Positions 1 through 64,000 of a stretch of 64,000 nucleotides of DNA are shown here, in pieces. Every line of letters begins with the position of its first letter. The stretch's first letter is position 1. This stretch comes from Salinisphaera sp. LB1. Lineage in GTDB: Bacteria > Pseudomonadota > Gammaproteobacteria > Nevskiales > Salinisphaeraceae. The position numbers were made by a program, and so were the translations under genes. The notes below the pieces were generated by a model. It made no database searches. It was not told where the DNA came from and was given only the letters and a program-made list of their open reading frames with translations. Where the stretch lies: positions 2,046,001-2,110,000 of the forward strand of contig NZ_CP029488.1 of assembly GCF_003177035.1 (NCBI RefSeq), written 5' to 3'.

Positions 1-686
1 GGCTGATGCGCGACGACGCCGTTGTCTCCGTGGCCACCGTGGCGGCCGGCGCGGCCCATGCATTGAATACGCCGCTGTCGACGATCGCGGTCGCGGCCGA
101 ATCGGTCTCCGAGCATCCGGATCTGCCGCCCGACGTGCATGAGGATATCGCCATCATCCGCAGCCAGACCGCGCTGTGCGCGGCCGAACTGCGGCGCTTG
201 ATCGTGGCCCGGGATCCGCGAGCGCAGTCGGTTACGCCGCTATCCACCTATGCCGAGCATCTGGTCGCGGACTGGCAAATGCGCCGGCCGGAGATCGATC
301 TGGCCGAGACCGGGCGCACTGCGCTGACGGCGGTGCCCATCCGCAACGATCCGGCACTGACCCAGGCGCTCGCGAATCTGCTCGACAATGCCGCCGATGC
401 GGCGATTGCGGCGGGGGATCAGCGCCTGTGGCTGACATGGCGTTGCGAGCAGCGGCTGCTCGAGTTGATCATCGACGACCCGGGCGCCGGTCTTGAAACC
501 GTTGCCGACAAGAACGCGCGCCCGTCGCGTGGTATGGGCCTGGGGCTGACGCTGGCGCGCGCGAGTCTGGCCCGTCTGGATGCCACGCTGGATTTTTCGG
601 CCTCGTCGTACGGCGGCACGCGTACACGGGTGCGGCTGCCGCTCGAGCCGCTGACGCCGGACGACGCGACAGGAGACGCGGCATGA
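1..686 (+). CDS. regB: RegB/PrrB-type sensor histidine kinase, C-terminal part (cut by window start)
   Basis: Membrane redox sensor kinase that would phosphorylate the adjacent response regulator. The reading frame is open to the first base, so only the transmitter is present and the membrane sensor lies outside the window. Visible: H-box AAGAAHALNTPLSTIAV, a hallmark of the RegB/PrrB/ActS subgroup; N-box LTQALANLLDNAADAA; a D-x-G nucleotide-binding motif (DDPGAGL); and the G2 box GMGLGLTLA. The stop overlaps the next start by 4 nt (ATGA), so the pair is translationally coupled. The redox-active cysteine box of RegB would be upstream and cannot be checked. The family call rests on the H-box and on the partner being an unmistakable RegA. 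Confidence 0.85.
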   Translation, partial: LMRDDAVVSVATVAAGAAHALNTPLSTIAVAAESVSEHPDLPPDVHEDIAIIRSQTALCAAELRRLIVARDPRAQSVTPLSTYAEHLVADWQMRRPEIDLAETGRTALTAVPIRNDPALTQALANLLDNAADAAIAAGDQRLWLTWRCEQRLLELIIDDPGAGLETVADKNARPSRGMGLGLTLARASLARLDATLDFSASSYGGTRTRVRLPLEPLTPDDATGDAA

Positions 687-1210
687 GGTTGCTGATCGTG
701 GATGACGATGTTGTGTTCACGCGCACGCTCGCCCGTGCGCTGGAGCGGCTCGGGCACGTCGCCACCGCTGCCGATACGCCGGCTGCGGCGCTGTCGGCGG
801 TCACGCCGGGCCATTTCGATGCCGCCATCGTGGATCTGCGGCTCGGCGAGCGCAGCGGGCTGGCCTTGATCGAGCCCTTGCTGGCCGCCGATGCCAACCT
901 GCGCATCCTCATGCTCACCGGCTATGCCAGCATCGCCACCGCGATCGAGGCGATCAAGCGCGGCGCGTTCAACTACCTGCCGAAGCCCGCCACCGCGCGC
1001 CAGATCCTCGCGGCGCTGGCGCAGGACGGCGTCACCGACGATCCGGTCGATCCGCCGGGCACTCCGACCTCGCTACGCCGGCTCGAATGGGAGCATATTC
1101 AGCATGTACTGGCCGAACACGACGGCAACGTCTCGGCCACCGCACGGGCGCTGGGCATGCACCGGCGCACGCTACAGCGCAAGCTGGCCAAGAAGCCGGT
1201 CGCTGAATGA
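683..1210 (+). CDS. regA: RegA/PrrA/ActR-type response regulator
   Basis: DNA-binding response regulator of the global redox system that controls respiration, carbon and nitrogen genes in many proteobacteria. 175 aa, the usual family length. The receiver domain has the acidic pocket D7-D9, phospho-acceptor Asp51 (AAIVDLRLG), the conserved Thr in MLTGYAS and Lys in YLPKPA. A short linker leads to a Fis-type helix-turn-helix with the near-invariant RegA sequence NVSATARALGMHRRTLQRK. It overlaps the kinase gene by 4 nt. Both genes are intact as far as seen, so this is a typical regBA pair. Targets cannot be deduced from the window. Confidence 0.92.
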   Translation: MRLLIVDDDVVFTRTLARALERLGHVATAADTPAAALSAVTPGHFDAAIVDLRLGERSGLALIEPLLAADANLRILMLTGYASIATAIEAIKRGAFNYLPKPATARQILAALAQDGVTDDPVDPPGTPTSLRRLEWEHIQHVLAEHDGNVSATARALGMHRRTLQRKLAKKPVAE

Positions 1211-1272
1211 CGACGCCGGCGACAATGTTTCAGTGGCGCGTCGAACCGCGCCCGGATTCGGGAGGGTGAATC

Positions 1273-1368
1273 ATGATCGGGATCTTCATCTTTGCGGCGG
1301 CCATGGTGCCGTTCTTCGGTTTCCTCGGCTGGGTTGCCTACAAGCTCATTACCAGCGACGACGATTGA
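1273..1368 (+). CDS. 31-residue single-pass membrane peptide (small ORF)
   Basis: Short ORF of 31 codons preceded by a good ribosome binding site (GGAGGG, 1261-1266). The product starts MIGIFIFAAAMVPFFGFLG, forms one hydrophobic helix over about residues 2-25, and ends in an acidic tail (TSDDD). It lies 62 nt after the regA stop on the same strand, so it could be co-transcribed. Composition (one helix with a WVAYKL interfacial end and charged tail) is protein-like. No family is recognised. It could be a small subunit or regulator of a membrane complex, but that is a guess. Confidence 0.5.
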   Translation: MIGIFIFAAAMVPFFGFLGWVAYKLITSDDD

Positions 1369-1532
1369 ATGAGTCTGGCCCGCTCCCCCGGGCCCGCGAC
1401 GCCTGTGCGAATCGGGTCGAACCGTTGTCCGGGGCCCCGGTGGCCGTCGAGCGTGGACGCTGAGCGCCGCAGCGGCGACAATCGGGCGCCTGATGCGGGG
1501 CGCCCGCCTGTTTTTGCTGCTGGATCGCGTTT

Positions 1533-2750
1533 ATGTCCGAGTCGTCGAGTCCGACATCGCCCGCAACCGAGGCCGGGCCCCGCCGCATCGTCACCCGTGG
1601 CGAGCGCCGTTTCGTGCTGCTGGGCACCGCCCATGTGTCGAAAGCGAGTGCGGACGAGGTGCGCGCCGAGATCGAGAGCGGCGACTACGACCGGGTGGCG
1701 ATCGAACTCTGCGACGCGCGCCATGCCGCGCTGACCCGCCAGTCCGAAATGGCGGATATGGATCTGTTCGCGGTAATCAAGAGCGGCCAGGCCGGCATGG
1801 TGGCGGCCAATCTGGCGCTTGGCGCCTACCAGCAGCGGCTGGCCGACCAGTTCGGCATCGAGCCCGGTGCGGAGATGCGGGCTGCGATCACCGCCGCCGA
1901 AGCGGCGGATACCCCGCTGACGCTGGTCGACCGCAATATCGGCATCACGCTCAAGCGGGTCTATCGCGGCATCCCCTGGTGGCAGCGCGCGTCGGTGCTC
2001 ATGGGGTTGGCGGCAAGCCTGGTCTCGTCGAACAAGATCAAGGAGGAGGACATCGAGCAGCTCAAGGAAGGCGACATGCTCGAAGCGACCTTCAACGAGT
2101 TCGCGGAGCAGTCCGAACACATGCACGCCGCGCTGATCGACGAGCGCGATCAGTACATGGCCGCCCGGCTGTTGATGCAGGCCGATACCCCCGGCACCAC
2201 GCTGGTGGTGGTCGGCGCCGGCCACCTGAAGGGTCTGGCCAACTATCTCGAACGCGGCATGGCGGCGCCGGCCGAGCGCGTGGCCACGCTCGATACCGTG
2301 CCGGCCGGCGCGCGCTGGGTGAAATGGATTCCCTGGGTGATTGTGGCGCTGGTGCTGGCCGGTTTCGGGCTCGGCTTCGCCCATAGCCCGAATCTGGGCT
2401 GGCATCTGGTCGCGGAATGGTTTCTGATCCACGGCGTGCTGTGCGCCGTGGGTGCCGCGCTGGCGCTGGCGCATCCGTTGACCGTCGTGGCGGGATTCGT
2501 GGCATCGCCGCTGACCTCGCTCAATCCCACCATCGGCGCCGGCATGGTGACCGCTGCGGTGGAGCTATGGATACGCAAACCGCGGGTCGGCGATTTCTCG
2601 ACGCTGAAATCGGACGTCACTACGGTGCGCGGCTGGTGGCGCAACCGTGTTTCCCGCGTGTTGCTCGTGTTCTTGTTGTCGACCATCGGTTCGGCCGCCG
2701 GTACCTGGATTGCCGGTTTTCGGATCGTCGATCAGCTCATCGGCGCCTGA
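1533..2750 (+). CDS. TraB/PrgY-family membrane protein
   Basis: 405-aa member of the TraB family (COG1916), named for enterococcal pheromone-shutdown proteins; the bacterial role is unknown and a protease-like activity has been proposed for the fold. The N-terminal domain shows the family motifs GTAHVSKAS (about residues 31-39) and VVGAGHLKGL (about 228-237). The C-terminal third holds three or four hydrophobic segments (around IPWVIVALVLAGFGLG, FLIHGVLCAVGAALALAH and VLLVFLLSTIGSAAGTW). The start is the first ATG; a weak GGA lies upstream and an internal start is not excluded. The gene converges with the following regulator, leaving only 24 nt between stops. Confidence 0.85.
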   Translation: MSESSSPTSPATEAGPRRIVTRGERRFVLLGTAHVSKASADEVRAEIESGDYDRVAIELCDARHAALTRQSEMADMDLFAVIKSGQAGMVAANLALGAYQQRLADQFGIEPGAEMRAAITAAEAADTPLTLVDRNIGITLKRVYRGIPWWQRASVLMGLAASLVSSNKIKEEDIEQLKEGDMLEATFNEFAEQSEHMHAALIDERDQYMAARLLMQADTPGTTLVVVGAGHLKGLANYLERGMAAPAERVATLDTVPAGARWVKWIPWVIVALVLAGFGLGFAHSPNLGWHLVAEWFLIHGVLCAVGAALALAHPLTVVAGFVASPLTSLNPTIGAGMVTAAVELWIRKPRVGDFSTLKSDVTTVRGWWRNRVSRVLLVFLLSTIGSAAGTWIAGFRIVDQLIGA

Positions 2751-2774
2751 ACACCGGCGTGCGGCGCGGCGTGC

Positions 2775-3758
2775 TCAGGAGGTCGCGCTGCTCCGGGCGG
2801 CCACACTGTCGGTCGCCTGGGCGAGATTGAGCACGGTCTGGGCGATCGATTGCGTGGTGGCCAGGGTGTCGATCGCGCCGGTGCGCAGCGCGCCGAGGAT
2901 GCCGGTCACCTTGGTTGGCTCGCTGGCCATGGCGATCACGTCCGGAATATCGTGCAGGTGTTCGATGGTGAGCCCGATCACGCGGCCGATCAGTGGCGTT
3001 TCGGCCAGATTGCCGTCGATGTCGATGAAGTCGTAGCCCATGATGTCGCCGACCACGCCGAGCTGGCGCAGTGTGGAGATCTCCTCGTTGGTGAACCAGC
3101 CCATGCGGACCATGTTGCTGTCTTCGAGAATATCGCCGACGCCGACCACCGCCACGTCCGCATGCTGAGCCTTGTTAAGCGACTGGCGCACCGTGTCATT
3201 GGCCAGTAGCGCATCCCGGATCTGGGGGTCGGCGACGATGGCCGGGGCATAGAGGGTGACGCTCTCGCCGCCGAAGCGCATCGCCATGTGCCGACAGATC
3301 TGGTCCGAATTCATGGCTTCGCCACCGCGGTAGGAGCCGCCGATAGCGCAGACAAAACTGCAGTGCCGGCGCTGGTTCGAGACCACCTGCTCCGGTACCG
3401 CGCTCACGTTGCGTCCCATGCCGACCGCGACCACGCTGGTTTCGGTCAGGGACTGATCGAGATAGCGCGCGACCAGGCCGGCCAGCAGCTCGCGCTGGCG
3501 CTCCGGATCCTTGTGATCGACGGAGATGATCGCTCGCCGGATGTCGAAGCGTTCCTTCAGCGCTTTTTCCAGCGCCGCGGTGGTGTTCGGCGGATGCTGC
3601 AGACGCACGCGGATCTCCACGATGCCCTCGGCGACCGCACGCTTGAGCAGACGCCCCACCTTCACGCGGGAGATCTCGAATCGGCTGGCCAGCTCTTCCT
3701 GGGTCCAGCCGTCGATGTGGTAGAGCTTGGCCAGCTCGGTCAGTTCATCGGGGGACAT
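2775..3758 (-). CDS. SorC/DeoR-family sugar-binding transcriptional regulator (EryD-like)
   Basis: 327-aa SorC-family regulator: N-terminal helix-turn-helix (GWTQEELASRFEISRVKVG, about residues 17-35) followed by a large sugar-phosphate-binding effector domain. EryD, the erythritol-operon repressor of Brucella and rhizobia, belongs to this family. The divergent tetritol-catabolic genes make this the likely local regulator, responding to a phosphorylated or free tetrose/tetrulose. The 445-bp gap to the dehydrogenase carries promoters for both directions and CATATG-centred palindromes placed downstream of each promoter, as expected for repression and autoregulation. Its ribosome binding site is weak. 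The family is sure; the effector is inferred from neighbours. Confidence 0.85.
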   Translation of the reverse strand: MSPDELTELAKLYHIDGWTQEELASRFEISRVKVGRLLKRAVAEGIVEIRVRLQHPPNTTAALEKALKERFDIRRAIISVDHKDPERQRELLAGLVARYLDQSLTETSVVAVGMGRNVSAVPEQVVSNQRRHCSFVCAIGGSYRGGEAMNSDQICRHMAMRFGGESVTLYAPAIVADPQIRDALLANDTVRQSLNKAQHADVAVVGVGDILEDSNMVRMGWFTNEEISTLRQLGVVGDIMGYDFIDIDGNLAETPLIGRVIGLTIEHLHDIPDVIAMASEPTKVTGILGALRTGAIDTLATTQSIAQTVLNLAQATDSVAARSSATS

Positions 3759-3824
3759 GGATTTTGTCTTTCACCTCGTCTGCCTCGGCTCGTACGTTCG
3801 AACGATCTGTGTCGAAGCCAATGC

Positions 3825-3857
3825 GATCATATGTTCGATCAGTGTACATATGCACTA
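3825..3857. promoter_or_regulatory. Two tandem candidate SorC operators (regulator side)
   Basis: Two CATATG cores, centred at 3830/3831 and 3849/3850 (19 bp apart, about two helical turns). The first reads GATCATATGTTCGATC and shares the 12-mer GATCATATGTTC with the site at 4054-4065. The second reads GTGTACATATGCAC and is less symmetric. Both lie just downstream of the minus-strand candidate promoter, consistent with autorepression of the regulator gene. Confidence 0.5.
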
Positions 3858-3864
3858 GACATTC

Positions 3865-3893
3865 ATCCTACGGCGGCACGCCGGTTTGTCCAA
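3865..3893 (-). promoter_or_regulatory. Candidate promoter of the SorC regulator gene
   Basis: On the minus strand, TTGGAC (3893-3888) and TAGGAT (3870-3865) are separated by exactly 17 bp. The -10 matches 4/6 and the -35 only 3/6 of the sigma70 consensus, so the call rests mainly on spacing and on the operators directly downstream. Confidence 0.35.
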
Positions 3894-3994
3894 TAGCATG
3901 ACGGGGTATGACGCCGCTATATTTAAGTTTATACAGAGATTTAAGACCTAGGTCTTATCGACCAAAGTCTAGGGTCATAAACAGGGTTTTCGCG

Positions 3995-4023
3995 TTGACC
4001 GGCCGATATGGGCGCAATATGAT
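3995..4023 (+). promoter_or_regulatory. Sigma70-type promoter of the tetritol operon
   Basis: TTGACC at 3995-4000 and TATGAT at 4018-4023 with 17-bp spacing, each 5/6 to consensus. Transcription would start near 4030, so the palindromic operator at 4048-4071 lies just downstream of the start, a classical roadblock/repressor position. Confidence 0.65.
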
Positions 4024-4047
4024 CGATCACGGATAAACAAATGAACT

Positions 4048-4071
4048 GTGAATGATCATATGTTCATTCAC
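4048..4071. promoter_or_regulatory. 24-bp palindromic operator, probable SorC/EryD-type binding site
   Basis: Left half GTGAATGATCAT and right half ATGTTCATTCAC pair at 11 of 12 positions. The core CATATG and the 12-mer GATCATATGTTC recur on the regulator side at 3825-3836. It is the most symmetric site in the gap and lies between the plus-strand promoter and the dehydrogenase start. Confidence 0.65.
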
Positions 4072-4203
4072 GAAAGCCGGAACCCGGGCACTTGCGACAG
4101 GCAAGTGGGCCGCGGCGGGCGCCGATGGCGTCCCGGCGCAGCGGATGAAAACCGGCGATGGCGTGCCCCGCGGCGCGAAAGTCATATTGAGGAGTCAGCC
4201 GTC

Positions 4204-5331
4204 ATGTCTGATGTTATCGATCGTCCCGAAGACGCCGCCCAGGCGGGCGACATTCCCAAGACCATGCAGGCTGTCGTCTGTTACGCGCCGGGGGACTACC
4301 GGCTCGAGGAAGTCGAGGTGCCCACCCCCGGCCCGGGCGAGATTCTGTGCCGGGTGGAACTGGTCGGCATCTGCATGTCGGATGTGAAGGTCTATCACGG
4401 CGCGCCCTCGTTCTGGGGCGATGACACCCAGCCACGCTACGTCAAGCCGCCGATGATTCCGGGGCACGAGTTCGTCTGCCGCGTGGTCGCCCTCGGCGAG
4501 GGCGCGGGCGAGGCCAAGAACGTCAAGATCGGCGATCGCGTGATCTCCGAGCAGATCGTGCCCTGCTGGGACTGCCGCTACTGCAACCGGGGCCAGTACT
4601 GGATGTGCGAAAAGCACGATCTGTACGGCTTCCAGAACAACGTGCAGGGCGCTTTTGCCCAGTACATGATCTTCACCAAGGAAGGCATCGTGCACCAGGT
4701 ACCCGATCATGTGCCGGCCGAGGAGGCCGTGCTGGTCGAGCCGCTGGCCTGCTCGCTGCATGCCGCCGACCGCGCCCAGGTGACCGCTGACGACGTCGTG
4801 GTGGTCGCCGGCGCGGGGACGCTGGGGCTGGGCATCATCGGCCAGGTCGCGCTGTCCAACCCGAAGAAACTCATCGTGCTGGATCTCAAGCCCGAGCGTG
4901 CCGCGTTCGCCAAGCAACTGGGTGCGCATGAAGTATGGAACCCGGCCGAGGAAGACGTGATCGAGAAGATCAAGTCGATCACCGACGGCTACGGTTGCGA
5001 TATCTACATCGAGGCCACCGGTTATCACAAGGCGGTGAACCAGGGCATCCACATGCTGCGCAAGCTGGGCCGCTTCGTGGAATTCTCGGTGTTCGGCTCC
5101 GAGGTCACCCTCGACTGGTCGATCATCAGCGACCGCAAGGAACTGGACGTGCTCGGCTCGCATCTCGGCCCGTATACCTATCCGCGTGCGATCGACTTCA
5201 TCGCCACCCGCAAGCTCGACATGCGCGGCGTGGTCACCCACACCTATCCGATGTCGAAGTTCCACGAGGCACTGGAAGTGATGGAGCGCGGCGAGAAATC
5301 GATGAAGGTGGCGCTGGACCCACATCACTAG
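4204..5331 (+). CDS. Zinc-dependent polyol dehydrogenase (EltD-like, erythritol/L-threitol dehydrogenase)
   Basis: 375-aa medium-chain zinc alcohol dehydrogenase, predicted to oxidise a tetritol (erythritol or threitol) to erythrulose with NAD+. Catalytic-zinc ligand candidates are Cys57 (GICMSD), His88-Glu89 (IPGHEF) and Glu179 (LVEP); the structural-zinc cluster is Cys121, Cys124, Cys127 and Cys135; the nucleotide-binding loop is GAGTLG at 203-208. The start at 4204 follows TGAGGAG at good spacing. The assignment to the EltD group of Mycobacterium smegmatis rests on the downstream erythrulose kinase and two tetrulose-phosphate isomerases. Other polyol or butanediol dehydrogenases are possible by sequence alone. 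First gene of the locus, under the palindromic operator. Confidence 0.75.
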   Translation: MSDVIDRPEDAAQAGDIPKTMQAVVCYAPGDYRLEEVEVPTPGPGEILCRVELVGICMSDVKVYHGAPSFWGDDTQPRYVKPPMIPGHEFVCRVVALGEGAGEAKNVKIGDRVISEQIVPCWDCRYCNRGQYWMCEKHDLYGFQNNVQGAFAQYMIFTKEGIVHQVPDHVPAEEAVLVEPLACSLHAADRAQVTADDVVVVAGAGTLGLGIIGQVALSNPKKLIVLDLKPERAAFAKQLGAHEVWNPAEEDVIEKIKSITDGYGCDIYIEATGYHKAVNQGIHMLRKLGRFVEFSVFGSEVTLDWSIISDRKELDVLGSHLGPYTYPRAIDFIATRKLDMRGVVTHTYPMSKFHEALEVMERGEKSMKVALDPHH

Positions 5332-5670
5332 GCGCAAGCGGGTTCGATCAGGTGTTTATGGCCGGGCGCGAATTCACACGTCCGCCGGGCGCGACAGCGC
5401 CGGCGGATGTCGGCAGCGCTGGCTTGTTCTGCTTGCTGGCCGCAGACAGGCGTGCGCAACCAGCAAACGGCCGTGCGGGATGCCGATTCAGACCGCGGCA
5501 CCCCCCAAGACCAACGTGAAAACGCACCCCCGCACACGCTCTGATAGCCGTTATACCGCCGAGTCCGGCCTGCGGGTCATGGGCGGCGGCAGGGCGTCGG
5601 TCGCGTGGCGGTCTGCGCCCAGCAAGTGCGCGTCCGGCAGTGCACAACGCATTGATTATGGAGATTCTGC
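5332..5670. other. 339-bp gap between dehydrogenase and ABC transporter genes
   Basis: No convincing gene, hairpin terminator or strong promoter was seen. Several short GC-rich inverted repeats occur (for example around 5391-5412) but none has a T-tract. Whether the importer has its own promoter or is read through from the dehydrogenase cannot be decided. Confidence 0.4.
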
Positions 5671-6324
5671 ATGAGTACAGCCACGAGCGGTCTAGCGTCC
5701 CGAAAGGTTTGGAGCGGGCGCAAGATTGTCCTGATTGTTGTGGGCCTGGGCGTGCTGATTGCCATGGGGCTGGATACCAAGGTCGTGCGACAGGGCGAGG
5801 GCCCCGCCGGGCCGAAGCAGTTCTCGCAGGCGGCCTACGGCAAAAAGGAGTTTCCCAAGGTACGCACCAAGATCAGCGAGCGCGCGGCACCGGCAACGCA
5901 GCTGGCAGCGGCGTTGGCCCAAGACAAGAGCGCCGCGGTCAAGAAGTACGGCGTACCCAACGATATCGGGCCCATCATGTCGGTGAAGTTTTCCGGCGTG
6001 GTCGGCAAGGGCGACGAGGGTGTGTTCAATATCAAGGTCCCGGGGCTGCCGCAGGATCTGACCATTCGTCTGCAGACCGGGCCGGCCATCATTGGAACGA
6101 CCCTGCGTGACGGCGCCGGCGGGATCAGATTCGGCGACTTCGAAAACCAGATCCAGTATCAGAACGCGGCGGCCGGCATCAATAACGCCATGAAGAAGCA
6201 GGTGTTGTCCGGGCTTGATCGCGATCATCTGACGGGCAAGACGGTCCACGTGGTCGGCGCGTTTCAGTTGATCAATCCGCACAACTGGCTGGTCACGCCA
6301 GTCAAACTCAAGGTCGGGTCATGA
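5671..6324 (+). CDS. DUF2291 family protein, membrane-anchored/periplasmic
   Basis: 217-aa protein of the DUF2291 family. One N-terminal membrane anchor (about residues 18-34, IVLIVVGLGVLIAMGLD) follows a positively charged start; there is no lipobox cysteine, so it is tethered rather than a lipoprotein. Family-like features are the FGDFENQIQYQNAAAGIN stretch and the C-terminal GAFQLINPHNWLVTPVKL. The function of the family is unknown; members occur next to ribose/tetritol-type ABC importers, as here, and a role in uptake or binding-protein function is inferred only from position. The stop overlaps the ATPase start by 4 nt, tying its expression to the transporter. Confidence 0.75.
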   Translation: MSTATSGLASRKVWSGRKIVLIVVGLGVLIAMGLDTKVVRQGEGPAGPKQFSQAAYGKKEFPKVRTKISERAAPATQLAAALAQDKSAAVKKYGVPNDIGPIMSVKFSGVVGKGDEGVFNIKVPGLPQDLTIRLQTGPAIIGTTLRDGAGGIRFGDFENQIQYQNAAAGINNAMKKQVLSGLDRDHLTGKTVHVVGAFQLINPHNWLVTPVKLKVGS

Positions 6325-7859
6325 GCGATCAAGCCATCTCGCAGAAGCACGGCAAGGCCATTCTGTCGGCACGCGACGTGCACAAGCGCTACGGCGGTGT
6401 GCGTGCCCTCAAGGGGGTCGATTTCGATATCTATCCCGGTACGGTGACGACGCTGTTCGGTGAGAACGGCGCAGGCAAGTCGACGCTGATGAAGATCCTG
6501 TCAGGCGTCGAGCAGCCGAGCGAAGGCCGCATCATTCTCGACGGCGAGCCGGTCACATTCGCTTCGACCGTGGATGCGCGCGACCGCGGTATTTCCATCA
6601 TCCACCAGGAACTGTCGCTCGCGCCCAATATGTCGGTGCGCGACAACATCTTCATGGGCCGCGAGCTGCGCGGTAACCGCGGCGTCGACTACGCCGAAGA
6701 GGCGCGCCAGGCGGCGGCGCTGATGGCTGAGCTCGAGGAGGACATCGATCCACTGACGTTGGTCGGTGAGCTGCGCGTCGGTCAGCAGCAGATCGTCGAG
6801 ATTGCGCGCGCGTTGTCCGTGAATTCGCGCATACTGATCATGGACGAACCCACCTCGGCGCTGTCGGCCACCGAGGTCGAGGTGCTGTTCAAGGTCATTC
6901 GGGATTTGACGGCCAAGGGGGTGGCGCTGGTCTACATCTCGCACCATCTCGAAGAGGCGCTGGAGATCACCGACTATGCGGTGGTGCTGCGCGACGGCTC
7001 GATGACGGCCCACGCCCAACGCGCGGACATCGATCTGCCCTGGATCGTGCGCAAGATGGTGGGCGAAAACTTCGACCTGGGGTCTCCGCCGACCGGCTAC
7101 GGTTTCGGCGATGTCGCCCTGTCAATCGAAGACGTTTCGGTCTCGGATGCCACGGCGAGTGGCCGTCTGGCGGTCGATCATCTTTCGCTGGACGTACGCG
7201 CCGGCGAGATCGTTTGTATTTATGGCCTGATGGGCGCCGGTCGCACCGAATTGCTGGAAGCCCTCGCCGGTGGCAGCCCGATCAGCGACGGTCGCGTCTT
7301 GCTCGGTGGCCGTGATGTTTCCGGTTTGTCGATCGCGCAGCGTATCGGTGCCGGGCTCTGTCTGGTGCCCGAGGACCGTCAGCGCGACGGTCTGGTGCAG
7401 ACCATGACGGTCGGGCGGAATCTGTCGTTGGCCAGTATTGGTGCCTTCGTGCGCAATATGCTGCTGTCGCCGCGCACCGAAAAACGCCTGGTCGATGCGG
7501 CGATTCACGATGTCACGGTCAAGACCGACGGGCCGGAGGCCATGATCGGCTCCTTGTCCGGCGGCAATCAGCAGAAAGTGGTGATCGGCAAGATGCTGAT
7601 CACGCAACCCAGCGTCATCCTGCTGGATGAGCCGAGTCGCGGCATCGACGTCGGCGCCAAAGCCGAGGTCTTTCGGCTGCTGTCCGAGCGGGCACAACAG
7701 GGCGCGGCGATCGTGTTTTCGACGTCCGAAGTCAACGAGTGTCTGTCCATCGCCCATCGCATTCTCGTCATGGCGCGCGGCCGTATCGTGGCTGAGTTCG
7801 GTCCAGACGTCTCCAAGGAACAAATCATGGCGGCCTCCGGCGAATCCGTCGCCGCCTGA
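6321..7859 (+). CDS. Sugar/polyol ABC importer ATPase, duplicated (RbsA/EryE-like)
   Basis: 512-aa tandem ATPase of the ribose/galactose (CUT2) class, energising the permease encoded next. The first domain has Walker A GENGAGKST (about residues 48-56), the degenerate signature LRVGQQQIVEIARAL and Walker B ILIMDEPTSAL. The second has an altered P-loop GLMGAGRTE (about 302), signature LSGGNQQKVVIGKM and Walker B VILLDEPSRGIDVG. A weakened P-loop in the second half is usual for RbsA-type proteins. Overlaps the DUF2291 gene by 4 nt; the permease follows 26 nt later. The substrate is probably a tetritol given the pathway genes, analogous to EryE of rhizobia and Brucella. Confidence 0.88.
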   Translation: MSDQAISQKHGKAILSARDVHKRYGGVRALKGVDFDIYPGTVTTLFGENGAGKSTLMKILSGVEQPSEGRIILDGEPVTFASTVDARDRGISIIHQELSLAPNMSVRDNIFMGRELRGNRGVDYAEEARQAAALMAELEEDIDPLTLVGELRVGQQQIVEIARALSVNSRILIMDEPTSALSATEVEVLFKVIRDLTAKGVALVYISHHLEEALEITDYAVVLRDGSMTAHAQRADIDLPWIVRKMVGENFDLGSPPTGYGFGDVALSIEDVSVSDATASGRLAVDHLSLDVRAGEIVCIYGLMGAGRTELLEALAGGSPISDGRVLLGGRDVSGLSIAQRIGAGLCLVPEDRQRDGLVQTMTVGRNLSLASIGAFVRNMLLSPRTEKRLVDAAIHDVTVKTDGPEAMIGSLSGGNQQKVVIGKMLITQPSVILLDEPSRGIDVGAKAEVFRLLSERAQQGAAIVFSTSEVNECLSIAHRILVMARGRIVAEFGPDVSKEQIMAASGESVAA

Positions 7860-7885
7860 GCACCACGGATCAGGAATTCAGAATC

Positions 7886-9037
7886 ATGAGCGATAAACGC
7901 GGTCAAACCATGACGAAGGACAAGGGCGGGCTGTTTGCGGGCGGCTTCGATCCCATCGGCTTGCTCCTTGAAGGACGTGCTTTTTTCGGTCTGATCGCGA
8001 TCATCGCGGTCTTTTCCTACCTTTCGCCGAACTACTTCACCTTCAACAACCTGCTGACCATGACCTCCCATGTGGCCATCTTCGGTCTGCTGGGCATGGG
8101 CATGTTGCTGGTGATTCTCACCGGCGGCATCGACCTGTCGGTCGGCTCGACGCTGGGCCTGTGCGGCGTGATGGCCGGTTTCTTCATCCACGGCGTCGAT
8201 ATCGGCGGGGTCACGCTATATCCCGCGATCTGGGTCGTGGTGGTCCTGGTGTGTGCGGTCGGCGCACTGGTCGGCCTGATCAACGGCGTACTGGTGGCCT
8301 ATTTCAGGGTGCCGTCATTTGTGGCCACGCTGGGATCGCTCTATGCGGTACGCGGGGTGGCGCTCCTGATGACCGGCGGCCTGACCTACAACAATCTCGG
8401 CGGCAAGGCGTCGCTGGGCAATACCGGCCTCGACTGGCTCGGGTTCAACACAATACTGCAGGTGCCGGTCGGCATATTGATCATGATCGCCGTGGCGATT
8501 GTACTCATCGTGGTGCTCAATCGAACGGCCTTCGGTCGCTGGCTTTATGCGACAGGCGGGAATGCACGCGCGGCGCGCCTGTCGGGCGTGCCCACCAACC
8601 GGGTTACGGTGTTGGTGTTCGTCATGTCGGGGATCTGTGCGGCCATCGCCGGTCTCGTACTGACATCGGAGCTGACCTCGGCCGGCCCGACCGCAGGTAC
8701 CACGTATGAACTGACCGCGATCGCCACGGTGGTGATCGGCGGTGCTGCGCTGGCCGGCGGTGTCGGCAATATCCGCGGCACGCTCCTGGGCGCTTTCGTG
8801 ATCGGGTTCCTGTCGGATGGCCTGGTCATCGTGGGCGTGTCCAATTACTGGCAGATGGTCTTTACCGGGGTGGTGATCGTGTTTGCGGTGCTCCTGAATT
8901 CGATCGAATACAAGGCCCGGCGCAAACCCCGCACCTCCGCATCCGCCGATGGCGGCGGCACGCCGGCGGCGGCCGCGAGTCAACACAACCCGGTGAATCC
9001 GGCCTCGTCGTTGGGGACGTCGACGGGCGAATCGTAG
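7886..9037 (+). CDS. Sugar/polyol ABC importer permease (RbsC/EryF-like)
   Basis: 383-aa CUT2-type inner-membrane permease with eight or more hydrophobic segments. Typical RbsC motifs are LLVILTGGIDLSVGSTLGL (about residues 73-91), the conserved loop NRTAFGRWLYATGGNARAAR and the C-terminal AGGVGNIRGTLLGAFVIG. The start at 7886 follows AGGA at about 10 nt; an internal ATG at 7910 lacks a site. The C-terminus carries a 40-residue Ala/Pro/Ser-rich tail beyond the last helix. It sits between the ATPase and the binding-protein gene in the usual order. Confidence 0.9.
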   Translation: MSDKRGQTMTKDKGGLFAGGFDPIGLLLEGRAFFGLIAIIAVFSYLSPNYFTFNNLLTMTSHVAIFGLLGMGMLLVILTGGIDLSVGSTLGLCGVMAGFFIHGVDIGGVTLYPAIWVVVVLVCAVGALVGLINGVLVAYFRVPSFVATLGSLYAVRGVALLMTGGLTYNNLGGKASLGNTGLDWLGFNTILQVPVGILIMIAVAIVLIVVLNRTAFGRWLYATGGNARAARLSGVPTNRVTVLVFVMSGICAAIAGLVLTSELTSAGPTAGTTYELTAIATVVIGGAALAGGVGNIRGTLLGAFVIGFLSDGLVIVGVSNYWQMVFTGVVIVFAVLLNSIEYKARRKPRTSASADGGGTPAAAASQHNPVNPASSLGTSTGES

Positions 9038-9104
9038 GCACAGAACGTCCCTGACAAAACCGCTGGTTGAACGGCGGGAATAATCACTACACAAGGAGAT
9101 AAGC

Positions 9105-10088
9105 ATGCAACGCATGAAAATGACAATGCTGGCGGCGAGTGTTCTATTCGCATTCGCCACCTGTGCCGGGATATCCACGGCTTCGGCCGCAGACTCGGGT
9201 AATGGCAACGGCAAGCTGATGACGATCATCGTCAACGATCCATCGAATCCTTACTGGCAGACGGAAGGTCAGGTGGCGGCGAAGGAAGCCCGCAAGCTGG
9301 GCTACAAGGCGAATGTGGTGGCCCATCACGGTGACACCAATACCGAACGTAACGAGGTGGACACCGCGATCACCAACCACTCGGCAGCCATCATTCTCGA
9401 TCCGGCCAACGCCAAGGGCTCGATCGGTTCGGTCAAGAAAGCGGTTCAAGCGCATATTCCGGTGTTCCTTGTGAATGCCGAGATCGACCAGAAGGGTCTG
9501 GCCAAGGCACAGCTGGTATCGAACAATGCACAGGGTGCCGCCCTGGGTGCCCAGCAATGGGTCAAGGCCGTCGGTACGCACGCCAAGTACGTCGAACTCA
9601 AGGGTGCGCCGTCGGACAATAACGCGGCGACGCGGTCCAATGGCTATCGCACTGTGCTCTCCCAGTATCCGGGCCTGAAGGAAGTGGCCTCGCAGGTCGC
9701 CAACTGGGACCGTACCCAGGGCCACGACAAGATGCAGGGCATGCTGCAGTCGCATCCCAACATCACCGGCCTGATCAGTGGTAACGATGAAATGGCACTG
9801 GGCGCGATCGCTGCGCTCAAGCAGGCCGGCAAGCTCAGCCAGGTCACGGTCGGCGGCTTCGATGGTTCGCCCGCGGCCATCGACGCCATCAAGAAGGGTG
9901 AAATGGCTTACACCGTGCTACAGCCGGTGGCCGTGTTTTCCAAAAAGGCGGTCGACGAAGCCAATCACTACATCAAGACCGGCAGCACCGGCGTGGATCA
10001 TGAGAAGCAGTTGTTCGACTGCATCCTGATCACCAAGAAGAACATCGGCAACTATGTGGCGCCGTTTACCCTGAAGAGCATGCAGTAA
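9105..10088 (+). CDS. Periplasmic sugar/polyol-binding protein (RbsB/EryG-like)
   Basis: 327-aa periplasmic binding protein of the RbsB family, delivering substrate to the importer. The signal peptide spans about residues 1-28, with cleavage after ASA or SAA (STASAADSG). The mature part begins MTIIVNDPSNPYWQTEGQ and contains VSNNAQGAALGAQ and GLISGNDEMALGAIAALK, typical of ribose-type binding proteins. Ribosome binding site AAGGAGATAAGC is strong, fitting high expression. A hairpin with a short T-tract follows the stop (10118-10148), which would limit read-through to the kinase genes and favour excess binding protein. Confidence 0.9.
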   Translation: MQRMKMTMLAASVLFAFATCAGISTASAADSGNGNGKLMTIIVNDPSNPYWQTEGQVAAKEARKLGYKANVVAHHGDTNTERNEVDTAITNHSAAIILDPANAKGSIGSVKKAVQAHIPVFLVNAEIDQKGLAKAQLVSNNAQGAALGAQQWVKAVGTHAKYVELKGAPSDNNAATRSNGYRTVLSQYPGLKEVASQVANWDRTQGHDKMQGMLQSHPNITGLISGNDEMALGAIAALKQAGKLSQVTVGGFDGSPAAIDAIKKGEMAYTVLQPVAVFSKKAVDEANHYIKTGSTGVDHEKQLFDCILITKKNIGNYVAPFTLKSMQ

Positions 10089-10117
10089 TCAACCCCTTGG
10101 GGGTAACGGCTGCAATG

Positions 10118-10148
10118 AACGCGCGGGCCGTAATGGCTCGCGCGTTTT
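10118..10148 (+). terminator. Hairpin terminator/attenuator after binding-protein gene
   Basis: Inverted repeat AACGCGCGGGCC / GGCTCGCGCGTT (one G-U pair in 12) around a 5-nt loop, then TTTT. It lies in the 76-nt gap before the kinase gene, so it probably works as a partial terminator or an mRNA 3'-end stabiliser. Confidence 0.65.
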
Positions 10149-10164
10149 CGATAAGGAGACACTG

Positions 10165-11907
10165 ATGACTTATCTGGTGAATCAGCCCGCCGACTTCGTC
10201 GACGAAAGCATCGACGGTTTCGTGGCCGCCAACCGAGCCCTGGTGCGCCGCGTGCCCGGCGGTGTGGTGCGTGCCACGCGAACCCCGCCCGGGCAGGTCG
10301 CCGTGGTCATCGGCGGCGGCTCCGGCCACTATCCGGCATTCGCCGGGCTGGTGGGCCAGGGGCTGGCGCACGGCGCGGCCATGGGCAACGTCTTTGCCTC
10401 GCCGTCGGCGCAACAGATTTATTCCGTGGCCAAGGCCGCGGCCTCCGATTCGGGCGTGCTGCTGTCGTTCGGCAATTATGCCGGCGACGTGCTCAACTTC
10501 GGCATCGCCGAGGAACGCCTGAAGGCGGAAGGTATTGCCTGTCGCTGCTTCGCCGTCACCGACGACATCTGCAGCGGCCCCGCCGACAAGGCCAGCGAAC
10601 GTCGCGGCATTGCCGGTGATCTGACCGTGTTCCGCGCCGCCGCACTGGCTGCCGCCGAGGGCAAGTCGCTGGACGAGGTCTACCAATTCGCAAGCCATGC
10701 CAACGATCGTACCCGGTCGTTCGGGGTGGCGTTTTCCGGGTGCACATTGCCCGGTGCCAAACAGCCCCTGTTCACGGTGCCCGAAGGGCGCATGGGCGTG
10801 GGCATGGGCATCCACGGCGAGCAGGGCATCGAGGAAGTCGATATGCCGAGCGCGTCGGACCTGGCCGACATGCTGGTCGACCGCCTGCTCGACGAGCGCC
10901 CGGGCGGCGTCGCCCGGGCTGGCTCGCCGCGTGTGGGCGTAATGCTCAACGGCCTGGGCTCGGTCAAGTACGAAGAACTGTTCGTGCTGTACAAACGTGT
11001 TTCGGAGCGGCTGGAGGATGCCGGCCTGACACTCGTGCAGCCCGAAGTCGGCGAGCTGGTCACCAGTTTCGAGATGGCCGGCGTGTCGCTCACGCTGTTC
11101 TGGCTCGACGAGGCGCTGGAGAAAGCCTGGACGGCACCGGCCACCACGCCGGCGTACTGCCGCGGTGGCGTAGCGCTGGAAGGCGAGCTGCGCGACGAGG
11201 CCGACCTGGCCGCCGCCCATGAAGAGGAAACCCCGCCGGCCAGCGCCGATTCCAAATCGGATGCGGCCGGCATGCTGGCCGTGATCGAGGCCATCCAGGC
11301 CCGGATCGAGGCCGAGGCCGAGGGCCTGGGCCAGCTCGATGCCATTTCCGGCGACGGCGATCACGGCATCGGCATGGATACCGGCGCCCGCGCCGCGCTG
11401 GCCGCCGCGCGGCGCGCGGTTGAAAAAGGTTGCGGCGCCGGCACTGTCCTGATGCGGGCCGGCGATGCCTGGGCCAACGAGGCCGGGGGCACCTCCGGCG
11501 CGCTGTGGGGCCTCGGCCTGCGCAGTGTGGGCGCGCGCATCGGCGATGACGACCGCGTGGCCGCGCCCGCGGTGGCCGCCGGCGTGGTTGACGCCACCGA
11601 CGCGATCATGCGGCTCGGCGGCGCCGAGATGGGCGACAAGACCATGCTCGACTCGATGAAGCCGTTCGCCGACACGCTGGCCGAACAAGTGCGCTCCGGC
11701 ACCCATCTGCGCGAAGCCTGGCGCGGTGCCGCCGAGACCTCGCAGCACGCCGCCGAAGCGACCGCCGACCTGGCGCCGAAGAAGGGCCGGGCCAAAAACC
11801 ATAGCGACAAGAGCGTGGGCCACCCCGATCCGGGTGCGATTTCGTTCGCGATGATCGTCGCCGCCGTCGCCGACACCCTCGAATCCCTGCATGAGGACGC
11901 AGCATGA
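10165..11907 (+). CDS. Two-domain tetrulose kinase of the dihydroxyacetone kinase family (LerK/DerK-like)
   Basis: 580-aa fused DhaK-DhaL ATP-dependent kinase. The DhaK domain (about 1-340) has the substrate loop [15 protein letters not shown] near residue 50 and [11 protein letters not shown]; the DhaL domain (about 365-580) has the Mg/ATP motif [10 protein letters not shown] near 395 and GGTSGALWG. The classical dihydroxyacetone kinase loop reads GGGSGHEPAHAG, so Glu to Tyr and His to Phe differ here, fitting another ketose. With the isomerases that follow, phosphorylation of L- (or D-) erythrulose is the best inference. Strong AAGGAG site; overlaps the next gene by 4 nt. Plain dihydroxyacetone kinase cannot be ruled out without assay. 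Confidence 0.8.
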
Positions 11908-12386
11908 GCGACAAACTCCGAATCATCATCGGTTCCGACGAGGCCGGCTATCGCTACAAGGAAGCGATCAAGGCTGACATGCAGGCCAGCGACACCGTGT
12001 CCTCGGTCGAGGACATGGGCGTTGCCGAGGCGGCCAAGACGCCGTACCCGACCATCGCCATCGCCGCGGCCCAGAAGATCGCCGCGGGCGAGGCCGACCG
12101 GGCGTTGCTGATCTGCGGTACCGGGCTCGGCGTGGCGATTTCGGCCAACAAGGTGCCCGGCATCCGCGCGGTCACCGCGCACGATGGCTACTCGGTCGAG
12201 CGCGGCGTGCTGTCCAACAACGCCCAGGTGCTGTGCTTCGGCGAGCGCGTGATCGGGCTGGAGCTGGCCCGTAAGCTGGCCCGCGAATGGCTGACCTATC
12301 GTTTCGACGAGAACTCCTCGTCGGCGAAGAAAGTGGCCGTGATCAAGCAATACGAGGAAACCGGCGACGCCAGCCCCGTCGAGTAG
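11904..12386 (+). CDS. RpiB/LacAB-family isomerase (DerI/EryI-like, D-erythrulose-4-P isomerase)
   Basis: 160-aa RpiB-family sugar-phosphate isomerase. The active-site cysteine is Cys71 in [16 protein letters not shown]. The usual RpiB motif D-H-A-G near residue 12 reads D-E-A-G here. In the Brucella and mycobacterial tetritol pathways the RpiB paralogue EryI/DerI converts D-erythrulose-4-P to D-erythrose-4-P, which enters the pentose phosphate pathway. The position, coupled to the kinase by a 4-nt overlap and followed by a TIM-like isomerase, gives that role. A housekeeping ribose-5-P isomerase is less likely in this context. Confidence 0.82.
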
Positions 12387-12425
12387 GCGACAATGAGCGC
12401 CGGTTTGCACAACCATTGAACTGCA

Positions 12426-13175
12426 ATGCATATCGGCGTCAGCTTCAAGATGTATCTCGACCGGTCGCGTACACGTGAGTGGTGCGCGGCCGCCGCCGCG
12501 ATTGCCAACCGGCATCCGGCGGTCCGCTCGAGCGCGGTCGAACTGATCGTCTTTCCCTCCCTTCCGGCCATGGAACGCTCCATGACGGCCTGCGCCGGCT
12601 CGCCCGTAGCCTTTGGCGCCCAGGATCTGTTCTGGGCGGACCGCGGCGCCTACACGGGCGCGGTCAGCGGCGCAGATCTGGCCGATATGGGCTGTACCTA
12701 CGCCGAGATCGGGCATGCCGAACGCCGTCGTGTGTTCGGCGAGACAGACGCCATCGTGGCGAAGAAGGTGGTCGCGGCGGTACGCAATGGCCTCACGCCG
12801 TGGCTGTGTATCGGTGAGTCCGAGGCCAGGCCGGTCGATCAGGCGATCGACTGCTGCACCAACCAGCTAGCCGCCGCGCTGGCCGAGTTGACTCGGCCGA
12901 CGCCGATGGTCATCGCCTACGAGCCGGTGTGGGCGATCGGGCAAACCGAAGCGGCCAGCGCCGCGCACGTGGCCGAAGTCACCCGCGGCATCAAGGCCGG
13001 CCTGTTCGAGCGGACCGGCCAGAGCGATGTGCCGGTGGTCTATGGCGGCAGTGCCGCACCGGGCACGCTGACCGAACTTGGCACGGCGGTCGACGGGCTG
13101 TTCCTCGGCCGCTTCGCCCACGATACGGCGGCTTTCGAAGCTATTCTCGACGAGGCCGCAGATCTGAGCGGCTAG
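12426..13175 (+). CDS. Triosephosphate-isomerase-like tetrulose-phosphate isomerase (LerI/EryH/TpiA2-like)
   Basis: 249-aa TIM-barrel protein of the triosephosphate isomerase family. The catalytic triad is complete: Lys8 (GVSFKMY), His97 (EIGHAERR) and Glu166 (AYEPVWAIG); the phosphate loop VVYGGSAAPG is present. The N-terminal GVSFKMYLD instead of the normal GGNWKMN is typical of the divergent TpiA2/EryH/LerI group, which converts L-erythrulose-1-P to D-erythrulose-4-P. It is the last gene of the operon, 39 nt after the RpiB-like gene, and has no good ribosome binding site. A housekeeping TIM would normally lie by secG or in a glycolytic cluster. Confidence 0.82.
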   Translation: MHIGVSFKMYLDRSRTREWCAAAAAIANRHPAVRSSAVELIVFPSLPAMERSMTACAGSPVAFGAQDLFWADRGAYTGAVSGADLADMGCTYAEIGHAERRRVFGETDAIVAKKVVAAVRNGLTPWLCIGESEARPVDQAIDCCTNQLAAALAELTRPTPMVIAYEPVWAIGQTEAASAAHVAEVTRGIKAGLFERTGQSDVPVVYGGSAAPGTLTELGTAVDGLFLGRFAHDTAAFEAILDEAADLSG

Positions 13176-13293
13176 AGCATCTTTTCGTGAGCCGTGATTC
13201 AAATCTCAGCAGGCAATGAAATGCGAGATCGTTCAGTGCGTTGTTGCTCTGGAAGCCTTTGACTGGCCGGGGTTTCGCGCTGATGCGCGAGTC

Positions 13294-13319
13294 ACCTTTC
13301 TTGCTTGCCCAAGAAAGGT
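13294..13319. repeat. Short palindromic repeat ACCTTTCTT-gcttgccc-AAGAAAGGT
   Basis: Perfect 9-bp stem with an 8-nt loop, followed by AACCGAAAGAAGGGCACCC. Sequences of this type (CTTTCTT-TTGCTTG-type cores ending in GGGCACCC) are familiar intergenic repeats in many gamma- and betaproteobacterial genomes; that resemblance is from memory. No function is known. Confidence 0.5.
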
Positions 13320-13520
13320 AACCGAAAGAAGGGCACCCGACACAGCGCCGGCTACGCCGGTTCACTCCGACGCACAATGCCGACGGGATGCGGCCAGAAC
13401 TCACGTGGCTTTGGCGACGCTCAGACAGGCTGGCCGCCCCGGCGCCGTGCGCCGGACACCCGTCGCCATTGCGCCTCTCCGTCGCTGCGTAACGGGATGC
13501 AATACAGAGCCGTCCGGTTA

Positions 13521-13704
13521 TTATTAATCCGGCATCAGAACAGCTGACTTCATCAGCTGTTTTCAACGCCTTCAAAAATAAAAGCCGGCGCCTGTCCGTC
13601 TTTTATTTTCAAAGGCTTCGCGGCCGATGGCCGCGGCGAGCATGCGGTCGCATACTCGCGCTATTAACCCGAAAAATCATCTATTTTTGTGCCGGGTTAA
13701 TAAC
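13521..13704 (+). repeat. 184-bp MITE-like structured element, copy A
   Basis: About 95% identical (9 differences) to the inverse complement of 30468-30651. Ends are terminal inverted repeats: TTATTAATCCGGCA at the left and the complement of TTATTAACCCGGCA at the right. Internal hairpins follow one another: AACAGCTG/CAGCTGTT, GCCTT-AAAATAAAAG/CTTTTATTTT-AAGGC, GCGGCC/GGCCGC, ATGCG/CGCAT and ATTAACCCG/CGGGTTAAT. No ORF; no clear target duplication. Confidence 0.8.
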
Positions 13705-13750
13705 CTGCCCGAGTACAGTATAAAACCAGCGCAAACAGGCTCCGTCTTCC

Positions 13751-13787
13751 ATCTGCGTGAATCTGCGTCGATCTGCGGACAAAATGC
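13751..13787. repeat. 10-bp-period repeat ending GGACAAAATGC, copy 1
   Basis: ATCTGCG occurs at 13751, 13761 and 13771, each 10 bp apart, then GGACAAAATGC. The same layout (ATTTGCG/ATTCGCG three times, then GGACAAAATGC) is seen at 31615-31651. Helical phasing and recurrence suggest a dispersed repeat or protein-binding site. Confidence 0.5.
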
Positions 13788-13802
13788 CTCTGGAGAACGC
13801 TT

Positions 13803-14708
13803 TTAGTCGCCCATGGCAGCGCGCACGGCGGCGCGATCCGGCATGCCGGCCCGTGCGCCGGCGGCCGTCACCGACAGCGAGGCGGCGACGCCCGCCATGC
13901 GGATTGCATCCTCGACCGACTGGCCTTCCAGCCGCGCGGCGGCGAACGCCCCGGCGAAGGTGTCGCCGGCGCCGGTGGTATCGACCACCGTGCACGGCCG
14001 GCCGGGGACATGGCCACGGCTGCCATCGCGGCCGATCCAGAGTGCGCCGTCCGCGCCGAGGGTGGCGATCACGCCGATATCGTACTGCCGGGCAAGGCGC
14101 GCGGCCTGATCGACGGTCTGGTCGCGGCTCGCGCCTTCGCGCTCGCCAAGCAGAAAAGCGGCCTCCCCGGCGTTGACCATCAGCCAGTCCACGGCGGTCA
14201 TCTCGAAAGCCTTGAGCGGAGCGGCGGGCGCGGCATTCAGGATCACTTCGGCGCCGGCCGCCCGACCGGCGCTCAGCGCCGCATTAACGAACGCGGTCGG
14301 CGTTTCGAGTTGCACAAGGAGCACGTTCGCGCCGCCCATGGCGCCGGCCATGTCGCGCGAGCCGTCGAGTTCGCCGTTGGCCCCGGGCACCACCACGATC
14401 CGGTTCTCGCCGGCCTCGTTGACGGTGATCAGAGCCATACCGCTGCTGCCGGGAAAGCGCTGCACGCCGTCGGCGTCAATGCCCTCGGCGGCCAGATCGG
14501 CCACGATCCGATCGCCGAAATCGTCATCGCCGGCCGCACCAAGAAAACGCACCGGCGCGCCCAGCCGCGCGGCGGCCACGGCCTGATTCGCGCCCTTGCC
14601 GCCCTGATGCACGGCATAGCCGGAGGCGATCAGCGTCTCGCCCGGCTCGGGATGATGCGCGACACGGGCGACCAGATCGATGTTGGCACTGCCGGCGACC
14701 ACGATCAT
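13803..14708 (-). CDS. rbsK: Ribokinase (PfkB family)
   Basis: 301-aa ribokinase-type sugar kinase, ATP-dependent phosphorylation of ribose (or a related free sugar). The start MIVVAGSANIDLVARV and the substrate-binding stretch HQGGKGANQAVAAARLG (about residues 34-50) are typical ribokinase; the anion hole and catalytic Asp lie in DTTGAGDTFAGAF near residue 245. It stands alone on the minus strand without rbsD or a transporter, and is separated from the tetritol locus by repeats. Substrate specificity within PfkB kinases is hard to read; ribose is the default. Confidence 0.82.
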   Translation of the reverse strand: MIVVAGSANIDLVARVAHHPEPGETLIASGYAVHQGGKGANQAVAAARLGAPVRFLGAAGDDDFGDRIVADLAAEGIDADGVQRFPGSSGMALITVNEAGENRIVVVPGANGELDGSRDMAGAMGGANVLLVQLETPTAFVNAALSAGRAAGAEVILNAAPAAPLKAFEMTAVDWLMVNAGEAAFLLGEREGASRDQTVDQAARLARQYDIGVIATLGADGALWIGRDGSRGHVPGRPCTVVDTTGAGDTFAGAFAAARLEGQSVEDAIRMAGVAASLSVTAAGARAGMPDRAAVRAAMGD

Positions 14709-14909
14709 GGGCGGTCTCCGGCGACTGGGGACGACGAGTGGATCGCGGAGCGGCGGATTTCGAATGCTGTCATGAAATTCAGTTGGCGAGGTTGAGCGGA
14801 CCTATTCGACCATACTTGCGAGCGTATCGGCAGTCATCGCGTGATGATCGCCGCCGTCGGCGCCGGTAAGTGCGCTGCACTCGGTTTCGTCGCAAACGGT
14901 AATCGTCCC

Positions 14910-15653
14910 CTAATAGCAAATCCGCATCGGCAGGCCGTGTTCGTCCGTGGGCGGATGTTCGGGCACGCTCCGGTGGATGCCGGCGGCGATGCGTTCGGCC
15001 GAGAACAGCGCGGCATAGGCGTCGGCGATGTCGTCATCGGCGGCGTGGCCGACACGGTGTTTCTGTCTGAAGTGTTCGAAGTGCGCACGGCTGTAGCGTG
15101 TGAACACGCGTTGCAAACGATCGTAGGCGCCGAGGCCGGATTTCTTCGGGTGGGGCATGGGCCGCAGCGGGCCGCCCGTATCGGCGTTCCAGCAGGCAAA
15201 GGCGAGTTCGGGATGCACTTCGTGGACGCTCGTGCGCAACGCCGGCTGATCGGCAAGCAACGCATCCACTTCGCGAATCTTGCCGAACAGGTTGAACGCC
15301 TGGGCCGATACGCCACCCGCGTCGTTGTCGATGTTGATACGGCTGGCCCTGGCATGCGCGTCGCGCAAAGCGAGCCCGGCGGTCGTTGCGTAAACCGCGC
15401 CCCGGGTGGCGGTCGGGAACACGCTGTTGCCGCGAGCGGCGCCCAGAAGACGGCGGGCTTCGATGTCGCATGCTCGCTTGCCGGCGGCGGCCAGGCCGAT
15501 CGGCATGTCGATGGCCACGATATCGCGCTCGGCGACGACGCCCAGCGTTTGCAGCAGATCGTATAGCCGCGGCCGGAGAAACACGCCGTCCGGGGTGGCG
15601 GCGACCCATCCGGCAGGGCAGCCGTCGATGCCGATACAGTTCGGGCCCGTCAT
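14910..15653 (-). CDS. DUF429 family protein (predicted RNase H-like fold)
   Basis: 247-aa DUF429 protein of unknown function; the family has been predicted to adopt an RNase H-like nuclease fold. Visible features are GIDGCPAGWVAA near residues 8-19, AIDMPIGLAAAGKRACD near 46-62 (conserved acidic positions) and the late DDDIADAYAALFSAER motif with a conserved Asp. It is monocistronic; the downstream neighbour is 201 nt away and the upstream gene 61 nt away on the same strand. Nothing in the context indicates a role. Confidence 0.8.
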   Translation of the reverse strand: MTGPNCIGIDGCPAGWVAATPDGVFLRPRLYDLLQTLGVVAERDIVAIDMPIGLAAAGKRACDIEARRLLGAARGNSVFPTATRGAVYATTAGLALRDAHARASRINIDNDAGGVSAQAFNLFGKIREVDALLADQPALRTSVHEVHPELAFACWNADTGGPLRPMPHPKKSGLGAYDRLQRVFTRYSRAHFEHFRQKHRVGHAADDDIADAYAALFSAERIAAGIHRSVPEHPPTDEHGLPMRICY

Positions 15654-15714
15654 CGCATCAGTTTAGCGGATGCGATGACGGGCCCGACGGCGTAGGGTCG
15701 GTCGCCTGTGACCG

Positions 15715-16974
15715 TCAGGCCGCCAGGGCCGCCCCGATGGCGTCGTCGATGATGGCCAGGCCTTCGTCGATATCCTCGGCGGTGCTGATGAGCGGCGGCA
15801 TGACCTTGATCACGCGATCGCCCGGGCCGGTGGTTTCCATGATCAGCCCGCGCTCGAAGCATTGCTTGGTTACGGCGTTGCCGTGGTCCGGCACCGCGCA
15901 GTCCAGGCCGATGAAGAAACCGCGGCCGCGGACTTCACCATCGAAACCGTCGTGCTTGTCGATGATTTCCTGCAGCCGAGCACGGATGCGTTCGCCCTGC
16001 TCGGTAACGTGCCGGGTGAGTTGGTCGTCGCGCCAGAACTTCTCGAGCGCGGCGGCGCCGGTGACGAATGCATGGTTGTTGCCGCGGAAGGTGCCGGTGT
16101 GCTCGCCCGGGTCCCAGACATCGATTTCCGGGCGCATGAGCACCAGCGACATCGGCGAGCCCATGCCCGAAATCGATTTCGCGAGGGTCACGATATCGGG
16201 CTGGATCTCGGCCGGTTCGAACGAAAAGAACGGGCCGGTACGGCCGTAGCCGGCCTGGATGTCGTCGACGATGAATAATAAATCGTGCTCGCGACAGACC
16301 CGGGCCACCTCGCGCAGCCAGTCGAAGCCGGCCGCATAGATGCCGCCCTCGCCCTGCACGGTTTCCACGATCACCGCCGCCGGCTTGTCGACGCCGGAGA
16401 ACGAATCCGACAGCAGTGCTTCCAGATCGGCGATCGTGTCGCGACCGTCGCGATAATAACCGTCGAAGGCCGCGGTGGTGGTATCCGACAGGCCCACGCC
16501 GGCGCTATTGCGGATGGCGGCGTTGCTGGTCACCGAGGTCGAGCCCAGGGTCATGCCGTGGAAGCTGTGGGTGAAATGGATCATGCCCGAGCGGCCGGTG
16601 TATTTACGCGCCAGCTTGAGCGCGGCTTCCACCGCGTTGGTGCCGGTCGGGCCGGGGAATTGCAGTTTGTAGTCCAGCTTGCGTGGTTTGAGAATGATGT
16701 CCTCGAAGGTCTCCATGAACCGGGTCTTGGCCGCGGTGGCCATGTCCAGCCCGTGGTTGATGCCGCCGGACTTGATGTAGTCGAGCAGGGCGGCTTCCAT
16801 ATCGGGATCGTTGTGGCCGTAGTTCAGCGCGCCGGCGCCGGAGAAGAAATCCAGGTATTCGCGGCCGTCGACGTCGGTCATACGGTTGCCGCGGGCGGTT
16901 TTGAACTCGGTCGGAAACGAGCGCACGTAGCCGCGGACTTCCGATTCCAGGCGATTGATGATGTCCATGCTCAT
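15715..16974 (-). CDS. ectB: EctB/DoeD-type diaminobutyrate-2-oxoglutarate aminotransferase
   Basis: 419-aa class III PLP aminotransferase closely resembling EctB throughout: RLESEVRGYVRSFP at the start, FFSGAGALNYGHNDPDME, GPTGTNAVEAALKLARKY, ETVQGEGGIYAAG, IVDDIQAGYGRTGPFFSFE, and the PLP lysine in LAKSISGMGSP. EctB makes diaminobutyrate in ectoine synthesis; the related DoeD removes its amino group in ectoine breakdown. No ectA or ectC is adjacent. Instead a semialdehyde dehydrogenase lies 17 nt upstream in the same operon, which fits DoeD-DoeC (diaminobutyrate to aspartate semialdehyde to aspartate). Enzyme class is secure; direction of use is inferred. GABA transaminase is a weaker alternative. 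Confidence 0.78.
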   Translation of the reverse strand: MSMDIINRLESEVRGYVRSFPTEFKTARGNRMTDVDGREYLDFFSGAGALNYGHNDPDMEAALLDYIKSGGINHGLDMATAAKTRFMETFEDIILKPRKLDYKLQFPGPTGTNAVEAALKLARKYTGRSGMIHFTHSFHGMTLGSTSVTSNAAIRNSAGVGLSDTTTAAFDGYYRDGRDTIADLEALLSDSFSGVDKPAAVIVETVQGEGGIYAAGFDWLREVARVCREHDLLFIVDDIQAGYGRTGPFFSFEPAEIQPDIVTLAKSISGMGSPMSLVLMRPEIDVWDPGEHTGTFRGNNHAFVTGAAALEKFWRDDQLTRHVTEQGERIRARLQEIIDKHDGFDGEVRGRGFFIGLDCAVPDHGNAVTKQCFERGLIMETTGPGDRVIKVMPPLISTAEDIDEGLAIIDDAIGAALAA

Positions 16975-16991
16975 GGCGATCGTTGCCTCTT

Positions 16992-18449
16992 TCAGACTTC
17001 GGGCAGGTTGCCCAGGCAGTAGTATTTCGTCTCGAGATACTCGTTGATGCCGACATGGCCACCTTCGCGGCCGAGGCCGGATTGCTTGACGCCGCCGAAC
17101 GGCACGTGCGGCCCGGTGATGTCCATGGTGTTGATGCCGACCATGCCGTACTCCAGCCCGCGCAGATACTTGCGGATGCGGGCGTCGCTGGGCGTGAACA
17201 CGTACGAGGCCAGGCCATAGATGGTGTCGTTGGCGGCGGCCAGGGCCTCGTCGTCGGTGTCGAACGGTGCGATCGGTGCCACCGGGGCGAATTGCTCCTC
17301 GGCGGCCACGCGCATGGCCGAGGTGAAATCGGCGACCACGGTGGGCATGAAGAAATTCTCGCCCGGGGCGTCGGACTGATCGCGCCCGATAATGCGGGCG
17401 CCGCGCTCGCGGGCGTCGTCGACCAGCGATTGGGCTTTTTCGACGGCATCGGCGTGGATGAGCGGGCCGATCTCGGTGTTCTCGTCGAGACCGTGGCCGA
17501 CCGGCATGGCGTTCATCTTCGCAACGAAGCGATCAACGAAGTCGTCATACATCGAGCGATGCACGAAGATGCGGTTGGCGGCCACGCAATCCTGGCCGGT
17601 GGTCTGGAACTTGGCGGCGATGGCGCCCTCGACGGCGGTCTCGAGATCGGCGTCCTCGCAGACGATGAAGGGCGCGTTGCCGCCGAGTTCCATGGCGTTC
17701 TTCTTGACCGTGGCCGCGCTCTGCTCGATCAGCTTGCGGCCGACCGCGGTCGAACCGGTGAACGACAACGCACGAACGCGATCATCCGCGCAGACGCGCT
17801 CGCCGAATTGTTTGCCCGAGCCGGGCACGACATTGAATTCGCCGTTGCTGAGCCCGGCCTTTTCGGCCAGATCGGCCAACGCGAGCGCGCAGAAGGCGGT
17901 CTCGGTGGCGGGGTTGACCAGCGTAGTGCAGCCGGCGGCGAGCGCAGCGCCGACCTTGCGCGTGATCATCGCCAGCGGGAAGTTCCACGGCGTGATGACG
18001 GCGGCCACGCCGACCGGCTCCTCGACCGTTCCGATCGCCTTGGTCGGGTCCTCGGCGGGGATGGTCTTGCCGCGGATGCGGCGGGCTTCTTCGGCGAACC
18101 AGCGGAAGAAACTCGCGGCATAATCGACTTCGCCGCGGGCCTCGTTAATCGGTTTGCCCTGTTCGAGGGTCATCAGCCGCGCCAGCGCCTCACGGTTGTC
18201 CTGCATGCCCTGGTACCAGGCATGAAGACGATCGGCGCGGGTCAGTGGGGCGGTGTGGCGCCACGCCTCGAAGGCGGTTGCCGCGGCATCGATCGCCGAG
18301 TCCATCTGTTCGGCGTCCAGCGCCGGCACGTGGCCGAGCAGTTCGCCGTTGGCCGGGTCGCGGACGGGATTTTTCTCGTCGGGCCCGGCCTGACGCCATT
18401 CACCGCCGATGTAGGCGGCTTCGTGCATGAGTGCCTGATAGTCGGACAT
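16992..18449 (-). CDS. Succinate/aspartate-semialdehyde dehydrogenase (GabD/DoeC-like)
   Basis: 485-aa NAD(P)+-dependent aldehyde dehydrogenase of the GabD group. Motifs: TPWNFPLAMITRKVGAALAAG (cofactor region, shown in part as TPWNFPLAMI), nucleotide loop FTGSTAVGRKL, general-base Glu in MELGGNAPFIV and nucleophile Cys in TTGQDCVAANRIFVH. The usual GabD segment reads GQTCVCANR, so Asp replaces Thr before the Cys. It precedes the EctB-type transaminase by 17 nt, so the pair probably oxidises the semialdehyde that the transaminase makes: aspartate semialdehyde if the substrate is diaminobutyrate (DoeC role), succinate semialdehyde if GABA. Confidence 0.82.
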   Translation of the reverse strand: MSDYQALMHEAAYIGGEWRQAGPDEKNPVRDPANGELLGHVPALDAEQMDSAIDAAATAFEAWRHTAPLTRADRLHAWYQGMQDNREALARLMTLEQGKPINEARGEVDYAASFFRWFAEEARRIRGKTIPAEDPTKAIGTVEEPVGVAAVITPWNFPLAMITRKVGAALAAGCTTLVNPATETAFCALALADLAEKAGLSNGEFNVVPGSGKQFGERVCADDRVRALSFTGSTAVGRKLIEQSAATVKKNAMELGGNAPFIVCEDADLETAVEGAIAAKFQTTGQDCVAANRIFVHRSMYDDFVDRFVAKMNAMPVGHGLDENTEIGPLIHADAVEKAQSLVDDARERGARIIGRDQSDAPGENFFMPTVVADFTSAMRVAAEEQFAPVAPIAPFDTDDEALAAANDTIYGLASYVFTPSDARIRKYLRGLEYGMVGINTMDITGPHVPFGGVKQSGLGREGGHVGINEYLETKYYCLGNLPEV

Positions 18450-18665
18450 TAAATCGCGCTCGTGATCTGAAGGTCCAGATGTATCACGCTACCAATTTGC
18501 ACGATGTGGCTACATCAGTAGTCGTGCGGAGCCTGCTTGTGCCGCTGCCACGACGGTATCGAGCCGGGCTGTCCGTTTCTGCGCTTGGCGATGGCTCGCC
18601 GTGCCGCCTCGGTCGCCGGCGCGCGCCTCATCCCGGGGCCGATGTCCGCCGGCCCCGGGTGGGGT
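18450..18665. promoter_or_regulatory. Upstream region of the dehydrogenase/transaminase operon
   Basis: 216 bp between the dehydrogenase start and the convergently placed end of a membrane-protein gene. Contains GATGTGGCTACATC (18503-18516), a GATGT-N4-ACATC palindrome that could be an operator, and a perfect GC-rich inverted repeat near 18634-18659 (CCCGGGGCC.. / ..GGCCCCGGG) that could end the membrane-protein transcript. Both are tentative. Confidence 0.35.
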
Positions 18666-19460
18666 TCAGGCGCGCTCGGGCGCCTGTCCGGCGGAATCGA
18701 TCCGGTCGTGTCCGGTGACCGAAAGATAGGTCACCAGCGCGCATATCATGGTCAGAAACACCCCGCTCGTCAGGGTCGTACCCAGCCCGAGGCCGCCGTT
18801 GGCCAGCGGCTGCGACAGGCCGTCGCCACAGGCCGCGCCCAGCGGTCGGGTGAGGATGTAGGCGACCCAGAAGCAGACGATGCCATTGGCGGCGGCGCCG
18901 TAGTAGGCCAGGGCGGACACCCCGATCAGGCCACCGAAGAGCAGGCCGGTGCTGGCGAAACCCAGGCCCAGCCCCTCGGCGACCCAGTCGCCCACGGCCG
19001 TGCCCAGGGCAAACGTCATGAGGATCGCCGTCCAGTAGAAGCTTTCGCGACGCCGGGTATTGATGCAGTGTATGGACAATGTCCTCTCGCAGGCATACCA
19101 CAGCGCAAAGGTCGCGGCGAGCGCGAACGCAAACAGCAGCGATGAGGCATACAGCGGCACGCCCAGGCGGTCGGTCAGATTGTCGGTGACCAGGGTGCCG
19201 AACACGCTGATCACGACCACCGTCGACCAGTAGCGTGCCGGAACATAGCGCCGACTGCGCATCTGCAGCGCCAGCAGTCCCGCCAGCAGCAGGCCGGTAA
19301 CCACCGATGTGCCGGACAGCCCGAGGTGCAACCGCACGTTGACGAAATCCGCGGCCGTTTCGCCTACGGTGGTCGACATCATCTTGATCAGCCAGAAAAC
19401 CAGGGTGACCTGCGGCACCTTGTTCCAGTAAGTCGTCGATTTTTGTGCGGCGTAAGTCAT
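18666..19460 (-). CDS. COG4705-type integral membrane protein of unknown function
   Basis: 264-aa protein with six to eight predicted membrane helices. It matches the COG4705 family by the start KVPQVTLVFWLIKMMSTTVGE and by repeated blocks of the kind TDNLTDRLGVPLYASS, ERTLSIHCINTRRRESFYW and LGTAVGDWVAEGLGLGF. No biochemical role is known for the family. The ATG at 19460 follows AGGTGAG and is preferred over a GTG at 19472. Monocistronic; the gene upstream is divergent. Confidence 0.78.
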   Translation of the reverse strand: MTYAAQKSTTYWNKVPQVTLVFWLIKMMSTTVGETAADFVNVRLHLGLSGTSVVTGLLLAGLLALQMRSRRYVPARYWSTVVVISVFGTLVTDNLTDRLGVPLYASSLLFAFALAATFALWYACERTLSIHCINTRRRESFYWTAILMTFALGTAVGDWVAEGLGLGFASTGLLFGGLIGVSALAYYGAAANGIVCFWVAYILTRPLGAACGDGLSQPLANGGLGLGTTLTSGVFLTMICALVTYLSVTGHDRIDSAGQAPERA

Positions 19461-19771
19461 GGTGTGGCTCACCTGGGTTGGGGTTCAATCGTTGCGTTCG
19501 CTGTCTTCGGCGCCGCCGCTCGTCTGCGGCCCTGCGATGGCCATGTCGCCCGGCACGCGGCAGGCATTCCCATTGACGGCACCGCCGCCGTATTGCGTGG
19601 CCTCGATTGTGGGGAGCGAGACTTAGCTCGAACTTAGTCGTCTCGTACGGCCTCGCGTCGGGGTGTCGGCCGATACCGTCTCGGGCGTGATCCGGCGTCC
19701 GGTAATGCGGCAACCAGCGCCGGGGAGGTGTTAGATTCGGGGTCTGATTTTCGTTGACCAGGCTAATTCCC
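19461..19771. promoter_or_regulatory. 311-bp divergent gap (membrane protein / alcohol dehydrogenase)
   Basis: Must hold promoters for both divergent genes. A short direct repeat, CTTAGCTCG / CTTAGTCG near 19623-19640, is visible. No convincing -35/-10 pair or operator could be fixed by eye. Confidence 0.35.
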
Positions 19772-20788
19772 ATGTCCCAAATGCAAGTTGCCCAGATCAG
19801 CCGCGCGGGCGGCGAGTTCGAACTGGTGACCCGTTCGGTCGCCGAACCCGGCCCGTCGCAGGTACGCATCAAGATCGCCGCCTGTGGTATCTGTCATTCC
19901 GATGCCTTCGTCGTCGACGGCGGATTTCCCGGGCTGCAATACCCGCGCGTGCCCGGCCATGAAGTCATCGGCACCATCGATGCGCTGGGCGAGGATATCG
20001 ACCATTGGCAGGCCGGCCAGCGCGTGGGTGTCGGCTGGCACGGCGGCCATTGTTTCGCCTGCGACTCCTGTCGGTCGGGCGATTTCGTGACCTGCGCGAA
20101 CCAGCAGATCTGTGGCATTTCCTACGACGGCGGCTATGCCGAATACATGATCGCGCCGGCGGAGGCGCTGGTCGCCATTCCCGAGGCCCTGTCGTCGGTG
20201 GAGGCGGCGCCGTTGTTGTGCGCCGGCGTGACCACCTACAACGGCATGCGCCACACCGGCGCAAAGCCGGGCGACGTGGTGGCCATCCAGGGCATCGGCG
20301 GGCTCGGCCATCTGGCGCTGCAGTATGCCCATGCCATGGGCTTTCATACCGTGGCGCTGTCGCGCGGCAGCGACAAGAAGGATCTGGCACTGGAACTCGG
20401 CGCCGACACCTATGTCGATACCGAGGCCGAGGATGCGGTCGAGGCGCTGCAGAATCTCGGCGGCGCCCGTGTAATCGTGGCCACCGCGCCCAATCCGAAA
20501 CTGATGAGTTCGGTGATCGACGGCCTGGGCGTCGACGGTCAGCTGCTGGTGCTCGGCGCGTCGCCCGAGCCGATCGAAGTCTCGCCGTTTCAGTTGTTGA
20601 TGGCGCGCCGCAGCGTAGCCGGCCACCCGAGCGGCGCCCCGCACGACTCGGAAGACACGCTGAGCTTCTCCGCCCTGCGCGACATCAAGACGCGCATCGA
20701 GACCTATCCGTTGTCGGACGTGAATGCGGCCTACCAGCGCATGATCAACAACGACGCCCGCTTTCGGGTCGTGCTCACGATGGAATGA
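19772..20788 (+). CDS. Zinc-dependent alcohol dehydrogenase
   Basis: 338-aa medium-chain alcohol dehydrogenase of the AdhA/AdhP type, expected to interconvert alcohols and aldehydes with NAD(P). Catalytic zinc ligands are Cys in ACGICHSDAFVV and the pair His-Glu in VPGHEVIG; the structural-zinc cysteine cluster CFACDSCRSGDFVTC is complete; the nucleotide loop is GIGGLGHLALQYA. The ATG at 19772 gives the standard N-terminus MSQMQVAQI; an upstream TTG at 19754 is less likely. A hairpin terminator follows at 20859. It is unlike the tetritol dehydrogenase at 4204 and is not in an operon. Confidence 0.85.
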   Translation: MSQMQVAQISRAGGEFELVTRSVAEPGPSQVRIKIAACGICHSDAFVVDGGFPGLQYPRVPGHEVIGTIDALGEDIDHWQAGQRVGVGWHGGHCFACDSCRSGDFVTCANQQICGISYDGGYAEYMIAPAEALVAIPEALSSVEAAPLLCAGVTTYNGMRHTGAKPGDVVAIQGIGGLGHLALQYAHAMGFHTVALSRGSDKKDLALELGADTYVDTEAEDAVEALQNLGGARVIVATAPNPKLMSSVIDGLGVDGQLLVLGASPEPIEVSPFQLLMARRSVAGHPSGAPHDSEDTLSFSALRDIKTRIETYPLSDVNAAYQRMINNDARFRVVLTME

Positions 20789-20858
20789 CGCGGGCCGCCA
20801 TGGGCGGGTGACCTGACTGCCCGACGAGCCGATGCCCCGCGGCCGCGATGCGGTCGCT

Positions 20859-20898
20859 ACGGCCCGTCTTCTGCGTTAAGCGGGAGACGGGCCGTTTT
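20859..20898 (+). terminator. Intrinsic terminator after alcohol dehydrogenase
   Basis: Perfect 11-bp stem ACGGCCCGTCT / AGACGGGCCGT with a 15-nt loop, followed by TTTTGGTTT. It lies between the convergent dehydrogenase and RND pump genes. Confidence 0.8.
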
Positions 20899-20969
20899 GG
20901 TTTCGCCGATACAGCGCGATAACGGTGCGCATGGCGATGCCCAAGGTCACGCCCCGGCGTGTGCAGGCG

Positions 20970-23900
20970 TCATCGCGTGCGGGGTCTCATCAGCTTGTAG
21001 ATCACGGGCATCAAGACCAGCACCAGCGGCATCTGGATCATCAGCCCGGTGATGATGGCGATCGCCAGTGGTTGCAGCATGGCCGAGCCGCGGCCAATGC
21101 CGAGCGCCAGGGGCAAGAGCGCGAGCGCGAACGCCAGTGCGCTCATCACGATGGGCCGTATCCGGTTACGCCCGGCGCGAATCAGGTTTTGCGCCAGTGG
21201 TTGTTTAGAGCCGCCCACGGCCTCGATCAGCCGCAGTTCGGAGAAATAGAAGATCGCGATCTCGGTGACGATGCCGATGATCATCGTCATGCCCATCATG
21301 GCGGTGATATTGAGCTGCACGCCCGTCATCCACAAACCGATGAACACGGCACTGGCCGCGAGCAATGGCTGCACGAGAATGGCCAGCGCGGCCCGGAACC
21401 GTTCGTAGAGAAACAGCAGCAGGAAAAACACCAGCGCGACCGCGGCAATGAACACCCGAATCAGGCCGGCGAACGATTGCTGCTGCTGCTTGTACAGGCC
21501 ACTGAGCTGGTAATAATCGTTTTTGGGAATCAGCCCTGGTTTCTGCAGGACTTGCTTGACGCTGGCCGCCGCCGCGCCCAGCGAGCGACCGCTGATGCGG
21601 GCGGTCACCATCACATCCGACTGCAGGTTATAGCGTGTCAGCTCGGGCTGGCCGGATACGATCTTGACATCCGCTACCCGCGACAGCGGCACCAGATGCC
21701 CGTCGGGCGCCTGTAGCCGCATATTGCGCACGGCATCGATATTGTTGCGCAATTTTTTCGGTACCCAGACGCGCACGCCGATAAATTTCACGCCCTTGCG
21801 CACTTGCGTGGTGACCACGCCGCCCAGATAGGCCTGTAACTGCTGGGTGATGGCTTGCGGCGACAGGCCCTGAATCGCGGCCTTCACGCGCTTTACGTGA
21901 ATATCGAGGCTGTCGCCGGCGATCACCACGCCGTTCTTCACACTGACGATACCGTTCACGCCGCTGATCGCATGGGCGACCTTTTTGGCCACATGCCGCA
22001 GATCCTGGACGTTGTCGCCGAACAGGCGGATGGCAATGGGCTGCGGCACCGAGGTCAGATCGCCGATTTCATCCTCGATGAGCTGCGAGACATCGATGTC
22101 CAGGCTGGGCACCTTGTTCTGAACCTGCTGACGGATATGGTTCATGACCGCCGATGTCGACGGGCGCGGCAACGGCTTCAAGCGCACGAAGAAGTCGCCG
22201 GTGTCGGGCGCGGTGATGCCGCCGCCCAGCTGGTAGCCCGTGCGCCGCGACCAGTTGCTGACATAGGGGTTGTTTTTCAGGATCCCGGCCACCTGTTTCA
22301 GCAACCGATTGGTTTCCTGTAACGAGGTACCCGGTGGCGAACGATAGTCGAGGACAAAGCCGCCCTGGTCCATTTGCGGGATAAAGCCCGATCCCACGCT
22401 GCCGAATGCCACATAGGCCACGATCAGCAATGGCACGAGACCCACCAGTAGCCACGCCGGGCGCCGTAGCACCCGGACCATCAGCTTGGTGTAGCCACGA
22501 TTGACGTAGCGGGTAATACGGCCGACTTTCTCGCGTTCGGTATCCTTGGGCCCCAGCATGAAGTTGGCCAGTAGCGGTACCACCAGCCAGGCCACGAGAA
22601 ACGAGATGAACAGTGCGCTCGCCATGGTCAGCGACAGCGCCTTGAAAAAGGCCCCCGTGACCCCGCTGAGAAAGGTCAGCGGCAGGAAGATGATGATAGT
22701 TGAGGCTGACGAGCCCACTTGCGGCGGCGTGAACTCGCGTGCGGCCGCCAGCACTCTTTCGATGCCGTGTTCGCCGGTGTCCTGGACCCGGCGCACGATC
22801 TGCTCGACCATCACGATGATATCGTCGATGATGAGGCCGACGGCCGCCGCCATGCCGCCGAGCGTCATCATGTTCAGCGTCATGCCAAAGACATAGAGCA
22901 ACAGCATGCTCACCGCCAGGACGGCAGGGACCGCGACGACCGCGACCAGCGTGATCTTCCAGCTGCGCAGGAACACCAGCAGGACCAGCGCGGCCAGCCC
23001 GACGCCGATGAAAATGGCGCTTACCACGCTCGACTTGGATAGCTGCACCAGAACCGATTGGTTATACCACTGATTCAGCTGCACGCCCTTGGGCATCTGC
23101 GGCTGGAATTCAGCCAGCCGGCTTTTCAGGTTGTTGGATAGATTGATGACGCTGGCGGACGGCTGCTGATAGACGTTGAGCAGCACCGCTTGCTGGCCGT
23201 TGGCCGTGACCCGTGTGTACTTGGGCGCGGTGGCCAGCTTGACATTGGCCACGTCCTCGAGTTGGACCTGTCCGTTATCACCGCTTTTGAGAATGGTGTG
23301 GCGAATCTCCTGGAGGCTTTTAAAGCGCGTGTCGGAGACTTCCAGATACAGCTTGTAATGATCCTGGATTCGGCCGACGGCGGTCAGCACATTGGAGGCC
23401 GAGACCGCCTTGGTCACGGCGGCCATCGATAATCCCACGGCCTTGAGCCGTGCGGGGTTGACGCTTACCCGGTATTCGGCCTTTGCCCCGCCCTGCACCG
23501 TGACCTTGGCGACCCCGGTCACGCTGGACAGGTAGGGCACGAGCTTGTATCTGGCCAGGTCACGCAGTTGGACCTGGCTGAGTTTCTTGGAGGTCAGGCT
23601 GTAGGCCACCACTGGCCCGTAGTTCGCCGGGTAGCGCCGGTGGGCGGTATAGGTTGTGCCCTGTGGCAGGCTGGACATCATCTGGCCGATGACCGAATCC
23701 ACCTGGAGCACGGCATTCTTCATGTCGTGGCCCCAGTCGAAATTGATCTCGATATCGGTCGAGCCGCGACTGGTCGTCGAGCGAACCGAACGCACGCCGG
23801 GTACCGAGCGCACGGCCTGCTCAACCGGCCGCGTGACCTGCAGCATCATTTCATGTGCCGGGCGCACGCCAGCGTTCAGGGATACGCGTACCCGTGGGAA

Positions 23901-24023
23901 CGAAACCTGGGGGAACAGGCCGACGGCGAGTTTGCCGTAGCTAAAGGCGCCGCCCAGGGCGAGCAGTACCAGCAGGAACAGAATCGAGCGCGTGTGATTC
24001 TGTACCCAGCTCGCGAAACTCAT
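20970..24023 (-). CDS. RND efflux pump inner-membrane transporter (HAE-type)
   Basis: 1017-aa resistance-nodulation-division transporter driving proton-coupled efflux through the trimeric envelope complex. It begins with a membrane helix (ILFLLVLLALGGAFSYGKL), then the GLFPQVSFPRVRVS porter start. The paired acidic residues of the proton relay lie in VGLIIDDIIVMVEQI (helix 4), as in drug-type (HAE) rather than metal-type pumps. The central GFIPQMDQGGFVLDYRSPPG segment and a second set of helices at the end (TMIIGIVTEIAIFY and following) complete the twofold layout. It overlaps the adaptor gene by 4 nt. Substrate unknown. At 1017 aa it is in the normal range. Confidence 0.9.
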   Translation of the reverse strand: MSFASWVQNHTRSILFLLVLLALGGAFSYGKLAVGLFPQVSFPRVRVSLNAGVRPAHEMMLQVTRPVEQAVRSVPGVRSVRSTTSRGSTDIEINFDWGHDMKNAVLQVDSVIGQMMSSLPQGTTYTAHRRYPANYGPVVAYSLTSKKLSQVQLRDLARYKLVPYLSSVTGVAKVTVQGGAKAEYRVSVNPARLKAVGLSMAAVTKAVSASNVLTAVGRIQDHYKLYLEVSDTRFKSLQEIRHTILKSGDNGQVQLEDVANVKLATAPKYTRVTANGQQAVLLNVYQQPSASVINLSNNLKSRLAEFQPQMPKGVQLNQWYNQSVLVQLSKSSVVSAIFIGVGLAALVLLVFLRSWKITLVAVVAVPAVLAVSMLLLYVFGMTLNMMTLGGMAAAVGLIIDDIIVMVEQIVRRVQDTGEHGIERVLAAAREFTPPQVGSSASTIIIFLPLTFLSGVTGAFFKALSLTMASALFISFLVAWLVVPLLANFMLGPKDTEREKVGRITRYVNRGYTKLMVRVLRRPAWLLVGLVPLLIVAYVAFGSVGSGFIPQMDQGGFVLDYRSPPGTSLQETNRLLKQVAGILKNNPYVSNWSRRTGYQLGGGITAPDTGDFFVRLKPLPRPSTSAVMNHIRQQVQNKVPSLDIDVSQLIEDEIGDLTSVPQPIAIRLFGDNVQDLRHVAKKVAHAISGVNGIVSVKNGVVIAGDSLDIHVKRVKAAIQGLSPQAITQQLQAYLGGVVTTQVRKGVKFIGVRVWVPKKLRNNIDAVRNMRLQAPDGHLVPLSRVADVKIVSGQPELTRYNLQSDVMVTARISGRSLGAAAASVKQVLQKPGLIPKNDYYQLSGLYKQQQQSFAGLIRVFIAAVALVFFLLLFLYERFRAALAILVQPLLAASAVFIGLWMTGVQLNITAMMGMTMIIGIVTEIAIFYFSELRLIEAVGGSKQPLAQNLIRAGRNRIRPIVMSALAFALALLPLALGIGRGSAMLQPLAIAIITGLMIQMPLVLVLMPVIYKLMRPRTR

Positions 24024-25048
24024 GAGCCCTGACGGACCGCCATGCCGTCCGATAATTCGTAGTTACCCTGAACCACGATGGGCATGCCGACCTTCAGTTG
24101 GCTGTTCGTGGGTTTGATCGCGACCAGCCCATCCTGCTCGAGCCCCTTGTGGACATTGATCCGCTTCGCCTTGCCATGGTGCACGACGAACACATAATCG
24201 CCCTGCTTGTCGTGCAATACCGCCGAGCGCGGCACGGCCAGCGGATGATGCGTGGATAACTTGAGCCGGCCCTTGACCCGCATCCCGGGCAGAAACGGCT
24301 GCGCCTGTGCGCCGCGCAACGGCGCGATGGCGTTGACCAGGCGCGTGTTGGGGTCGACCACGGCATTGACTACGCTGATCTGGCTGGCGACGCCCTTGCC
24401 ATTGCCGAACAAAGGAATCACCTGGACCGACATCCCGGGTTTGATTTGCTTGACTTCGTCCGGCTCGATACCCAGGGCCACCCGCAGCCGATCGCGGCGC
24501 GCGAGCTGGAACAACAGGGTGCCGGACTTGACCTGATTGCCCGGGTTGATGGGCAGCTTGCTGACGATGCCGCTGAAGGGCGCGGTCACGACACGCGTCT
24601 GCTGCCCCGTGCCCAGCGCTTTCTGTGCCGCGAAAGCAGCCTTCGCCTGGGCCAGTTTCTGCCCGGCCGAATCGACGTTGGCGTGGGTCGCCAGATGTTG
24701 CTTGAGCAGTTTTTTCTGGCGGGCCAGGGCCTGGCGCGCAAAGCGGACATTGGCTTTGGCCGTCAGGTAATTCGAGCGCGCCGAGGGGGCCGTGCGCAGC
24801 GTCAGCAGCGGATCGCCTTTTTTAACCGGTTGGCCGAGGTTGACATCGAGCTTGCGTACGAACGCGGTATAGGTGGCATCGCGCGTGGTCTGCGCTTCGG
24901 GATCGGGCCGCACCACGCCAAACGCGGTGATGGTGTGGTCCATGGCATGGGTCTTGAGCCGGGCTGTCTGCACTTTGACGCTGGGCTGCGTGGCGGCGAA
25001 CAGCGCCGTCGACACGCACAAAAGCGCAATTCCGATCGTTAGTCGCAT
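24020..25048 (-). CDS. RND efflux periplasmic adaptor (membrane fusion protein)
   Basis: 342-aa HlyD/AcrA-type adaptor linking the RND pump to the outer-membrane channel. A signal peptide (MRLTIGIALLCVSTALFAA, about residues 1-19) has no lipobox cysteine. The barrel-sandwich halves are visible at LGQPVKKGDPLLTLRTA and VVTAPFSGIVSKLPINPGN, with a short alpha-hairpin between. It is 3 nt downstream of the outer-membrane factor gene and overlaps the pump gene by 4 nt, so the three are one operon. Short compared with typical drug-pump adaptors (about 370-400 aa). Confidence 0.88.
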   Translation of the reverse strand: MRLTIGIALLCVSTALFAATQPSVKVQTARLKTHAMDHTITAFGVVRPDPEAQTTRDATYTAFVRKLDVNLGQPVKKGDPLLTLRTAPSARSNYLTAKANVRFARQALARQKKLLKQHLATHANVDSAGQKLAQAKAAFAAQKALGTGQQTRVVTAPFSGIVSKLPINPGNQVKSGTLLFQLARRDRLRVALGIEPDEVKQIKPGMSVQVIPLFGNGKGVASQISVVNAVVDPNTRLVNAIAPLRGAQAQPFLPGMRVKGRLKLSTHHPLAVPRSAVLHDKQGDYVFVVHHGKAKRINVHKGLEQDGLVAIKPTNSQLKVGMPIVVQGNYELSDGMAVRQGS

Positions 25049-25051
25049 CGT

Positions 25052-26464
25052 TTAACTTTTTCCAGCAGCTTGGTTGGCGGCGGGCGTGTCCAGCGGCATG
25101 CCGAGCAGCGTTTCCAGATTGGCCTGGGCCTGCTGCAGGGAACTCTTGAGCCGGATCGCCTCGATCTGCTTCGAAAGCAGACTCGTGCGCAGATTGATAT
25201 AGGTGCCCGCGCTCATGTTGCCCTCGGCGAAGCTGCGTTGGGCGGCGGTGGTGGTTTGTTTGAGCAGCGGCAGATGGGCTTGCAGCTGATGCAGTTGCCG
25301 GCTGCGAATCCGCACCTCGCGCCACAGTTTGTGCGCCTGGTTGGCGGCCTGATCCAGGCGCGCCTGGTAGCTCTGGCGCAGTGACGCGCGTGTTGCGCGG
25401 GCGATCGCGATCTGGCCCTGGTTGTGGTTGAACAGCGGCAGCGTCAGGTTGATGCCCGCGCCCACGGTCTTGACCTGACTGGTATCGCTGCCGTTGGTCG
25501 GCCCGATCGACAGCGCCGGAAACTGCTTGAGAATGGCCTTGCGCACCTTGGCTTCCTGGCTGTGATAGCCGGCGCGCAGCGCGAGCAGATCCGGCCGGCG
25601 CTCGGGCAGCTTCGCCAGCGCGGACTGAAAGTCGGCCCTGGATAAGGGATGGATATTGATGGCGCCGGTCAACCGCGGCTCGACGCCCGGCTTGACGCCG
25701 AGCAGGGCATCCAGCGCGTGCCAGGTCTGGTTGCGCTGGCGCTCGAGTTGGCGCAACTGGCCGTTGGCGTTGACCAGGGTGACCAGATCGGCGGACGTGG
25801 TCGACAGCGTGGCATTGCCCTGTTTCAGGGCCTTGCGGTCGCGTTGATAGTGCTGCTTGTTGAGCCGGTGCTGGGTTTCCAGCAGATCGGCAAGCCGCGC
25901 CTGCGCGCGCGCCTGGATGAACAGCTGGCGTGCTTTCTGCGCGACCTGCCATTCCTGCCAGAGGATGTTCAGGTTGACCTTGGCCCGATTCGAGCGCGCG
26001 GCAGCGCGCGACGCGTGCCGGGTGATCAGGCTGGTCAGGTCCGCCATCAGCCCGAGGCTGTAGCCGTTGTAAAGCGGCGGCGGCCCGCCCGTCGGATGGA
26101 TGAAGTTCGCGCTCAGCTGCGGGTTGGGCAGCAGCCCGGCCTTTAACAGCTGTGCCTGCGCCACCCCGGCTTGCGCCCGCTTGGCCTTGAGATTGGGATT
26201 GTCGAGCACCGCCAGGAGGACCACGTCGGTCATGTCCAGACCCTTGGCCGGGTTGACCGCATGCGGCTGCAGCCCGGGCACCGTGAGTTGCTTGGCCGGG
26301 ACCTGCAGCGCGGGCGGCGCGTCCGCCAGATCGGGGCTATCGGGTAATGGCTTGGCGTGGTAAGTCGCGCAGGCCGACACCAGAATCACCGGCACGATCG
26401 CCAGAGCAAGGCGGATTGGGCGAGCCCCGGGGCGGCCCGGGCCTTTGACGCAAGGCTGGATCAT
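25052..26464 (-). CDS. TolC/NodT-type outer-membrane efflux lipoprotein
   Basis: 470-aa outer-membrane factor. The start at 26464 yields a signal sequence ending in the lipobox VSAC (LALAIVPVILVSACATYH), so the mature protein is lipid-anchored as in NodT/OprM relatives. A GTG start 60 nt upstream would add a non-hydrophobic extension; neither start has a strong site. Two internal repeats of the TolC fold are present, rich in long Ala/Gln/Leu helices (for example LLKAGLLPNPQLSANF and ALAKLPERRPDLLALRAGY). First gene of the efflux operon. Confidence 0.85.
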   Translation of the reverse strand: MIQPCVKGPGRPGARPIRLALAIVPVILVSACATYHAKPLPDSPDLADAPPALQVPAKQLTVPGLQPHAVNPAKGLDMTDVVLLAVLDNPNLKAKRAQAGVAQAQLLKAGLLPNPQLSANFIHPTGGPPPLYNGYSLGLMADLTSLITRHASRAAARSNRAKVNLNILWQEWQVAQKARQLFIQARAQARLADLLETQHRLNKQHYQRDRKALKQGNATLSTTSADLVTLVNANGQLRQLERQRNQTWHALDALLGVKPGVEPRLTGAINIHPLSRADFQSALAKLPERRPDLLALRAGYHSQEAKVRKAILKQFPALSIGPTNGSDTSQVKTVGAGINLTLPLFNHNQGQIAIARATRASLRQSYQARLDQAANQAHKLWREVRIRSRQLHQLQAHLPLLKQTTTAAQRSFAEGNMSAGTYINLRTSLLSKQIEAIRLKSSLQQAQANLETLLGMPLDTPAANQAAGKS

Positions 26465-26633
26465 CAGAGCAAGGCGCGCCGTCACCGGCACGGGAACCAC
26501 GTGTTGGAACGCGAGTCTAACCACCTAGCTGTAATAGCCACGTTAATGCTGGTGGGCCAGGCCTGTTTGCCGCAGCAGGCCGGTGTGCTGCCTTCGGGCG
26601 CGGCTTAAAGGCCGCGTCGCCCAGGCCGCGTTT

Positions 26634-27050
26634 TCAGAACAGCGATTGCTGCGGGTTCGTACGCGTTGTGCCGAAGCGCCGCAGCTGTTCGACGGATTGG
26701 CCGAGATAGCTCGCGATGCTCGACAACGCGGTGATATCGGCGAATGACTGGTCCGCGATCAGCTGCCGGGCGGTGTCACGGTCGTCTTCGGAAGCCGCCT
26801 GTAGCAGATCGGCCAGCAGGGTCTCGTTCACCGGGGCGAAGGTTTCCGGGTATTTCCAGGCCATCAGTTCGGCCGGCCGTTCGAGCTGGGCGGCGAAGGC
26901 CAGTTCGTGCACGAGCGCGGCCGCGGTGGCCAGGTCGGCGCCGTGACCGGCCACATGCTGGCGCCGCGCGAATTCATGGCAGGCCTCGGCATCGACCGAC
27001 GCCATGCCGGCCAGCAGCGTGTTCATCGGCGTGTCGTCGGAGTAGGCCAT
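26634..27050 (-). CDS. Hypothetical protein, 138 aa
   Basis: Soluble, largely alpha-helical acidic protein (Ala, Glu, Asp and Leu rich) with no signal peptide, membrane segment or motif that I recognise. It contains a single WKYPETFAPVNETLLADLLQ-like stretch mid-protein and ends in TNPQQSLF. Codon use and base composition match neighbouring genes, and it lies 64 nt downstream of the ddl stop on the same strand, so it may share that transcript. Function unknown. Confidence 0.6.
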   Translation of the reverse strand: MAYSDDTPMNTLLAGMASVDAEACHEFARRQHVAGHGADLATAAALVHELAFAAQLERPAELMAWKYPETFAPVNETLLADLLQAASEDDRDTARQLIADQSFADITALSSIASYLGQSVEQLRRFGTTRTNPQQSLF

Positions 27051-27114
27051 GGGCGCATCGGCTGGTGAATGGATCGCGCATCATCCGGAGCTGATGCGCA
27101 CGGTGCAAGCCCCG

Positions 27115-28206
27115 CTACATCGAGGTCGCCAGAGCCCGGTCTGCCGCGTGTTGTTCCCGCGCCAGATCTACCAGCCGCGCGACCAGCGCGGGATAGGCGA
27201 TGCCGGATTCGGCCCAGAGTTTCGGATACATGGAAATTCGGGTGAAGCCGGGCAGCGTGTTGATTTCATTGACCACCACATGGCCCTCGGGAGTGACGAA
27301 CACATCCACCCGCGCCAGCCCGCGGCAGTCCAGCGCGCGGTAGGCGGCCAGGGCCACGCGGCGCACGGCCTCGATGCTGTCGGCATCGAGTTCGGCCGGG
27401 ATCACGACCTGCGCGGTGTCGTTCACGTACTTGGTGTCGTAGGCATAGAAACCGCCGTCGGCGACTACCACCTCGCCGACCGTGCTCGCCTGGGGCTCGC
27501 TATTGCCGAGTACGGCGCACTCGATCTCGCGCCCGGTCACCGCCGACTCGATCAGCACCTTGTGATCGAAGCGCAGCGCGAGATCGATCGCCGCGGCCAA
27601 CTCCCCGGCATTGGTGGCCCGGCTCACGCCGACCGATGAGCCCAGATTGGCCGGTTTCACGAACAGCGGGCTGCCCAGACGCGCGGTCAGCGCGGCATGA
27701 TCCAGCGGCCGGTCCGCGGCGGTCACCACCTCGAACGGCGCGATCGCCAGCCCGGCGTCGCGCAGCAGCCGCTTGGCGATGTCCTTGTCCATGGCCGCGG
27801 CCGAGCCGAGCACGCCGGCGCCGACACAGGCGATGTTGGCGGCCCGCAGCAGGCCCTGCAGGGTACCGTCCTCGCCGGTCGGCCCGTGCACGATGGGAAA
27901 GGCCACGTCGATTTCCAGCGCGATCTCGCCGCTGTCGGCGTTCACGATCTGGCCGGATTCGCGGCCGGGCACGATGGCGAGTGCCGCGGCGTCGGCCTTG
28001 AGCGCGATACGCTTCGGATCGTCCGGGTGGTACACGAAATCGGCCGGATCGGCGGCATGCCAGACGCCGGCCTTGTCGATGCCGATGACGAACACCTCGA
28101 AGCGCTCGCGATCGAGCGCCGCGACGATATTGCGCGCCGATTGCAGCGACACCTCGTGCTCGGCCGAGGCGCCCCCGCAGATCACGGCTACTCGCGTTCG
28201 GCCCAT
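27115..28206 (-). CDS. ddl: D-alanine--D-alanine ligase
   Basis: 363-aa ATP-grasp enzyme joining two D-alanines for peptidoglycan precursor synthesis in the cytoplasm. Motifs: ICGGASAEHEVSLQSARNI at the start, FPIVHGPTGEDGTLQGLL, VKPANLGSSVGVSRA (ATP/substrate loop) and VVNEINTLPGFTRISMYPKL. Longer (DdlA-like) than the DdlB embedded in the division cluster. The start at 28206 has a good site (AAGGGAGA); frames upstream of it are out of family. It is divergent from htpG with a 173-bp shared promoter region. Confidence 0.93.
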   Translation of the reverse strand: MGRTRVAVICGGASAEHEVSLQSARNIVAALDRERFEVFVIGIDKAGVWHAADPADFVYHPDDPKRIALKADAAALAIVPGRESGQIVNADSGEIALEIDVAFPIVHGPTGEDGTLQGLLRAANIACVGAGVLGSAAAMDKDIAKRLLRDAGLAIAPFEVVTAADRPLDHAALTARLGSPLFVKPANLGSSVGVSRATNAGELAAAIDLALRFDHKVLIESAVTGREIECAVLGNSEPQASTVGEVVVADGGFYAYDTKYVNDTAQVVIPAELDADSIEAVRRVALAAYRALDCRGLARVDVFVTPEGHVVVNEINTLPGFTRISMYPKLWAESGIAYPALVARLVDLAREQHAADRALATSM

Positions 28207-28292
28207 CGGCCTCTCCCTTCCATCCGGCATTGGCGTGCTGGCTGCCAAGGATGCCATGAAAGCCCCGTTCGCCACAGCGGGCACGAGCCACG

Positions 28293-28320
28293 CTTGAAAA
28301 CCCGCCCCGCGGGCCACATT
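28293..28320 (+). promoter_or_regulatory. Sigma32 (RpoH)-type heat-shock promoter of htpG
   Basis: CTTGAAA at 28293-28299 matches the sigma32 -35 exactly. After 14 bp, CCACATT (28314-28320) matches 5/6 of the CCCCAT -10. It lies about 60 bp before the htpG start, as expected for this heat-shock gene. Confidence 0.7.
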
Positions 28321-28379
28321 CAAGGCATGCAGGCGGCGCTGCCGCACCCATTTGGCATCAACCACTGATTGAACACGCC

Positions 28380-30329
28380 ATGAGCGACGACAACACGAAC
28401 ACACAGGGGGCCGCGCAGGCCGGGGCCAACGCCGAGAAGCACGGCTTTCAGGCCGAGGTGAAGCAGCTGCTCAAGCTGATGATCCATTCGATGTATTCGA
28501 ACAAGGAAGTCTTCGCCCGCGAGTTGATTTCCAATGCCTCGGATGCACTGGATACGCTGCGCTTCGAGGGCCTGAAGGACGACTCGCTGTTCGAAGGCGA
28601 TTCCGACCTGCAGATCTGGATCGAGCAGGACAAGGACGCCCGCACGGTCTCGATCTCGGACAACGGCATCGGCATGACGCGCGACCAGGTCATGGAACGC
28701 ATCGGCACGATCGCCAAGTCCGGCACCCGCGCGTTTCTCGACTCGCTCTCCGGCGACGAGAAGAAGGATGCCAAGCTCATCGGCCAGTTCGGCGTGGGTT
28801 TCTATTCGGCCTTCATCGTGGCCGACCAGGTCGTGGTCGACACCCGGCGCGGCGGCGAGTCCACCGGCGTGCGCTGGATTTCCGATGGCGGCGGCGAGTA
28901 CACGCTGGAAGAAATCGAAAAAAACCAGCGCGGCACCACCGTCACGCTGCATCTGCGCGAGGACGAGGAGGAATTCCTCGAGCCGTACCGCATGCGCCAT
29001 CTGGTCAAGACTTATTCCGACCATATCGCCTTCCCCATCAAGATGCGCGAGCAGCTTTCGGAAGAGGACGAGAAGGAAGGCAAGGAAGCCGGCTGGGAGC
29101 AGGTCAATCGCGGTGCGCCGCTGTGGGCGGAGCCCAAGGCGAACCTGTCCGACGAGGACTACGTCGAGTTCTACAAGCACACCAGCAACGACTTCGAGGA
29201 GCCGCTGACCTGGACCCACAACAAGGTCGAAGGCAGCCAAGAATATACCAACCTGCTGTTCATCCCGAAGCGCGCCCCGTTCGACCTGTTCGACCCGAAC
29301 GGCAAGGCGCACGGCGTGAAGCTCTATGTGCAGCGCGTGTTCATCATGGACGACGCCGACAAGCTCATGCCGCGCTATCTGCGCTTCGTGAAGGGCGTGA
29401 TCGATTCCAACGATCTGCCGCTGAACGTCTCGCGCGAGATCCTGCAGTCCAACCGGCTGCTGGACAAGATCCGCGCCGGCTCGGTGAAGAAGGTGCTGGG
29501 CCTGATCGAGTCCATGGCCCGCGACGAGGACGATCCGGAAAAATTCAAGACCTTCTGCAACGAGTTCGGCACGGTGTTCAAGGAAGGCGTCGTCGAGGAC
29601 TACGAGAACCAAGCTCGGATCGCCAAGCTGCTGCGTTTCAAGACCACGAAGGACGAGACGGCCGATCCCGGTGTATCGCTGGATGAATATATCGCGCGCA
29701 TGCAGCCGGGCCAGGAGAAGATCTACTACATCACCGCGGATACGCTGGCCGAGGCCAAGCACAGCCCGCATCTCGAGATCTTCAAGAAGAAGGATATCGA
29801 GGTGCTGCTGCTCACCGACCGCGTCGACGAGTGGGTCATGGCACACCTGACCGAGTACGAGGGCAAGGAATTCTCCTCGGTCGCCAAGGGCGCGCTCGAT
29901 CTCGGCGAAGCCGAATCCGAGGAAGAAAAAGAGCAGCAGAAGAAGCTCGAGGAAGAATCCAAGGATCTGGTCGAGCGCATCAAGGAAGCGCTCGGCGATC
30001 GGGTCAACGAAGTCCGCGTCACCCATCGGCTGACCGATTCACCGGCCTGTCTGGTAGCCGACGAGCACGGCATGTCGGCGCATTTGGAGCGCATTCTCAA
30101 GGAAGCCGGCCAGAGCATGCCCAGCTCGGCGCCGCATCTGGAGATCAACCCGACCCATCCGCTGGTCGACAAGCTGGCCGAGGAGCAGGGCGAGGACGAA
30201 TTCAATTCCTTCTCCCAGATGCTGTTCGAGCAGGCCGTGCTGGCCGAGGGCGGCGAGCTGGACGATCCGGCCTCCTTCGTGCGCCGGATGAACCAGATGC
30301 TGCTGGCCGTGTCCAAGGGCGCGGCATAG
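28380..30329 (+). CDS. htpG: Molecular chaperone HtpG (Hsp90)
   Basis: 649-aa bacterial Hsp90, an ATP-dependent dimeric chaperone. The GHKL ATPase motifs are clear: FARELISNASDALDTLRF (catalytic Glu and Mg-binding Asn), ISDNGIGMTRDQV, IGQFGVGFYSAFIVADQV. The middle domain is visible at DLPLNVSREILQSNRLLDKI and the C-terminal dimerisation domain ends near VRRMNQMLLAVSKGAA. A charged Glu/Lys-rich stretch at about 510-535 lies before the last domain. Full length for the family, intact, and preceded by a sigma32-like promoter. A perfect 28-bp palindrome follows the stop. Confidence 0.97.
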   Translation: MSDDNTNTQGAAQAGANAEKHGFQAEVKQLLKLMIHSMYSNKEVFARELISNASDALDTLRFEGLKDDSLFEGDSDLQIWIEQDKDARTVSISDNGIGMTRDQVMERIGTIAKSGTRAFLDSLSGDEKKDAKLIGQFGVGFYSAFIVADQVVVDTRRGGESTGVRWISDGGGEYTLEEIEKNQRGTTVTLHLREDEEEFLEPYRMRHLVKTYSDHIAFPIKMREQLSEEDEKEGKEAGWEQVNRGAPLWAEPKANLSDEDYVEFYKHTSNDFEEPLTWTHNKVEGSQEYTNLLFIPKRAPFDLFDPNGKAHGVKLYVQRVFIMDDADKLMPRYLRFVKGVIDSNDLPLNVSREILQSNRLLDKIRAGSVKKVLGLIESMARDEDDPEKFKTFCNEFGTVFKEGVVEDYENQARIAKLLRFKTTKDETADPGVSLDEYIARMQPGQEKIYYITADTLAEAKHSPHLEIFKKKDIEVLLLTDRVDEWVMAHLTEYEGKEFSSVAKGALDLGEAESEEEKEQQKKLEEESKDLVERIKEALGDRVNEVRVTHRLTDSPACLVADEHGMSAHLERILKEAGQSMPSSAPHLEINPTHPLVDKLAEEQGEDEFNSFSQMLFEQAVLAEGGELDDPASFVRRMNQMLLAVSKGAA

Positions 30330-30338
30330 CGTCGATTT

Positions 30339-30366
30339 CATGGGCCGGTGCCGGCACCGGCCCATG
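30339..30366. terminator. Perfect 28-bp palindrome after htpG
   Basis: Halves CATGGGCCGGTGCC and GGCACCGGCCCATG are exact complements with no spacer, 9 nt after the htpG stop. It is very GC-rich but has no T-tract, so it may be a terminator or an mRNA 3'-end stabiliser. Confidence 0.6.
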
Positions 30367-30467
30367 ACCGCCCGGCGCCAGGATGAAAACCAACAACAAA
30401 GCCTGTCCAGATTTATCTATAGTCGGATCAGTGAGTTGCGGGTCTTCGTGTCGGTACAACAATGCGC

Positions 30468-30651
30468 GTTATTAACCCGGCACAAAAACAGATGATTTTT
30501 CGGGTTAATAGCGCGAGTATGCGGCCGCATGCTTGCTGCGGCCATTGGCCGCGAAGCCTTTGAAAATAAAAGACTGACAGGCGCCGGCTTTTATTTTTCA
30601 AGGCGTTGAAAACAGCTGATGAAGTCAGCGGTTTTGATGCCGGATTAATAA
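30468..30651 (-). repeat. 184-bp MITE-like structured element, copy B
   Basis: Inverse orientation relative to 13521-13704, same length, 9 substitutions, no indels. Terminal inverted repeats (GTTATTAACCCGGC / complement of TTATTAATCCGGCA) and the hairpin series are kept; several of the differences fall in loops. It sits directly beside the ccdAB genes. Confidence 0.8.
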
Positions 30652-30786
30652 GAGCTGCAACCTTTCCGGTGCCGTGCCATATCAGCGACCGCTATACACC
30701 CGTCGCTCCACATGATTACCGGCGGCGCGACCTATCTTTTTCGTTGGGCGACTGCGTTATACCGCTGAAAAGCATGGCGCTTTGCA

Positions 30787-31086
30787 TCAAAAGCCCAAGA
30801 ACAGCATGTCCAACGCTGCTGAGATATCATTCTGCTGTTCAGCAAGGCTGCCAATGCCGACACGCAACTCGTTTTCTGGCACGGCGGCCATGAACTGAGT
30901 TGCCATGAGCACCTCCTGGCCCCCAACCTTAAATATGGGGTTCAGTCGTTCGGCAGGAGATGGCGCCGCAGACTTGGGCAACAGGGGCACAACAATGCGG
31001 GTGTTCAAGCTACTGAGCAGATCCGACTGAACATCCAGCAAATAGCCAGAACCGCCTTCGTTCTGGAAGATGTCGAAACGGGCCAT
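30787..31086 (-). CDS. ccdB: CcdB-family toxin
   Basis: 99-aa CcdB-type toxin, expected to poison DNA gyrase when not bound by its antitoxin. The family start ARFDIFQNEGGSGYLLDVQS, the central RIVVPLLPKSA and the C-terminal MLFLGF correspond to CcdB; the last residues (usually ending in W-G-I/F) contact GyrA and here end in LFLGF. Full length. It overlaps the antitoxin gene by one base (TGATG), the standard antitoxin-first order. Lower GC than the surroundings and adjacency to a dispersed repeat suggest an acquired module. Confidence 0.88.
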   Translation of the reverse strand: MARFDIFQNEGGSGYLLDVQSDLLSSLNTRIVVPLLPKSAAPSPAERLNPIFKVGGQEVLMATQFMAAVPENELRVGIGSLAEQQNDISAALDMLFLGF

Positions 31087-31331
31087 CAGAACTGACGGTG
31101 CCGGATTAGAGGTAGGCCATTGGCTTCGACATAAGCGTTAGAGCTTGCCAGTGCAGCGGTATTTTCTTTCAGCCACTGCTGTTGCTTATGTTTCTTCACC
31201 GCTTCCGAGATCCCGGCCTCTGCGGACCGTGAAACGTTGATTCCCAAGGCTTTCGCTTCCTTCAGGAGTGCACTATCAAGCGATAGATTCGTAGGCCTTC
31301 GGGTGGATTTGGCAGTTTCAGCAGCTCGCAC
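31086..31331 (-). CDS. ccdA: CcdA-family antitoxin
   Basis: 81-aa CcdA-type antitoxin with an N-terminal ribbon-helix-helix (RRPTNLSLDSALLKEAKALGI region, about residues 11-31) and a C-terminal toxin-binding tail that includes the conserved NAYVEANGLPL. The start is GTG at 31331 with GAGAGG upstream; no in-frame ATG is better placed. The palindrome 34 bp upstream (31365-31378) is a probable CcdA/CcdAB operator. Confidence 0.85.
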   Translation of the reverse strand: MRAAETAKSTRRPTNLSLDSALLKEAKALGINVSRSAEAGISEAVKKHKQQQWLKENTAALASSNAYVEANGLPLIRHRQF

Positions 31332-31364
31332 GGCATCGGACCTCTCGCGGAGAGATGCTTACAC

Positions 31365-31378
31365 TATATGCGCATATA
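31365..31378. promoter_or_regulatory. Probable ccdAB operator
   Basis: Perfect 14-bp palindrome TATATGCGCATATA, followed 5 bp later by a related half site TGCGCAT (31382-31388). Ribbon-helix-helix antitoxins bind such short palindromes next to their promoter. Confidence 0.55.
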
Positions 31379-31614
31379 AATTGCGCATCAATATGCAGTA
31401 ACGGCAACAGCCCCTGGGCGAACTGCAGGGGCCGTACGGAAAAATTTTCGCAACGGACTACCATAAATTTTTCGACATTTTCGCCCCCTTTTAAAGTCAT
31501 ATCGTTGGAGACGACATTGCGACAGTCTTCTTGATTTCGTACAAAGTTCAGCCAAAGTCTTGACAGTGCGATTGCTCGCGAACCTGAAGCGACAGCGCCT
31601 TAATTTTCCTTCTT

Positions 31615-31651
31615 ATTTGCGCTCATTCGCGTGCATTTGCGGACAAAATGC
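31615..31651. repeat. 10-bp-period repeat ending GGACAAAATGC, copy 2
   Basis: ATTTGCG (31615), ATTCGCG (31625) and ATTTGCG (31635) at 10-bp spacing, then GGACAAAATGC. Same layout as 13751-13787, and both copies lie within about 1 kb of a copy of the 184-bp element. Confidence 0.5.
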
Positions 31652-31733
31652 GCTTGCTTAGTCAGCCAACTGAGTGTCGTACATAATCAAGACGGTCTTT
31701 ATTGTTGGTTTTCAGGGACAAGGAGAAGCCAAA

Positions 31734-32333
31734 ATGAATCCGGATCGACTGAAAAAGACCGCACCCTGGGCGCTGGCCTTGATGATCGCGATCGCGACGC
31801 CGGCCGCGTTTGCCGCGTCGCACGCGCAGAGCGTGGACATCGGCGGCACGACGCTCCGGCTCGGTGCCGACAAGACCCGGGCCATGGGCGAGGCGCGCTC
31901 GCAGTTCAACGTCTCGCCGGCCAGCCAGAACGGGCATTACTTCCTGTATCCCAAGGCGGTGCCACTGGGCAAGAATGGCCAAGCGCAACAGCCCAAGGCG
32001 GTGGGTTCGATCACCTTCGCCCACGGGCGGCTGGTGCGTGTAACGCGCAACCTCGGCTCGTTTCGGAGTGCCGATGGCAAGGCTGCGGTCCAGCACATGA
32101 TCCAGGCCTTCTCCGACGCGCCCAACCAGGGCCGGCACCCGGCCGTGCACACTGATACCAGCATTTCGGGCGATGCCAGTACGACGCGGGTTTACTTCAG
32201 CTATCCGGATCGCGTGATCCAGGTGCTCGTGTTCCAGCCGGCCGATACCTCCGAACTGGCGACGGTGGACATCACCGAGCAGTACGCGCTGTCGGGCAAC
32301 CCGCCGCCGGACGACCAGACGATGTCGCCGTAG
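31734..32333 (+). CDS. Exported hypothetical protein, 199 aa
   Basis: Probably periplasmic: cleavable signal peptide over about residues 1-27 (KKTAPWALALMIAIATPAAFA, cut after AFA). The mature part is about 170 residues, mainly beta-type sequence with no cysteine pairs and no domain that I recognise. The start at 31734 follows AAGGAGAAGCC, a strong site. It stands alone between the ccd module and the coaD end, which converges from the other side. Function unknown. Confidence 0.7.
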   Translation: MNPDRLKKTAPWALALMIAIATPAAFAASHAQSVDIGGTTLRLGADKTRAMGEARSQFNVSPASQNGHYFLYPKAVPLGKNGQAQQPKAVGSITFAHGRLVRVTRNLGSFRSADGKAAVQHMIQAFSDAPNQGRHPAVHTDTSISGDASTTRVYFSYPDRVIQVLVFQPADTSELATVDITEQYALSGNPPPDDQTMSP

Positions 32334-32388
32334 CGCTATCGTTCAGCGTGCTGACGGCCGTCGACCCCGGCGCGGGTGGGCGGCTTTT

Positions 32389-32892
32389 TCAGGTCGGCCC
32401 GCCGTTGGTCTTGGCGTGCAGGCGATCGGCCACGACACTCGGCACCAGCCCGGTGATACGCCCGTCCAGAAAGGCGATCTCGCGTACCAGTGTCGACGAG
32501 ATGTGCGCGTATTCGGGCGAGGGCGCGAGCAGCACGGTGTCGATTTCGGGCGCCAGATGCCGGTTCATCACCGCCATCTGTTTTTCGTATTCGTAATCGC
32601 CCACGCCGCGGACGCCGCGCACCAGCACATCGACACCGTGCTTGCGGGCGAAATCGACGATCAGGCCGCTGGCCGACAACACGGTCACGTTGTCCACGTC
32701 GGCCAGAACCAGCTGCGCGAGCTCGACCCGTTCGGCGTGGTCGAAGATCGATTTCTTGGATGAATTGCTCGCCACCGCCACGATCAGCTCGCTGAACATG
32801 CCGGCCGCGCGCCGGATCACGTCGGCATGGCCGTTGGTGATGGGATCGAATGTGCCGGTATAGGCGGCACGCACATATTTGGCCTGGCTCAT
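32389..32892 (-). CDS. coaD: Phosphopantetheine adenylyltransferase
   Basis: 167-aa enzyme for the fourth step of coenzyme A synthesis: 4'-phosphopantetheine plus ATP gives dephospho-CoA. Nucleotidyltransferase motifs are YTGTFDPITNGHADVI near residues 11-26 and EYAHISSTLVREIAF near 127-141. The start at 32892 overlaps the rsmD stop by 4 nt, the usual rsmD-coaD coupling in proteobacteria. Intact. Confidence 0.95.
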   Translation of the reverse strand: MSQAKYVRAAYTGTFDPITNGHADVIRRAAGMFSELIVAVASNSSKKSIFDHAERVELAQLVLADVDNVTVLSASGLIVDFARKHGVDVLVRGVRGVGDYEYEKQMAVMNRHLAPEIDTVLLAPSPEYAHISSTLVREIAFLDGRITGLVPSVVADRLHAKTNGGPT

Positions 32893-33524
32893 GGCGAGCC
32901 ATGTTCGCCCGCCGGGCGAAGGCGCGCAAGACAATAGCCCACGCCGGCCGAACGCGACTGGCGCAGGATTTCGTAGTCCGCGGCCAGCCGTTCGCTGATG
33001 GCTGCCTCGTCGTGGGCCGGATATTCGACATAAACCCGTGCGCGGTGGTCGATCAGGCCGGACAGGCCGGCCAGTGCTGCGGCGTGCAGTTCGGCCTCGA
33101 ACGGTGGATCGACGAACACGATATCCGCGCGCTCGCCGGCCAGACGATCCACGGCGTGCGTGCCGTCGGCGACGAGCACGCGCCCGCGATCGGTTGCGCC
33201 CAGCATTTCCAGCGCGGCCTCGATCGCCGTGGCGGCCTGTCGGTCGTTGTCGACGAACACCGCGCGCGCCGCGCCGCGCGACAGGGCCTCGATGCCGAGC
33301 GCGCCGGTGCCGGCGAACAGATCGATGCAGCGCGCCCCGGCGAGCATCGGCGCCAGCCAATTGAACAGCGTTTCGCGGACCCGGTTTGGCGTGGGGCGCA
33401 GGCCGGGCCGGTCCGCGACCGGCAGCACACGGCTGCGCCAGGTGCCGCCGATCACCCGAAGGTGGGCATCGCGTTCGGCGCGGGCCGGGCGGTCGCGCCG
33501 CCGGCGGGGGCGTTTGCCGGTCAT
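32889..33524 (-). CDS. rsmD: 16S rRNA (guanine-966-N2)-methyltransferase RsmD
   Basis: 211-aa S-adenosylmethionine-dependent methyltransferase modifying G966 of 16S rRNA. Motifs: LRVIGGTWRSRVL and GLRPTPNRVRETLFNWL at the start, the SAM loop CIDLFAGTGALGIEALSRGA, and the catalytic NPPY-type motif as VDPPFEA. An Arg-rich N-terminal extension (residues 1-17) precedes the conserved part. Overlaps coaD; tldD lies 16 nt upstream on the same strand. Confidence 0.94.
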   Translation of the reverse strand: MTGKRPRRRRDRPARAERDAHLRVIGGTWRSRVLPVADRPGLRPTPNRVRETLFNWLAPMLAGARCIDLFAGTGALGIEALSRGAARAVFVDNDRQAATAIEAALEMLGATDRGRVLVADGTHAVDRLAGERADIVFVDPPFEAELHAAALAGLSGLIDHRARVYVEYPAHDEAAISERLAADYEILRQSRSAGVGYCLARLRPAGEHGSP

Positions 33525-33540
33525 GGGCGTTCTGCCGTAA

Positions 33541-34998
33541 TCAGGCGGCGCCTTCGGTGCCGCCGACGGTGATGGAATCGACCTTGAGCGTGGGCTGGCC
33601 GACGCCGACCGGTACGCTCTGGCCGTTCTTGCCGCATACGCCGACCCCGGTATCCAGCGCCCAGTCGTTGCCCAGCATCGAGATGCGGCCCAGCACCTCC
33701 GGGCCGTTGCCGATCAGCGTGGCGCCCTTGAGCGGTGCGCCGAGTTTGCCGTTGTCGATCCGGTAGGCCTCGTCGCAGGAGAACACGAAGTTGCCGGAAG
33801 TAATGTCGACCGAGCCGCCGGAGAAATGCGCCGCATAGATGCCGGACTCGACCGAGGCGATGATGTCGGCCGGATCGGTGTCGCCACCGCGCAGGTAGGT
33901 ATTGGTCATGCGCGGCATGACGGTATGGGCATACGACTCGCGCCGGGCGTTGCCGGTGGCGGGCGTGTCCATCAGGCGCGCGTTGTGTTTGTCCTGCATG
34001 TAGCCGACCAGAACGCCGTTCTCGATCAGCGTGTTGGCGGCCGCCGGCGTGCCTTCGTCGTCGATTGTCAGGCTGCCGCGCCGGCCGTCGAGCGTGCCGT
34101 CGTCGACCACCGTGCACAGCTCGGAGGCGACCTTCTGCCCGATCTTGCCCGAATAGTTGGAGGCTCCGCGGCGATTGAAATCGCCCTCCAGTCCGTGGCC
34201 GACCGCTTCGTGCAACAGCACGCCGGACCAGCCCGCGCTCATCACCACCGGCATGGCGCCGGCGGGCGCGGCTTCTGCCTTGAGCCGGACCAGGGCACGG
34301 CGTACCGCCTCGCGGGCGTATTCGGCCACGAGATCGTCGGGGCCGGTGTAGATGTCGTATCCCAGACGCCCGCCGCCGCCGGCGGCCGCCGATTCGCGCA
34401 CGCCGTTCTCCTCGACCTGCACCGAGATGTTCAGCCGCACCATCGGCCGCACATCGCCGGCCAGCGTGCCGTCGGAGGCGGCCACCAGCATGGTGTCCGA
34501 TGAGCCCGCCAGCGACACCGTCACGCGGACCACGCGGGCATCGGCATCGCGCGCGACCTTGTCGGCATGATGCAGCAGCGCGACCTTGGCCTCGGCATCC
34601 AGCGTGGCCGCCGGGTCGATCGGCCGGTAGCGCACGGCCGGGCCGGTGTCGCGTCGCGTCAGCGCATTCATGCGTGCCGTCTTGCCGTCGCGGGCAATCG
34701 CGGCCGCGGCCTGCGACGCCTGGGCGAGTGCCGGAAAAGCCAGTTCGTCGGCATAGGCGAAACCGGTCTGCTCACCGGCCAGTGCCCGTACGCCCACACC
34801 CTGGGCGGTCGAAGCGCCGGCGCTGCGGACCACGCTGTCCTCCAGCATCCAGTTCTCGCTTTTCAGAATCTGGAAATACAGATCGGCATAGTCCACACCC
34901 GGCACCATCAGCCCGGACAAGGTGGTTTCGAGTTGATGCGCGTTGATATTGGCGCGCCCGAGCAGGGCGTCGCTGGCGAGATCGAGAGTGTTTTGCAT
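33541..34998 (-). CDS. tldD: Metalloprotease TldD
   Basis: 485-aa TldD subunit of the TldD/TldE zinc metalloprotease, which degrades unfolded peptides and matures microcin- and CcdA-type substrates in enterobacteria. The active-site HExxxH motif is HEAVGHGLEGD (about residue 266); conserved flanking blocks are GRRGSLTIDDEGTPA and GKIGQKVAS. The partner TldE/PmbA is not in the window. Order tldD-nitrilase-yhdP-rng matches Pseudomonas except that a quinone oxidoreductase gene is inserted. CcdA is a known TldD/E target in E. coli, and a ccdAB pair lies 2 kb away. Confidence 0.94.
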   Translation of the reverse strand: MQNTLDLASDALLGRANINAHQLETTLSGLMVPGVDYADLYFQILKSENWMLEDSVVRSAGASTAQGVGVRALAGEQTGFAYADELAFPALAQASQAAAAIARDGKTARMNALTRRDTGPAVRYRPIDPAATLDAEAKVALLHHADKVARDADARVVRVTVSLAGSSDTMLVAASDGTLAGDVRPMVRLNISVQVEENGVRESAAAGGGGRLGYDIYTGPDDLVAEYAREAVRRALVRLKAEAAPAGAMPVVMSAGWSGVLLHEAVGHGLEGDFNRRGASNYSGKIGQKVASELCTVVDDGTLDGRRGSLTIDDEGTPAAANTLIENGVLVGYMQDKHNARLMDTPATGNARRESYAHTVMPRMTNTYLRGGDTDPADIIASVESGIYAAHFSGGSVDITSGNFVFSCDEAYRIDNGKLGAPLKGATLIGNGPEVLGRISMLGNDWALDTGVGVCGKNGQSVPVGVGQPTLKVDSITVGGTEGAA

Positions 34999-35120
34999 GC
35001 GCTCAGGTTAACAGCAGGCCGCTCGATTTATACGGTGGGTGTGGCGTTTTTTCGCGCCAGGCGCGACCCCGGCGAGCGACGAGGTGTTCCGCGACGCCCG
35101 CCGAGGCCTTATGCCAACGA

Positions 35121-36098
35121 TCACGGCAACAGGATCGTCGAGCCGGTGGTCTTGCGCTCGGCGATCGCCTGCTGGGCGGCGCCGGCTTCTTCCAGGCTGT
35201 AGCGCTGGCCGATATGCACCGTCACGTCGCCCGATTCGAGGACCTCGAACAGGTCGGCGCACATCATCTCGAAGCGTTCCGGCGTGTCGGCATAATCGCC
35301 CAGGCTGGGCCGGGTGACGAACAGCGAGCCGCCGCGGTTGAGTTCGACCAGGTCCACTCCCTCGACCGGGCCCGAGGCGTTGCCGAACGAGACCATCAGA
35401 CCGCGTTTTTTCAGGCATTTGAGCGAATCGTGCCAGGTGTCGCGGCCGACCGAGTCGTAGACCACCGGCACGCCGGCGCCGTCGGTGAGCTCCAGCACGC
35501 GTTCGGGCACCGATTCGCGGGTGTAGTCGATGGTCATCCAGGCGCCGTGGTCGCGGGCCATATCGGATTTCTCGTCGGAGGAGACGGTCCCGATTACGTG
35601 CGCGCCGAGTGCCTTCGCCCACTGGCAGGCGATCAGGCCGACGCCGCCTGCCGCGGCGTGGAACAGGAGGGTGTCGTCCTCGGCCACGGCGTAGGTCTGG
35701 CGCAGCAGATACTGCACGGTCAGGCCCTTGAGCAGCGAGGCGGCCGCCGTCTCGAAATCGATCGTATCGGGCAACGTGACGACGTGATCGGTCGACAACG
35801 TGATCGCATCCGCATAGGCGCCCTTGGGGCCGAGCACGTAGGCGACGCGGTCACCTTCGGCGAAGAAGTCCTCGGCGCCCTCGCCGACCGCCTCGATCAC
35901 GCCGGCGCCCTCGGTGCCCATCGCGCTCGGCAGTTCGCCCGGGTACAGCCCGGTGCGGAAATAGATATCGATGAAGTTCACGCCGATGGCATGGTTTTTC
36001 ACCCGAACCTCGCCGGGGCCGGGCGCGCGAATCTCGGTTTCCACCAGCTCGAGTACCTCGGGGCCGCCGGTTTGCTTGAATTGAATCTGTCGAGCCAT
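35121..36098 (-). CDS. NADPH:quinone oxidoreductase (QorA-like)
   Basis: 325-aa zinc-independent medium-chain reductase of the quinone oxidoreductase group, reducing quinones with NADPH. Signature pieces: IGVNFIDIYFRTGLYP near residues 39-54, the nucleotide loop HAAAGGVGLIACQWAKALGA and TIDYTRE. It lacks the zinc-ligand cysteines of alcohol dehydrogenases. The start at 36098 has a good AAGGAG site. It lies between the nitrilase-family gene and tldD, positions that are adjacent in Pseudomonas, so it looks like a lineage-specific insertion in an otherwise conserved order. Confidence 0.88.
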   Translation of the reverse strand: MARQIQFKQTGGPEVLELVETEIRAPGPGEVRVKNHAIGVNFIDIYFRTGLYPGELPSAMGTEGAGVIEAVGEGAEDFFAEGDRVAYVLGPKGAYADAITLSTDHVVTLPDTIDFETAAASLLKGLTVQYLLRQTYAVAEDDTLLFHAAAGGVGLIACQWAKALGAHVIGTVSSDEKSDMARDHGAWMTIDYTRESVPERVLELTDGAGVPVVYDSVGRDTWHDSLKCLKKRGLMVSFGNASGPVEGVDLVELNRGGSLFVTRPSLGDYADTPERFEMMCADLFEVLESGDVTVHIGQRYSLEEAGAAQQAIAERKTTGSTILLP

Positions 36099-36180
36099 GA
36101 GAACTCCTTGCATTACAAGCGTGGTACAGGCGAGTCGAGGCCGGGCCCCGTCGCCTGCGTTTGCCAAACCGCAACCGAGC

Positions 36181-37026
36181 CTACGCCAGCCGGCGATGCG
36201 ACAGGCAGGGAAAGCCCTCGCGCAGGCGCGCGGCGCGGCTGCGATCGATATCCGCGATGACCACTTCGTTGGCCTCGGATCGCGCTTCGGCCTGGACCTG
36301 GCCCCACGGGTCGCAGATCAGGCTGTGGCCGTAGGTGCGCCGACCGCTGGCGTGATGCCCGGCCTGGTTGGGCGCAATCATGGTGGCGAGATTTTCCACC
36401 GCCCGAGCGCGGGTGAGCAGGTGCCAGTGCGCGGTGCCGGTGGTATGCGTGAACGCCGACGGGGCGACGATGATTTCGGCGCCGTCGGCGGCCAGCGCCC
36501 GGTAGAGTTCGGGAAAGCGCAGGTCGTAGCAGATCGACAGCCCGATGCGGCCGAACGGCGAGTCGATCACCATCGGCGCATTCGCGCCCGCCATGAAGGT
36601 CGCCGATTCGCGATACGCCTCGGCCGAATCGGGCATGCCGACATCGAACAGATGGATCTTGTCGTAGCGCGCCACGCGCGTGCCGGTATCGTCGTAGACA
36701 CACAGCGCCGGGTAGACGCGGTCGGGCTCGGGGCTGGCGATCGGCAGGGTGCCGGCGGCGATCCAGAGGCCGGTCTCGGCCGCGGTCCGGGCCAGAAAAT
36801 CCTGGATCGGGCCGTCGCCATCGGGCTCGGCCTCGCGCAGCTTGTCGGTTTCGTGCGCGCCCATCAAGGCGAAGTTTTCGGGCAGCACGGCCAGCCGGGC
36901 GCCGCGCCGCGCCGCATCGCGCAGCAGGTCGCCGGCGCGCGCGAGGTTGGGGTCGACCTCGCCGCGCGAGTTCATCTGGATGGCGGCCACGCGCACGGTC
37001 TCAAGCGCAGCTCGGGTGTCGCTCAT
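36181..37026 (-). CDS. Nitrilase-family carbon-nitrogen hydrolase (Nit2/NIT1-like amidase)
   Basis: 281-aa CN-hydrolase with the complete Glu50-Lys123-Cys166 triad (LAVLPENFAL, RYDKIHLFD, LSICYDLRFPELY). Members next to yhdP/rng resemble the Nit1/omega-amidase branch: removal of deaminated glutathione or 2-oxoglutaramate-type metabolites, a repair or salvage task in the cytoplasm. Substrate cannot be set from sequence. The start at 37026 precedes the MSDTRAALETVRVAAIQMNS segment. 63 nt downstream of yhdP on the same strand. Confidence 0.88.
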   Translation of the reverse strand: MSDTRAALETVRVAAIQMNSRGEVDPNLARAGDLLRDAARRGARLAVLPENFALMGAHETDKLREAEPDGDGPIQDFLARTAAETGLWIAAGTLPIASPEPDRVYPALCVYDDTGTRVARYDKIHLFDVGMPDSAEAYRESATFMAGANAPMVIDSPFGRIGLSICYDLRFPELYRALAADGAEIIVAPSAFTHTTGTAHWHLLTRARAVENLATMIAPNQAGHHASGRRTYGHSLICDPWGQVQAEARSEANEVVIADIDRSRAARLREGFPCLSHRRLA

Positions 37027-37089
37027 GCCGGGGTTGTCCTTGATTCCATGTTCGTGGGCCGAGGATACGCCGAAGCCACGATTGGATCA

Positions 37090-40000
37090 CTACTTCCCCG
37101 GCGTTGGGGAGGCGCCGGGCTTGGCCGCGTCGGATGGGGTATGGGCCTTGTTGTCGTTGGCCTGCGGGTTGACGATCTGGGGATTCTCCCAGCTGCCCTT
37201 GAGGTGGTAGCCCACCGACGAGAAATGCTGGATCGGCTTCTTGAGCAGTTGCTGCACCGCGAACACGGCCGCGCCGACGATAGGGCCGCCCAGCACCGCG
37301 CTCGCGATCGCCACCCCGCTGCCCACCTTCGGGGTGATGGTGACGTACTCGTCGTAATCGCGTGTGGCCAGGCCAACGCGGCCGGTGATACCGATCTTGA
37401 CCGACGGCGTGAGGATGCGCGCGTTCTTGCTGTAGGCCTGGCCCTGGTGGATATTGAAATCGGCGCGCACCTTGTCGAAGGCCATGCCTTTGTCGACCAC
37501 GTCGCGGAAATCCAGCCGCAGGCGTCGGGGCAGCACATAGAGATTCAACAGGCCGAGCAGGCGCCCCGGTCCGGGATCCACGGTCAGCAGTGTGCCGTGA
37601 TCCAGCGCCAGGTGGACGTTGCCTTTCAGATACCGCAGATCGAGCCCGTTCGGATTGGGCTTGATCGCCAGATCGCTCTTGATGCGCGCGCGCTTGGCGC
37701 GAATGGGCGAGACATAGCCGAAGGTGCGTAGCAGCCGCGACAGGCCGTGGCCGTCGAAATCCGCATGCGCGCTGGCCTGACTGACGCCGCTGTCCTGCTG
37801 CCAGTGAGCGTTGGCCTGGCCGGTGAGGGCGCCGTTCGCGAGCTGGAAACGATCCAGGCGCCAGCCGTCGGCGGTGCCGGCGGCATCCACATGGGCTTGA
37901 CCGAAGGATGTGCCGTCGACCACGAAGTTCTGTATGAACAGCTTCATGGCCGGTAGATCGGTGGGCGCCAGGCCGGGCCAGAGCACGGGCGAATCGCTGT
38001 TGCCGGCATTACCCGACGAGCTCGGCTGGGCCTTTTGGGTATGCAGCGCCACGCGCTTGAGATTGCCGGCGATACGCGCGGCCTGGCCGGACGGCGACAT
38101 CCAGGTGATCTGGCCCTGGCTGTCATCGCCTTCGAAATCCACGCGCCAGCCGGTCGTGTCCTTCATCGGCTGGGCACGGACATGGGGCTTGGCGATGTAG
38201 CGATCGCCGAAACTCAGCCGGCCGATGGTCAGATCGCCGCCGAGGAACGCCAGGGTCGATGCCGGGGGGCCGGTCTTCGGTTTGGGGTTGTGTGCGGCCG
38301 CATGGGCGGCCGGCGCGCCCGGAATATCGGCCGGCGCACCGTAGAGCACGTGGCGTACGACATAGAACCAGCCCAGGGCATCGACCTGCGCCGCATGACC
38401 GCCGATCCACAGGCCGTTGGCATCCGGCGGCTTGATATCGGTGTGGCCTATCAGGGCCTGGATGCGCTCTGGCCGGCCATGGGCGTTCAGGTCGACGGCG
38501 AGGTGCAGGCGATGGTCGTAATGGGCATCGATGTGGCCGCTGTCGGGATCGATCGTGACCGCCAGCGGTGCCGCGCTCGCGGCCGGCTTGTGCAACGGCG
38601 CGGGCAGCCGGATCGCCATGCCGGTGAGATCGCTGTTGACCCGGATCGGGCTGATCCGGCCATCGTGATGGACCGTGAAGGCCACCGTCATGGGGGTCTG
38701 GCCTTTGCCGTAGATCAACCAGGCTTCGGGCAGATAATGCGCCAATGCCTTGCGATCCGCCGGCAGGCTCGGCTGGGCGCGGGCGGTGATCCGCTCGCCG
38801 CCGTCGGTGCCGCCGGCGATGTCCGCCGAGATCGGTACGCCCATCATCTGCCCGGTCAATCCGGACGCTTTCACGCCGTGGCCGCTGAAGGCCAGTTGGC
38901 CCTGAATGCCGGTGATCGGGCCCGGCAGTGTGTGCTGTCGTAGCGTATCGCCCCTGGCGTCGATGGTGCCATCGACCTTGATATGGCCCAGGCCCGGCTT
39001 GAGCGGGATGCGCAGCTTGACGCCGACATCCGTCGGTCCGCTGACTTCGATGGCTTTCACCAGCTTGCCGAACTTCCGGTGCAGCGGCGAGGCCGATATA
39101 AACGACATCAGTTTCGTGGCGGGCGCGCCTTGGGCCTTGCCGGTGAGGTGCATTACCGGCTCGCGTACGTTGTCGACGTGGGCCTGGGCCCCATCGATGG
39201 ACATGCCCAGCATCTTCGCACCCGCGAGCTTGAGCGTGAGCTGGTCGCCGTCCAGGGAGAGCTTGCCGCCGGCATCCGTGACCTTCGGCCATTCCGGCTT
39301 GTAGCGCACCGTCGCACCCTGACCGACCAGGGTCATGTGGAAGCCGTTGCCGTTTTTCCCCTGGGCGAACGGAAAACGATCCATGGGCCCCTTGACCGCG
39401 ACATGACCGTGATCGAGCGAGCCGGCGAGAATGGCTTTGGGCAGCCAGTCACGCAGACGCGGGTTGGGCAGATTCTTGCCCTGCGGTATATGCGCCAGCA
39501 GGCGGGCAATGTGGGGGGCGACCACGTCGGCGGTGATATCCGCCACCGGCGCCCCCTGCTTCGGCAGATGGACGTGCCCCGAGGTCACGACATGGGCCTG
39601 GCGGCTGGCCAGACGCAGCTTGTCGAGATCGATCGACCAGCCGCCCCGATCGGATGGCTGCCATCGCAGCCGGCCACCGAGCCCGGTGATGTCGACGTTG
39701 CCCTTGATGTAGCGCGCGGCCGACAGCGTCCCGCCGGCGCCGTCGAAGATCAGCGTGTGCTGATCCCCCTGCTGACGATAGCGGCCGGCGATCGGCCCGA
39801 AGGCGATTTTCGGATCGTCGACCGTCAGGCCGTGGAAACCGACTTGCGCCGCCAGCGGCTGCCCGGGTTGCCAATGAAGCGCGAGCGTATCGATCGCGCC
39901 GTCGACGGCGGCATCGCGCAGGCGCGGTTCGGCCAGGCGGGCCATGCGCAACGCCAGGGCTTCGGGCAGATGGCGCGCGTTGACGCTCACGGCATGACTG

Positions 40001-41028
40001 CGGGTATTGAAATGGGCGCTGGCGTCGAGATCGCCGGATTGCTTCGGCCCGCCGGTCAGCTGCGCCAGCTTGAGGTCGATGCGATGTGCGCCGGGATCGC
40101 TCGTGGCCTTGAATATGGCATTGAAAGCGGGGACCAATGGATGATCGTCGCCGGCGCGCGCCAGCGCCTCACTGGCCAGCGTGATCCGGGTATCGGCCAG
40201 ACGATCGTTTCGCCAATGGCCGTGCACGTCGAATGACAAGCGGCCGCCGCGCAGGTGGGAGATGATCTTCGTCCGGCCGGCACGGGCGAGGGCCAGGGGG
40301 CGGATGTTGTCGCTGTAGAGCGAAAACCCGGCGCGGTCGGGACGCTGCAGCGGCCCCTCGATCGTGGCGCTGGCATTGAGTGACGGCCACCAGGCCGGCC
40401 CGTCGGCCGAGGCCGAGACCTTGAGCCTGTGATCGCGATGATCGTCGAGCGCAATGCGGACATTCGACCATTGCATGCGCCCGCCGGGCAGGCGGTCCGA
40501 AACAACCGTCAGCCGGCCGCCCCGGATGTGCACATGCGCAATCTGGCGGCGGACCGCGGCCAGCTTCGACCAGTCGATGCCGGTGCCGCCGGACGGGCCC
40601 CAGTGCGCGAGCGTAAACCCCGTGCCGTTGCGCACCAGCGTGGCGTGCGGGGCATCGACGATCAGGCCATCCGGCAGGCGCGACCCCGCGATCAGGTCGG
40701 CCAGCGAGAATTCCAGTCCGAGTCGATCGGCCGTGAGCGCGGGTTGCTCCGCGCCGGGCCGGGTGACGCGTGGATCGTCGAGATAGAGGATCGGGCCATG
40801 CCAGCCCCAGCCGATTTCGAGTCCGGAGACCGAGATATCGGCATGGATGCGTTGCCCGATGCGCTCGGCAAGCGCCTGGCGATACTGCGGTGCGAAATGA
40901 TCGAGCAACCGCACGCCGCCGACCAGAAGGCCCGCCATTACGACGGTGCTCGCCAAAAGGATGATCAGGCTGCGCTTGATCCAGCCGCGGCGGCGTTTCG
41001 GGCGTGGCGCGCGGCTCATCGACGCCAT
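37090..41028 (-). CDS. yhdP: YhdP family AsmA-like envelope protein
   Basis: 1312-aa inner-membrane-anchored protein of the AsmA/YhdP family, thought to form a periplasmic bridge for phospholipid transport to the outer membrane. A basic N-terminus (RAPRPKRRRGWIKR) precedes one membrane helix (about residues 19-40), then a very long beta-rich periplasmic part with repeats and the conserved end YDEYVTITPKVGSGVAIASA before a short Pro/Ser-rich tail. Length and neighbours (rng upstream, nitrilase downstream) are typical. Intact. Confidence 0.92.
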   Translation of the reverse strand: MASMSRAPRPKRRRGWIKRSLIILLASTVVMAGLLVGGVRLLDHFAPQYRQALAERIGQRIHADISVSGLEIGWGWHGPILYLDDPRVTRPGAEQPALTADRLGLEFSLADLIAGSRLPDGLIVDAPHATLVRNGTGFTLAHWGPSGGTGIDWSKLAAVRRQIAHVHIRGGRLTVVSDRLPGGRMQWSNVRIALDDHRDHRLKVSASADGPAWWPSLNASATIEGPLQRPDRAGFSLYSDNIRPLALARAGRTKIISHLRGGRLSFDVHGHWRNDRLADTRITLASEALARAGDDHPLVPAFNAIFKATSDPGAHRIDLKLAQLTGGPKQSGDLDASAHFNTRSHAVSVNARHLPEALALRMARLAEPRLRDAAVDGAIDTLALHWQPGQPLAAQVGFHGLTVDDPKIAFGPIAGRYRQQGDQHTLIFDGAGGTLSAARYIKGNVDITGLGGRLRWQPSDRGGWSIDLDKLRLASRQAHVVTSGHVHLPKQGAPVADITADVVAPHIARLLAHIPQGKNLPNPRLRDWLPKAILAGSLDHGHVAVKGPMDRFPFAQGKNGNGFHMTLVGQGATVRYKPEWPKVTDAGGKLSLDGDQLTLKLAGAKMLGMSIDGAQAHVDNVREPVMHLTGKAQGAPATKLMSFISASPLHRKFGKLVKAIEVSGPTDVGVKLRIPLKPGLGHIKVDGTIDARGDTLRQHTLPGPITGIQGQLAFSGHGVKASGLTGQMMGVPISADIAGGTDGGERITARAQPSLPADRKALAHYLPEAWLIYGKGQTPMTVAFTVHHDGRISPIRVNSDLTGMAIRLPAPLHKPAASAAPLAVTIDPDSGHIDAHYDHRLHLAVDLNAHGRPERIQALIGHTDIKPPDANGLWIGGHAAQVDALGWFYVVRHVLYGAPADIPGAPAAHAAAHNPKPKTGPPASTLAFLGGDLTIGRLSFGDRYIAKPHVRAQPMKDTTGWRVDFEGDDSQGQITWMSPSGQAARIAGNLKRVALHTQKAQPSSSGNAGNSDSPVLWPGLAPTDLPAMKLFIQNFVVDGTSFGQAHVDAAGTADGWRLDRFQLANGALTGQANAHWQQDSGVSQASAHADFDGHGLSRLLRTFGYVSPIRAKRARIKSDLAIKPNPNGLDLRYLKGNVHLALDHGTLLTVDPGPGRLLGLLNLYVLPRRLRLDFRDVVDKGMAFDKVRADFNIHQGQAYSKNARILTPSVKIGITGRVGLATRDYDEYVTITPKVGSGVAIASAVLGGPIVGAAVFAVQQLLKKPIQHFSSVGYHLKGSWENPQIVNPQANDNKAHTPSDAAKPGASPTPGK

Positions 41029-41165
41029 GGCACCGGCGATTCGTCGGGGCCGACGTCATGTGCGGATGGGTCGTGGTCAGGGCCGGTCATGGACAGCTCG
41101 GCGAGCCGTGTCATGCCGGCACGCCGAACGGTTTGCGGCGCGTCGCAGGCGGTCATCGACTCAGC

Positions 41166-42668
41166 TTACATTACGACTACATCGAATTGTTCCGGCCCAT
41201 AGAGCGATTCGGCCTGCAGGCGGACCGTCACGCCGCCATCGGCGCAGACCTGGCGGAAGGCCGCCGCCTGGCTGTCGAGCAATTGATCGATCGTGTCCGG
41301 CGGCGCCAGGATCAGCAATTCGGCATCCGCATGCGGCCGTCGCCGCGCCCGGCGCGCGATTTCGCGGAACAGCTCGAAGGTGATGGTCTCAGCCGTCTTG
41401 ACATAACCGCGGCCGCCACAGGCCTCGCAGGGCGCGCACAACAGATGCTCGAGCGATTCGCGGGTGCGTTTGCGGGTAACTTCCACCAGCCCGAGATTGG
41501 AAATCTGGCCAACGGAGGTCTTGGCCGGATCGGCCGCCAGCGCATCGGCCAACTGGGTGAGCACCTGCTGCTTGTGATCCGGATCGACCATGTCGATGAA
41601 GTCGATCACGATGATGCCGCCGAGATTGCGCAGGCGCAGCTGACGCGCGGTGGTCTGGGCGGCTTCCAGGTTCGTGCGCAGCACGGTCTGCTCGAGACTG
41701 CGGGTGCCCACGAAGCCGCCGGTGTTCACATCCACCGTGACCATGGCCTCGGTCTGCTCGATGATCAGGAAACCGCCCGACTTGAGCGGCACCTTGGGCT
41801 GCAGCGCGCGCTGGATGGCCTCTTCGATGCCGTACTGGGCGAATAGCGGGGTGTCATCCTCGTACAGCAGCACGCGGTCGGTGAATTCGGGCGCGAAGCG
41901 CCGGGTGAACGCGATCATCTCCTGCCAGGCCCGGGCATCGTCGATAATCACGGCCGAGACATCGGGCGTGAGCAGGTCGCGCAGCATGCGGATCGCCAGC
42001 GGCAGGTCGCCGTAGACCAGGGTCTCGCCGGGCACATGCCGCGCCTGCTCTTGAATGTCGGCCCATACCGTGGCCAGGAACCGCATATCGGCAGCGAGTG
42101 CGGCGATCGGTGCGCCATCGGCCACGGTGCGCACGATGAAGCCGCCGGGCAGTTCGAGTTCGCGCTTGAGATCGGTCACGGCATCGAACAGGCGCGTGCG
42201 TTCGGTTTCGCTCTCGATTCGGGCCGATACGCCGACGCGCGGCGTGTGCGGCATATAGACCAGGAACCGCGACGGAATCGCCAGATCGGTGGTCAGGCGT
42301 GCGCCCTTGGTGCCCATGGCATCGCGGCTGACCTGGACCAGGATGCGATCACCGGCGTGAAGACGCTGTTCGATGCGCGGTGCGTCGTCGCCCTGGCCGG
42401 CGTCATGGCGCACCATGTCCGAGATCTGCAGGAAGGCGGCGCGCTCCAGACCGATATCGACGAACGCCGCCTGCATCCCGGCCAGTACGCGCTGGACCAC
42501 GCCGAGGTAGATATTGCTGACCGCGCTCGCGGTGGCATCGCGCTGGATGTGGATGTCCTGCAGTACGCCGCGCTCGATCTGCGCAGCGCGTGTCTCGCCC
42601 GGGCCGGCGTTGACCAGGATCTCGACGCGCAGGGTATCGGCTTCGGCCAGCGGCTCGGGGCTGCTCAT
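41166..42668 (-). CDS. rng: Ribonuclease G
   Basis: 500-aa RNase E/G-family endoribonuclease acting in 16S rRNA 5'-end maturation and mRNA decay. An S1 RNA-binding region (about residues 36-120, SNIYLGVVQRVLAGMQAAFV) precedes the catalytic core; metal-binding acidic residues are in MVTVDVNTGGFVG and IIVIDFIDM; the zinc-link region reads LLCAPCEACGGRGYVKTA with three cysteines. It lacks the long C-terminal scaffold of RNase E, so RNase G. yhdP follows 137 nt later. The maf gene that often precedes rng is absent. Confidence 0.93.
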   Translation of the reverse strand: MSSPEPLAEADTLRVEILVNAGPGETRAAQIERGVLQDIHIQRDATASAVSNIYLGVVQRVLAGMQAAFVDIGLERAAFLQISDMVRHDAGQGDDAPRIEQRLHAGDRILVQVSRDAMGTKGARLTTDLAIPSRFLVYMPHTPRVGVSARIESETERTRLFDAVTDLKRELELPGGFIVRTVADGAPIAALAADMRFLATVWADIQEQARHVPGETLVYGDLPLAIRMLRDLLTPDVSAVIIDDARAWQEMIAFTRRFAPEFTDRVLLYEDDTPLFAQYGIEEAIQRALQPKVPLKSGGFLIIEQTEAMVTVDVNTGGFVGTRSLEQTVLRTNLEAAQTTARQLRLRNLGGIIVIDFIDMVDPDHKQQVLTQLADALAADPAKTSVGQISNLGLVEVTRKRTRESLEHLLCAPCEACGGRGYVKTAETITFELFREIARRARRRPHADAELLILAPPDTIDQLLDSQAAAFRQVCADGGVTVRLQAESLYGPEQFDVVVM

Positions 42669-42815
42669 GAGGCCCGACCGCGGCGCGCGTCGCCGACGTA
42701 TTGCGTGATAGATATCGAACGTTTCATGGCTCGATTGTCGTCACGATGCTCGTAACCCCGCAACTCAACAATGATCGTAGCCGCTGCGCCGGATGCGCCG
42801 GCAACCGGCCCGCAA

Positions 42816-43286
42816 TCAGGCGCGGTGGTAGGGGTGGCCGACCAGAATGCTGTGGGCCCGAAACAACTGTTCCGCCACGATCACGCGAACCAGCGGGTGT
42901 GGCAGGGTCAGGTCGGATAACGAGCGCCGGCTGTCGGCCGCGGCCAGCGAGGCCGGGCCCAGCCCGTCGGGGCCGCCGACCAGCAGCGCGCGGTCGCGGC
43001 CGTCGCCCATCCAGGTTTTGAGGTCCGAGGCCAGGCCCTCGGTCGACCACGGCTTGCCGTCGACAGTGAGCGCAACGACTTCGGTATCGCGGCCGATCGC
43101 CTTCGCCATGCGCTGGTCCTCGGCGGCGATCGCGCGCGCGGTATCGCCGCCCTCGTGGCGTTTGGACAGCGGGATCTCCACCAGTTCCAGGCGGCATTCG
43201 CGCGGCAGCCGCCGGGCGTAATCCTCGTACGCCATGGCCACCCATTTGGGCATGCGCCGGCCCACGGCGATCAGCCGAATGCGCAT
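42816..43286 (-). CDS. rlmH: 23S rRNA (pseudouridine-1915-N3)-methyltransferase RlmH
   Basis: 156-aa SPOUT methyltransferase modifying position 1915 in helix 69 of 23S rRNA. Begins MRIRLIAVGRRMPKWVA; SAM-binding knot motifs are LLVGGPDGLG and the C-terminal TLPHPLVRVIVAEQLFRAH with the invariant end GHPYHRA. Standard length. It follows rsfS by 105 nt in the conserved nadD-rsfS-rlmH order. Confidence 0.95.
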   Translation of the reverse strand: MRIRLIAVGRRMPKWVAMAYEDYARRLPRECRLELVEIPLSKRHEGGDTARAIAAEDQRMAKAIGRDTEVVALTVDGKPWSTEGLASDLKTWMGDGRDRALLVGGPDGLGPASLAAADSRRSLSDLTLPHPLVRVIVAEQLFRAHSILVGHPYHRA

Positions 43287-43391
43287 GACGGCCTTAGCTC
43301 GGCATGCGAGCGTCGGGACACGGCGCGTACTCGGTCCGGCCGTCGCCGTGCCAACGGGCGGTGCTCGGAGGCAACCCGGGCACGCCGGCGA

Positions 43392-43796
43392 TCAGTGCGT
43401 GGCGCTGGTCGCGTCCGGGTCAGCGATATCCACGTCCCAGAGTTTTTCGATCTGATAGTAGGCACGGGTCACGGGCTGCATGATGTGTACCAGCACGCCG
43501 TTGAGATCGATCAGCACCCATTCGGACTGTTCGAGTCCTTCCACGCGCGGCGCAAGCCCGGCCTTTTTGGCGTGGGCAATCACGGTCTCGCCGATGCGCT
43601 TGACGTGGCGGCCGGAGCGGCCGGTGCAGATCACCATATGCTCCGCCATCGTGGTCAGCGCGGCGATATCCAGTACCTTGACCGATTCGCCCTTGAGCTC
43701 CTCGACGGCATCGAGCGCCAGGCGCAGGGTATTGTCAGTAGGCGCCGCGGTGGCGGCGGCGTGGAGTGCTTCGGTCGGCGTGTTGTTTGCTGCCAT
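43392..43796 (-). CDS. rsfS: Ribosomal silencing factor RsfS
   Basis: 134-aa RsfS, which binds ribosomal protein L14 and keeps subunits apart when nutrients are short. Conserved parts: LDIAALTTMAEHMVICTGRS and WVLIDLNGVLVHIMQPVTR, ending in YYQIEKLW. The start at 43796 shares one base with the nadD stop. An Ala/Thr-rich 25-residue N-terminal extension is longer than in E. coli. Confidence 0.94.
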   Translation of the reverse strand: MAANNTPTEALHAAATAAPTDNTLRLALDAVEELKGESVKVLDIAALTTMAEHMVICTGRSGRHVKRIGETVIAHAKKAGLAPRVEGLEQSEWVLIDLNGVLVHIMQPVTRAYYQIEKLWDVDIADPDATSATH

Positions 43797-44464
43797 TATT
43801 CCTTGGCCTCGCCCGTGGACGAGTGATAGATACGAGATTCCATAATGTCGTCGAGAATCGCCGCCGGCAAGAGGTAGCGCGGGCTGGCGCCCGAGGCGAT
43901 CAGCGCGCGGATGCGGCTGGCGGAGATCGCCAGCGGCGGCGGCGCGTAGTTGTAGATCACGCCGGCGAGGCTGTTGTGCAGGTCTTCGACATTGTCGCTC
44001 GAGCGGGCCTCGAGTTCCGCCGTGGCCTCCGGCGCGTATTCGGCCGACAGCCCGGGGCGCTCGATCAGCACGATATGGGCGTAGTCGAACAGCTTGCGCC
44101 ATTCATGCCAGCTCGGCAGTTTGGCGAACACGTCGCGGCCCATGATCAGGCACAGCGGGTTGTGCGGAAAATCCGCGCGCAGCGAGGCCAGGGTATCGAC
44201 CGTATAGGACGCGCCCTTGCGCATCAGTTCGCGGTCGTCCAGCGTCAGCCGCGGCTCGTTGGCGGTGGCCACGCGGATCCATTTGGCGCGCTGGCCCGGC
44301 GTCGCCCCGGGCTGCTCGCGATGCGGCGGCCGGCCGTTCGGGATCAGGCGCACCTGGGCCAGCTTGAGATCCGTGGCCAGTTCCATGGCCAGGCGCAGAT
44401 GGCCATTATGTACGGGATCGAAGGTGCCGCCGAGAATACCGATCGGGCCCTGGATGTTGTCCAT
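43796..44464 (-). CDS. nadD: Nicotinate-nucleotide adenylyltransferase
   Basis: 222-aa NadD (NaMN plus ATP gives deamido-NAD). Motifs: ILGGTFDPVHNGHLRLAME at the start, NGRPPHREQP, and ISASRIRALIASG for the ISxxxIR motif. ATG at 44464 has AGG upstream and gives the family N-terminus; an in-frame start at 44485 would overlap proA by 11 nt and is less likely. Tightly packed between proA and rsfS. Confidence 0.93.
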   Translation of the reverse strand: MDNIQGPIGILGGTFDPVHNGHLRLAMELATDLKLAQVRLIPNGRPPHREQPGATPGQRAKWIRVATANEPRLTLDDRELMRKGASYTVDTLASLRADFPHNPLCLIMGRDVFAKLPSWHEWRKLFDYAHIVLIERPGLSAEYAPEATAELEARSSDNVEDLHNSLAGVIYNYAPPPLAISASRIRALIASGASPRYLLPAAILDDIMESRIYHSSTGEAKE

Positions 44465-44474
44465 CGCAACCTGT

Positions 44475-45767
44475 CTAGCGGACATGGCCGTCGCCGAAGA
44501 CCACGTATTTCTGGGACGTCAGGCCCTCCAGTCCGACCGGGCCGCGCGCATGCAGCTTGTCGGTGGAAATGCCGATCTCCGCACCCAGACCGTATTCGAA
44601 GCCGTCGGCGAAGCGGGTCGAGGCGTTAACCATGACCGATGCCGAATCCACCGCGCGAATGAACGCCCGTGCGCGGGTGAGGTTCTCGGTCACGATGGCG
44701 TCGGTGTGGTGCGAGCCCCAGCGCTCGATATGATCAATCGCGGCGTCCATGTCGGGCACGATGCGCACGGCCAGCGTGGGCGCCAGATACTCGGCGGCCC
44801 AGTCGTCGTCGGTGGCGGGCTGGATGTCGGGGCCGAGGAGCTTGCGCGTGGCCTCGCAGCCGCGCAGCATCACGCCGGCCTGGCGCAGGTCGTGGGCCAG
44901 CGGTTCCAGAATCGAGCGCGCCACGGACTCGGCCACCAGCAGCGTTTCCATCGTGTTGCAGGTGCCGTAGCGCTGGGTCTTGGCATTAACCGCGATGGCG
45001 ATCGCCTTGTCGCGATCCGCCGAATCGTCGATATAGACGTGGCAGACACCGTCCAGATGCTTGATTACCGGCATCTTCGCGTGATTGGCCACGAACTCGA
45101 TCAGGCCCTTGCCGCCCCGGGGCACGATGACATCGATGAACTCCGGCATGGCGAGCATGGCGGCGACCGCCTCGCGATCGGTGGTCTCGACCACCTGGAC
45201 GGCCTCGCGCGGCAGGCCGGCGTCGCTCAACCCGCGCGCCACCGCCGCGGCGATGGCCTGATTGGAATGCGCCGACTCCGAGCCGCCCCGCAGGATGGCC
45301 GCGTTACCCGATTTCAGGCACAGGGCGGCCGCATCCGCGGTCACGTTCGGGCGCGATTCGTAGATGATGCCGATCACGCCCAGCGGCACGCGCATGCGCC
45401 CGACCTGGATGCCGGACGGTCGGAAGTTGAGGTCGGTCAGGCTGCCGATCGGATCCGCCAGCGCCGCCACCTGATGCACGCCCTCGGCCATGCGCTCGAT
45501 GCGCGCGGGGCTGAGCTGCAGGCGTTCGATCGCTGCGTCGTCGAGTTTGCCGCGGGCGTCGCGGATATCGCGGGCGTTGGCCGCGAGAATCGCGTCCTGC
45601 TGTGCCGTCAGGGCTTCGGCAATGGCGAACAGGGCGGCGTTTTTCTCGCCCGGCTCGGCCGCGGCCATGCGCCGGGCGGCGCGCCGGGCGGATTCGCCCA
45701 GGCTGCGGATCTGACGGGTCACGCGGGAGGAGGCCTCGCCGCCGGGTTCGCGTAGGTTCGCGCTCAT
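44475..45767 (-). CDS. proA: Gamma-glutamyl phosphate reductase
   Basis: 430-aa NADPH-dependent enzyme of proline synthesis, turning gamma-glutamyl phosphate into the semialdehyde. The catalytic cysteine lies in [13 protein letters not shown]; other markers are [17 protein letters not shown]-type segment [16 protein letters not shown] and [13 protein letters not shown]. Overlaps the holA stop by 4 nt (ATGA). proB is not in the window. Full length. Confidence 0.95.
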
Positions 45768-46819
45768 GGCGATCGTGTCGTGTCAAATGAAGGTTGTGAA
45801 GTCTGCGCGCCCGGGGTTCGACCCGAGAGTGCAATAGTCAATGTTATCAGTTCATCCCAGGCCCGGCCCGGCGCCGCCCCCTTGTTGATGGCATCGGCCC
45901 GGGCGGCCTGGCGCAGCAAACGCGCCAGATGGGCCGGATCGGCGGCCCGCGCGGCCCTGGAAATCTGGCGCTTGCGGGGCACCGGCATGAAGATCTTGTT
46001 CATGAAAGCGTCGAGCCGGTTGGCCCGGGCCGCCAGTGCCGCCTGGTACAGGGTGCGCAGATCGTTGACCAGCGCCCAGGTGATCGGCACGGCATCCACG
46101 CCCTCGGCGCGCAGCCGGTACAGGCTCTTGACCGCGCCGGCCGCATCGCCGTCGAGCGCCTTGGCCGGCAGGTCGAAGATATCGAAGCGGGCGTGATCGC
46201 TGGCCGCCGCGGCGACCTCGGCGTGATCGACCGTGGTGTCGGGGTACAACAGCGCCAGCCGATCGATCTCCTGCGCCGCGGCCAGCAGGTTGCCTTCATT
46301 CTGGGTCGCCAGAAGCTGGGCAGCTTCGCGCGTGAGGGCGAGATCGTGCGTACCGGCCCGGCGCTCGATCCACGCGACCATGCGAGACGCCGGCAATGGC
46401 CATGCATAGCTGACCACGCCGGCCTTGGCCACCGCCTTGTACCAGGCGCTCTTGCGGGCCGACGCCGCCAGGCCGGGGGCGACGATCAGCAGCAGCGTAT
46501 CGGGCGCATCCTGCTTGAGGAAATCCGCGATTGCGGCCGAGCCGGGTTTGCCGGGGCCCTTGTCGGTCAGATGCAGTTCGACGATGCGCCGGGCGGCGAA
46601 CAGCGATTGATTGGCCCCGGCCGTGGCCAGCTGCGCCCAATCGAAGCCGGGCTCGGCGTGCAGGACATCGCGCTCGTCGAAACCTTCGTCGCGGGCACGC
46701 CGGCGCACCGCGTCGGCCGCCTCGACCACCTGCAACGGCTCGCTGCCGGCCAGTCCATAGGCACGGGCCAGCGGGTGGCGAGCGAATTCAGTCGCGAACT
46801 CCTCGGCGCGAATGTCCAT
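45764..46819 (-). CDS. holA: DNA polymerase III subunit delta
   Basis: 351-aa clamp-loader delta subunit that opens the beta clamp. Recognised by the family start ([20 protein letters not shown]), [20 protein letters not shown], the [16 protein letters not shown] region and the late [21 protein letters not shown] block. Usually lies after lptE and leuS; here it follows speD with a one-base overlap (TGATG), so the lptE link is broken in this genome. Confidence 0.92.
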
Positions 46820-47580
46820 CAGCCGAGATTGCGGCCATAGAAGATATCGGTGATCTCGCCGGCGATGCGCTGGCCGAGATCCTCGGCTTCCTCGGCGGGT
46901 AGATCGGCGGCGTTCTCGGCAAACAGATAGTTGTCGAGATCGAACTCGGTCAGCCGCATCTTGGTATGAAAGATGCGCTCGGACAGGACGTTGACGTCGA
47001 CCATCTGGTAACGCTCGCGGATGTCGGGCGCGATGTAGTCCTGGATCGAATGAATCGTGTGATCGATGAAATGCTTGGCGCCGTCGACGTCGCGCGTGAA
47101 GCCGCGGACCCGGTAATCGAGCGTGACCACGTCCGATTCGAAGCTGCGAATCAGATGATCCAGCGCCTTGAGCGGCGAGATCAGCCCGCAGGTGGATACA
47201 TCGATGTCGGCGCGAAAGGTCGAGATGCCGTCGTCCGGATGGAACTCCGGATAGGTATGCACGGTGATGTGGCTCTTGTCGAGATGGCCTACCACGGCCT
47301 CCGACATCGGGCCCTCGTAGGCATACTCCTCGGCGATCAGGATGGTCACGCTCGCGCCTTCGGGCTCGTAGTCCTGGCGGGCGACATTCAGGATCTGCGC
47401 GCCGATGATGTTCGACACCTCGGTGAGGATCTGGGTCAGCCGATCGGCGTTGAACACCTCGTCGATATAAGCGATATAGGCCTGCTTCTGCTCGCGTGTG
47501 CGGGCATAGCAGATATCGTAGATATTGAACGAAAGCGACTTCGTCAGATTGTTGAAGCCGTGCAGGCGAAGTTTATCCAT
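46819..47580 (-). CDS. speD: S-adenosylmethionine decarboxylase proenzyme
   Basis: 253-aa proenzyme of spermidine synthesis (E. coli-type SpeD). Self-cleavage between Lys102 and Ser103 in [17 protein letters not shown] creates the pyruvoyl cofactor. Start [20 protein letters not shown] and the segment [19 protein letters not shown] (shown as [16 protein letters not shown]) fit the family. Neighbours osmC and trpC match the Pseudomonas order; holA follows with a one-base overlap. Confidence 0.95.
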
Positions 47581-47655
47581 GGCGTTCGCAAAAGCGATGG
47601 TCGGAGGCGCAGTATCCGGCGTATGCAGGCCGCGTCAAGCGTGCGGCGGGCGCGC

Positions 47656-48075
47656 TCACTCGGCTTCGTGGATGGTGTAGCCGTGGGTCATGTTGACGGC
47701 CTGGGCCAGCATGATCGAGGCCGAGCAGTATTTCTCGGCGGACAGCTCGACCGCCCGGGCCACGTGCTTGTCGCTCAGGTTGCGGCCGCTGACGATGAAC
47801 TGGACGTGGATGTCGGTGAACACCTTGGGCTCGGTTTCGGCCCGCGTGCCGTCGACCTCGATCCGGCAATCGGTCACGTCCTGGCGCGATTTCTTCAGGA
47901 TATGCATCACGTCCATCGCGCTGCAGCCGCCCACCGACAGCAGCATCATCTCCATCGGCCGGAAACCGGCGTTCTTGCCGCCGAGGTCGGGCGGGCCGTC
48001 GATCGTGACGTGGTGGTCGCTATCGGCCCGGCCGTCGAATTCCAGGCCGTCTTTCCAGTTCAGGGTCGCTTTCAT
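47656..48075 (-). CDS. OsmC-family protein (YhfA type)
   Basis: 139-aa OsmC-family protein with both redox-active cysteines, Cys51 (SVGGCSAMDVMHILKK) and Cys117 (AEKYCSASIML), so a thiol peroxidase-like role on organic hydroperoxides is possible. Length and the CSAMDV motif match the YhfA branch linked to crp. In Pseudomonas the order is trpC-crp(vfr)-osmC-speD; here crp is missing and trpC lies 135 bp away. Confidence 0.9.
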   Translation of the reverse strand: MKATLNWKDGLEFDGRADSDHHVTIDGPPDLGGKNAGFRPMEMMLLSVGGCSAMDVMHILKKSRQDVTDCRIEVDGTRAETEPKVFTDIHVQFIVSGRNLSDKHVARAVELSAEKYCSASIMLAQAVNMTHGYTIHEAE

Positions 48076-48210
48076 CGAGTCGCGCTTGTCGTCGTGCCTG
48101 CTTCATGATGTAAGGCGTCCGCGCAAAAATAAAAGAGGCGCGTGGGTCCGACCTTTTTCGGCAGGTCGGCGAAGCGATCCCGCGGCTGCGGCGCCTGCCG
48201 GGTCGGGCGA

Positions 48211-49008
48211 TCAGGCGATCAAGCGGGCAACCGCGGCGCCGGGGTCGGGCTGGCGCATGAAGGACTCGCCGACCAGCAGTGCATCGAAGCCGGCATCGGC
48301 CAGCCGCATGCGGTCTTCGGGCGTGAAGATGCCGCTTTCGCTGACGAGGAGGCGGTCGCCGACGATACGCTCACGCAGCGCCAGGCTAACGTCGAGGCTG
48401 GTGTCGAAGGTATGCAGGTCGCGATTGTTGATGCCGAGGATGGTGTGCCCGGGCAGGGTCAGGACGCGGTCGAGTTCCTCGGCATCGTGGACTTCGGCGA
48501 GCACGTCCATGCCCAGTTCGAAGGCCCGTGCGGCCAGCTCGGCCATCAGGTCGGTGGACAACGCAGCGGCGATCAGCAGGATGCAGTCGGCGCCGAGCGC
48601 GCGGGACTGGTCGATCTGCACCGGATCGATCATGAAGTCCTTGCGCAGTACCGGCAGATCGCAGGCGTCGCGCGCGATGCGCAGGAAGGCGTCGTCGCCC
48701 TGGAAATAATCGCGGTCGGTGAGCACCGAAAGACAGGCCGCGCCGCCCGCCGCGTATCGCTGTGCCAGCCAGGCGACATCGAAATCCTCGCGAATCAGCC
48801 CCTTGCTGGGCGAGGCTTTCTTGATCTCGGCGATCACCGAACGCGGGCGTTTGCCCTCCAGTGCCGCGGCGAAGCCGCGCGGCGCCTCGGCGGCGGCCAC
48901 GGCGTCCGCCAGGGCGGCCGGGTCCGTGGCGGCGACGTACGCGGCGATTTCTTCGCGCTTTCGCGCCAGGATACGGTCGAGGATGGTGTCGGTGGTCTGA
49001 ATGCTCAT
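48211..49008 (-). CDS. trpC: Indole-3-glycerol phosphate synthase
   Basis: 265-aa TIM-barrel enzyme closing the indole ring in tryptophan synthesis. Motifs: [15 protein letters not shown], the catalytic [20 protein letters not shown] (general acid Lys), [33 protein letters not shown] and LLVSESGI. Monofunctional (no TrpF fusion). The start at 49008 fits the family, with a weak site. 83 nt separate it from trpD. Confidence 0.95.
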
Positions 49009-49091
49009 GGCCGCGCCGCAGGTTGGTAAGAAAACGAGGGGGCGGCGGCTCGGCGCCGGCCCGGGCATAGCCTAACGCGATCGGGCCGCGA

Positions 49092-50727
<1,636 letters not shown>

Positions 50728-50731
<4 letters not shown>

Positions 50732-52275
50732 GACGAGTGCTCCCCCTTGTGGCCAACACGGCGCCGCGCACCCAGCCCCTGCTCGGCGAGGGCCGCGGCC
50801 TTCATGACGGCGCGGGCCTTGTTCATCGTCTCTTCCCACTCCGTGGTGGGCTGCGAGTCGGCGACGATGCCCCCGCCGGCCTGGACATGGATCTCGCCGT
50901 TCTTGATCACCGCGGTGCGGATCGCGATCGCCAGATCCATGCTGCCATTGCCCGCCAGATAGCCGACCGCGCCGCCGTAGACGCCGCGTTTGACCGGCTC
51001 GATCTCGTCGATGATCTCCATCGCCCGGATCTTGGGGGCGCCGGACAGGGTGCCGGCCGGGAACGCCGCCCGCAGCGCATCCATCGGCGTCAGATCGTCT
51101 CTGAGCTTGCCGGTGACGTTCGACACGATATGCATGACATGCGAATAACGCTCGATCGCCATGCGCTCGGTCAGCTTGACGGTGCCCGGCGTCGCCACCC
51201 GGCCGACATCGTTGCGGCCCAGATCGATCAGCATCAAGTGCTCGGCGATCTCTTTCGGATCTTCCAGCAATTCCTCGGCCAGCGCTTCGTCCTCGGCCGG
51301 CGTCAAGCCGCGTTTGCGGGTGCCGGCGATCGGGCGGACCGTGACCTCGCCGTCCATCGCGCGCACCAGAATTTCCGGCGACGCGCCCACGACGTGGTGG
51401 TCGTCGAAGTTGAAATAGAACATGTACGGCGACGGATTCAGGCTGCGCAGCGCCCGATACAGCGACATCGGTTCGGCGTTGAAGGGCGCCGACAGGCGCT
51501 GGCTGGGCACCACCTGCATCACGTCGCCCGCCCGGGTGTATTCGCGAATCCGGCGCACCGCGTCCTCGTAGCCGGCCTGGGTCAGGCCGGAAACGAAACG
51601 GCCATTATCAATTGCCGGGTCGATCCCGGGATCGATCGCCGGGTGGTCGGTGCCGGTACGTGCCGCCGCCTGCGGCAGGGGCGCATCCAGCGCGTCCAGA
51701 ATGGCCTCGATCCGGGCCTCGACCCGGGCCCGGTCCCCGGCATCGCCTTCCAGATAGTGAGCCACGACATAGAGCTTGCCCGAGAGGTTGTCGAAGATGA
51801 CCAACTCCTCGGCCACCAGCAACAGAATATCGGGCAGATCCAGCGGATCGTCCTTGCCCTGCCCGCCGCCGGCCAGGCGCGGCTCGATATAGCGGATCGT
51901 GTCGTAGCCGAAATAGCCGACCAGACCGCCGGTCAGGCGCGGCAGTTCGGGCAACCGCGGCAGCGGGCGGGCATCGTTGAACGCCTGGATCCAGGCCAGC
52001 GGATCGGCGGTCTCGAGTGTCTCGATGACGCCGTCGTCGGTTTCGTGCACGAGCGTTTTGCCGCGCACGCGAATACGCTCGGTGGCCGGCAGGCCGATGA
52101 TGGAATAACGGCCCCAGCGCTCGCCGCCCTGCACGGATTCCAGCAGGAAGGAATAGGGCGCATCGGCGACTTTCAGGTAAGTCGACAGCGGCGTGTCGAG
52201 ATCGGCCAGCGCCTCGACCACCAGCGGTTCACGCCGGGCGAGTAGCGAAGCCTCGTAGGAGACGGAATCGGACAT
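50728..52275 (-). CDS. trpE: Anthranilate synthase component I
   Basis: 515-aa chorismate-using enzyme, first step of tryptophan synthesis. The feedback-site motif is [20 protein letters not shown]; catalytic core motifs are [44 protein letters not shown] and the C-terminal [15 protein letters not shown]. First gene of the trpEGDC run. No Trp-rich leader peptide is seen upstream, so attenuation by a leader is not supported. Confidence 0.96.
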
Positions 52276-53059
52276 GGCGCATCAATCGATCGGATATTGA
52301 CAAACAGGCGGCGCGACAACGCACACCGCGAGGGGCTTGGGGCATCAACCCCGCCAGCGCTGCACCCGCCATCGCCAGGCCGCGTCGAAGGCGCGGTTTA
52401 CGGCTTGTTTCGATCGATTTGAAGTCATCTTCGCGGTCATCTCGGGTACCGACGCCATAGCCGTCGTTATTTGCTAGGGCCTGTTGCCGTTTCGTGCGAG
52501 TCCGCGCCAAGCGCTGTTTTGCGGCAAGACGAGGCGCTCGCACGAAACGGCAACAGGCCCTAATGCTGACTGAAATTTCCCGGCTTGCCAAATCCCGATG
52601 GCGGAACAGCGGCGTGCGGGGTCCTGGTAACGAATCATCCGCGTGTCGTGGGTATGCCGGGTTGGCTCTCAACGGAGGTCCGGTGTCGGGGAGCCGCGCT
52701 CCGGCGATCCTTGCATCGACACGGGTAATACTAAAGTCAGATGGAATATCAAATGAAAAAAGCGGCTCAATGGTGGGGCCCTAATCAATGTTTTGATCGC
52801 CCTGTAAACATCGGCAAAGCCGAGGTATAGCCTGGATCCGTACCGAGCCCTGGCCTGATGGGAGTGATTGAGATACAGAACACGGATGCAGGGGGCGCAT
52901 GCCGTTACAGCCGGCCAAGCGCAGTCTGCAACCGGGAGACGGAAAAAGACTCTTGCGTTCGAGTGTGATCGACATCGGATCGATTGAATTCAAAAGCCGC
53001 CGAGTGGCTTGAGCGTAAGCCGCGCAGAGACCGGATCGATAGCTGTTCGAGGTTCGTTC
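52276..53059. promoter_or_regulatory. 784-bp gap between trpE and CUT1 importer
   Basis: No convincing gene. From left to right it holds the trpE upstream region, the 88-bp palindromic element (52475-52562), an AT-rich stretch at 52730-52800 with the motif ATATCAAATGAAAAA (52746-52760), and the leader of the importer ATPase gene. The trp promoter could not be placed by eye. Confidence 0.5.
52475..52562. repeat. 88-bp MITE-like element with 26-bp perfect inverted repeats
   Basis: The left arm begins TAGGGCCTGTTGCCGTTT (52475-52500) and the right arm is its exact complement (52537-52562), around a 36-bp core. Both ends begin with TA next to GGGCCTGTTG, consistent with TA target duplication and ends of the IS5/IS427 or IS630 kind. 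It has no coding capacity. Confidence 0.7.
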
Positions 53060-54253
53060 ATGGCAGTGGTCAAGCTCGAAAATGTCTGCAAGTACTTCGG
53101 CAGCACGCCAGCCGTGCAGGACTTCAATCTCGAATCGTGCGAGGGGGAGTTCGTGGTATTGGTCGGCCCGTCCGGCTGCGGCAAGTCCACCACGCTGCGC
53201 ATGATCGCCGGTCTCGAGGATATGGACAGCGGGACGCTGAGTTTCGACGGTCGCCCAATGCAGGACGTCCCGGTTCAGGATCGCGAAATTGCCATGGTTT
53301 TCCAGAGCTATGCGCTCTATCCCCATCGCAATGTATTCGACAACCTCGCATTCGCCCTCAAATTGCGGCGTTTTCCGAAGACGGAAATCGAGCGGCGAGT
53401 CCGGGCCGCCGCGCAGACGCTGGACATCGAACCCTTGTTGGCGCGCAAACCACGGGAGCTGTCCGGCGGACAGCGCCAGCGCGTTGCGCTGGGCCGGGCC
53501 ATCGTCCGCGAGCCCGAGGTTTTCCTCATGGACGAGCCGTTGTCCAATCTGGATGCCAAGCTGCGGGTGAGCATGCGCGCGGAGATCGCCAAGCTGCACC
53601 GACGCATCGGTGTGACCACCTTCTATGTAACCCACGACCAGGTCGAGGCGATGACCATGGGCGATCGCATCGTGGTCATGAACGGTGGTGTGATCCAGCA
53701 GGTCGCCACGCCCCTGGCGCTCTACGACGAACCGGTGAACAGCTATGTCGCCGGATTCATCGGTAACCCGCCCATGAACTTCCTGTCGGCCGAAGTCGGC
53801 GACGACGCGACGCGGATTCATGGGCCCGGATTCGATTTCCAGATCGAGCCTTCTTTGCAGCAACGGCTGGCGTCGCTCGACAGTCGCGAAGTGACGATCG
53901 GATTCCGGCCCGAACACCTAAAGCCGTCGCCAGTCGATGCGCAGTCCGTCATGGGCACGGTGCAGGGCACGATCGAACTGGTCGAGCAGATGGGCTCGAC
54001 CACCGATATCCGATTCGTGGTCGACGGCTATCCGCTGATTGCGGAATTGCCGCGTGATCAAACGCTTAGGGTCAAGGAATCCATTGAGCTCAGTCTGCTG
54101 GAAGGGCGGCTGCATGTATTCGATAAAGAGTCCGGCAAGCGTCTCAATGCCAATGCCGCCGTATCACGAAACCAAGCCGACTCGATCCGCTCAATGCAGC
54201 CAAACGGCGAGCTGGCCTCGGTCGGAACCGACATGCGCTTCCGACCCGACTGA
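53060..54253 (+). CDS. CUT1-type ABC importer ATPase (UgpC/MalK-like)
   Basis: 397-aa ATPase of the MalK/UgpC type for sugar, polyol or glycerol-phosphate uptake. Walker A VGPSGCGKST (about residue 36), Q-loop VFQSYALYPH, signature LSGGQRQRVALGRA and Walker B VFLMDEPLSNLDAK are intact; the C-terminal third is the MalK-like regulatory (TOBE) region, which here carries a 35-residue extra tail. The start at 53060 is preceded by CGAGG; earlier frames have no site. First gene of the second carbohydrate locus, followed by binding protein and two permeases, so a complete importer with a shared single ATPase homodimer. Confidence 0.9.
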   Translation: MAVVKLENVCKYFGSTPAVQDFNLESCEGEFVVLVGPSGCGKSTTLRMIAGLEDMDSGTLSFDGRPMQDVPVQDREIAMVFQSYALYPHRNVFDNLAFALKLRRFPKTEIERRVRAAAQTLDIEPLLARKPRELSGGQRQRVALGRAIVREPEVFLMDEPLSNLDAKLRVSMRAEIAKLHRRIGVTTFYVTHDQVEAMTMGDRIVVMNGGVIQQVATPLALYDEPVNSYVAGFIGNPPMNFLSAEVGDDATRIHGPGFDFQIEPSLQQRLASLDSREVTIGFRPEHLKPSPVDAQSVMGTVQGTIELVEQMGSTTDIRFVVDGYPLIAELPRDQTLRVKESIELSLLEGRLHVFDKESGKRLNANAAVSRNQADSIRSMQPNGELASVGTDMRFRPD

Positions 54254-54325
54254 TGCAACGGCTGCTCACGTCACATCTGCGTTCAGGCCAGGCCTGAGTA
54301 GACCCTCTAAGAGAAGGAGAAAGCG

Positions 54326-55903
54326 ATGAAAAGCGTAAGAAAAGCGGGCATGTGGACCCGGCGTCGTTTTGTACAGGGCGGCCTTGCGGGCATGGGGGCG
54401 GTGGCGCTGGCGCCGTTGGTGCTCCCGAAATACGCGTTTGCCGACACGATGCCCGATCCGGACAAGATCCTGGACACCATCAAACCCGGCAATTACGTGC
54501 CGAAAAAATACCTTGATCAGTTCGGGCTGGCTCCCGATGCAGTGCTTTGGGACCCGAAAAAAGACTGGATCCGGACGGCCGACTGGGAATCGATTCGTTC
54601 GCAGTTTGCCGGTCAGAGTGTGCGTTTCGCCGTAGGCGCCGCGGACGCGGACTCGGTCCAGTCGACGTTGAAACCTTTCCAGCAATTGTCCGGCATCAAC
54701 GTCGAGGTTATCTCGATTCCGGACGCGTCGTTCTATACCAAGGCGGTATCCGCTTTCGTTTCCGGTTCGGCCCGGTTCGATGCGCTGGAGTATTTCTCTC
54801 CCTGGCTGGGTGACTTCAGCGCGCCGGGGTTCCTGCATGCACTGGACGACTACGTCGACAAATACAAACTGCCGTACGAGGATTTCGCCGATACATACTG
54901 GCAGAACTACGCGCTGTATTCCGACAAGGGGGTGTTCGGCATTCCGTACGATTGCGACTTCAAGATGTTCATGGTGCGGAACAAGCAGTTCAAGCAATAC
55001 GTCGGTCATTCGGCGTCGCCCAAGGATACGGTCAAGACCTGGGACGACGTGGTGCATTTTGCCAAGACCCTCAACAAACCCGGCGCCCACATGAATGGCA
55101 TCGGCTACATGGGCGGCCGCGGGTTCTGGAGTACCTACACTTGGGAGCACATCGCGGCCCAGTATGGCCTCGATCTACTGGATTCCGACTGGAAGCCGCA
55201 GATTGTCAGCGATGCCGGAGTCAAGGCGGTCGAGATCCTTATCGAACTGAAGAAATATGCGCCGCAGGGCATAGAGAACTGGGGCTGGGCGGACGATCGC
55301 GCGGCCTGGCTCGGCGGCCAGTTGGCCATGAACATGGCGTGGCAGGATCAGGCCAACCAGGCCACGCGCCCCGACCAATCGCGGATTGCCGGCGACGAGC
55401 CTGTCGCCTTGTACGAGCCGCGCGGAACCGGTGCCGATGCGCGGTTTGCGCCGCCGAATCTGGCCGGGTCCACCGCCTCCATCGCGGCCAACGCCCGCAA
55501 TCCGGAGGCCGCGTTCGTGATGCTTGCATTCTTTACCACGGCATCGCTGCAGGCCATGAACGGCGCTGCCGCGAACGGTGTGGCGCCCGGTTTCATGTCG
55601 GTGATCAATAACGAGAATTTCCAGAAGATCATGCCGCCGGCCAAGATCTGGGGCGAGTCGCTGCCCTACGCCTGGGCCGAGCCCCGTATCCCGGGCATGT
55701 ATCAGCTTGAAACCGCGCTGGGTCTGGAGTTGAACAAAGCCATTGCCGGCGACGCCAAGCCGAAGGAGGCCTTGCAGACGGCGTCCAAACGTTGGGAGGA
55801 AATTCTGCGGCGCAAGGGATTCCATGGCGCCAAGCCGCCGGTCGATTACAGCGTGATACACGATCGGATGTGGTTGGGCCGCGGCAAGCAAGCGCCGGTC
55901 TAG
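54326..55903 (+). CDS. Large Tat-exported solute-binding protein of CUT1 importer
   Basis: 525-aa binding protein for the adjacent importer. The N-terminus has a twin-arginine signal (WTRRRFVQGGLAGMGAVAL) ending near AFA|DT, so it is exported folded. The mature part carries features of extracellular solute-binding family 1 (STLKPFQQLSGINVEVISI; FDALEYFSPWLGDF). It is about 80-100 residues longer than usual CUT1 binding proteins and nearer in size to GlpV-like glycerol-binding proteins. Substrate unknown. Strong AGAAGGAG site. It immediately precedes the first permease (2-nt gap). Confidence 0.87.
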   Translation: MKSVRKAGMWTRRRFVQGGLAGMGAVALAPLVLPKYAFADTMPDPDKILDTIKPGNYVPKKYLDQFGLAPDAVLWDPKKDWIRTADWESIRSQFAGQSVRFAVGAADADSVQSTLKPFQQLSGINVEVISIPDASFYTKAVSAFVSGSARFDALEYFSPWLGDFSAPGFLHALDDYVDKYKLPYEDFADTYWQNYALYSDKGVFGIPYDCDFKMFMVRNKQFKQYVGHSASPKDTVKTWDDVVHFAKTLNKPGAHMNGIGYMGGRGFWSTYTWEHIAAQYGLDLLDSDWKPQIVSDAGVKAVEILIELKKYAPQGIENWGWADDRAAWLGGQLAMNMAWQDQANQATRPDQSRIAGDEPVALYEPRGTGADARFAPPNLAGSTASIAANARNPEAAFVMLAFFTTASLQAMNGAAANGVAPGFMSVINNENFQKIMPPAKIWGESLPYAWAEPRIPGMYQLETALGLELNKAIAGDAKPKEALQTASKRWEEILRRKGFHGAKPPVDYSVIHDRMWLGRGKQAPV

Positions 55904-55905
55904 GG

Positions 55906-56841
55906 ATGTCTTCCGTACCGGCATCGACGGCTTCGGTCAAGTCGGCCCGCGCCGCTGCTCGGCGGCGCGGGCACGATCCACGCTGGCTGCCTTATGCGCT
56001 GGTCGCTCCGGCCGTGGCGTATCTGCTCGGCATTACGCTCTACCCGTTCATCTACGCGCTCTACAAGAGTTTCTATCAATCGTCTTTCACTATGCCGGGC
56101 ATGGATACGTTCGTCGGCCTCGGCAACTATGCGTCCCTGTTCAGGGACGGCGATTTTCTCGCCAGTGTCGTCAATACGGTCATCATTTCGGGTTCGTCGG
56201 TGCTGGCCGAGTTCGTTCTCGCACTCGGGCTCGCGGCATTGGTTTACCGCGACCCATGGGTCAAGGGATGGCGGATGATATTCCTCGCCCCGATGCTGTT
56301 CATGCCGTCGGCCGTGTCGTTTATGTGGAAGCTTCTGTTCGTGCCCGGGGCCAGCGTGGTCAACGATCTGATGGGGCATACGGGGGTATTGCCCGATGCA
56401 TTGAACTGGGTGGGCAACCCCGCTCTGGCACGGCTGTCGTTGGTCGTGGCGGACGTATGGGAATGGACGCCGTTTCTGTTTCTAATCTTCGTCGGCGCGC
56501 TCCAGGCACAAAACAGCGATCTGGAAGAGGCCGCGAAAGTGGACGGCGCGCGCAGCTGGCAGGTGTTCTGGCAGGTCAGTCTGCCGTTGCTTCGGCCGAT
56601 CATCGCGATCGCGCTCGTGCTGCGCGGCATCGACGCCGTGACGATGTTCACCAAGGTCTATGTGATGACACAGGGGGCACCGGCCGGCAATACCGAAACT
56701 GTGAGTTATTTCATCTATCGGGTCGGCTTCAACCAGTTTGATGCCGGCACCGCCGCCGCCGCGTCGGTGTTGGTGCTGATTGTCACGATCGGCGTCGCGC
56801 AGTATGCCGTGAGTCGTTACTTCCGACCGGCAATGGAGTAG
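55906..56841 (+). CDS. CUT1 ABC importer permease (MalF/UgpA-like)
   Basis: 311-aa inner-membrane permease with about six membrane helices. The basic N-terminal tail (KSARAAARRRGHDPRW) precedes the first helix LVAPAVAYLLGITLYPFIYA. The EAA loop that docks the ATPase reads EEAAKVDGARSWQVFWQVSL. The start at 55906 lies 2 nt after the binding-protein stop (TAGGGATG); longer frames are out of family. Confidence 0.9.
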   Translation: MSSVPASTASVKSARAAARRRGHDPRWLPYALVAPAVAYLLGITLYPFIYALYKSFYQSSFTMPGMDTFVGLGNYASLFRDGDFLASVVNTVIISGSSVLAEFVLALGLAALVYRDPWVKGWRMIFLAPMLFMPSAVSFMWKLLFVPGASVVNDLMGHTGVLPDALNWVGNPALARLSLVVADVWEWTPFLFLIFVGALQAQNSDLEEAAKVDGARSWQVFWQVSLPLLRPIIAIALVLRGIDAVTMFTKVYVMTQGAPAGNTETVSYFIYRVGFNQFDAGTAAAASVLVLIVTIGVAQYAVSRYFRPAME

Positions 56842-56844
56842 GCG

Positions 56845-57690
56845 ATGGCTTCATCTCGTCGTATGGCACAGCATTCGAGCCGTATCGGCCGCTATCTGCT
56901 GCTGGCGTGCTGGGCGTTTTTCTGCTTGCTGCCGATTGTCTGGCTGGTGACGATCAGCCTGCGTGGGCGCACGGAAACCATGGTCAACCCGCCGATCTAC
57001 TGGCCGCATTTCACACTCGATGCCTGGCGGGACACTTTCGACAACTGGCCGATGTGGGCGTATCTGCGCAACACATTCATTGCCGCTATCGGCAGTGTAT
57101 TGATCGATCTCCTGCTGGCGATCCCGGCGGCTTACAGCCTCGCGCGCTTCCAGTATCGAGGCCGCGATCAGATCGGGTTCTATATCCTGAGTACGCGCAT
57201 GATCGTCCCGGCAGCCGTGGCTCTGCCCATATACATTCTATTCAAGAATTTGCATCTGCTGGACAATCCCGCGGCGCTGATGCTGATCTACGCCGCGATC
57301 AATCTATCCATCGTGACCTGGGTCATTCGCAGCTACATGATCGAGGTGCCGCGCGAGATCGAAGAGGCGGCGCGCGTCGACGGAGCCCGTTCGATCGGCA
57401 TTCTGATGCGGGTCACGCTGCCATTGTCGATCTCCGGTGTGGTCACCGCCTCCATTCTGGCGCTCATATTCGCCGTCAACGAATTCCTGTTCACGCTGCT
57501 GATTTCGTATACAGATCGCGCGCAGACGTTATCGGTGGGCCTGGCCATGTTCACCGGTGGGTCGAAAGGGATCATCTACAACGATATTGCCGTCGTTGCG
57601 CTGGTCACGTTTGTGCCGATGTTCATTCTGACGCTGCTCATCCAGCGCCACCTGTCCCGGGGGCTGACCATGGGCGCATTGAAAAATTAA
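56845..57690 (+). CDS. CUT1 ABC importer permease (MalG/UgpE-like)
   Basis: 281-aa second permease, six helices. Docking loop EEAARVDGARSIGILMRVTL and the C-terminal helix VALVTFVPMFILTLLIQRHL with the terminal RGLTMGALKN are standard for MalG-type subunits. It follows the first permease by 3 nt. The ATPase, binding protein and both permeases therefore form one operon. Confidence 0.92.
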   Translation: MASSRRMAQHSSRIGRYLLLACWAFFCLLPIVWLVTISLRGRTETMVNPPIYWPHFTLDAWRDTFDNWPMWAYLRNTFIAAIGSVLIDLLLAIPAAYSLARFQYRGRDQIGFYILSTRMIVPAAVALPIYILFKNLHLLDNPAALMLIYAAINLSIVTWVIRSYMIEVPREIEEAARVDGARSIGILMRVTLPLSISGVVTASILALIFAVNEFLFTLLISYTDRAQTLSVGLAMFTGGSKGIIYNDIAVVALVTFVPMFILTLLIQRHLSRGLTMGALKN

Positions 57691-57981
57691 GCGCCGTACC
57701 GACCGCCACCGTGCCGCCGTCCATGCCGGCAACGTCCCGTATTTCAGGTTTCTGTCCTTCACATGATCAACAAGAAAACGCGAGGCGATTGCTGAAAAGA
57801 AGTTGACAGGGGAAAATACGGCGAAGATACTTATGATAATTCATATATCAAAAGATAAAACGAATTGGCTGAAAGAATCATCGCGGTCGCCGATCGAGAC
57901 CGAACGATCACGGCGCCATAGTGCGAGCGGCATCATCGGTTCCGACCGGTATATGACCGGTGGGTCTACTGGAGCACCTCA
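57691..57981. promoter_or_regulatory. 291-bp regulatory gap inside the second carbohydrate locus
   Basis: Separates the importer from the catabolic genes on the same strand. Contains a sigma70-like promoter (57803-57831), the AT-rich motif ATATCAAAAGATAAAA (57845-57860) that resembles 52746-52760, and paired ACCGGT hexamers (57945-57961). No terminator hairpin was identified. Confidence 0.6.
57803..57831 (+). promoter_or_regulatory. Candidate promoter of the COG4091-E1-E2 operon
   Basis: TTGACA (57803-57808, 6/6) and GATACT (57826-57831, 4/6) with 17-bp spacing. The following ATATCAAAAGATAAAA motif overlaps the expected start region, a likely operator position. Confidence 0.5.
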
Positions 57982-59298
57982 ATGAGTGACAGCCATAGTC
58001 TTCTGGCTGACCTGGAGCGTCGGGAGCGTGAAGGCAAGCCCGTCACCATCGGCTTGGTCGGCACCGGCGAAATGGGTACGGATATCGTTACCCAGGTGAG
58101 TCTGATGCCCGGCGTTCGTATCGGCGCGATCGTCGAATTGGAGCTGGCCGCGGCACGCAAGGCGATCGCGGTCGCGGGATTGGCCGACGGCGTCGGGCGC
58201 GAAGCCGACGATACGGCCACGGTGCCGAAAATCATTGCCGCCGGTGGCATTGCGCTGACTTCGAATCATCTCGACGTATGCGATTGCGAAGCGATCGATG
58301 TGCTCATCGATGCCACGGGATCGCCGTCATTCGGGGCGCGCCTTGCCATCGACGCGTTCGATCACGGTAAGCATCTGGTTCTCATGAACGTGGAAACCGA
58401 CGTCACCATCGGCCCGCTGTTGCGGCGCCGAGCCGATGAAGCCGGGGTGGTCTATACACTCGGCGCCGGCGATGAACCCAGTGCCACGATGGAGCTGGTG
58501 CGCTTCGTACAGACCCTGGGCTATCCGATCGTCGCGGCGGGCAAGGGGAAGAACAACAAGTTCGATCGATACGCTGTACCTCGGGATTACGAAGAAGAGG
58601 CGGCGCGCCGCAACATGAATCCGCGCATGCTCGTCGAATTCGTCGACGGCTCCAAGACCATGATCGAGATGGCCGCGCTGGCCAATGCCACCGGACTCGT
58701 GCCAGACGTGCCCGGCATGCACGGTGTCGATGCCGGGCTGGCCGAGTTGCCCGGCCTGCTGTGCCCGCGCGAGGACGGCGGTCTGCTGTCGCGCCGGGGC
58801 GTGGTGGATTTCTCGGTCGGCCGCGGCGTGGCGCCCGGCGTGTTCGTGATCGTCGAAACACGCCATCCCCGGATTCGTGAGCGCCTGGAGGATCTGCATG
58901 TGGGCAAGGGCTGGTATCACCTGTTCCATCGGCCCTATCACCTCACCAGCCTCGAAGTGCCGCTGTCGGCGGCCGAAGCCGTGCTCTACCGCAAAGCGGC
59001 CATGCAACCGCTGCCCCGGCGCTACGCCGAAGCCACCGCGGTGGCCAAGCGCGATCTGCAGCCGGGCGAGACGCTGGATGCGATTGGTGGCTACGCCTAC
59101 TTCGGTACGATTCTGTCGGCCGCGGATGCCCGGGAGCACCGCGCGATTCCGCTGGGCCTATGTGAAGGCGCCCGGGTGACGCAGTCGATCAAGGCCGACG
59201 AATATCTGACCTATGCCAACTGCACGCCCGACGCCGATCAGCCGATCGTGCGTCTCCGGCACGAGCAGGACGAACTGCTCGAACCCATCGCGAACTGA
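57982..59298 (+). CDS. COG4091-type NAD(P)-dependent oxidoreductase with SAF domain
   Basis: 438-aa protein resembling homoserine dehydrogenase in its Rossmann half (VTIGLVGTGEMGTDIVTQVS, about residues 20-39; IDATGSPSFGARLAIDA near 110) and carrying a C-terminal SAF-like domain (about 340-430; AVAKRDLQPGETLDAIGG). Such proteins (COG4091) are often misannotated as FlgA. No substrate is established that I know of. Conserved ETDVTIGPLLRRRADEAGVV and GAGDEPSATMELVRF lie between. It is followed within 17 nt by E1 and E2 genes of a TPP-dependent complex, so it probably prepares or reduces an intermediate handled by that complex. Confidence 0.75.
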   Translation: MSDSHSLLADLERREREGKPVTIGLVGTGEMGTDIVTQVSLMPGVRIGAIVELELAAARKAIAVAGLADGVGREADDTATVPKIIAAGGIALTSNHLDVCDCEAIDVLIDATGSPSFGARLAIDAFDHGKHLVLMNVETDVTIGPLLRRRADEAGVVYTLGAGDEPSATMELVRFVQTLGYPIVAAGKGKNNKFDRYAVPRDYEEEAARRNMNPRMLVEFVDGSKTMIEMAALANATGLVPDVPGMHGVDAGLAELPGLLCPREDGGLLSRRGVVDFSVGRGVAPGVFVIVETRHPRIRERLEDLHVGKGWYHLFHRPYHLTSLEVPLSAAEAVLYRKAAMQPLPRRYAEATAVAKRDLQPGETLDAIGGYAYFGTILSAADAREHRAIPLGLCEGARVTQSIKADEYLTYANCTPDADQPIVRLRHEQDELLEPIAN

Positions 59299-59315
59299 CG
59301 GCAGGATTTTTGACC

Positions 59316-60320
59316 ATGGCGACCCGGAATAAAACGTCTGCATCGACGGCCGCATCCACGCTGTCGGATTTGTCCGCCGAGCGTCAGCTCGCGCTGCTGG
59401 AGCAGATGCAGCTGATTCGTGCCTTCGACGAGAAAGTGGACAAGCTGTATGCCAAGGGGGCCATGCACGGGACGGCGCATTTCTGTGTCGGGCAGGAAGC
59501 CTGTGCCGTGGGCACGCTATGTCATCGCCACGATGGCGACGTGATCACCGGCACGCACCGAGGGCACGGTCATGCCATCGCATTCGGTCTGGATCCGTAT
59601 CGGATGGCGGCGGAGCTGTTGGGCAAGGCCACCGGCTACTGCGGCGGCAAGGGCGGCAGCATGCATATCGCCGACGTCCAGGCCGGCATGCTCGGGGCCA
59701 ATGGCATCGTGGGCGGCAGCATGGGCATCGCCTGCGGGGCGGCGTTCGCCTTCAAACAGCGGGCCCAGGATCATGTTGCGGTCTGTTTTTTCGGCGACGG
59801 CGCGGTCCAGGAAGGCATTTTCAACGAAACACTGAATCTGGCTTCGGTGTGGCAACTGCCGGTGCTGTTCGTGTGCGAGAACAATCACTACGCCATGTCG
59901 CTTTCGGCTGAAAAGGCCACCGCCGGCGGCAGTATCGCGAACCGTGCGGCCAGCTACGGCATGCCGGCCGAAGCCGTGGACGGCATGGACCTGGAAGCGG
60001 TGTACACGGCGGGCGCGCGCTTGATGAACGGCTGTCGCGGCGCCGGGCCGGCCCTGATCGAGACCATCACCTATCGCTATCTCGGCCATTCCAAAAGCGA
60101 TGCCAATCGCTATCGCACGCGCGAGGAAATCGCCGAGTGGCGCGCCAACGATCCTATCGAACGCTATATCCGAACGCTGACCGAGCGCGGTCTGCTGGAC
60201 GACGAGCGCAGCCAGGCCCTGGTGGAGGCCGCCGCGGACCAGGTCGAGCAGGCGTTCGGCCGCGCCGAGCGCGATCCCGAGCCCGAGTTGTCGAGCGCGC
60301 TGGAGGATGTCTATGCCTGA
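59316..60320 (+). CDS. TPP-dependent dehydrogenase E1 alpha subunit (AcoA-like)
   Basis: 334-aa alpha subunit of a thiamine-diphosphate 2-oxoacid/acetoin dehydrogenase-type complex. The cofactor motif begins CFFGDGAVQEGIFNETLNL and ends in CENN; other family marks are GTHRGHGHAIAFGLDP and YRYLGHSKSDANRYRT. Start ATG 59316 is preferred (GGA about 9 nt before) to a TTG at 59310. Pyruvate-type E1 alpha and acetoin AcoA cannot be told apart reliably; the compact size and gene context favour an acetoin-like acyl-donor enzyme. Confidence 0.85.
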   Translation: MATRNKTSASTAASTLSDLSAERQLALLEQMQLIRAFDEKVDKLYAKGAMHGTAHFCVGQEACAVGTLCHRHDGDVITGTHRGHGHAIAFGLDPYRMAAELLGKATGYCGGKGGSMHIADVQAGMLGANGIVGGSMGIACGAAFAFKQRAQDHVAVCFFGDGAVQEGIFNETLNLASVWQLPVLFVCENNHYAMSLSAEKATAGGSIANRAASYGMPAEAVDGMDLEAVYTAGARLMNGCRGAGPALIETITYRYLGHSKSDANRYRTREEIAEWRANDPIERYIRTLTERGLLDDERSQALVEAAADQVEQAFGRAERDPEPELSSALEDVYA

Positions 60321-61314
60321 TGATGTCACGTTCCGCGAAGCGATGACGACGGTGCTGCGGGAAACGCTCGCCGCCGACGATGAAGCGTTTCTGCTCGGTG
60401 AGGATGTCGGCGTCTACGGCGGGGCCTTCGGTGTGAGCCGCGGGCTGGTCGAGGAGTTCGGCCCCGAGCGCGTGCTCGACACGCCATTGTCCGAAGCCGG
60501 CTTTACCGGTCTGGCCATAGGCGCGGCGGTCATGGGCATGCGGCCGATCGTCGAGATCCAGTTCTCGGATTTCATCACCCACTGCATGGACCAGTTGGTG
60601 AATCAGGCCGCGAAACTGCGCTACATGTTCGGCGGGGCGGCGTCGGTACCGCTGGTATTGCGTACGCCGGGCGGGGCGGGCACCGGCGCGGCGGCCCAGC
60701 ACAGCCAATCGCTGGAAGCCTGGTTCGTGCACGTGCCCGGTCTGAGGGTGGTGATGCCGTCCACCCCGGCGGATGCGCAGGGGCTGTTCCGCGCCGCCAT
60801 GGCCGATCCCAATCCGGTACTGTTCTATGAACACAAACTGCTCTACAACACCAAGGGCAGCCTGCCGGATCAGCCGGAAACCTATGAAATCGGTCGGGCA
60901 CGCTGTACCCGCGAAGGCGGCGACGTAACCCTGGTCGCCGCGGGCCTGATGCACAACTACGCCCTCGAGGCGGCCGAAACGCTCGCCGGGCAGAACATCG
61001 ACGCCGAGGTGATCAATCTGCTGAGCCTGGCGCCTATGGACAGTGATCGAGTCTGCGAATCGGTGCGCAAGACCGGCCGTCTGGTGGTGGTCGAGGAAGA
61101 TGTCCGCACCGGCGGTTGGGGCGGCGAACTGGTCACGCGAGTCACCGAGGGCCCGGCGTTCTACGCCCTGGACCGGGCGCCCGCGCGCGTGGCCTGCGCG
61201 GATACGCCTATCCCCTACAACAAGCGTCTCGAAGCCTCGATCCGGCCATCGCCGGAGCGCATCGTCGAGGCCGTGACCCAGGTTCTGGCCAACGACCCGG
61301 GACGGTACGTCTGA
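60313..61314 (+). CDS. TPP-dependent dehydrogenase E1 beta subunit (AcoB-like)
   Basis: 333-aa beta subunit pairing with the preceding gene. Transketolase-like marks: LGEDVGVYGGAFGVSRGL, DTPLSEAGFTGLAIGAAVMG, VPLVLRTPGGAGTGAAAQHS and LVVVEEDVRTGGWGGELVT. The start at 60313 is 6 nt after GGAGG (60302-60306); the ATG at 60307 abuts that site and is less likely. Overlaps the alpha gene by 8 nt and the E2 gene by 1 nt. Confidence 0.88.
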   Translation: MPDDVTFREAMTTVLRETLAADDEAFLLGEDVGVYGGAFGVSRGLVEEFGPERVLDTPLSEAGFTGLAIGAAVMGMRPIVEIQFSDFITHCMDQLVNQAAKLRYMFGGAASVPLVLRTPGGAGTGAAAQHSQSLEAWFVHVPGLRVVMPSTPADAQGLFRAAMADPNPVLFYEHKLLYNTKGSLPDQPETYEIGRARCTREGGDVTLVAAGLMHNYALEAAETLAGQNIDAEVINLLSLAPMDSDRVCESVRKTGRLVVVEEDVRTGGWGGELVTRVTEGPAFYALDRAPARVACADTPIPYNKRLEASIRPSPERIVEAVTQVLANDPGRYV

Positions 61315-62573
61315 TGGCCGTGCTGGTCGAAGTGCCGCATATCGGCATGGATCTGGCCGAGGTTACCGTGGTCGAATGGCTGGTGGCCGAGGGCGACCAT
61401 GTCGCTAAGGGCGATCCGATCCTGACGATCGAAACCGACAAGACCAACCACGATCTGGAGGCCGAGGTCGCCGGCATCATCCGCCACTTGCGCGGCAAAG
61501 CGGGCGATGTGATTGCCGTGGGCGAGCCGCTGGCCTGGATCGTGTCGGAAGACGAGCCGGCACCGGCGTTGCCGGATGTGGCGGCCGATAAGGCCGAGCT
61601 GCCCGTATCGGTCGAGGCGCCGGTGTCTGTAGATGCAGACTCGCGCGTCGAGCCGATGGGCGATTCGGACGCCGCCGACCGCGAGCCGGCGCCCGAGTCC
61701 GCACCGAAGAATGGCGGCGCAGCACGTGGTCTGGCCTCGCCGGCTGCACGACGCGAGGCGGCCGCTCAGGGCCTGGATATCCGCGATGTGGCGGGCAGTG
61801 GCCCGAACGGCGTGGTGTACCAGGCGGATGTTCGCGCCCTCGCGGGCCGGCCCGCCGATACGTCGGTTCGCGAGCGCGCATCGGAGGCCTCCGCCGCGGG
61901 CGAAATCGTGGCGCTAAGCCGCGTCCAGCAGCTGACCGGCGACCGCACCCAGCGCAGCTTCCGCGATATCCCGCATTTCTATCTCGAGCGGGAGCTGGAG
62001 ATCGATGCGCTGCTCGACTTGCGCACCGAGCTGGCGGCGAGAATCGAGCACAAGCCGAGCCTCGGTTGCCTGCTCTGTTTTGCCATCGCGCGCACGCTGG
62101 CCGACCACCCCCGGCTCAACGGCCGACTGATCGGCGCCGATCGGCTCGAACTCCAGCATCAGGTTCACCTGGGCGTGGCGGTTGCCGGCAAGGATGGGTT
62201 GCTCGTTCCTGTGATTCGCGATGCTGGCCGGATAGCGTTCAAGACATTCGCTGAACGCTATCGCGGGCTAACCCGGCGGGCCGTGGCTCGTGAGTTGGCT
62301 GGCGACGAGATGACCGGCGGCACGTTCACCGTATCCAATCTCGGCATGTTCGGCATCGACCGTTTCAACGCCATTATCAACGCGCCGCAGTCCGCGATCA
62401 TCGCCTTGGGCCGGCGTCGTACCGTGCCGGAGTGGGCGAATGGCGAATGGAAGCCTAAGATGGTGGTTTCGGCCACGTTGTCGGTCGATCATCGGGTCGC
62501 GGACGGTGTCGACGGCGCGCGTTTTCTGGCCGATCTGGCCGAGCGCAGTCGGCATTGGTCGTTGCTGTTGTAA
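61314..62573 (+). CDS. Lipoyl-dependent E2 acyltransferase (dihydrolipoamide acyltransferase)
   Basis: 419-aa E2 core of the TPP complex. Lipoyl domain at 1-80 with lipoyl Lys43 in TIETDKTNHDLEAEV; E1/E3-binding domain about 140-180 (SPAARREAAAQGLDIRDVAG); catalytic domain from about 200 with the His-Asp motif SVDHRVADGVDGARF near the end. A Glu/Asp/Pro-rich linker lies between the first two domains. No E3 (dihydrolipoamide dehydrogenase) is found nearby, so the general cellular E3 probably serves. The substrate acyl group is unknown; the Val-rich start MAVLVEVPHIGMDL is as in AcoC/BkdB types. Confidence 0.85.
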   Translation: MAVLVEVPHIGMDLAEVTVVEWLVAEGDHVAKGDPILTIETDKTNHDLEAEVAGIIRHLRGKAGDVIAVGEPLAWIVSEDEPAPALPDVAADKAELPVSVEAPVSVDADSRVEPMGDSDAADREPAPESAPKNGGAARGLASPAARREAAAQGLDIRDVAGSGPNGVVYQADVRALAGRPADTSVRERASEASAAGEIVALSRVQQLTGDRTQRSFRDIPHFYLERELEIDALLDLRTELAARIEHKPSLGCLLCFAIARTLADHPRLNGRLIGADRLELQHQVHLGVAVAGKDGLLVPVIRDAGRIAFKTFAERYRGLTRRAVARELAGDEMTGGTFTVSNLGMFGIDRFNAIINAPQSAIIALGRRRTVPEWANGEWKPKMVVSATLSVDHRVADGVDGARFLADLAERSRHWSLLL

Positions 62574-62638
62574 GTGCGGCGGTAGCCCTCGCTGTCATCG
62601 GCAACGGCCCCTAACGCTCGGGCGACGGTTGGCGCGGG

Positions 62639-63616
62639 TTATGTCTCCAGCGCCGAGGCGGCGTTGCCATGCGGCTTCTGCAGCGGCCAGTTGCTCATGA
62701 TCTTGAGCGTGTGCTCGTACGATCGGACGCCGGCCTGAGAGCCCAGGCCGGTGGCGTTGAGGGCCGACGTCGCCTGCGCAAAACGGACCGTGTCCTGGGG
62801 GTCGAGACCGTGGCAGAGGCCGGTAGCAAAACCGGCGTTGAATACATCGCCGCAACCACAGGTGCACACCACCTCGACTCCGAATGGCGGCTGATGGAAG
62901 CTCGTGCCGTCGGCATGGTGATAATAGGCGCCTTCCGCGCCCATCGTCAGCGTCACGCAGCCGACGCCGCGATCCAGGAAAAACGCAGCGATCTCTTTGT
63001 GCTGTTGCTTGCCCGACAGGGCGGCCGCTTCCTCGATCGATGGCAGAAAATAATCCGTGTAGGGCATCAGCCCCTCGATCAGATCCAGATCCTCGGGCCG
63101 GCTCGCAAATACGTCCAGCAGGGTGATGCAGCCGCGACGTTTGGCTTCCTTGAGCAGGGCGACATTCGGCGCACCGTCCATGCGATCCATGAGGCCGACC
63201 CCGCCGAGCAGCAGCACCCGGCAATCCAGGACCTGGTCGCGCATGGCCGCGGTGACTTCGAAATGGGCGGTGGCCCCTTTCATGTGCAGCGCCGGGCGCT
63301 CGCCGTTGGGACGCGTAGTGACGATCGAAGAGGAGGTGCAGACGTCGGGGCAGCGCTGCATGGTGGCGGTATCGACGCCGAAATGCGCCAGTCGCTGAAG
63401 TACCCAGTCGCCCATCAGATCGTTGCCGACCCCACCCACGGCCAGCGTCTTCAAGCCGTAGCGGCTGGCTGCGATGACCGCGCTTCCGGCCGCGCCCGAT
63501 ACGGCCAGGGTGATCTCGTCGATAAAGTAGGTGCCGCCGCCGGGCGGCAACGCCGATACCGGCCGACCCAGGCAATCGAAGGTGATAAACCCCATCGAGG
63601 TCAGGTCATATCGCAT
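62639..63616 (-). CDS. PfkB-family carbohydrate kinase
   Basis: 325-aa ribokinase-like sugar kinase. Family motifs are MGFITFDCLGRPVSALPPGG at the start, GSAVIAASRYGLKTLAVGGVG and the catalytic block CTCGCGDVFNAGFATGLCHG, where GCGD replaces the usual GAGD. Substrate unknown; the neighbours suggest a sugar or sugar acid made or imported by the locus. The start at 63616 follows GAGGAG. It converges with the E2 gene (65 nt between stops) and lies downstream of the SorC regulator on the same strand. Confidence 0.8.
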   Translation of the reverse strand: MRYDLTSMGFITFDCLGRPVSALPPGGGTYFIDEITLAVSGAAGSAVIAASRYGLKTLAVGGVGNDLMGDWVLQRLAHFGVDTATMQRCPDVCTSSSIVTTRPNGERPALHMKGATAHFEVTAAMRDQVLDCRVLLLGGVGLMDRMDGAPNVALLKEAKRRGCITLLDVFASRPEDLDLIEGLMPYTDYFLPSIEEAAALSGKQQHKEIAAFFLDRGVGCVTLTMGAEGAYYHHADGTSFHQPPFGVEVVCTCGCGDVFNAGFATGLCHGLDPQDTVRFAQATSALNATGLGSQAGVRSYEHTLKIMSNWPLQKPHGNAASALET

Positions 63617-63851
63617 GATGGCGTTACTCCTCAGTCGGCACCTCGGGCCTGGGCGCGTCACTTGCGCCCGCGTGAAACGATGCCTGGGTTATTCTTTTGT
63701 TATTTTGTTTATCAATAGTAAATGAAGTTTCTTAGGGCGTGTCAATATGGCGATAATTCCGGCGCGAGTACATGCAGTGAAAACCATGTGGCATCGGTCG
63801 GGTGCGCAACGCGGCCGATGGGTGCCGGCGAAGACTGTGATTCGATGCCTT
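63617..63851. promoter_or_regulatory. Gap between SorC regulator and PfkB kinase genes
   Basis: 235 bp, markedly AT-rich in the middle (63685-63750). It holds the candidate kinase promoter and GTTATT-type direct repeats (63688-63712). No gene seen. Confidence 0.4.
63715..63745 (-). promoter_or_regulatory. Candidate promoter of the PfkB kinase gene
   Basis: On the minus strand, TTGACA (63745-63740) and TACTAT (63720-63715) are 19 bp apart, slightly long. Downstream lies an AT-rich run with repeated AATAAC (complement of GTTATT at 63688 and 63699) that could bind the regulator. Confidence 0.4.
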
Positions 63852-64000
63852 TCACGCCTGGCACAGCAGCTCGGCGGTCGCCTCATCGGTGACCAATACG
63901 TTCGCATATTGTGCCCGCAACACCGCGCTGATGATTTCGGTCTTGGCTTTGCCTCCCGACGCCAGCACCACACGTTCGATATCGCGCAGATCGGCGGGGT
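63852..64000 (-). CDS. SorC-family regulator, C-terminal part (cut by window end)
   Basis: The last 49 residues of a regulator read in from the right edge: the visible end contains VVLASGGKAKTEIISAVL and NVLVTDEATAELL, the closing part of the SorC sugar-binding domain (compare the regulator at 2775, which belongs to the same family). The DNA-binding half lies beyond the window. It is the likely regulator of the importer and catabolic genes in this locus. Confidence 0.75.
   Translation of the reverse strand, partial: PADLRDIERVVLASGGKAKTEIISAVLRAQYANVLVTDEATAELLCQA

Follow-up and report, generated by a model that had tools for sequence, protein, structure and literature searches.

The locus at the downstream end of the window (the whole 64-kb stretch of DNA analysed here) is probably a catabolic island whose substrate, 2-C-methyl-D-erythritol (ME) or a close 2-methyltetrol, would be broken down by a reversal of the DXR step. 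In the route that we infer, from its substrate and each of its reactions to the direction of the central step and the source of E3, a CUT1 importer would take up ME and a PfkB-type kinase would convert it to 2-C-methylerythritol 4-phosphate (MEP), which a DXR-II homologue would oxidise to 1-deoxyxylulose-5-phosphate (DXP). E1 alpha/beta would then move the acetyl unit of DXP onto TPP, and E2 would transfer it via lipoate to CoA, so that acetyl-CoA and glyceraldehyde 3-phosphate are formed; E3 would come from another part of the genome. A SorC protein would sense a pathway phosphate and control both operons. Like acetoin, DXP has the acyloin structure CH3-CO-CHOH-R. At equilibrium, the DXR reaction lies on the side of MEP, which counts against the proposed direction.

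The initial annotation had listed an importer, a SAF oxidoreductase, E1 alpha, E1 beta and E2 without E3, and a PfkB kinase. Profile scans bear out this set, as the genes are intact throughout and match named families (Table 1). The importer is of the CUT1 type, with an SBP_bac_1 binding protein, two BPD_transp_1 permeases and a MalK-type ATPase. The oxidoreductase and E1 alpha genes are separated by 11 bp, the E1 alpha/E1 beta and E1 beta/E2 genes overlap, and no E3 gene was found among the ORFs of the locus. The altered kinase motif was recovered as well: the usual PfkB motif is DTxGxGD, and this kinase reads CTCGCGD, with Cys in place of the first Asp and the Asp of GxGD kept. The SorC regulator is real (339 aa, with HTH and Sugar-bind PF04198, 203.8 bits), but most of it lies beyond the window.

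Table 1. Features of the putative methylerythritol locus (positions in the window).
Feature	Position	Strand	Basis
CUT1 ABC transporter ATPase (MalK/UgpC type)	53060..54253	+	ORF, OB_MalK/TOBE_2 domains
Solute-binding protein, 525 aa, predicted methylerythritol binder	54326..55903	+	SBP_bac_1
ABC permease 1	55906..56841	+	ORF, BPD_transp_1
ABC permease 2	56845..57690	+	ORF, BPD_transp_1
DXR-II/DRL homologue, MEP-DXP reductoisomerase family, predicted MEP -> DXP	57982..59298	+	PF21135, PDB 3upl match, residues, tree
TPP-dependent E1 alpha subunit	59310..60320	+	PF00676, 1.9e-83
TPP-dependent E1 beta subunit	60307..61314	+	PF02779/PF02780
E2 acyltransferase: lipoyl (ETDK), E3-binding, DHRVADG motif	61311..62573	+	lipoyl, E3-binding and 2-oxoacid_dh domains
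PfkB-type kinase, CTCGCGD motif, predicted methylerythritol 4-kinase	62639..63661	-	PfkB; in-frame ATG at 63616
SorC-type regulator, 3' part	63852..64000	-	remainder to 64871, beyond the 64-kb stretch
Operator-like motif, ATACTWANG + spacer + TATCAAA	52728..52753	+	upstream of importer operon
Operator-like motif, second copy	57827..57852	+	upstream of DRL operon

DXR-II interconverts DXP and MEP. The oxidoreductase, which had been named after COG4091, is a DXR-II homologue (DRL), predicted from its sequence to carry out this interconversion, and a specific substrate can therefore be named. PF21135 (DRL_cat) matches it over its full length (1.6e-65, 220.6 bits), a SAF domain is also present, and it aligns without gaps over 428 residues to Brucella DXR-II (PDB 3upl), 234 of them (55%) being identical. 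A simple homoserine dehydrogenase was rejected, the sole such PDB match scoring 22 bits. The DRL keeps 9 of 10 diagnostic DXR-II residues: the substrate/inhibitor (fosmidomycin) residues K191, K193 and T229 are retained, as are G121, H250 and the dimer residues E174, F178, R320 and Y322. V351 is replaced by Tyr here and in a related Salinisphaera MAG (L008); it is typical of most DXR-II but not obligatory (PMC3847144). Hence, substrate-binding and dimer residues are common to the window DRL and Brucella DXR-II (PDB 3upl, 3upy; Carretero-Paulet 2013, PMC3847144), whereas the former differs in this Tyr, in standing beside an importer, kinase, SorC and E1/E2, and in its predicted direction, from MEP to DXP, in a genome that gives no indication of an MEP pathway.

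T229 is present in none of 29 DRL_cat rows of other gammaproteobacteria. In a quick tree, a fork of 23 rows (SH-aLRT 100) unites the window DRL with alphaproteobacterial DRLs, its closest relatives outside Salinisphaera; five rows labelled DLO by their residues fall outside this fork, though not on one side of a single branch. A 641-aa family adjoins DRL in 12 alphaproteobacterial loci, and the single member scanned is DXS (794.7 bits). Because DXS stands beside these related DRLs, the branch that includes the window DRL would be expected to handle DXP.

An alternative explanation might be that the locus serves another polyol or branched sugar (e.g. a tetritol or pentitol), whose phosphate a drifted DRL oxidises to another 1-deoxyketose or ketose phosphate, which E1/E2 then splits. 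As uptake systems, CUT1 and Gut PTS serve polyols in general, and DRL contexts vary. All 27 DRLs linked to E1 keep K191, K193, T229 and R320, whereas G121, H250 and E174 are kept by 15, 12 and 10 of these 27, as against 53, 50 and 49 of the 54 other DRLs. Many actinobacterial E1-linked DRLs are among those that have lost some of the diagnostic residues, and their substrate may therefore differ. Moreover, some E1/E2 and SorC sets have no DRL within the stretch examined, so that such complexes have other substrates too. The window DRL, in contrast, is close to a solved DXR-II and has kept the substrate-binding residues, it forks with alphaproteobacterial DRLs of which some stand beside DXS, and IspD, an enzyme that uses MEP, recurs within DRL clusters. 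IspD beside DRL in some Microbacteriaceae may be a housekeeping IspDF site. Taken together, a different substrate seems unlikely for the window, and we retain ME or a close 2-methyltetrol.

The host genome had no match to DXS, DXR-I or IspG and only weak matches to IspD (40.7 and 23.2 bits), in a check that covered these four enzymes of isoprenoid synthesis; HMG-CoA reductase is present. An isoprenoid role of DXR-II is therefore unlikely in this host. This bears on a biosynthetic explanation, in which DRL would make MEP for isoprenoids and E1 would be an alternative DXP synthase. DXR-II is indeed known as a biosynthetic enzyme (PMC3847144), and a mutant E. coli AceE makes DXP according to an excerpt of PMC3424233. 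In three small actinobacterial genomes with DRL, E1 and IspD, no DXR-I match was found, and hence DRL may be biosynthetic there; a separate DXR-I is present in 13 of 20 E1-linked genomes tested. For the present genome, however, the missing downstream pathway already contradicts biosynthesis, which also has no place for E2, the importer, the kinase and SorC. DRL is absent from both other same-genus genomes examined (2/2), and we consider a biosynthetic role here extremely unlikely. The gene set sits between rpe and trpE, which are ~12.6 kb apart here; the aligned rpe-trpE spacing is 0.9 kb in same-genus L133 and 56 bp in same-order L134, and same-genus L132 gave no rpe match within the 1.5 kb available.

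The E1/E2 complex has the make-up of PDH and acetoin complexes (E1_dh; Transket_pyr/Transketolase_C; lipoyl, E3-binding and 2-oxoacid_dh), sharing with them the E1 alpha, E1 beta and lipoyl-E2 architecture and a predicted acyloin cleavage with CoA transfer. It differs from these complexes in its linkage to DRL, importer and SorC, in a locus without E3, in its predicted substrate DXP, and in an E1 alpha that scores below both NCBIfam PDH equivalog cut-offs (343.4 vs 393.85; 254.1 vs 411.35). E1 beta exceeds the NCBIfam PRK09212 subfamily cut-off (357.1 vs 321) and falls short of the equivalog PRK11892 (350.2 vs 454). A conventional acetoin or pyruvate dehydrogenase complex, located by chance beside an unrelated sugar locus, would match this domain make-up and the PRK09212 result. 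Yet, E1 stays with DRL across five phyla, DRL accompanies 33 of the best 34 plasmid E1 alpha records, and PDH is already supplied by two AceE genes elsewhere in the genome, which makes a housekeeping PDH role of the complex unlikely; an unrelated complex is therefore a very improbable reading. The genome has three Transket_pyr matches, one being the E1 beta of the locus, and by simple arithmetic with these three, chance would put one no further than 2.5 kb from DRL in a 4.14-Mb genome with a probability of ~0.1%. In an E1 beta tree that took in no acetoin dehydrogenase of tested function, the DRL-linked E1 do not all fall in one clade, with weak deepest forks (62%). E3 is encoded with the complex in Rm41, N324, Shinella, CFBP7129 and Priestia, and lpdA and lipA are also present in some rhizobial operons.

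Purely accidental co-occurrence of the modules had been named beforehand as an outcome that would count against the initial annotation; their grouping is more than chance. DRL and E1 occur together in 27 of 80 genome loci (up to 10 kb on each side of DRL), spanning five phyla, a count that left out weak E1b matches (23–28%, 12 loci among L012–L024; the one scanned is DXS). E1 of this kind was not seen in the other 53 of the 80 loci, some of which are on short contigs. The Salinisphaera MAG has all ten genes at 72–96% identity, and the same gene set occurs on rhizobial plasmids. The CUT1 ATPase is 44–46% identical to DRL-linked ATPases of three rhizobial plasmids. The binding protein matches 13 plasmid records at 49–53%, each of which has DRL no more than 10 kb away, and 17 other matches among those listed (of 592 records) at ≤27%.

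Uptake modules replace one another around this core. E1 alpha directly adjoins DRL in 32 of 38 close plasmid records listed, of which 13 have CUT1, 16 a Gut (glucitol-type) PTS and 3 (Shinella) neither, with CUT2 in the one Shinella record examined; a kinase is listed in 12/13, 1/16 and 3/3 of these, respectively. Actinobacterial clusters carry a glucitol-type PTS, often with IspD, and Chloroflexi DRL clusters an FGGY kinase and a FucI-like isomerase. Gut PTS import and phosphorylate polyols. Because relatives have this phosphorylating PTS in the place of the kinase, the kinase most likely catalyses the first step, with the imported polyol as its substrate, rather than the phosphorylation of a released or parallel sugar proposed earlier. 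Import of a polyol or branched sugar, an oxidoreductase step and thiolytic acyloin cleavage by E1/E2, all part of the same proposal, are supported as predicted reactions. The same enzymes could also be used for imported 1-deoxy-D-xylulose, which the kinase would convert to DXP for cleavage by E1/E2, DRL merely adding an entry or overflow at MEP; xylulokinase is known to phosphorylate deoxyxylulose. On this reading DRL would be superfluous, although its place beside E1 is conserved, and the PTS found as a replacement belongs to the polyol (glucitol) type, so that deoxyxylulose is a highly doubtful substrate compared to ME. In Salmonella, the sorbitol PTS is the ME transporter according to the title of Testa 2004 (reference list of PMC3994034), and ME is phosphorylated by an ATP-dependent kinase (PMC3994034), which weakens the argument that the PTS makes MEP.

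The glucitol/sorbitol PTS clusters with DRL in Listeria, rhizobia and actinobacteria combine DRL, SorC and polyol uptake as here, whereas the window has an ABC importer and a PfkB kinase instead; the Listeria cluster seen is without E1/E2. To our knowledge, the erythritol pathway of Rhizobiales works without DRL or E1/E2. Erythritol catabolic loci of Rhizobiales resemble the present system in that they take up and break down a tetritol and occur in bacteria of the same kinds, according to part of PMC3599248. The earlier statement that no described pathway has this gene set holds for the open-licence literature searched, in which no description of methylerythritol catabolism by this route was found.

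2-C-methylerythritol and 2-methyltetrols occur in plants. The latter are also found in forest aerosol as isoprene products, as stated in an excerpt of PMC5559486, and the locus, if our reading is right, provides genes for their breakdown. It would also explain why DXR-II occurs, puzzlingly, in bacteria that have just the mevalonate pathway or lack both pathways (PMC3847144), and would add a TPP/lipoyl complex by which a sugar phosphate is split to acetyl-CoA and no CO2 is lost. Beyond this genome, we lean towards a widespread pathway, in five phyla, that would convert 2-methyltetrols, products of plant isoprenoid metabolism and of isoprene in the atmosphere, to acetyl-CoA and glyceraldehyde 3-phosphate by DXR reversal and a dedicated lipoyl-E1/E2, many 'back-up' DXR-II being catabolic. 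DXR-II annotations would then have to be divided into biosynthetic and catabolic ones by neighbourhood.

Both operons have a 26-bp operator-like motif upstream, obtained by aligning their upstream regions with those of L008. It has 2 matches in the 64-kb stretch against 0.00 expected, for a pattern built post hoc from the same sites. Perfect palindromes common to the upstream regions of both operons were not found. L008 has the motif at matching places once the last base is loosened.

The oxidoreductase of the locus is a homologue of DXR-II (hereafter DRL), a family that links 1-deoxyxylulose-5-phosphate (DXP) and methylerythritol-4-phosphate (MEP). It scored 220.6 bits against Pfam DRL_cat and matched Brucella DXR-II (PDB 3upl/3upy) with an E-value of ~1e-145, in a gapless alignment of 428 residues of which 234 were identical (55%). 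According to PMC3847144, specific residues (Brucella numbering) distinguish DXR-II from DLO1 and DLO2. Nine of these ten diagnostic residues are present in the DRL of the window (G121, E174, F178, K191, K193, T229, H250, R320, Y322), and the tenth position, V351, is occupied by Tyr. A quick 60-row tree placed this DRL with alphaproteobacterial DRLs inside a fork of 23 rows (SH-aLRT 100), comprising 11 rows linked to E1 genes of a TPP-dependent complex and 12 others. T229 was found in none of the 29 DRL_cat rows from other gammaproteobacteria. Hence, judged from sequence, this type of DRL is uncommon among gammaproteobacteria, and the host probably acquired it.

Features of the locus (window coordinates)
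Feature	Position	Strand	Basis
CUT1 importer: ATPase, 525-aa binding protein, two permeases	53060-57690	+	ORFs and family matches
DRL-type oxidoreductase, E1 alpha, E1 beta, E2	57982-62573	+	ORFs and family matches
PfkB kinase	after E2 gene	-	ORF and family match
SorC-type regulator, 339 aa	3' end at 63852, start beyond window (= L004:3852-4871)		

The junctions among the DRL, E1 alpha, E1 beta and E2 genes are very short or overlapping, and no E3 gene was found among the ORFs examined at the locus. The same association recurs on plasmids. A tblastn search with the window DRL gave 111 plasmid records, of which the 38 listed at ≥54% identity were cross-matched. E1 alpha directly adjoins DRL in 32 of these 38 records, which are non-independent, since Rhizobium and Aminobacter each contribute six nearly identical ones. 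The remaining six comprise five Phyllobacterium and one Pararhizobium, of which one Phyllobacterium and the Pararhizobium were examined. Likewise, DRL is present in 33 of the best 34 plasmid E1 alpha records, at a distance of 8 kb in Priestia, with Rhizobium SSA_523 (L141) as the sole exception, where the 19 kb retrieved contain no DRL.

Uptake genes in the 32 records consist of a CUT1 binding protein (13 records), glucitol PTS IIB at ≥76% (16 records) or neither (three Shinella records, the one examined having CUT2-type importers and a kinase). Matches to the binding protein reached 49–53% in 13 records, all DRL-linked, and at most 27% in 17 others among the matches listed. On the plasmid of Agrobacterium CFBP7129, genes for the binding protein, permeases, ATPase, kinase, DRL, E1 alpha, E1 beta, E2, lpdA and lipA run collinearly in that order, with a divergent SorC gene. 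Beside the DRL operon of Sinorhizobium meliloti Rm41 plasmid pRM41A (L129:2627-18001) lies a glycerol-3-phosphate dehydrogenase/oxidase and zinc dehydrogenase pair, similar to pairs in Shinella and Agrobacterium. Also encoded there are a CUT2-type importer, an aldolase, two kinases (a second one with CTCGCGD and one of the FGGY type) and a member of the transketolase family.

A relative of the window kinase (56–62%), with absence meaning a place outside the best 30 of 563 records, accompanies 12 of the 13 CUT1 records and all three Shinella records, but only one of the 16 PTS records (Paracoccus versutus). One of the two such kinases of Rm41 lies beside CUT1, the other beside the CUT2-type importer. 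CTCGCGD is common to five DRL-linked kinases, including that of the window, and the second Rm41 kinase; the motif reads DTTGCGD in a 47% relative from Roseibium, for which the 13 kb inspected contain no DRL.

In genome contigs, 80 DRL loci were kept of 141 relatives, with up to 10 kb fetched per side. By hand count, 27 of the 80 have an E1 alpha or E1 beta match of ≥41% within the fetched stretch, and a SorC match accompanies E1 in 20 of them. They span Pseudomonadota, Aerophobota, Chloroflexota, Bacillota and Actinomycetota. ORF clustering placed the glucitol PTS IIC family in 18 of the 27 E1-linked loci versus 0 of the 53 others, IIA in 19 versus 0, and IspD in 14 versus four; families were checked against Pfam with one member each for IIC, IIBC, IIA, GutM, PTS enzyme I and SorC, and three for IspD. 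K191, K193, T229 and R320 are kept in all 27 E1-linked DRLs, and G121 in 15, H250 in 12 and E174 in 10, the losses being actinobacterial. Since the E1-linked label requires 10 changes on the DRL tree, with at least seven of them forced by starred branches, gains or losses of the pairing have occurred repeatedly.

The Ligilactobacillus and Listeria clusters examined combine DRL and glucitol PTS without E1/E2. One of these, on a Ligilactobacillus plasmid (L126), adds a sugar-binding-domain protein, fructose-6-phosphate aldolase and transketolase, and is possibly a variant with transketolase in place of the E1/E2 complex. Chloroflexi clusters (L047:7352-21038, L041, L036) have DRL with SorC, a SIS protein, zinc ADH, FGGY kinase, a FucI-like isomerase, DUF4432 and an M24 protein (Pfam on L047); we read them as another, DRL-based route for a polyol or sugar.

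Because a kinase with an importer alternates with a phosphorylating polyol PTS, the evidence points to a polyol that becomes its own phosphate. DXR-II acts on MEP and DXP, and MEP is the substrate used by IspD, which makes methylerythritol the probable imported polyol. Among 11 genomes tested for IspD, the cluster copy is one of two strong copies in both Pseudonocardiaceae, and the sole strong copy in three small actinobacterial genomes (L079, L082, L085). The latter, where it lies within the DRL/PTS cluster, gave no DXR-I match; here, imported methylerythritol may feed isoprenoid synthesis. Like acetoin, DXP (CH3-CO-CHOH-R) is an acyloin; by analogy, the E1/E2 complex would cleave it to acetyl-CoA and an aldehyde (glyceraldehyde 3-phosphate in this case). 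E1 enzymes can handle DXP, since a mutant E. coli AceE is reported to permit DXP formation (PMC3424233). By its title, Testa 2004, in the reference list of PMC3994034, assigns methylerythritol transport in Salmonella to the sorbitol PTS. Against formation of MEP by the PTS, Salmonella is reported to phosphorylate methylerythritol with an ATP-dependent kinase (PMC3994034). Among the papers listed in searches of the open-licence literature, none described such a pathway.

An alternative explanation, that DXR-II serves isoprenoid synthesis in the host, was rejected. The host genome (one contig, 99.97% complete) gave no match to DXR-I or IspG. Its three Transket_pyr genes are accounted for by transketolase (930 bits), a gene of 2-oxoglutarate dehydrogenase E1 size and the E1 beta of the locus, and therefore no DXS was found. 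IspD gave matches of only 40.7 and 23.2 bits, in what we read as ORFs of GlmU- and MobA-like size, and HMG-CoA reductase is present. Ordinary pyruvate dehydrogenase is supplied by two AceE genes.

A separate DXR-I was sought in 33 genomes. It was found in none of the 13 genomes from alphaproteobacteria in which the fetched DRL has no E1 link (a single borderline match, 22.2 bits and just over the cut-off, was set aside; loci L011, L012 and L020 lie outside the 13), versus 13 of 20 genomes drawn from the 27 with E1-linked DRL. No DXR-I match came from the other seven: Salinisphaera GH4, one Aerophobetes, two Chloroflexi and three small actinobacteria. Several of these are MAGs or single-cell genomes whose completeness is not stated. 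In 12 alphaproteobacterial loci (L012-L016, L018-L024), DRL adjoins a family of ~641 aa, whose one scanned member (L013) is DXS (794.7 bits). The contrast in DXR-I therefore indicates two uses of DXR-II: it appears biosynthetic beside DXS in alphaproteobacteria, and from gene content we infer a catabolic use beside E1.

The locus sits between trpE and rpe, which are 12.6 kb apart in the host; the aligned distance is 0.9 kb in a same-genus genome (L133) and 56 bp in a same-order genome (L134). The other same-genus genome (L132) has no rpe match within the 1.5 kb available. DRL was not found in two of two other same-genus genomes of the DRL_cat comparison set, and the whole gene set is present in a Salinisphaera MAG (L008). 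A 26-bp motif lies 5' of both operons, its exact pattern occurring nowhere else in the window, and recurs at the corresponding places of L008 once the last base is loosened; its chance figure is optimistic, because the pattern was built from those very sites. The GC content is 0.58–0.61 in the importer genes and 0.61 in SorC, compared to 0.65–0.67 in the DRL-E1-E2 genes and 0.647 in the window. Given these lower values, the modules may have joined separately.

Plasmids of C. difficile (L142) and Arthrobacter (L145), and Rhizobium SSA_523, carry E1 alpha/beta genes with SorC-type regulators, but the regions inspected gave no DRL match. In Arthrobacter, E1 alpha and beta are fused and accompanied by a lipoyl protein, a class II aldolase and an FGGY kinase. 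Sugar-linked E1 complexes look like a wider group. On plasmids of Thermus (L143) and Azospirillum (L144), E1 alpha/beta pairs, without an annotated E2 in the region inspected, are followed by TRAP transporter genes, with one small ORF between in Thermus.
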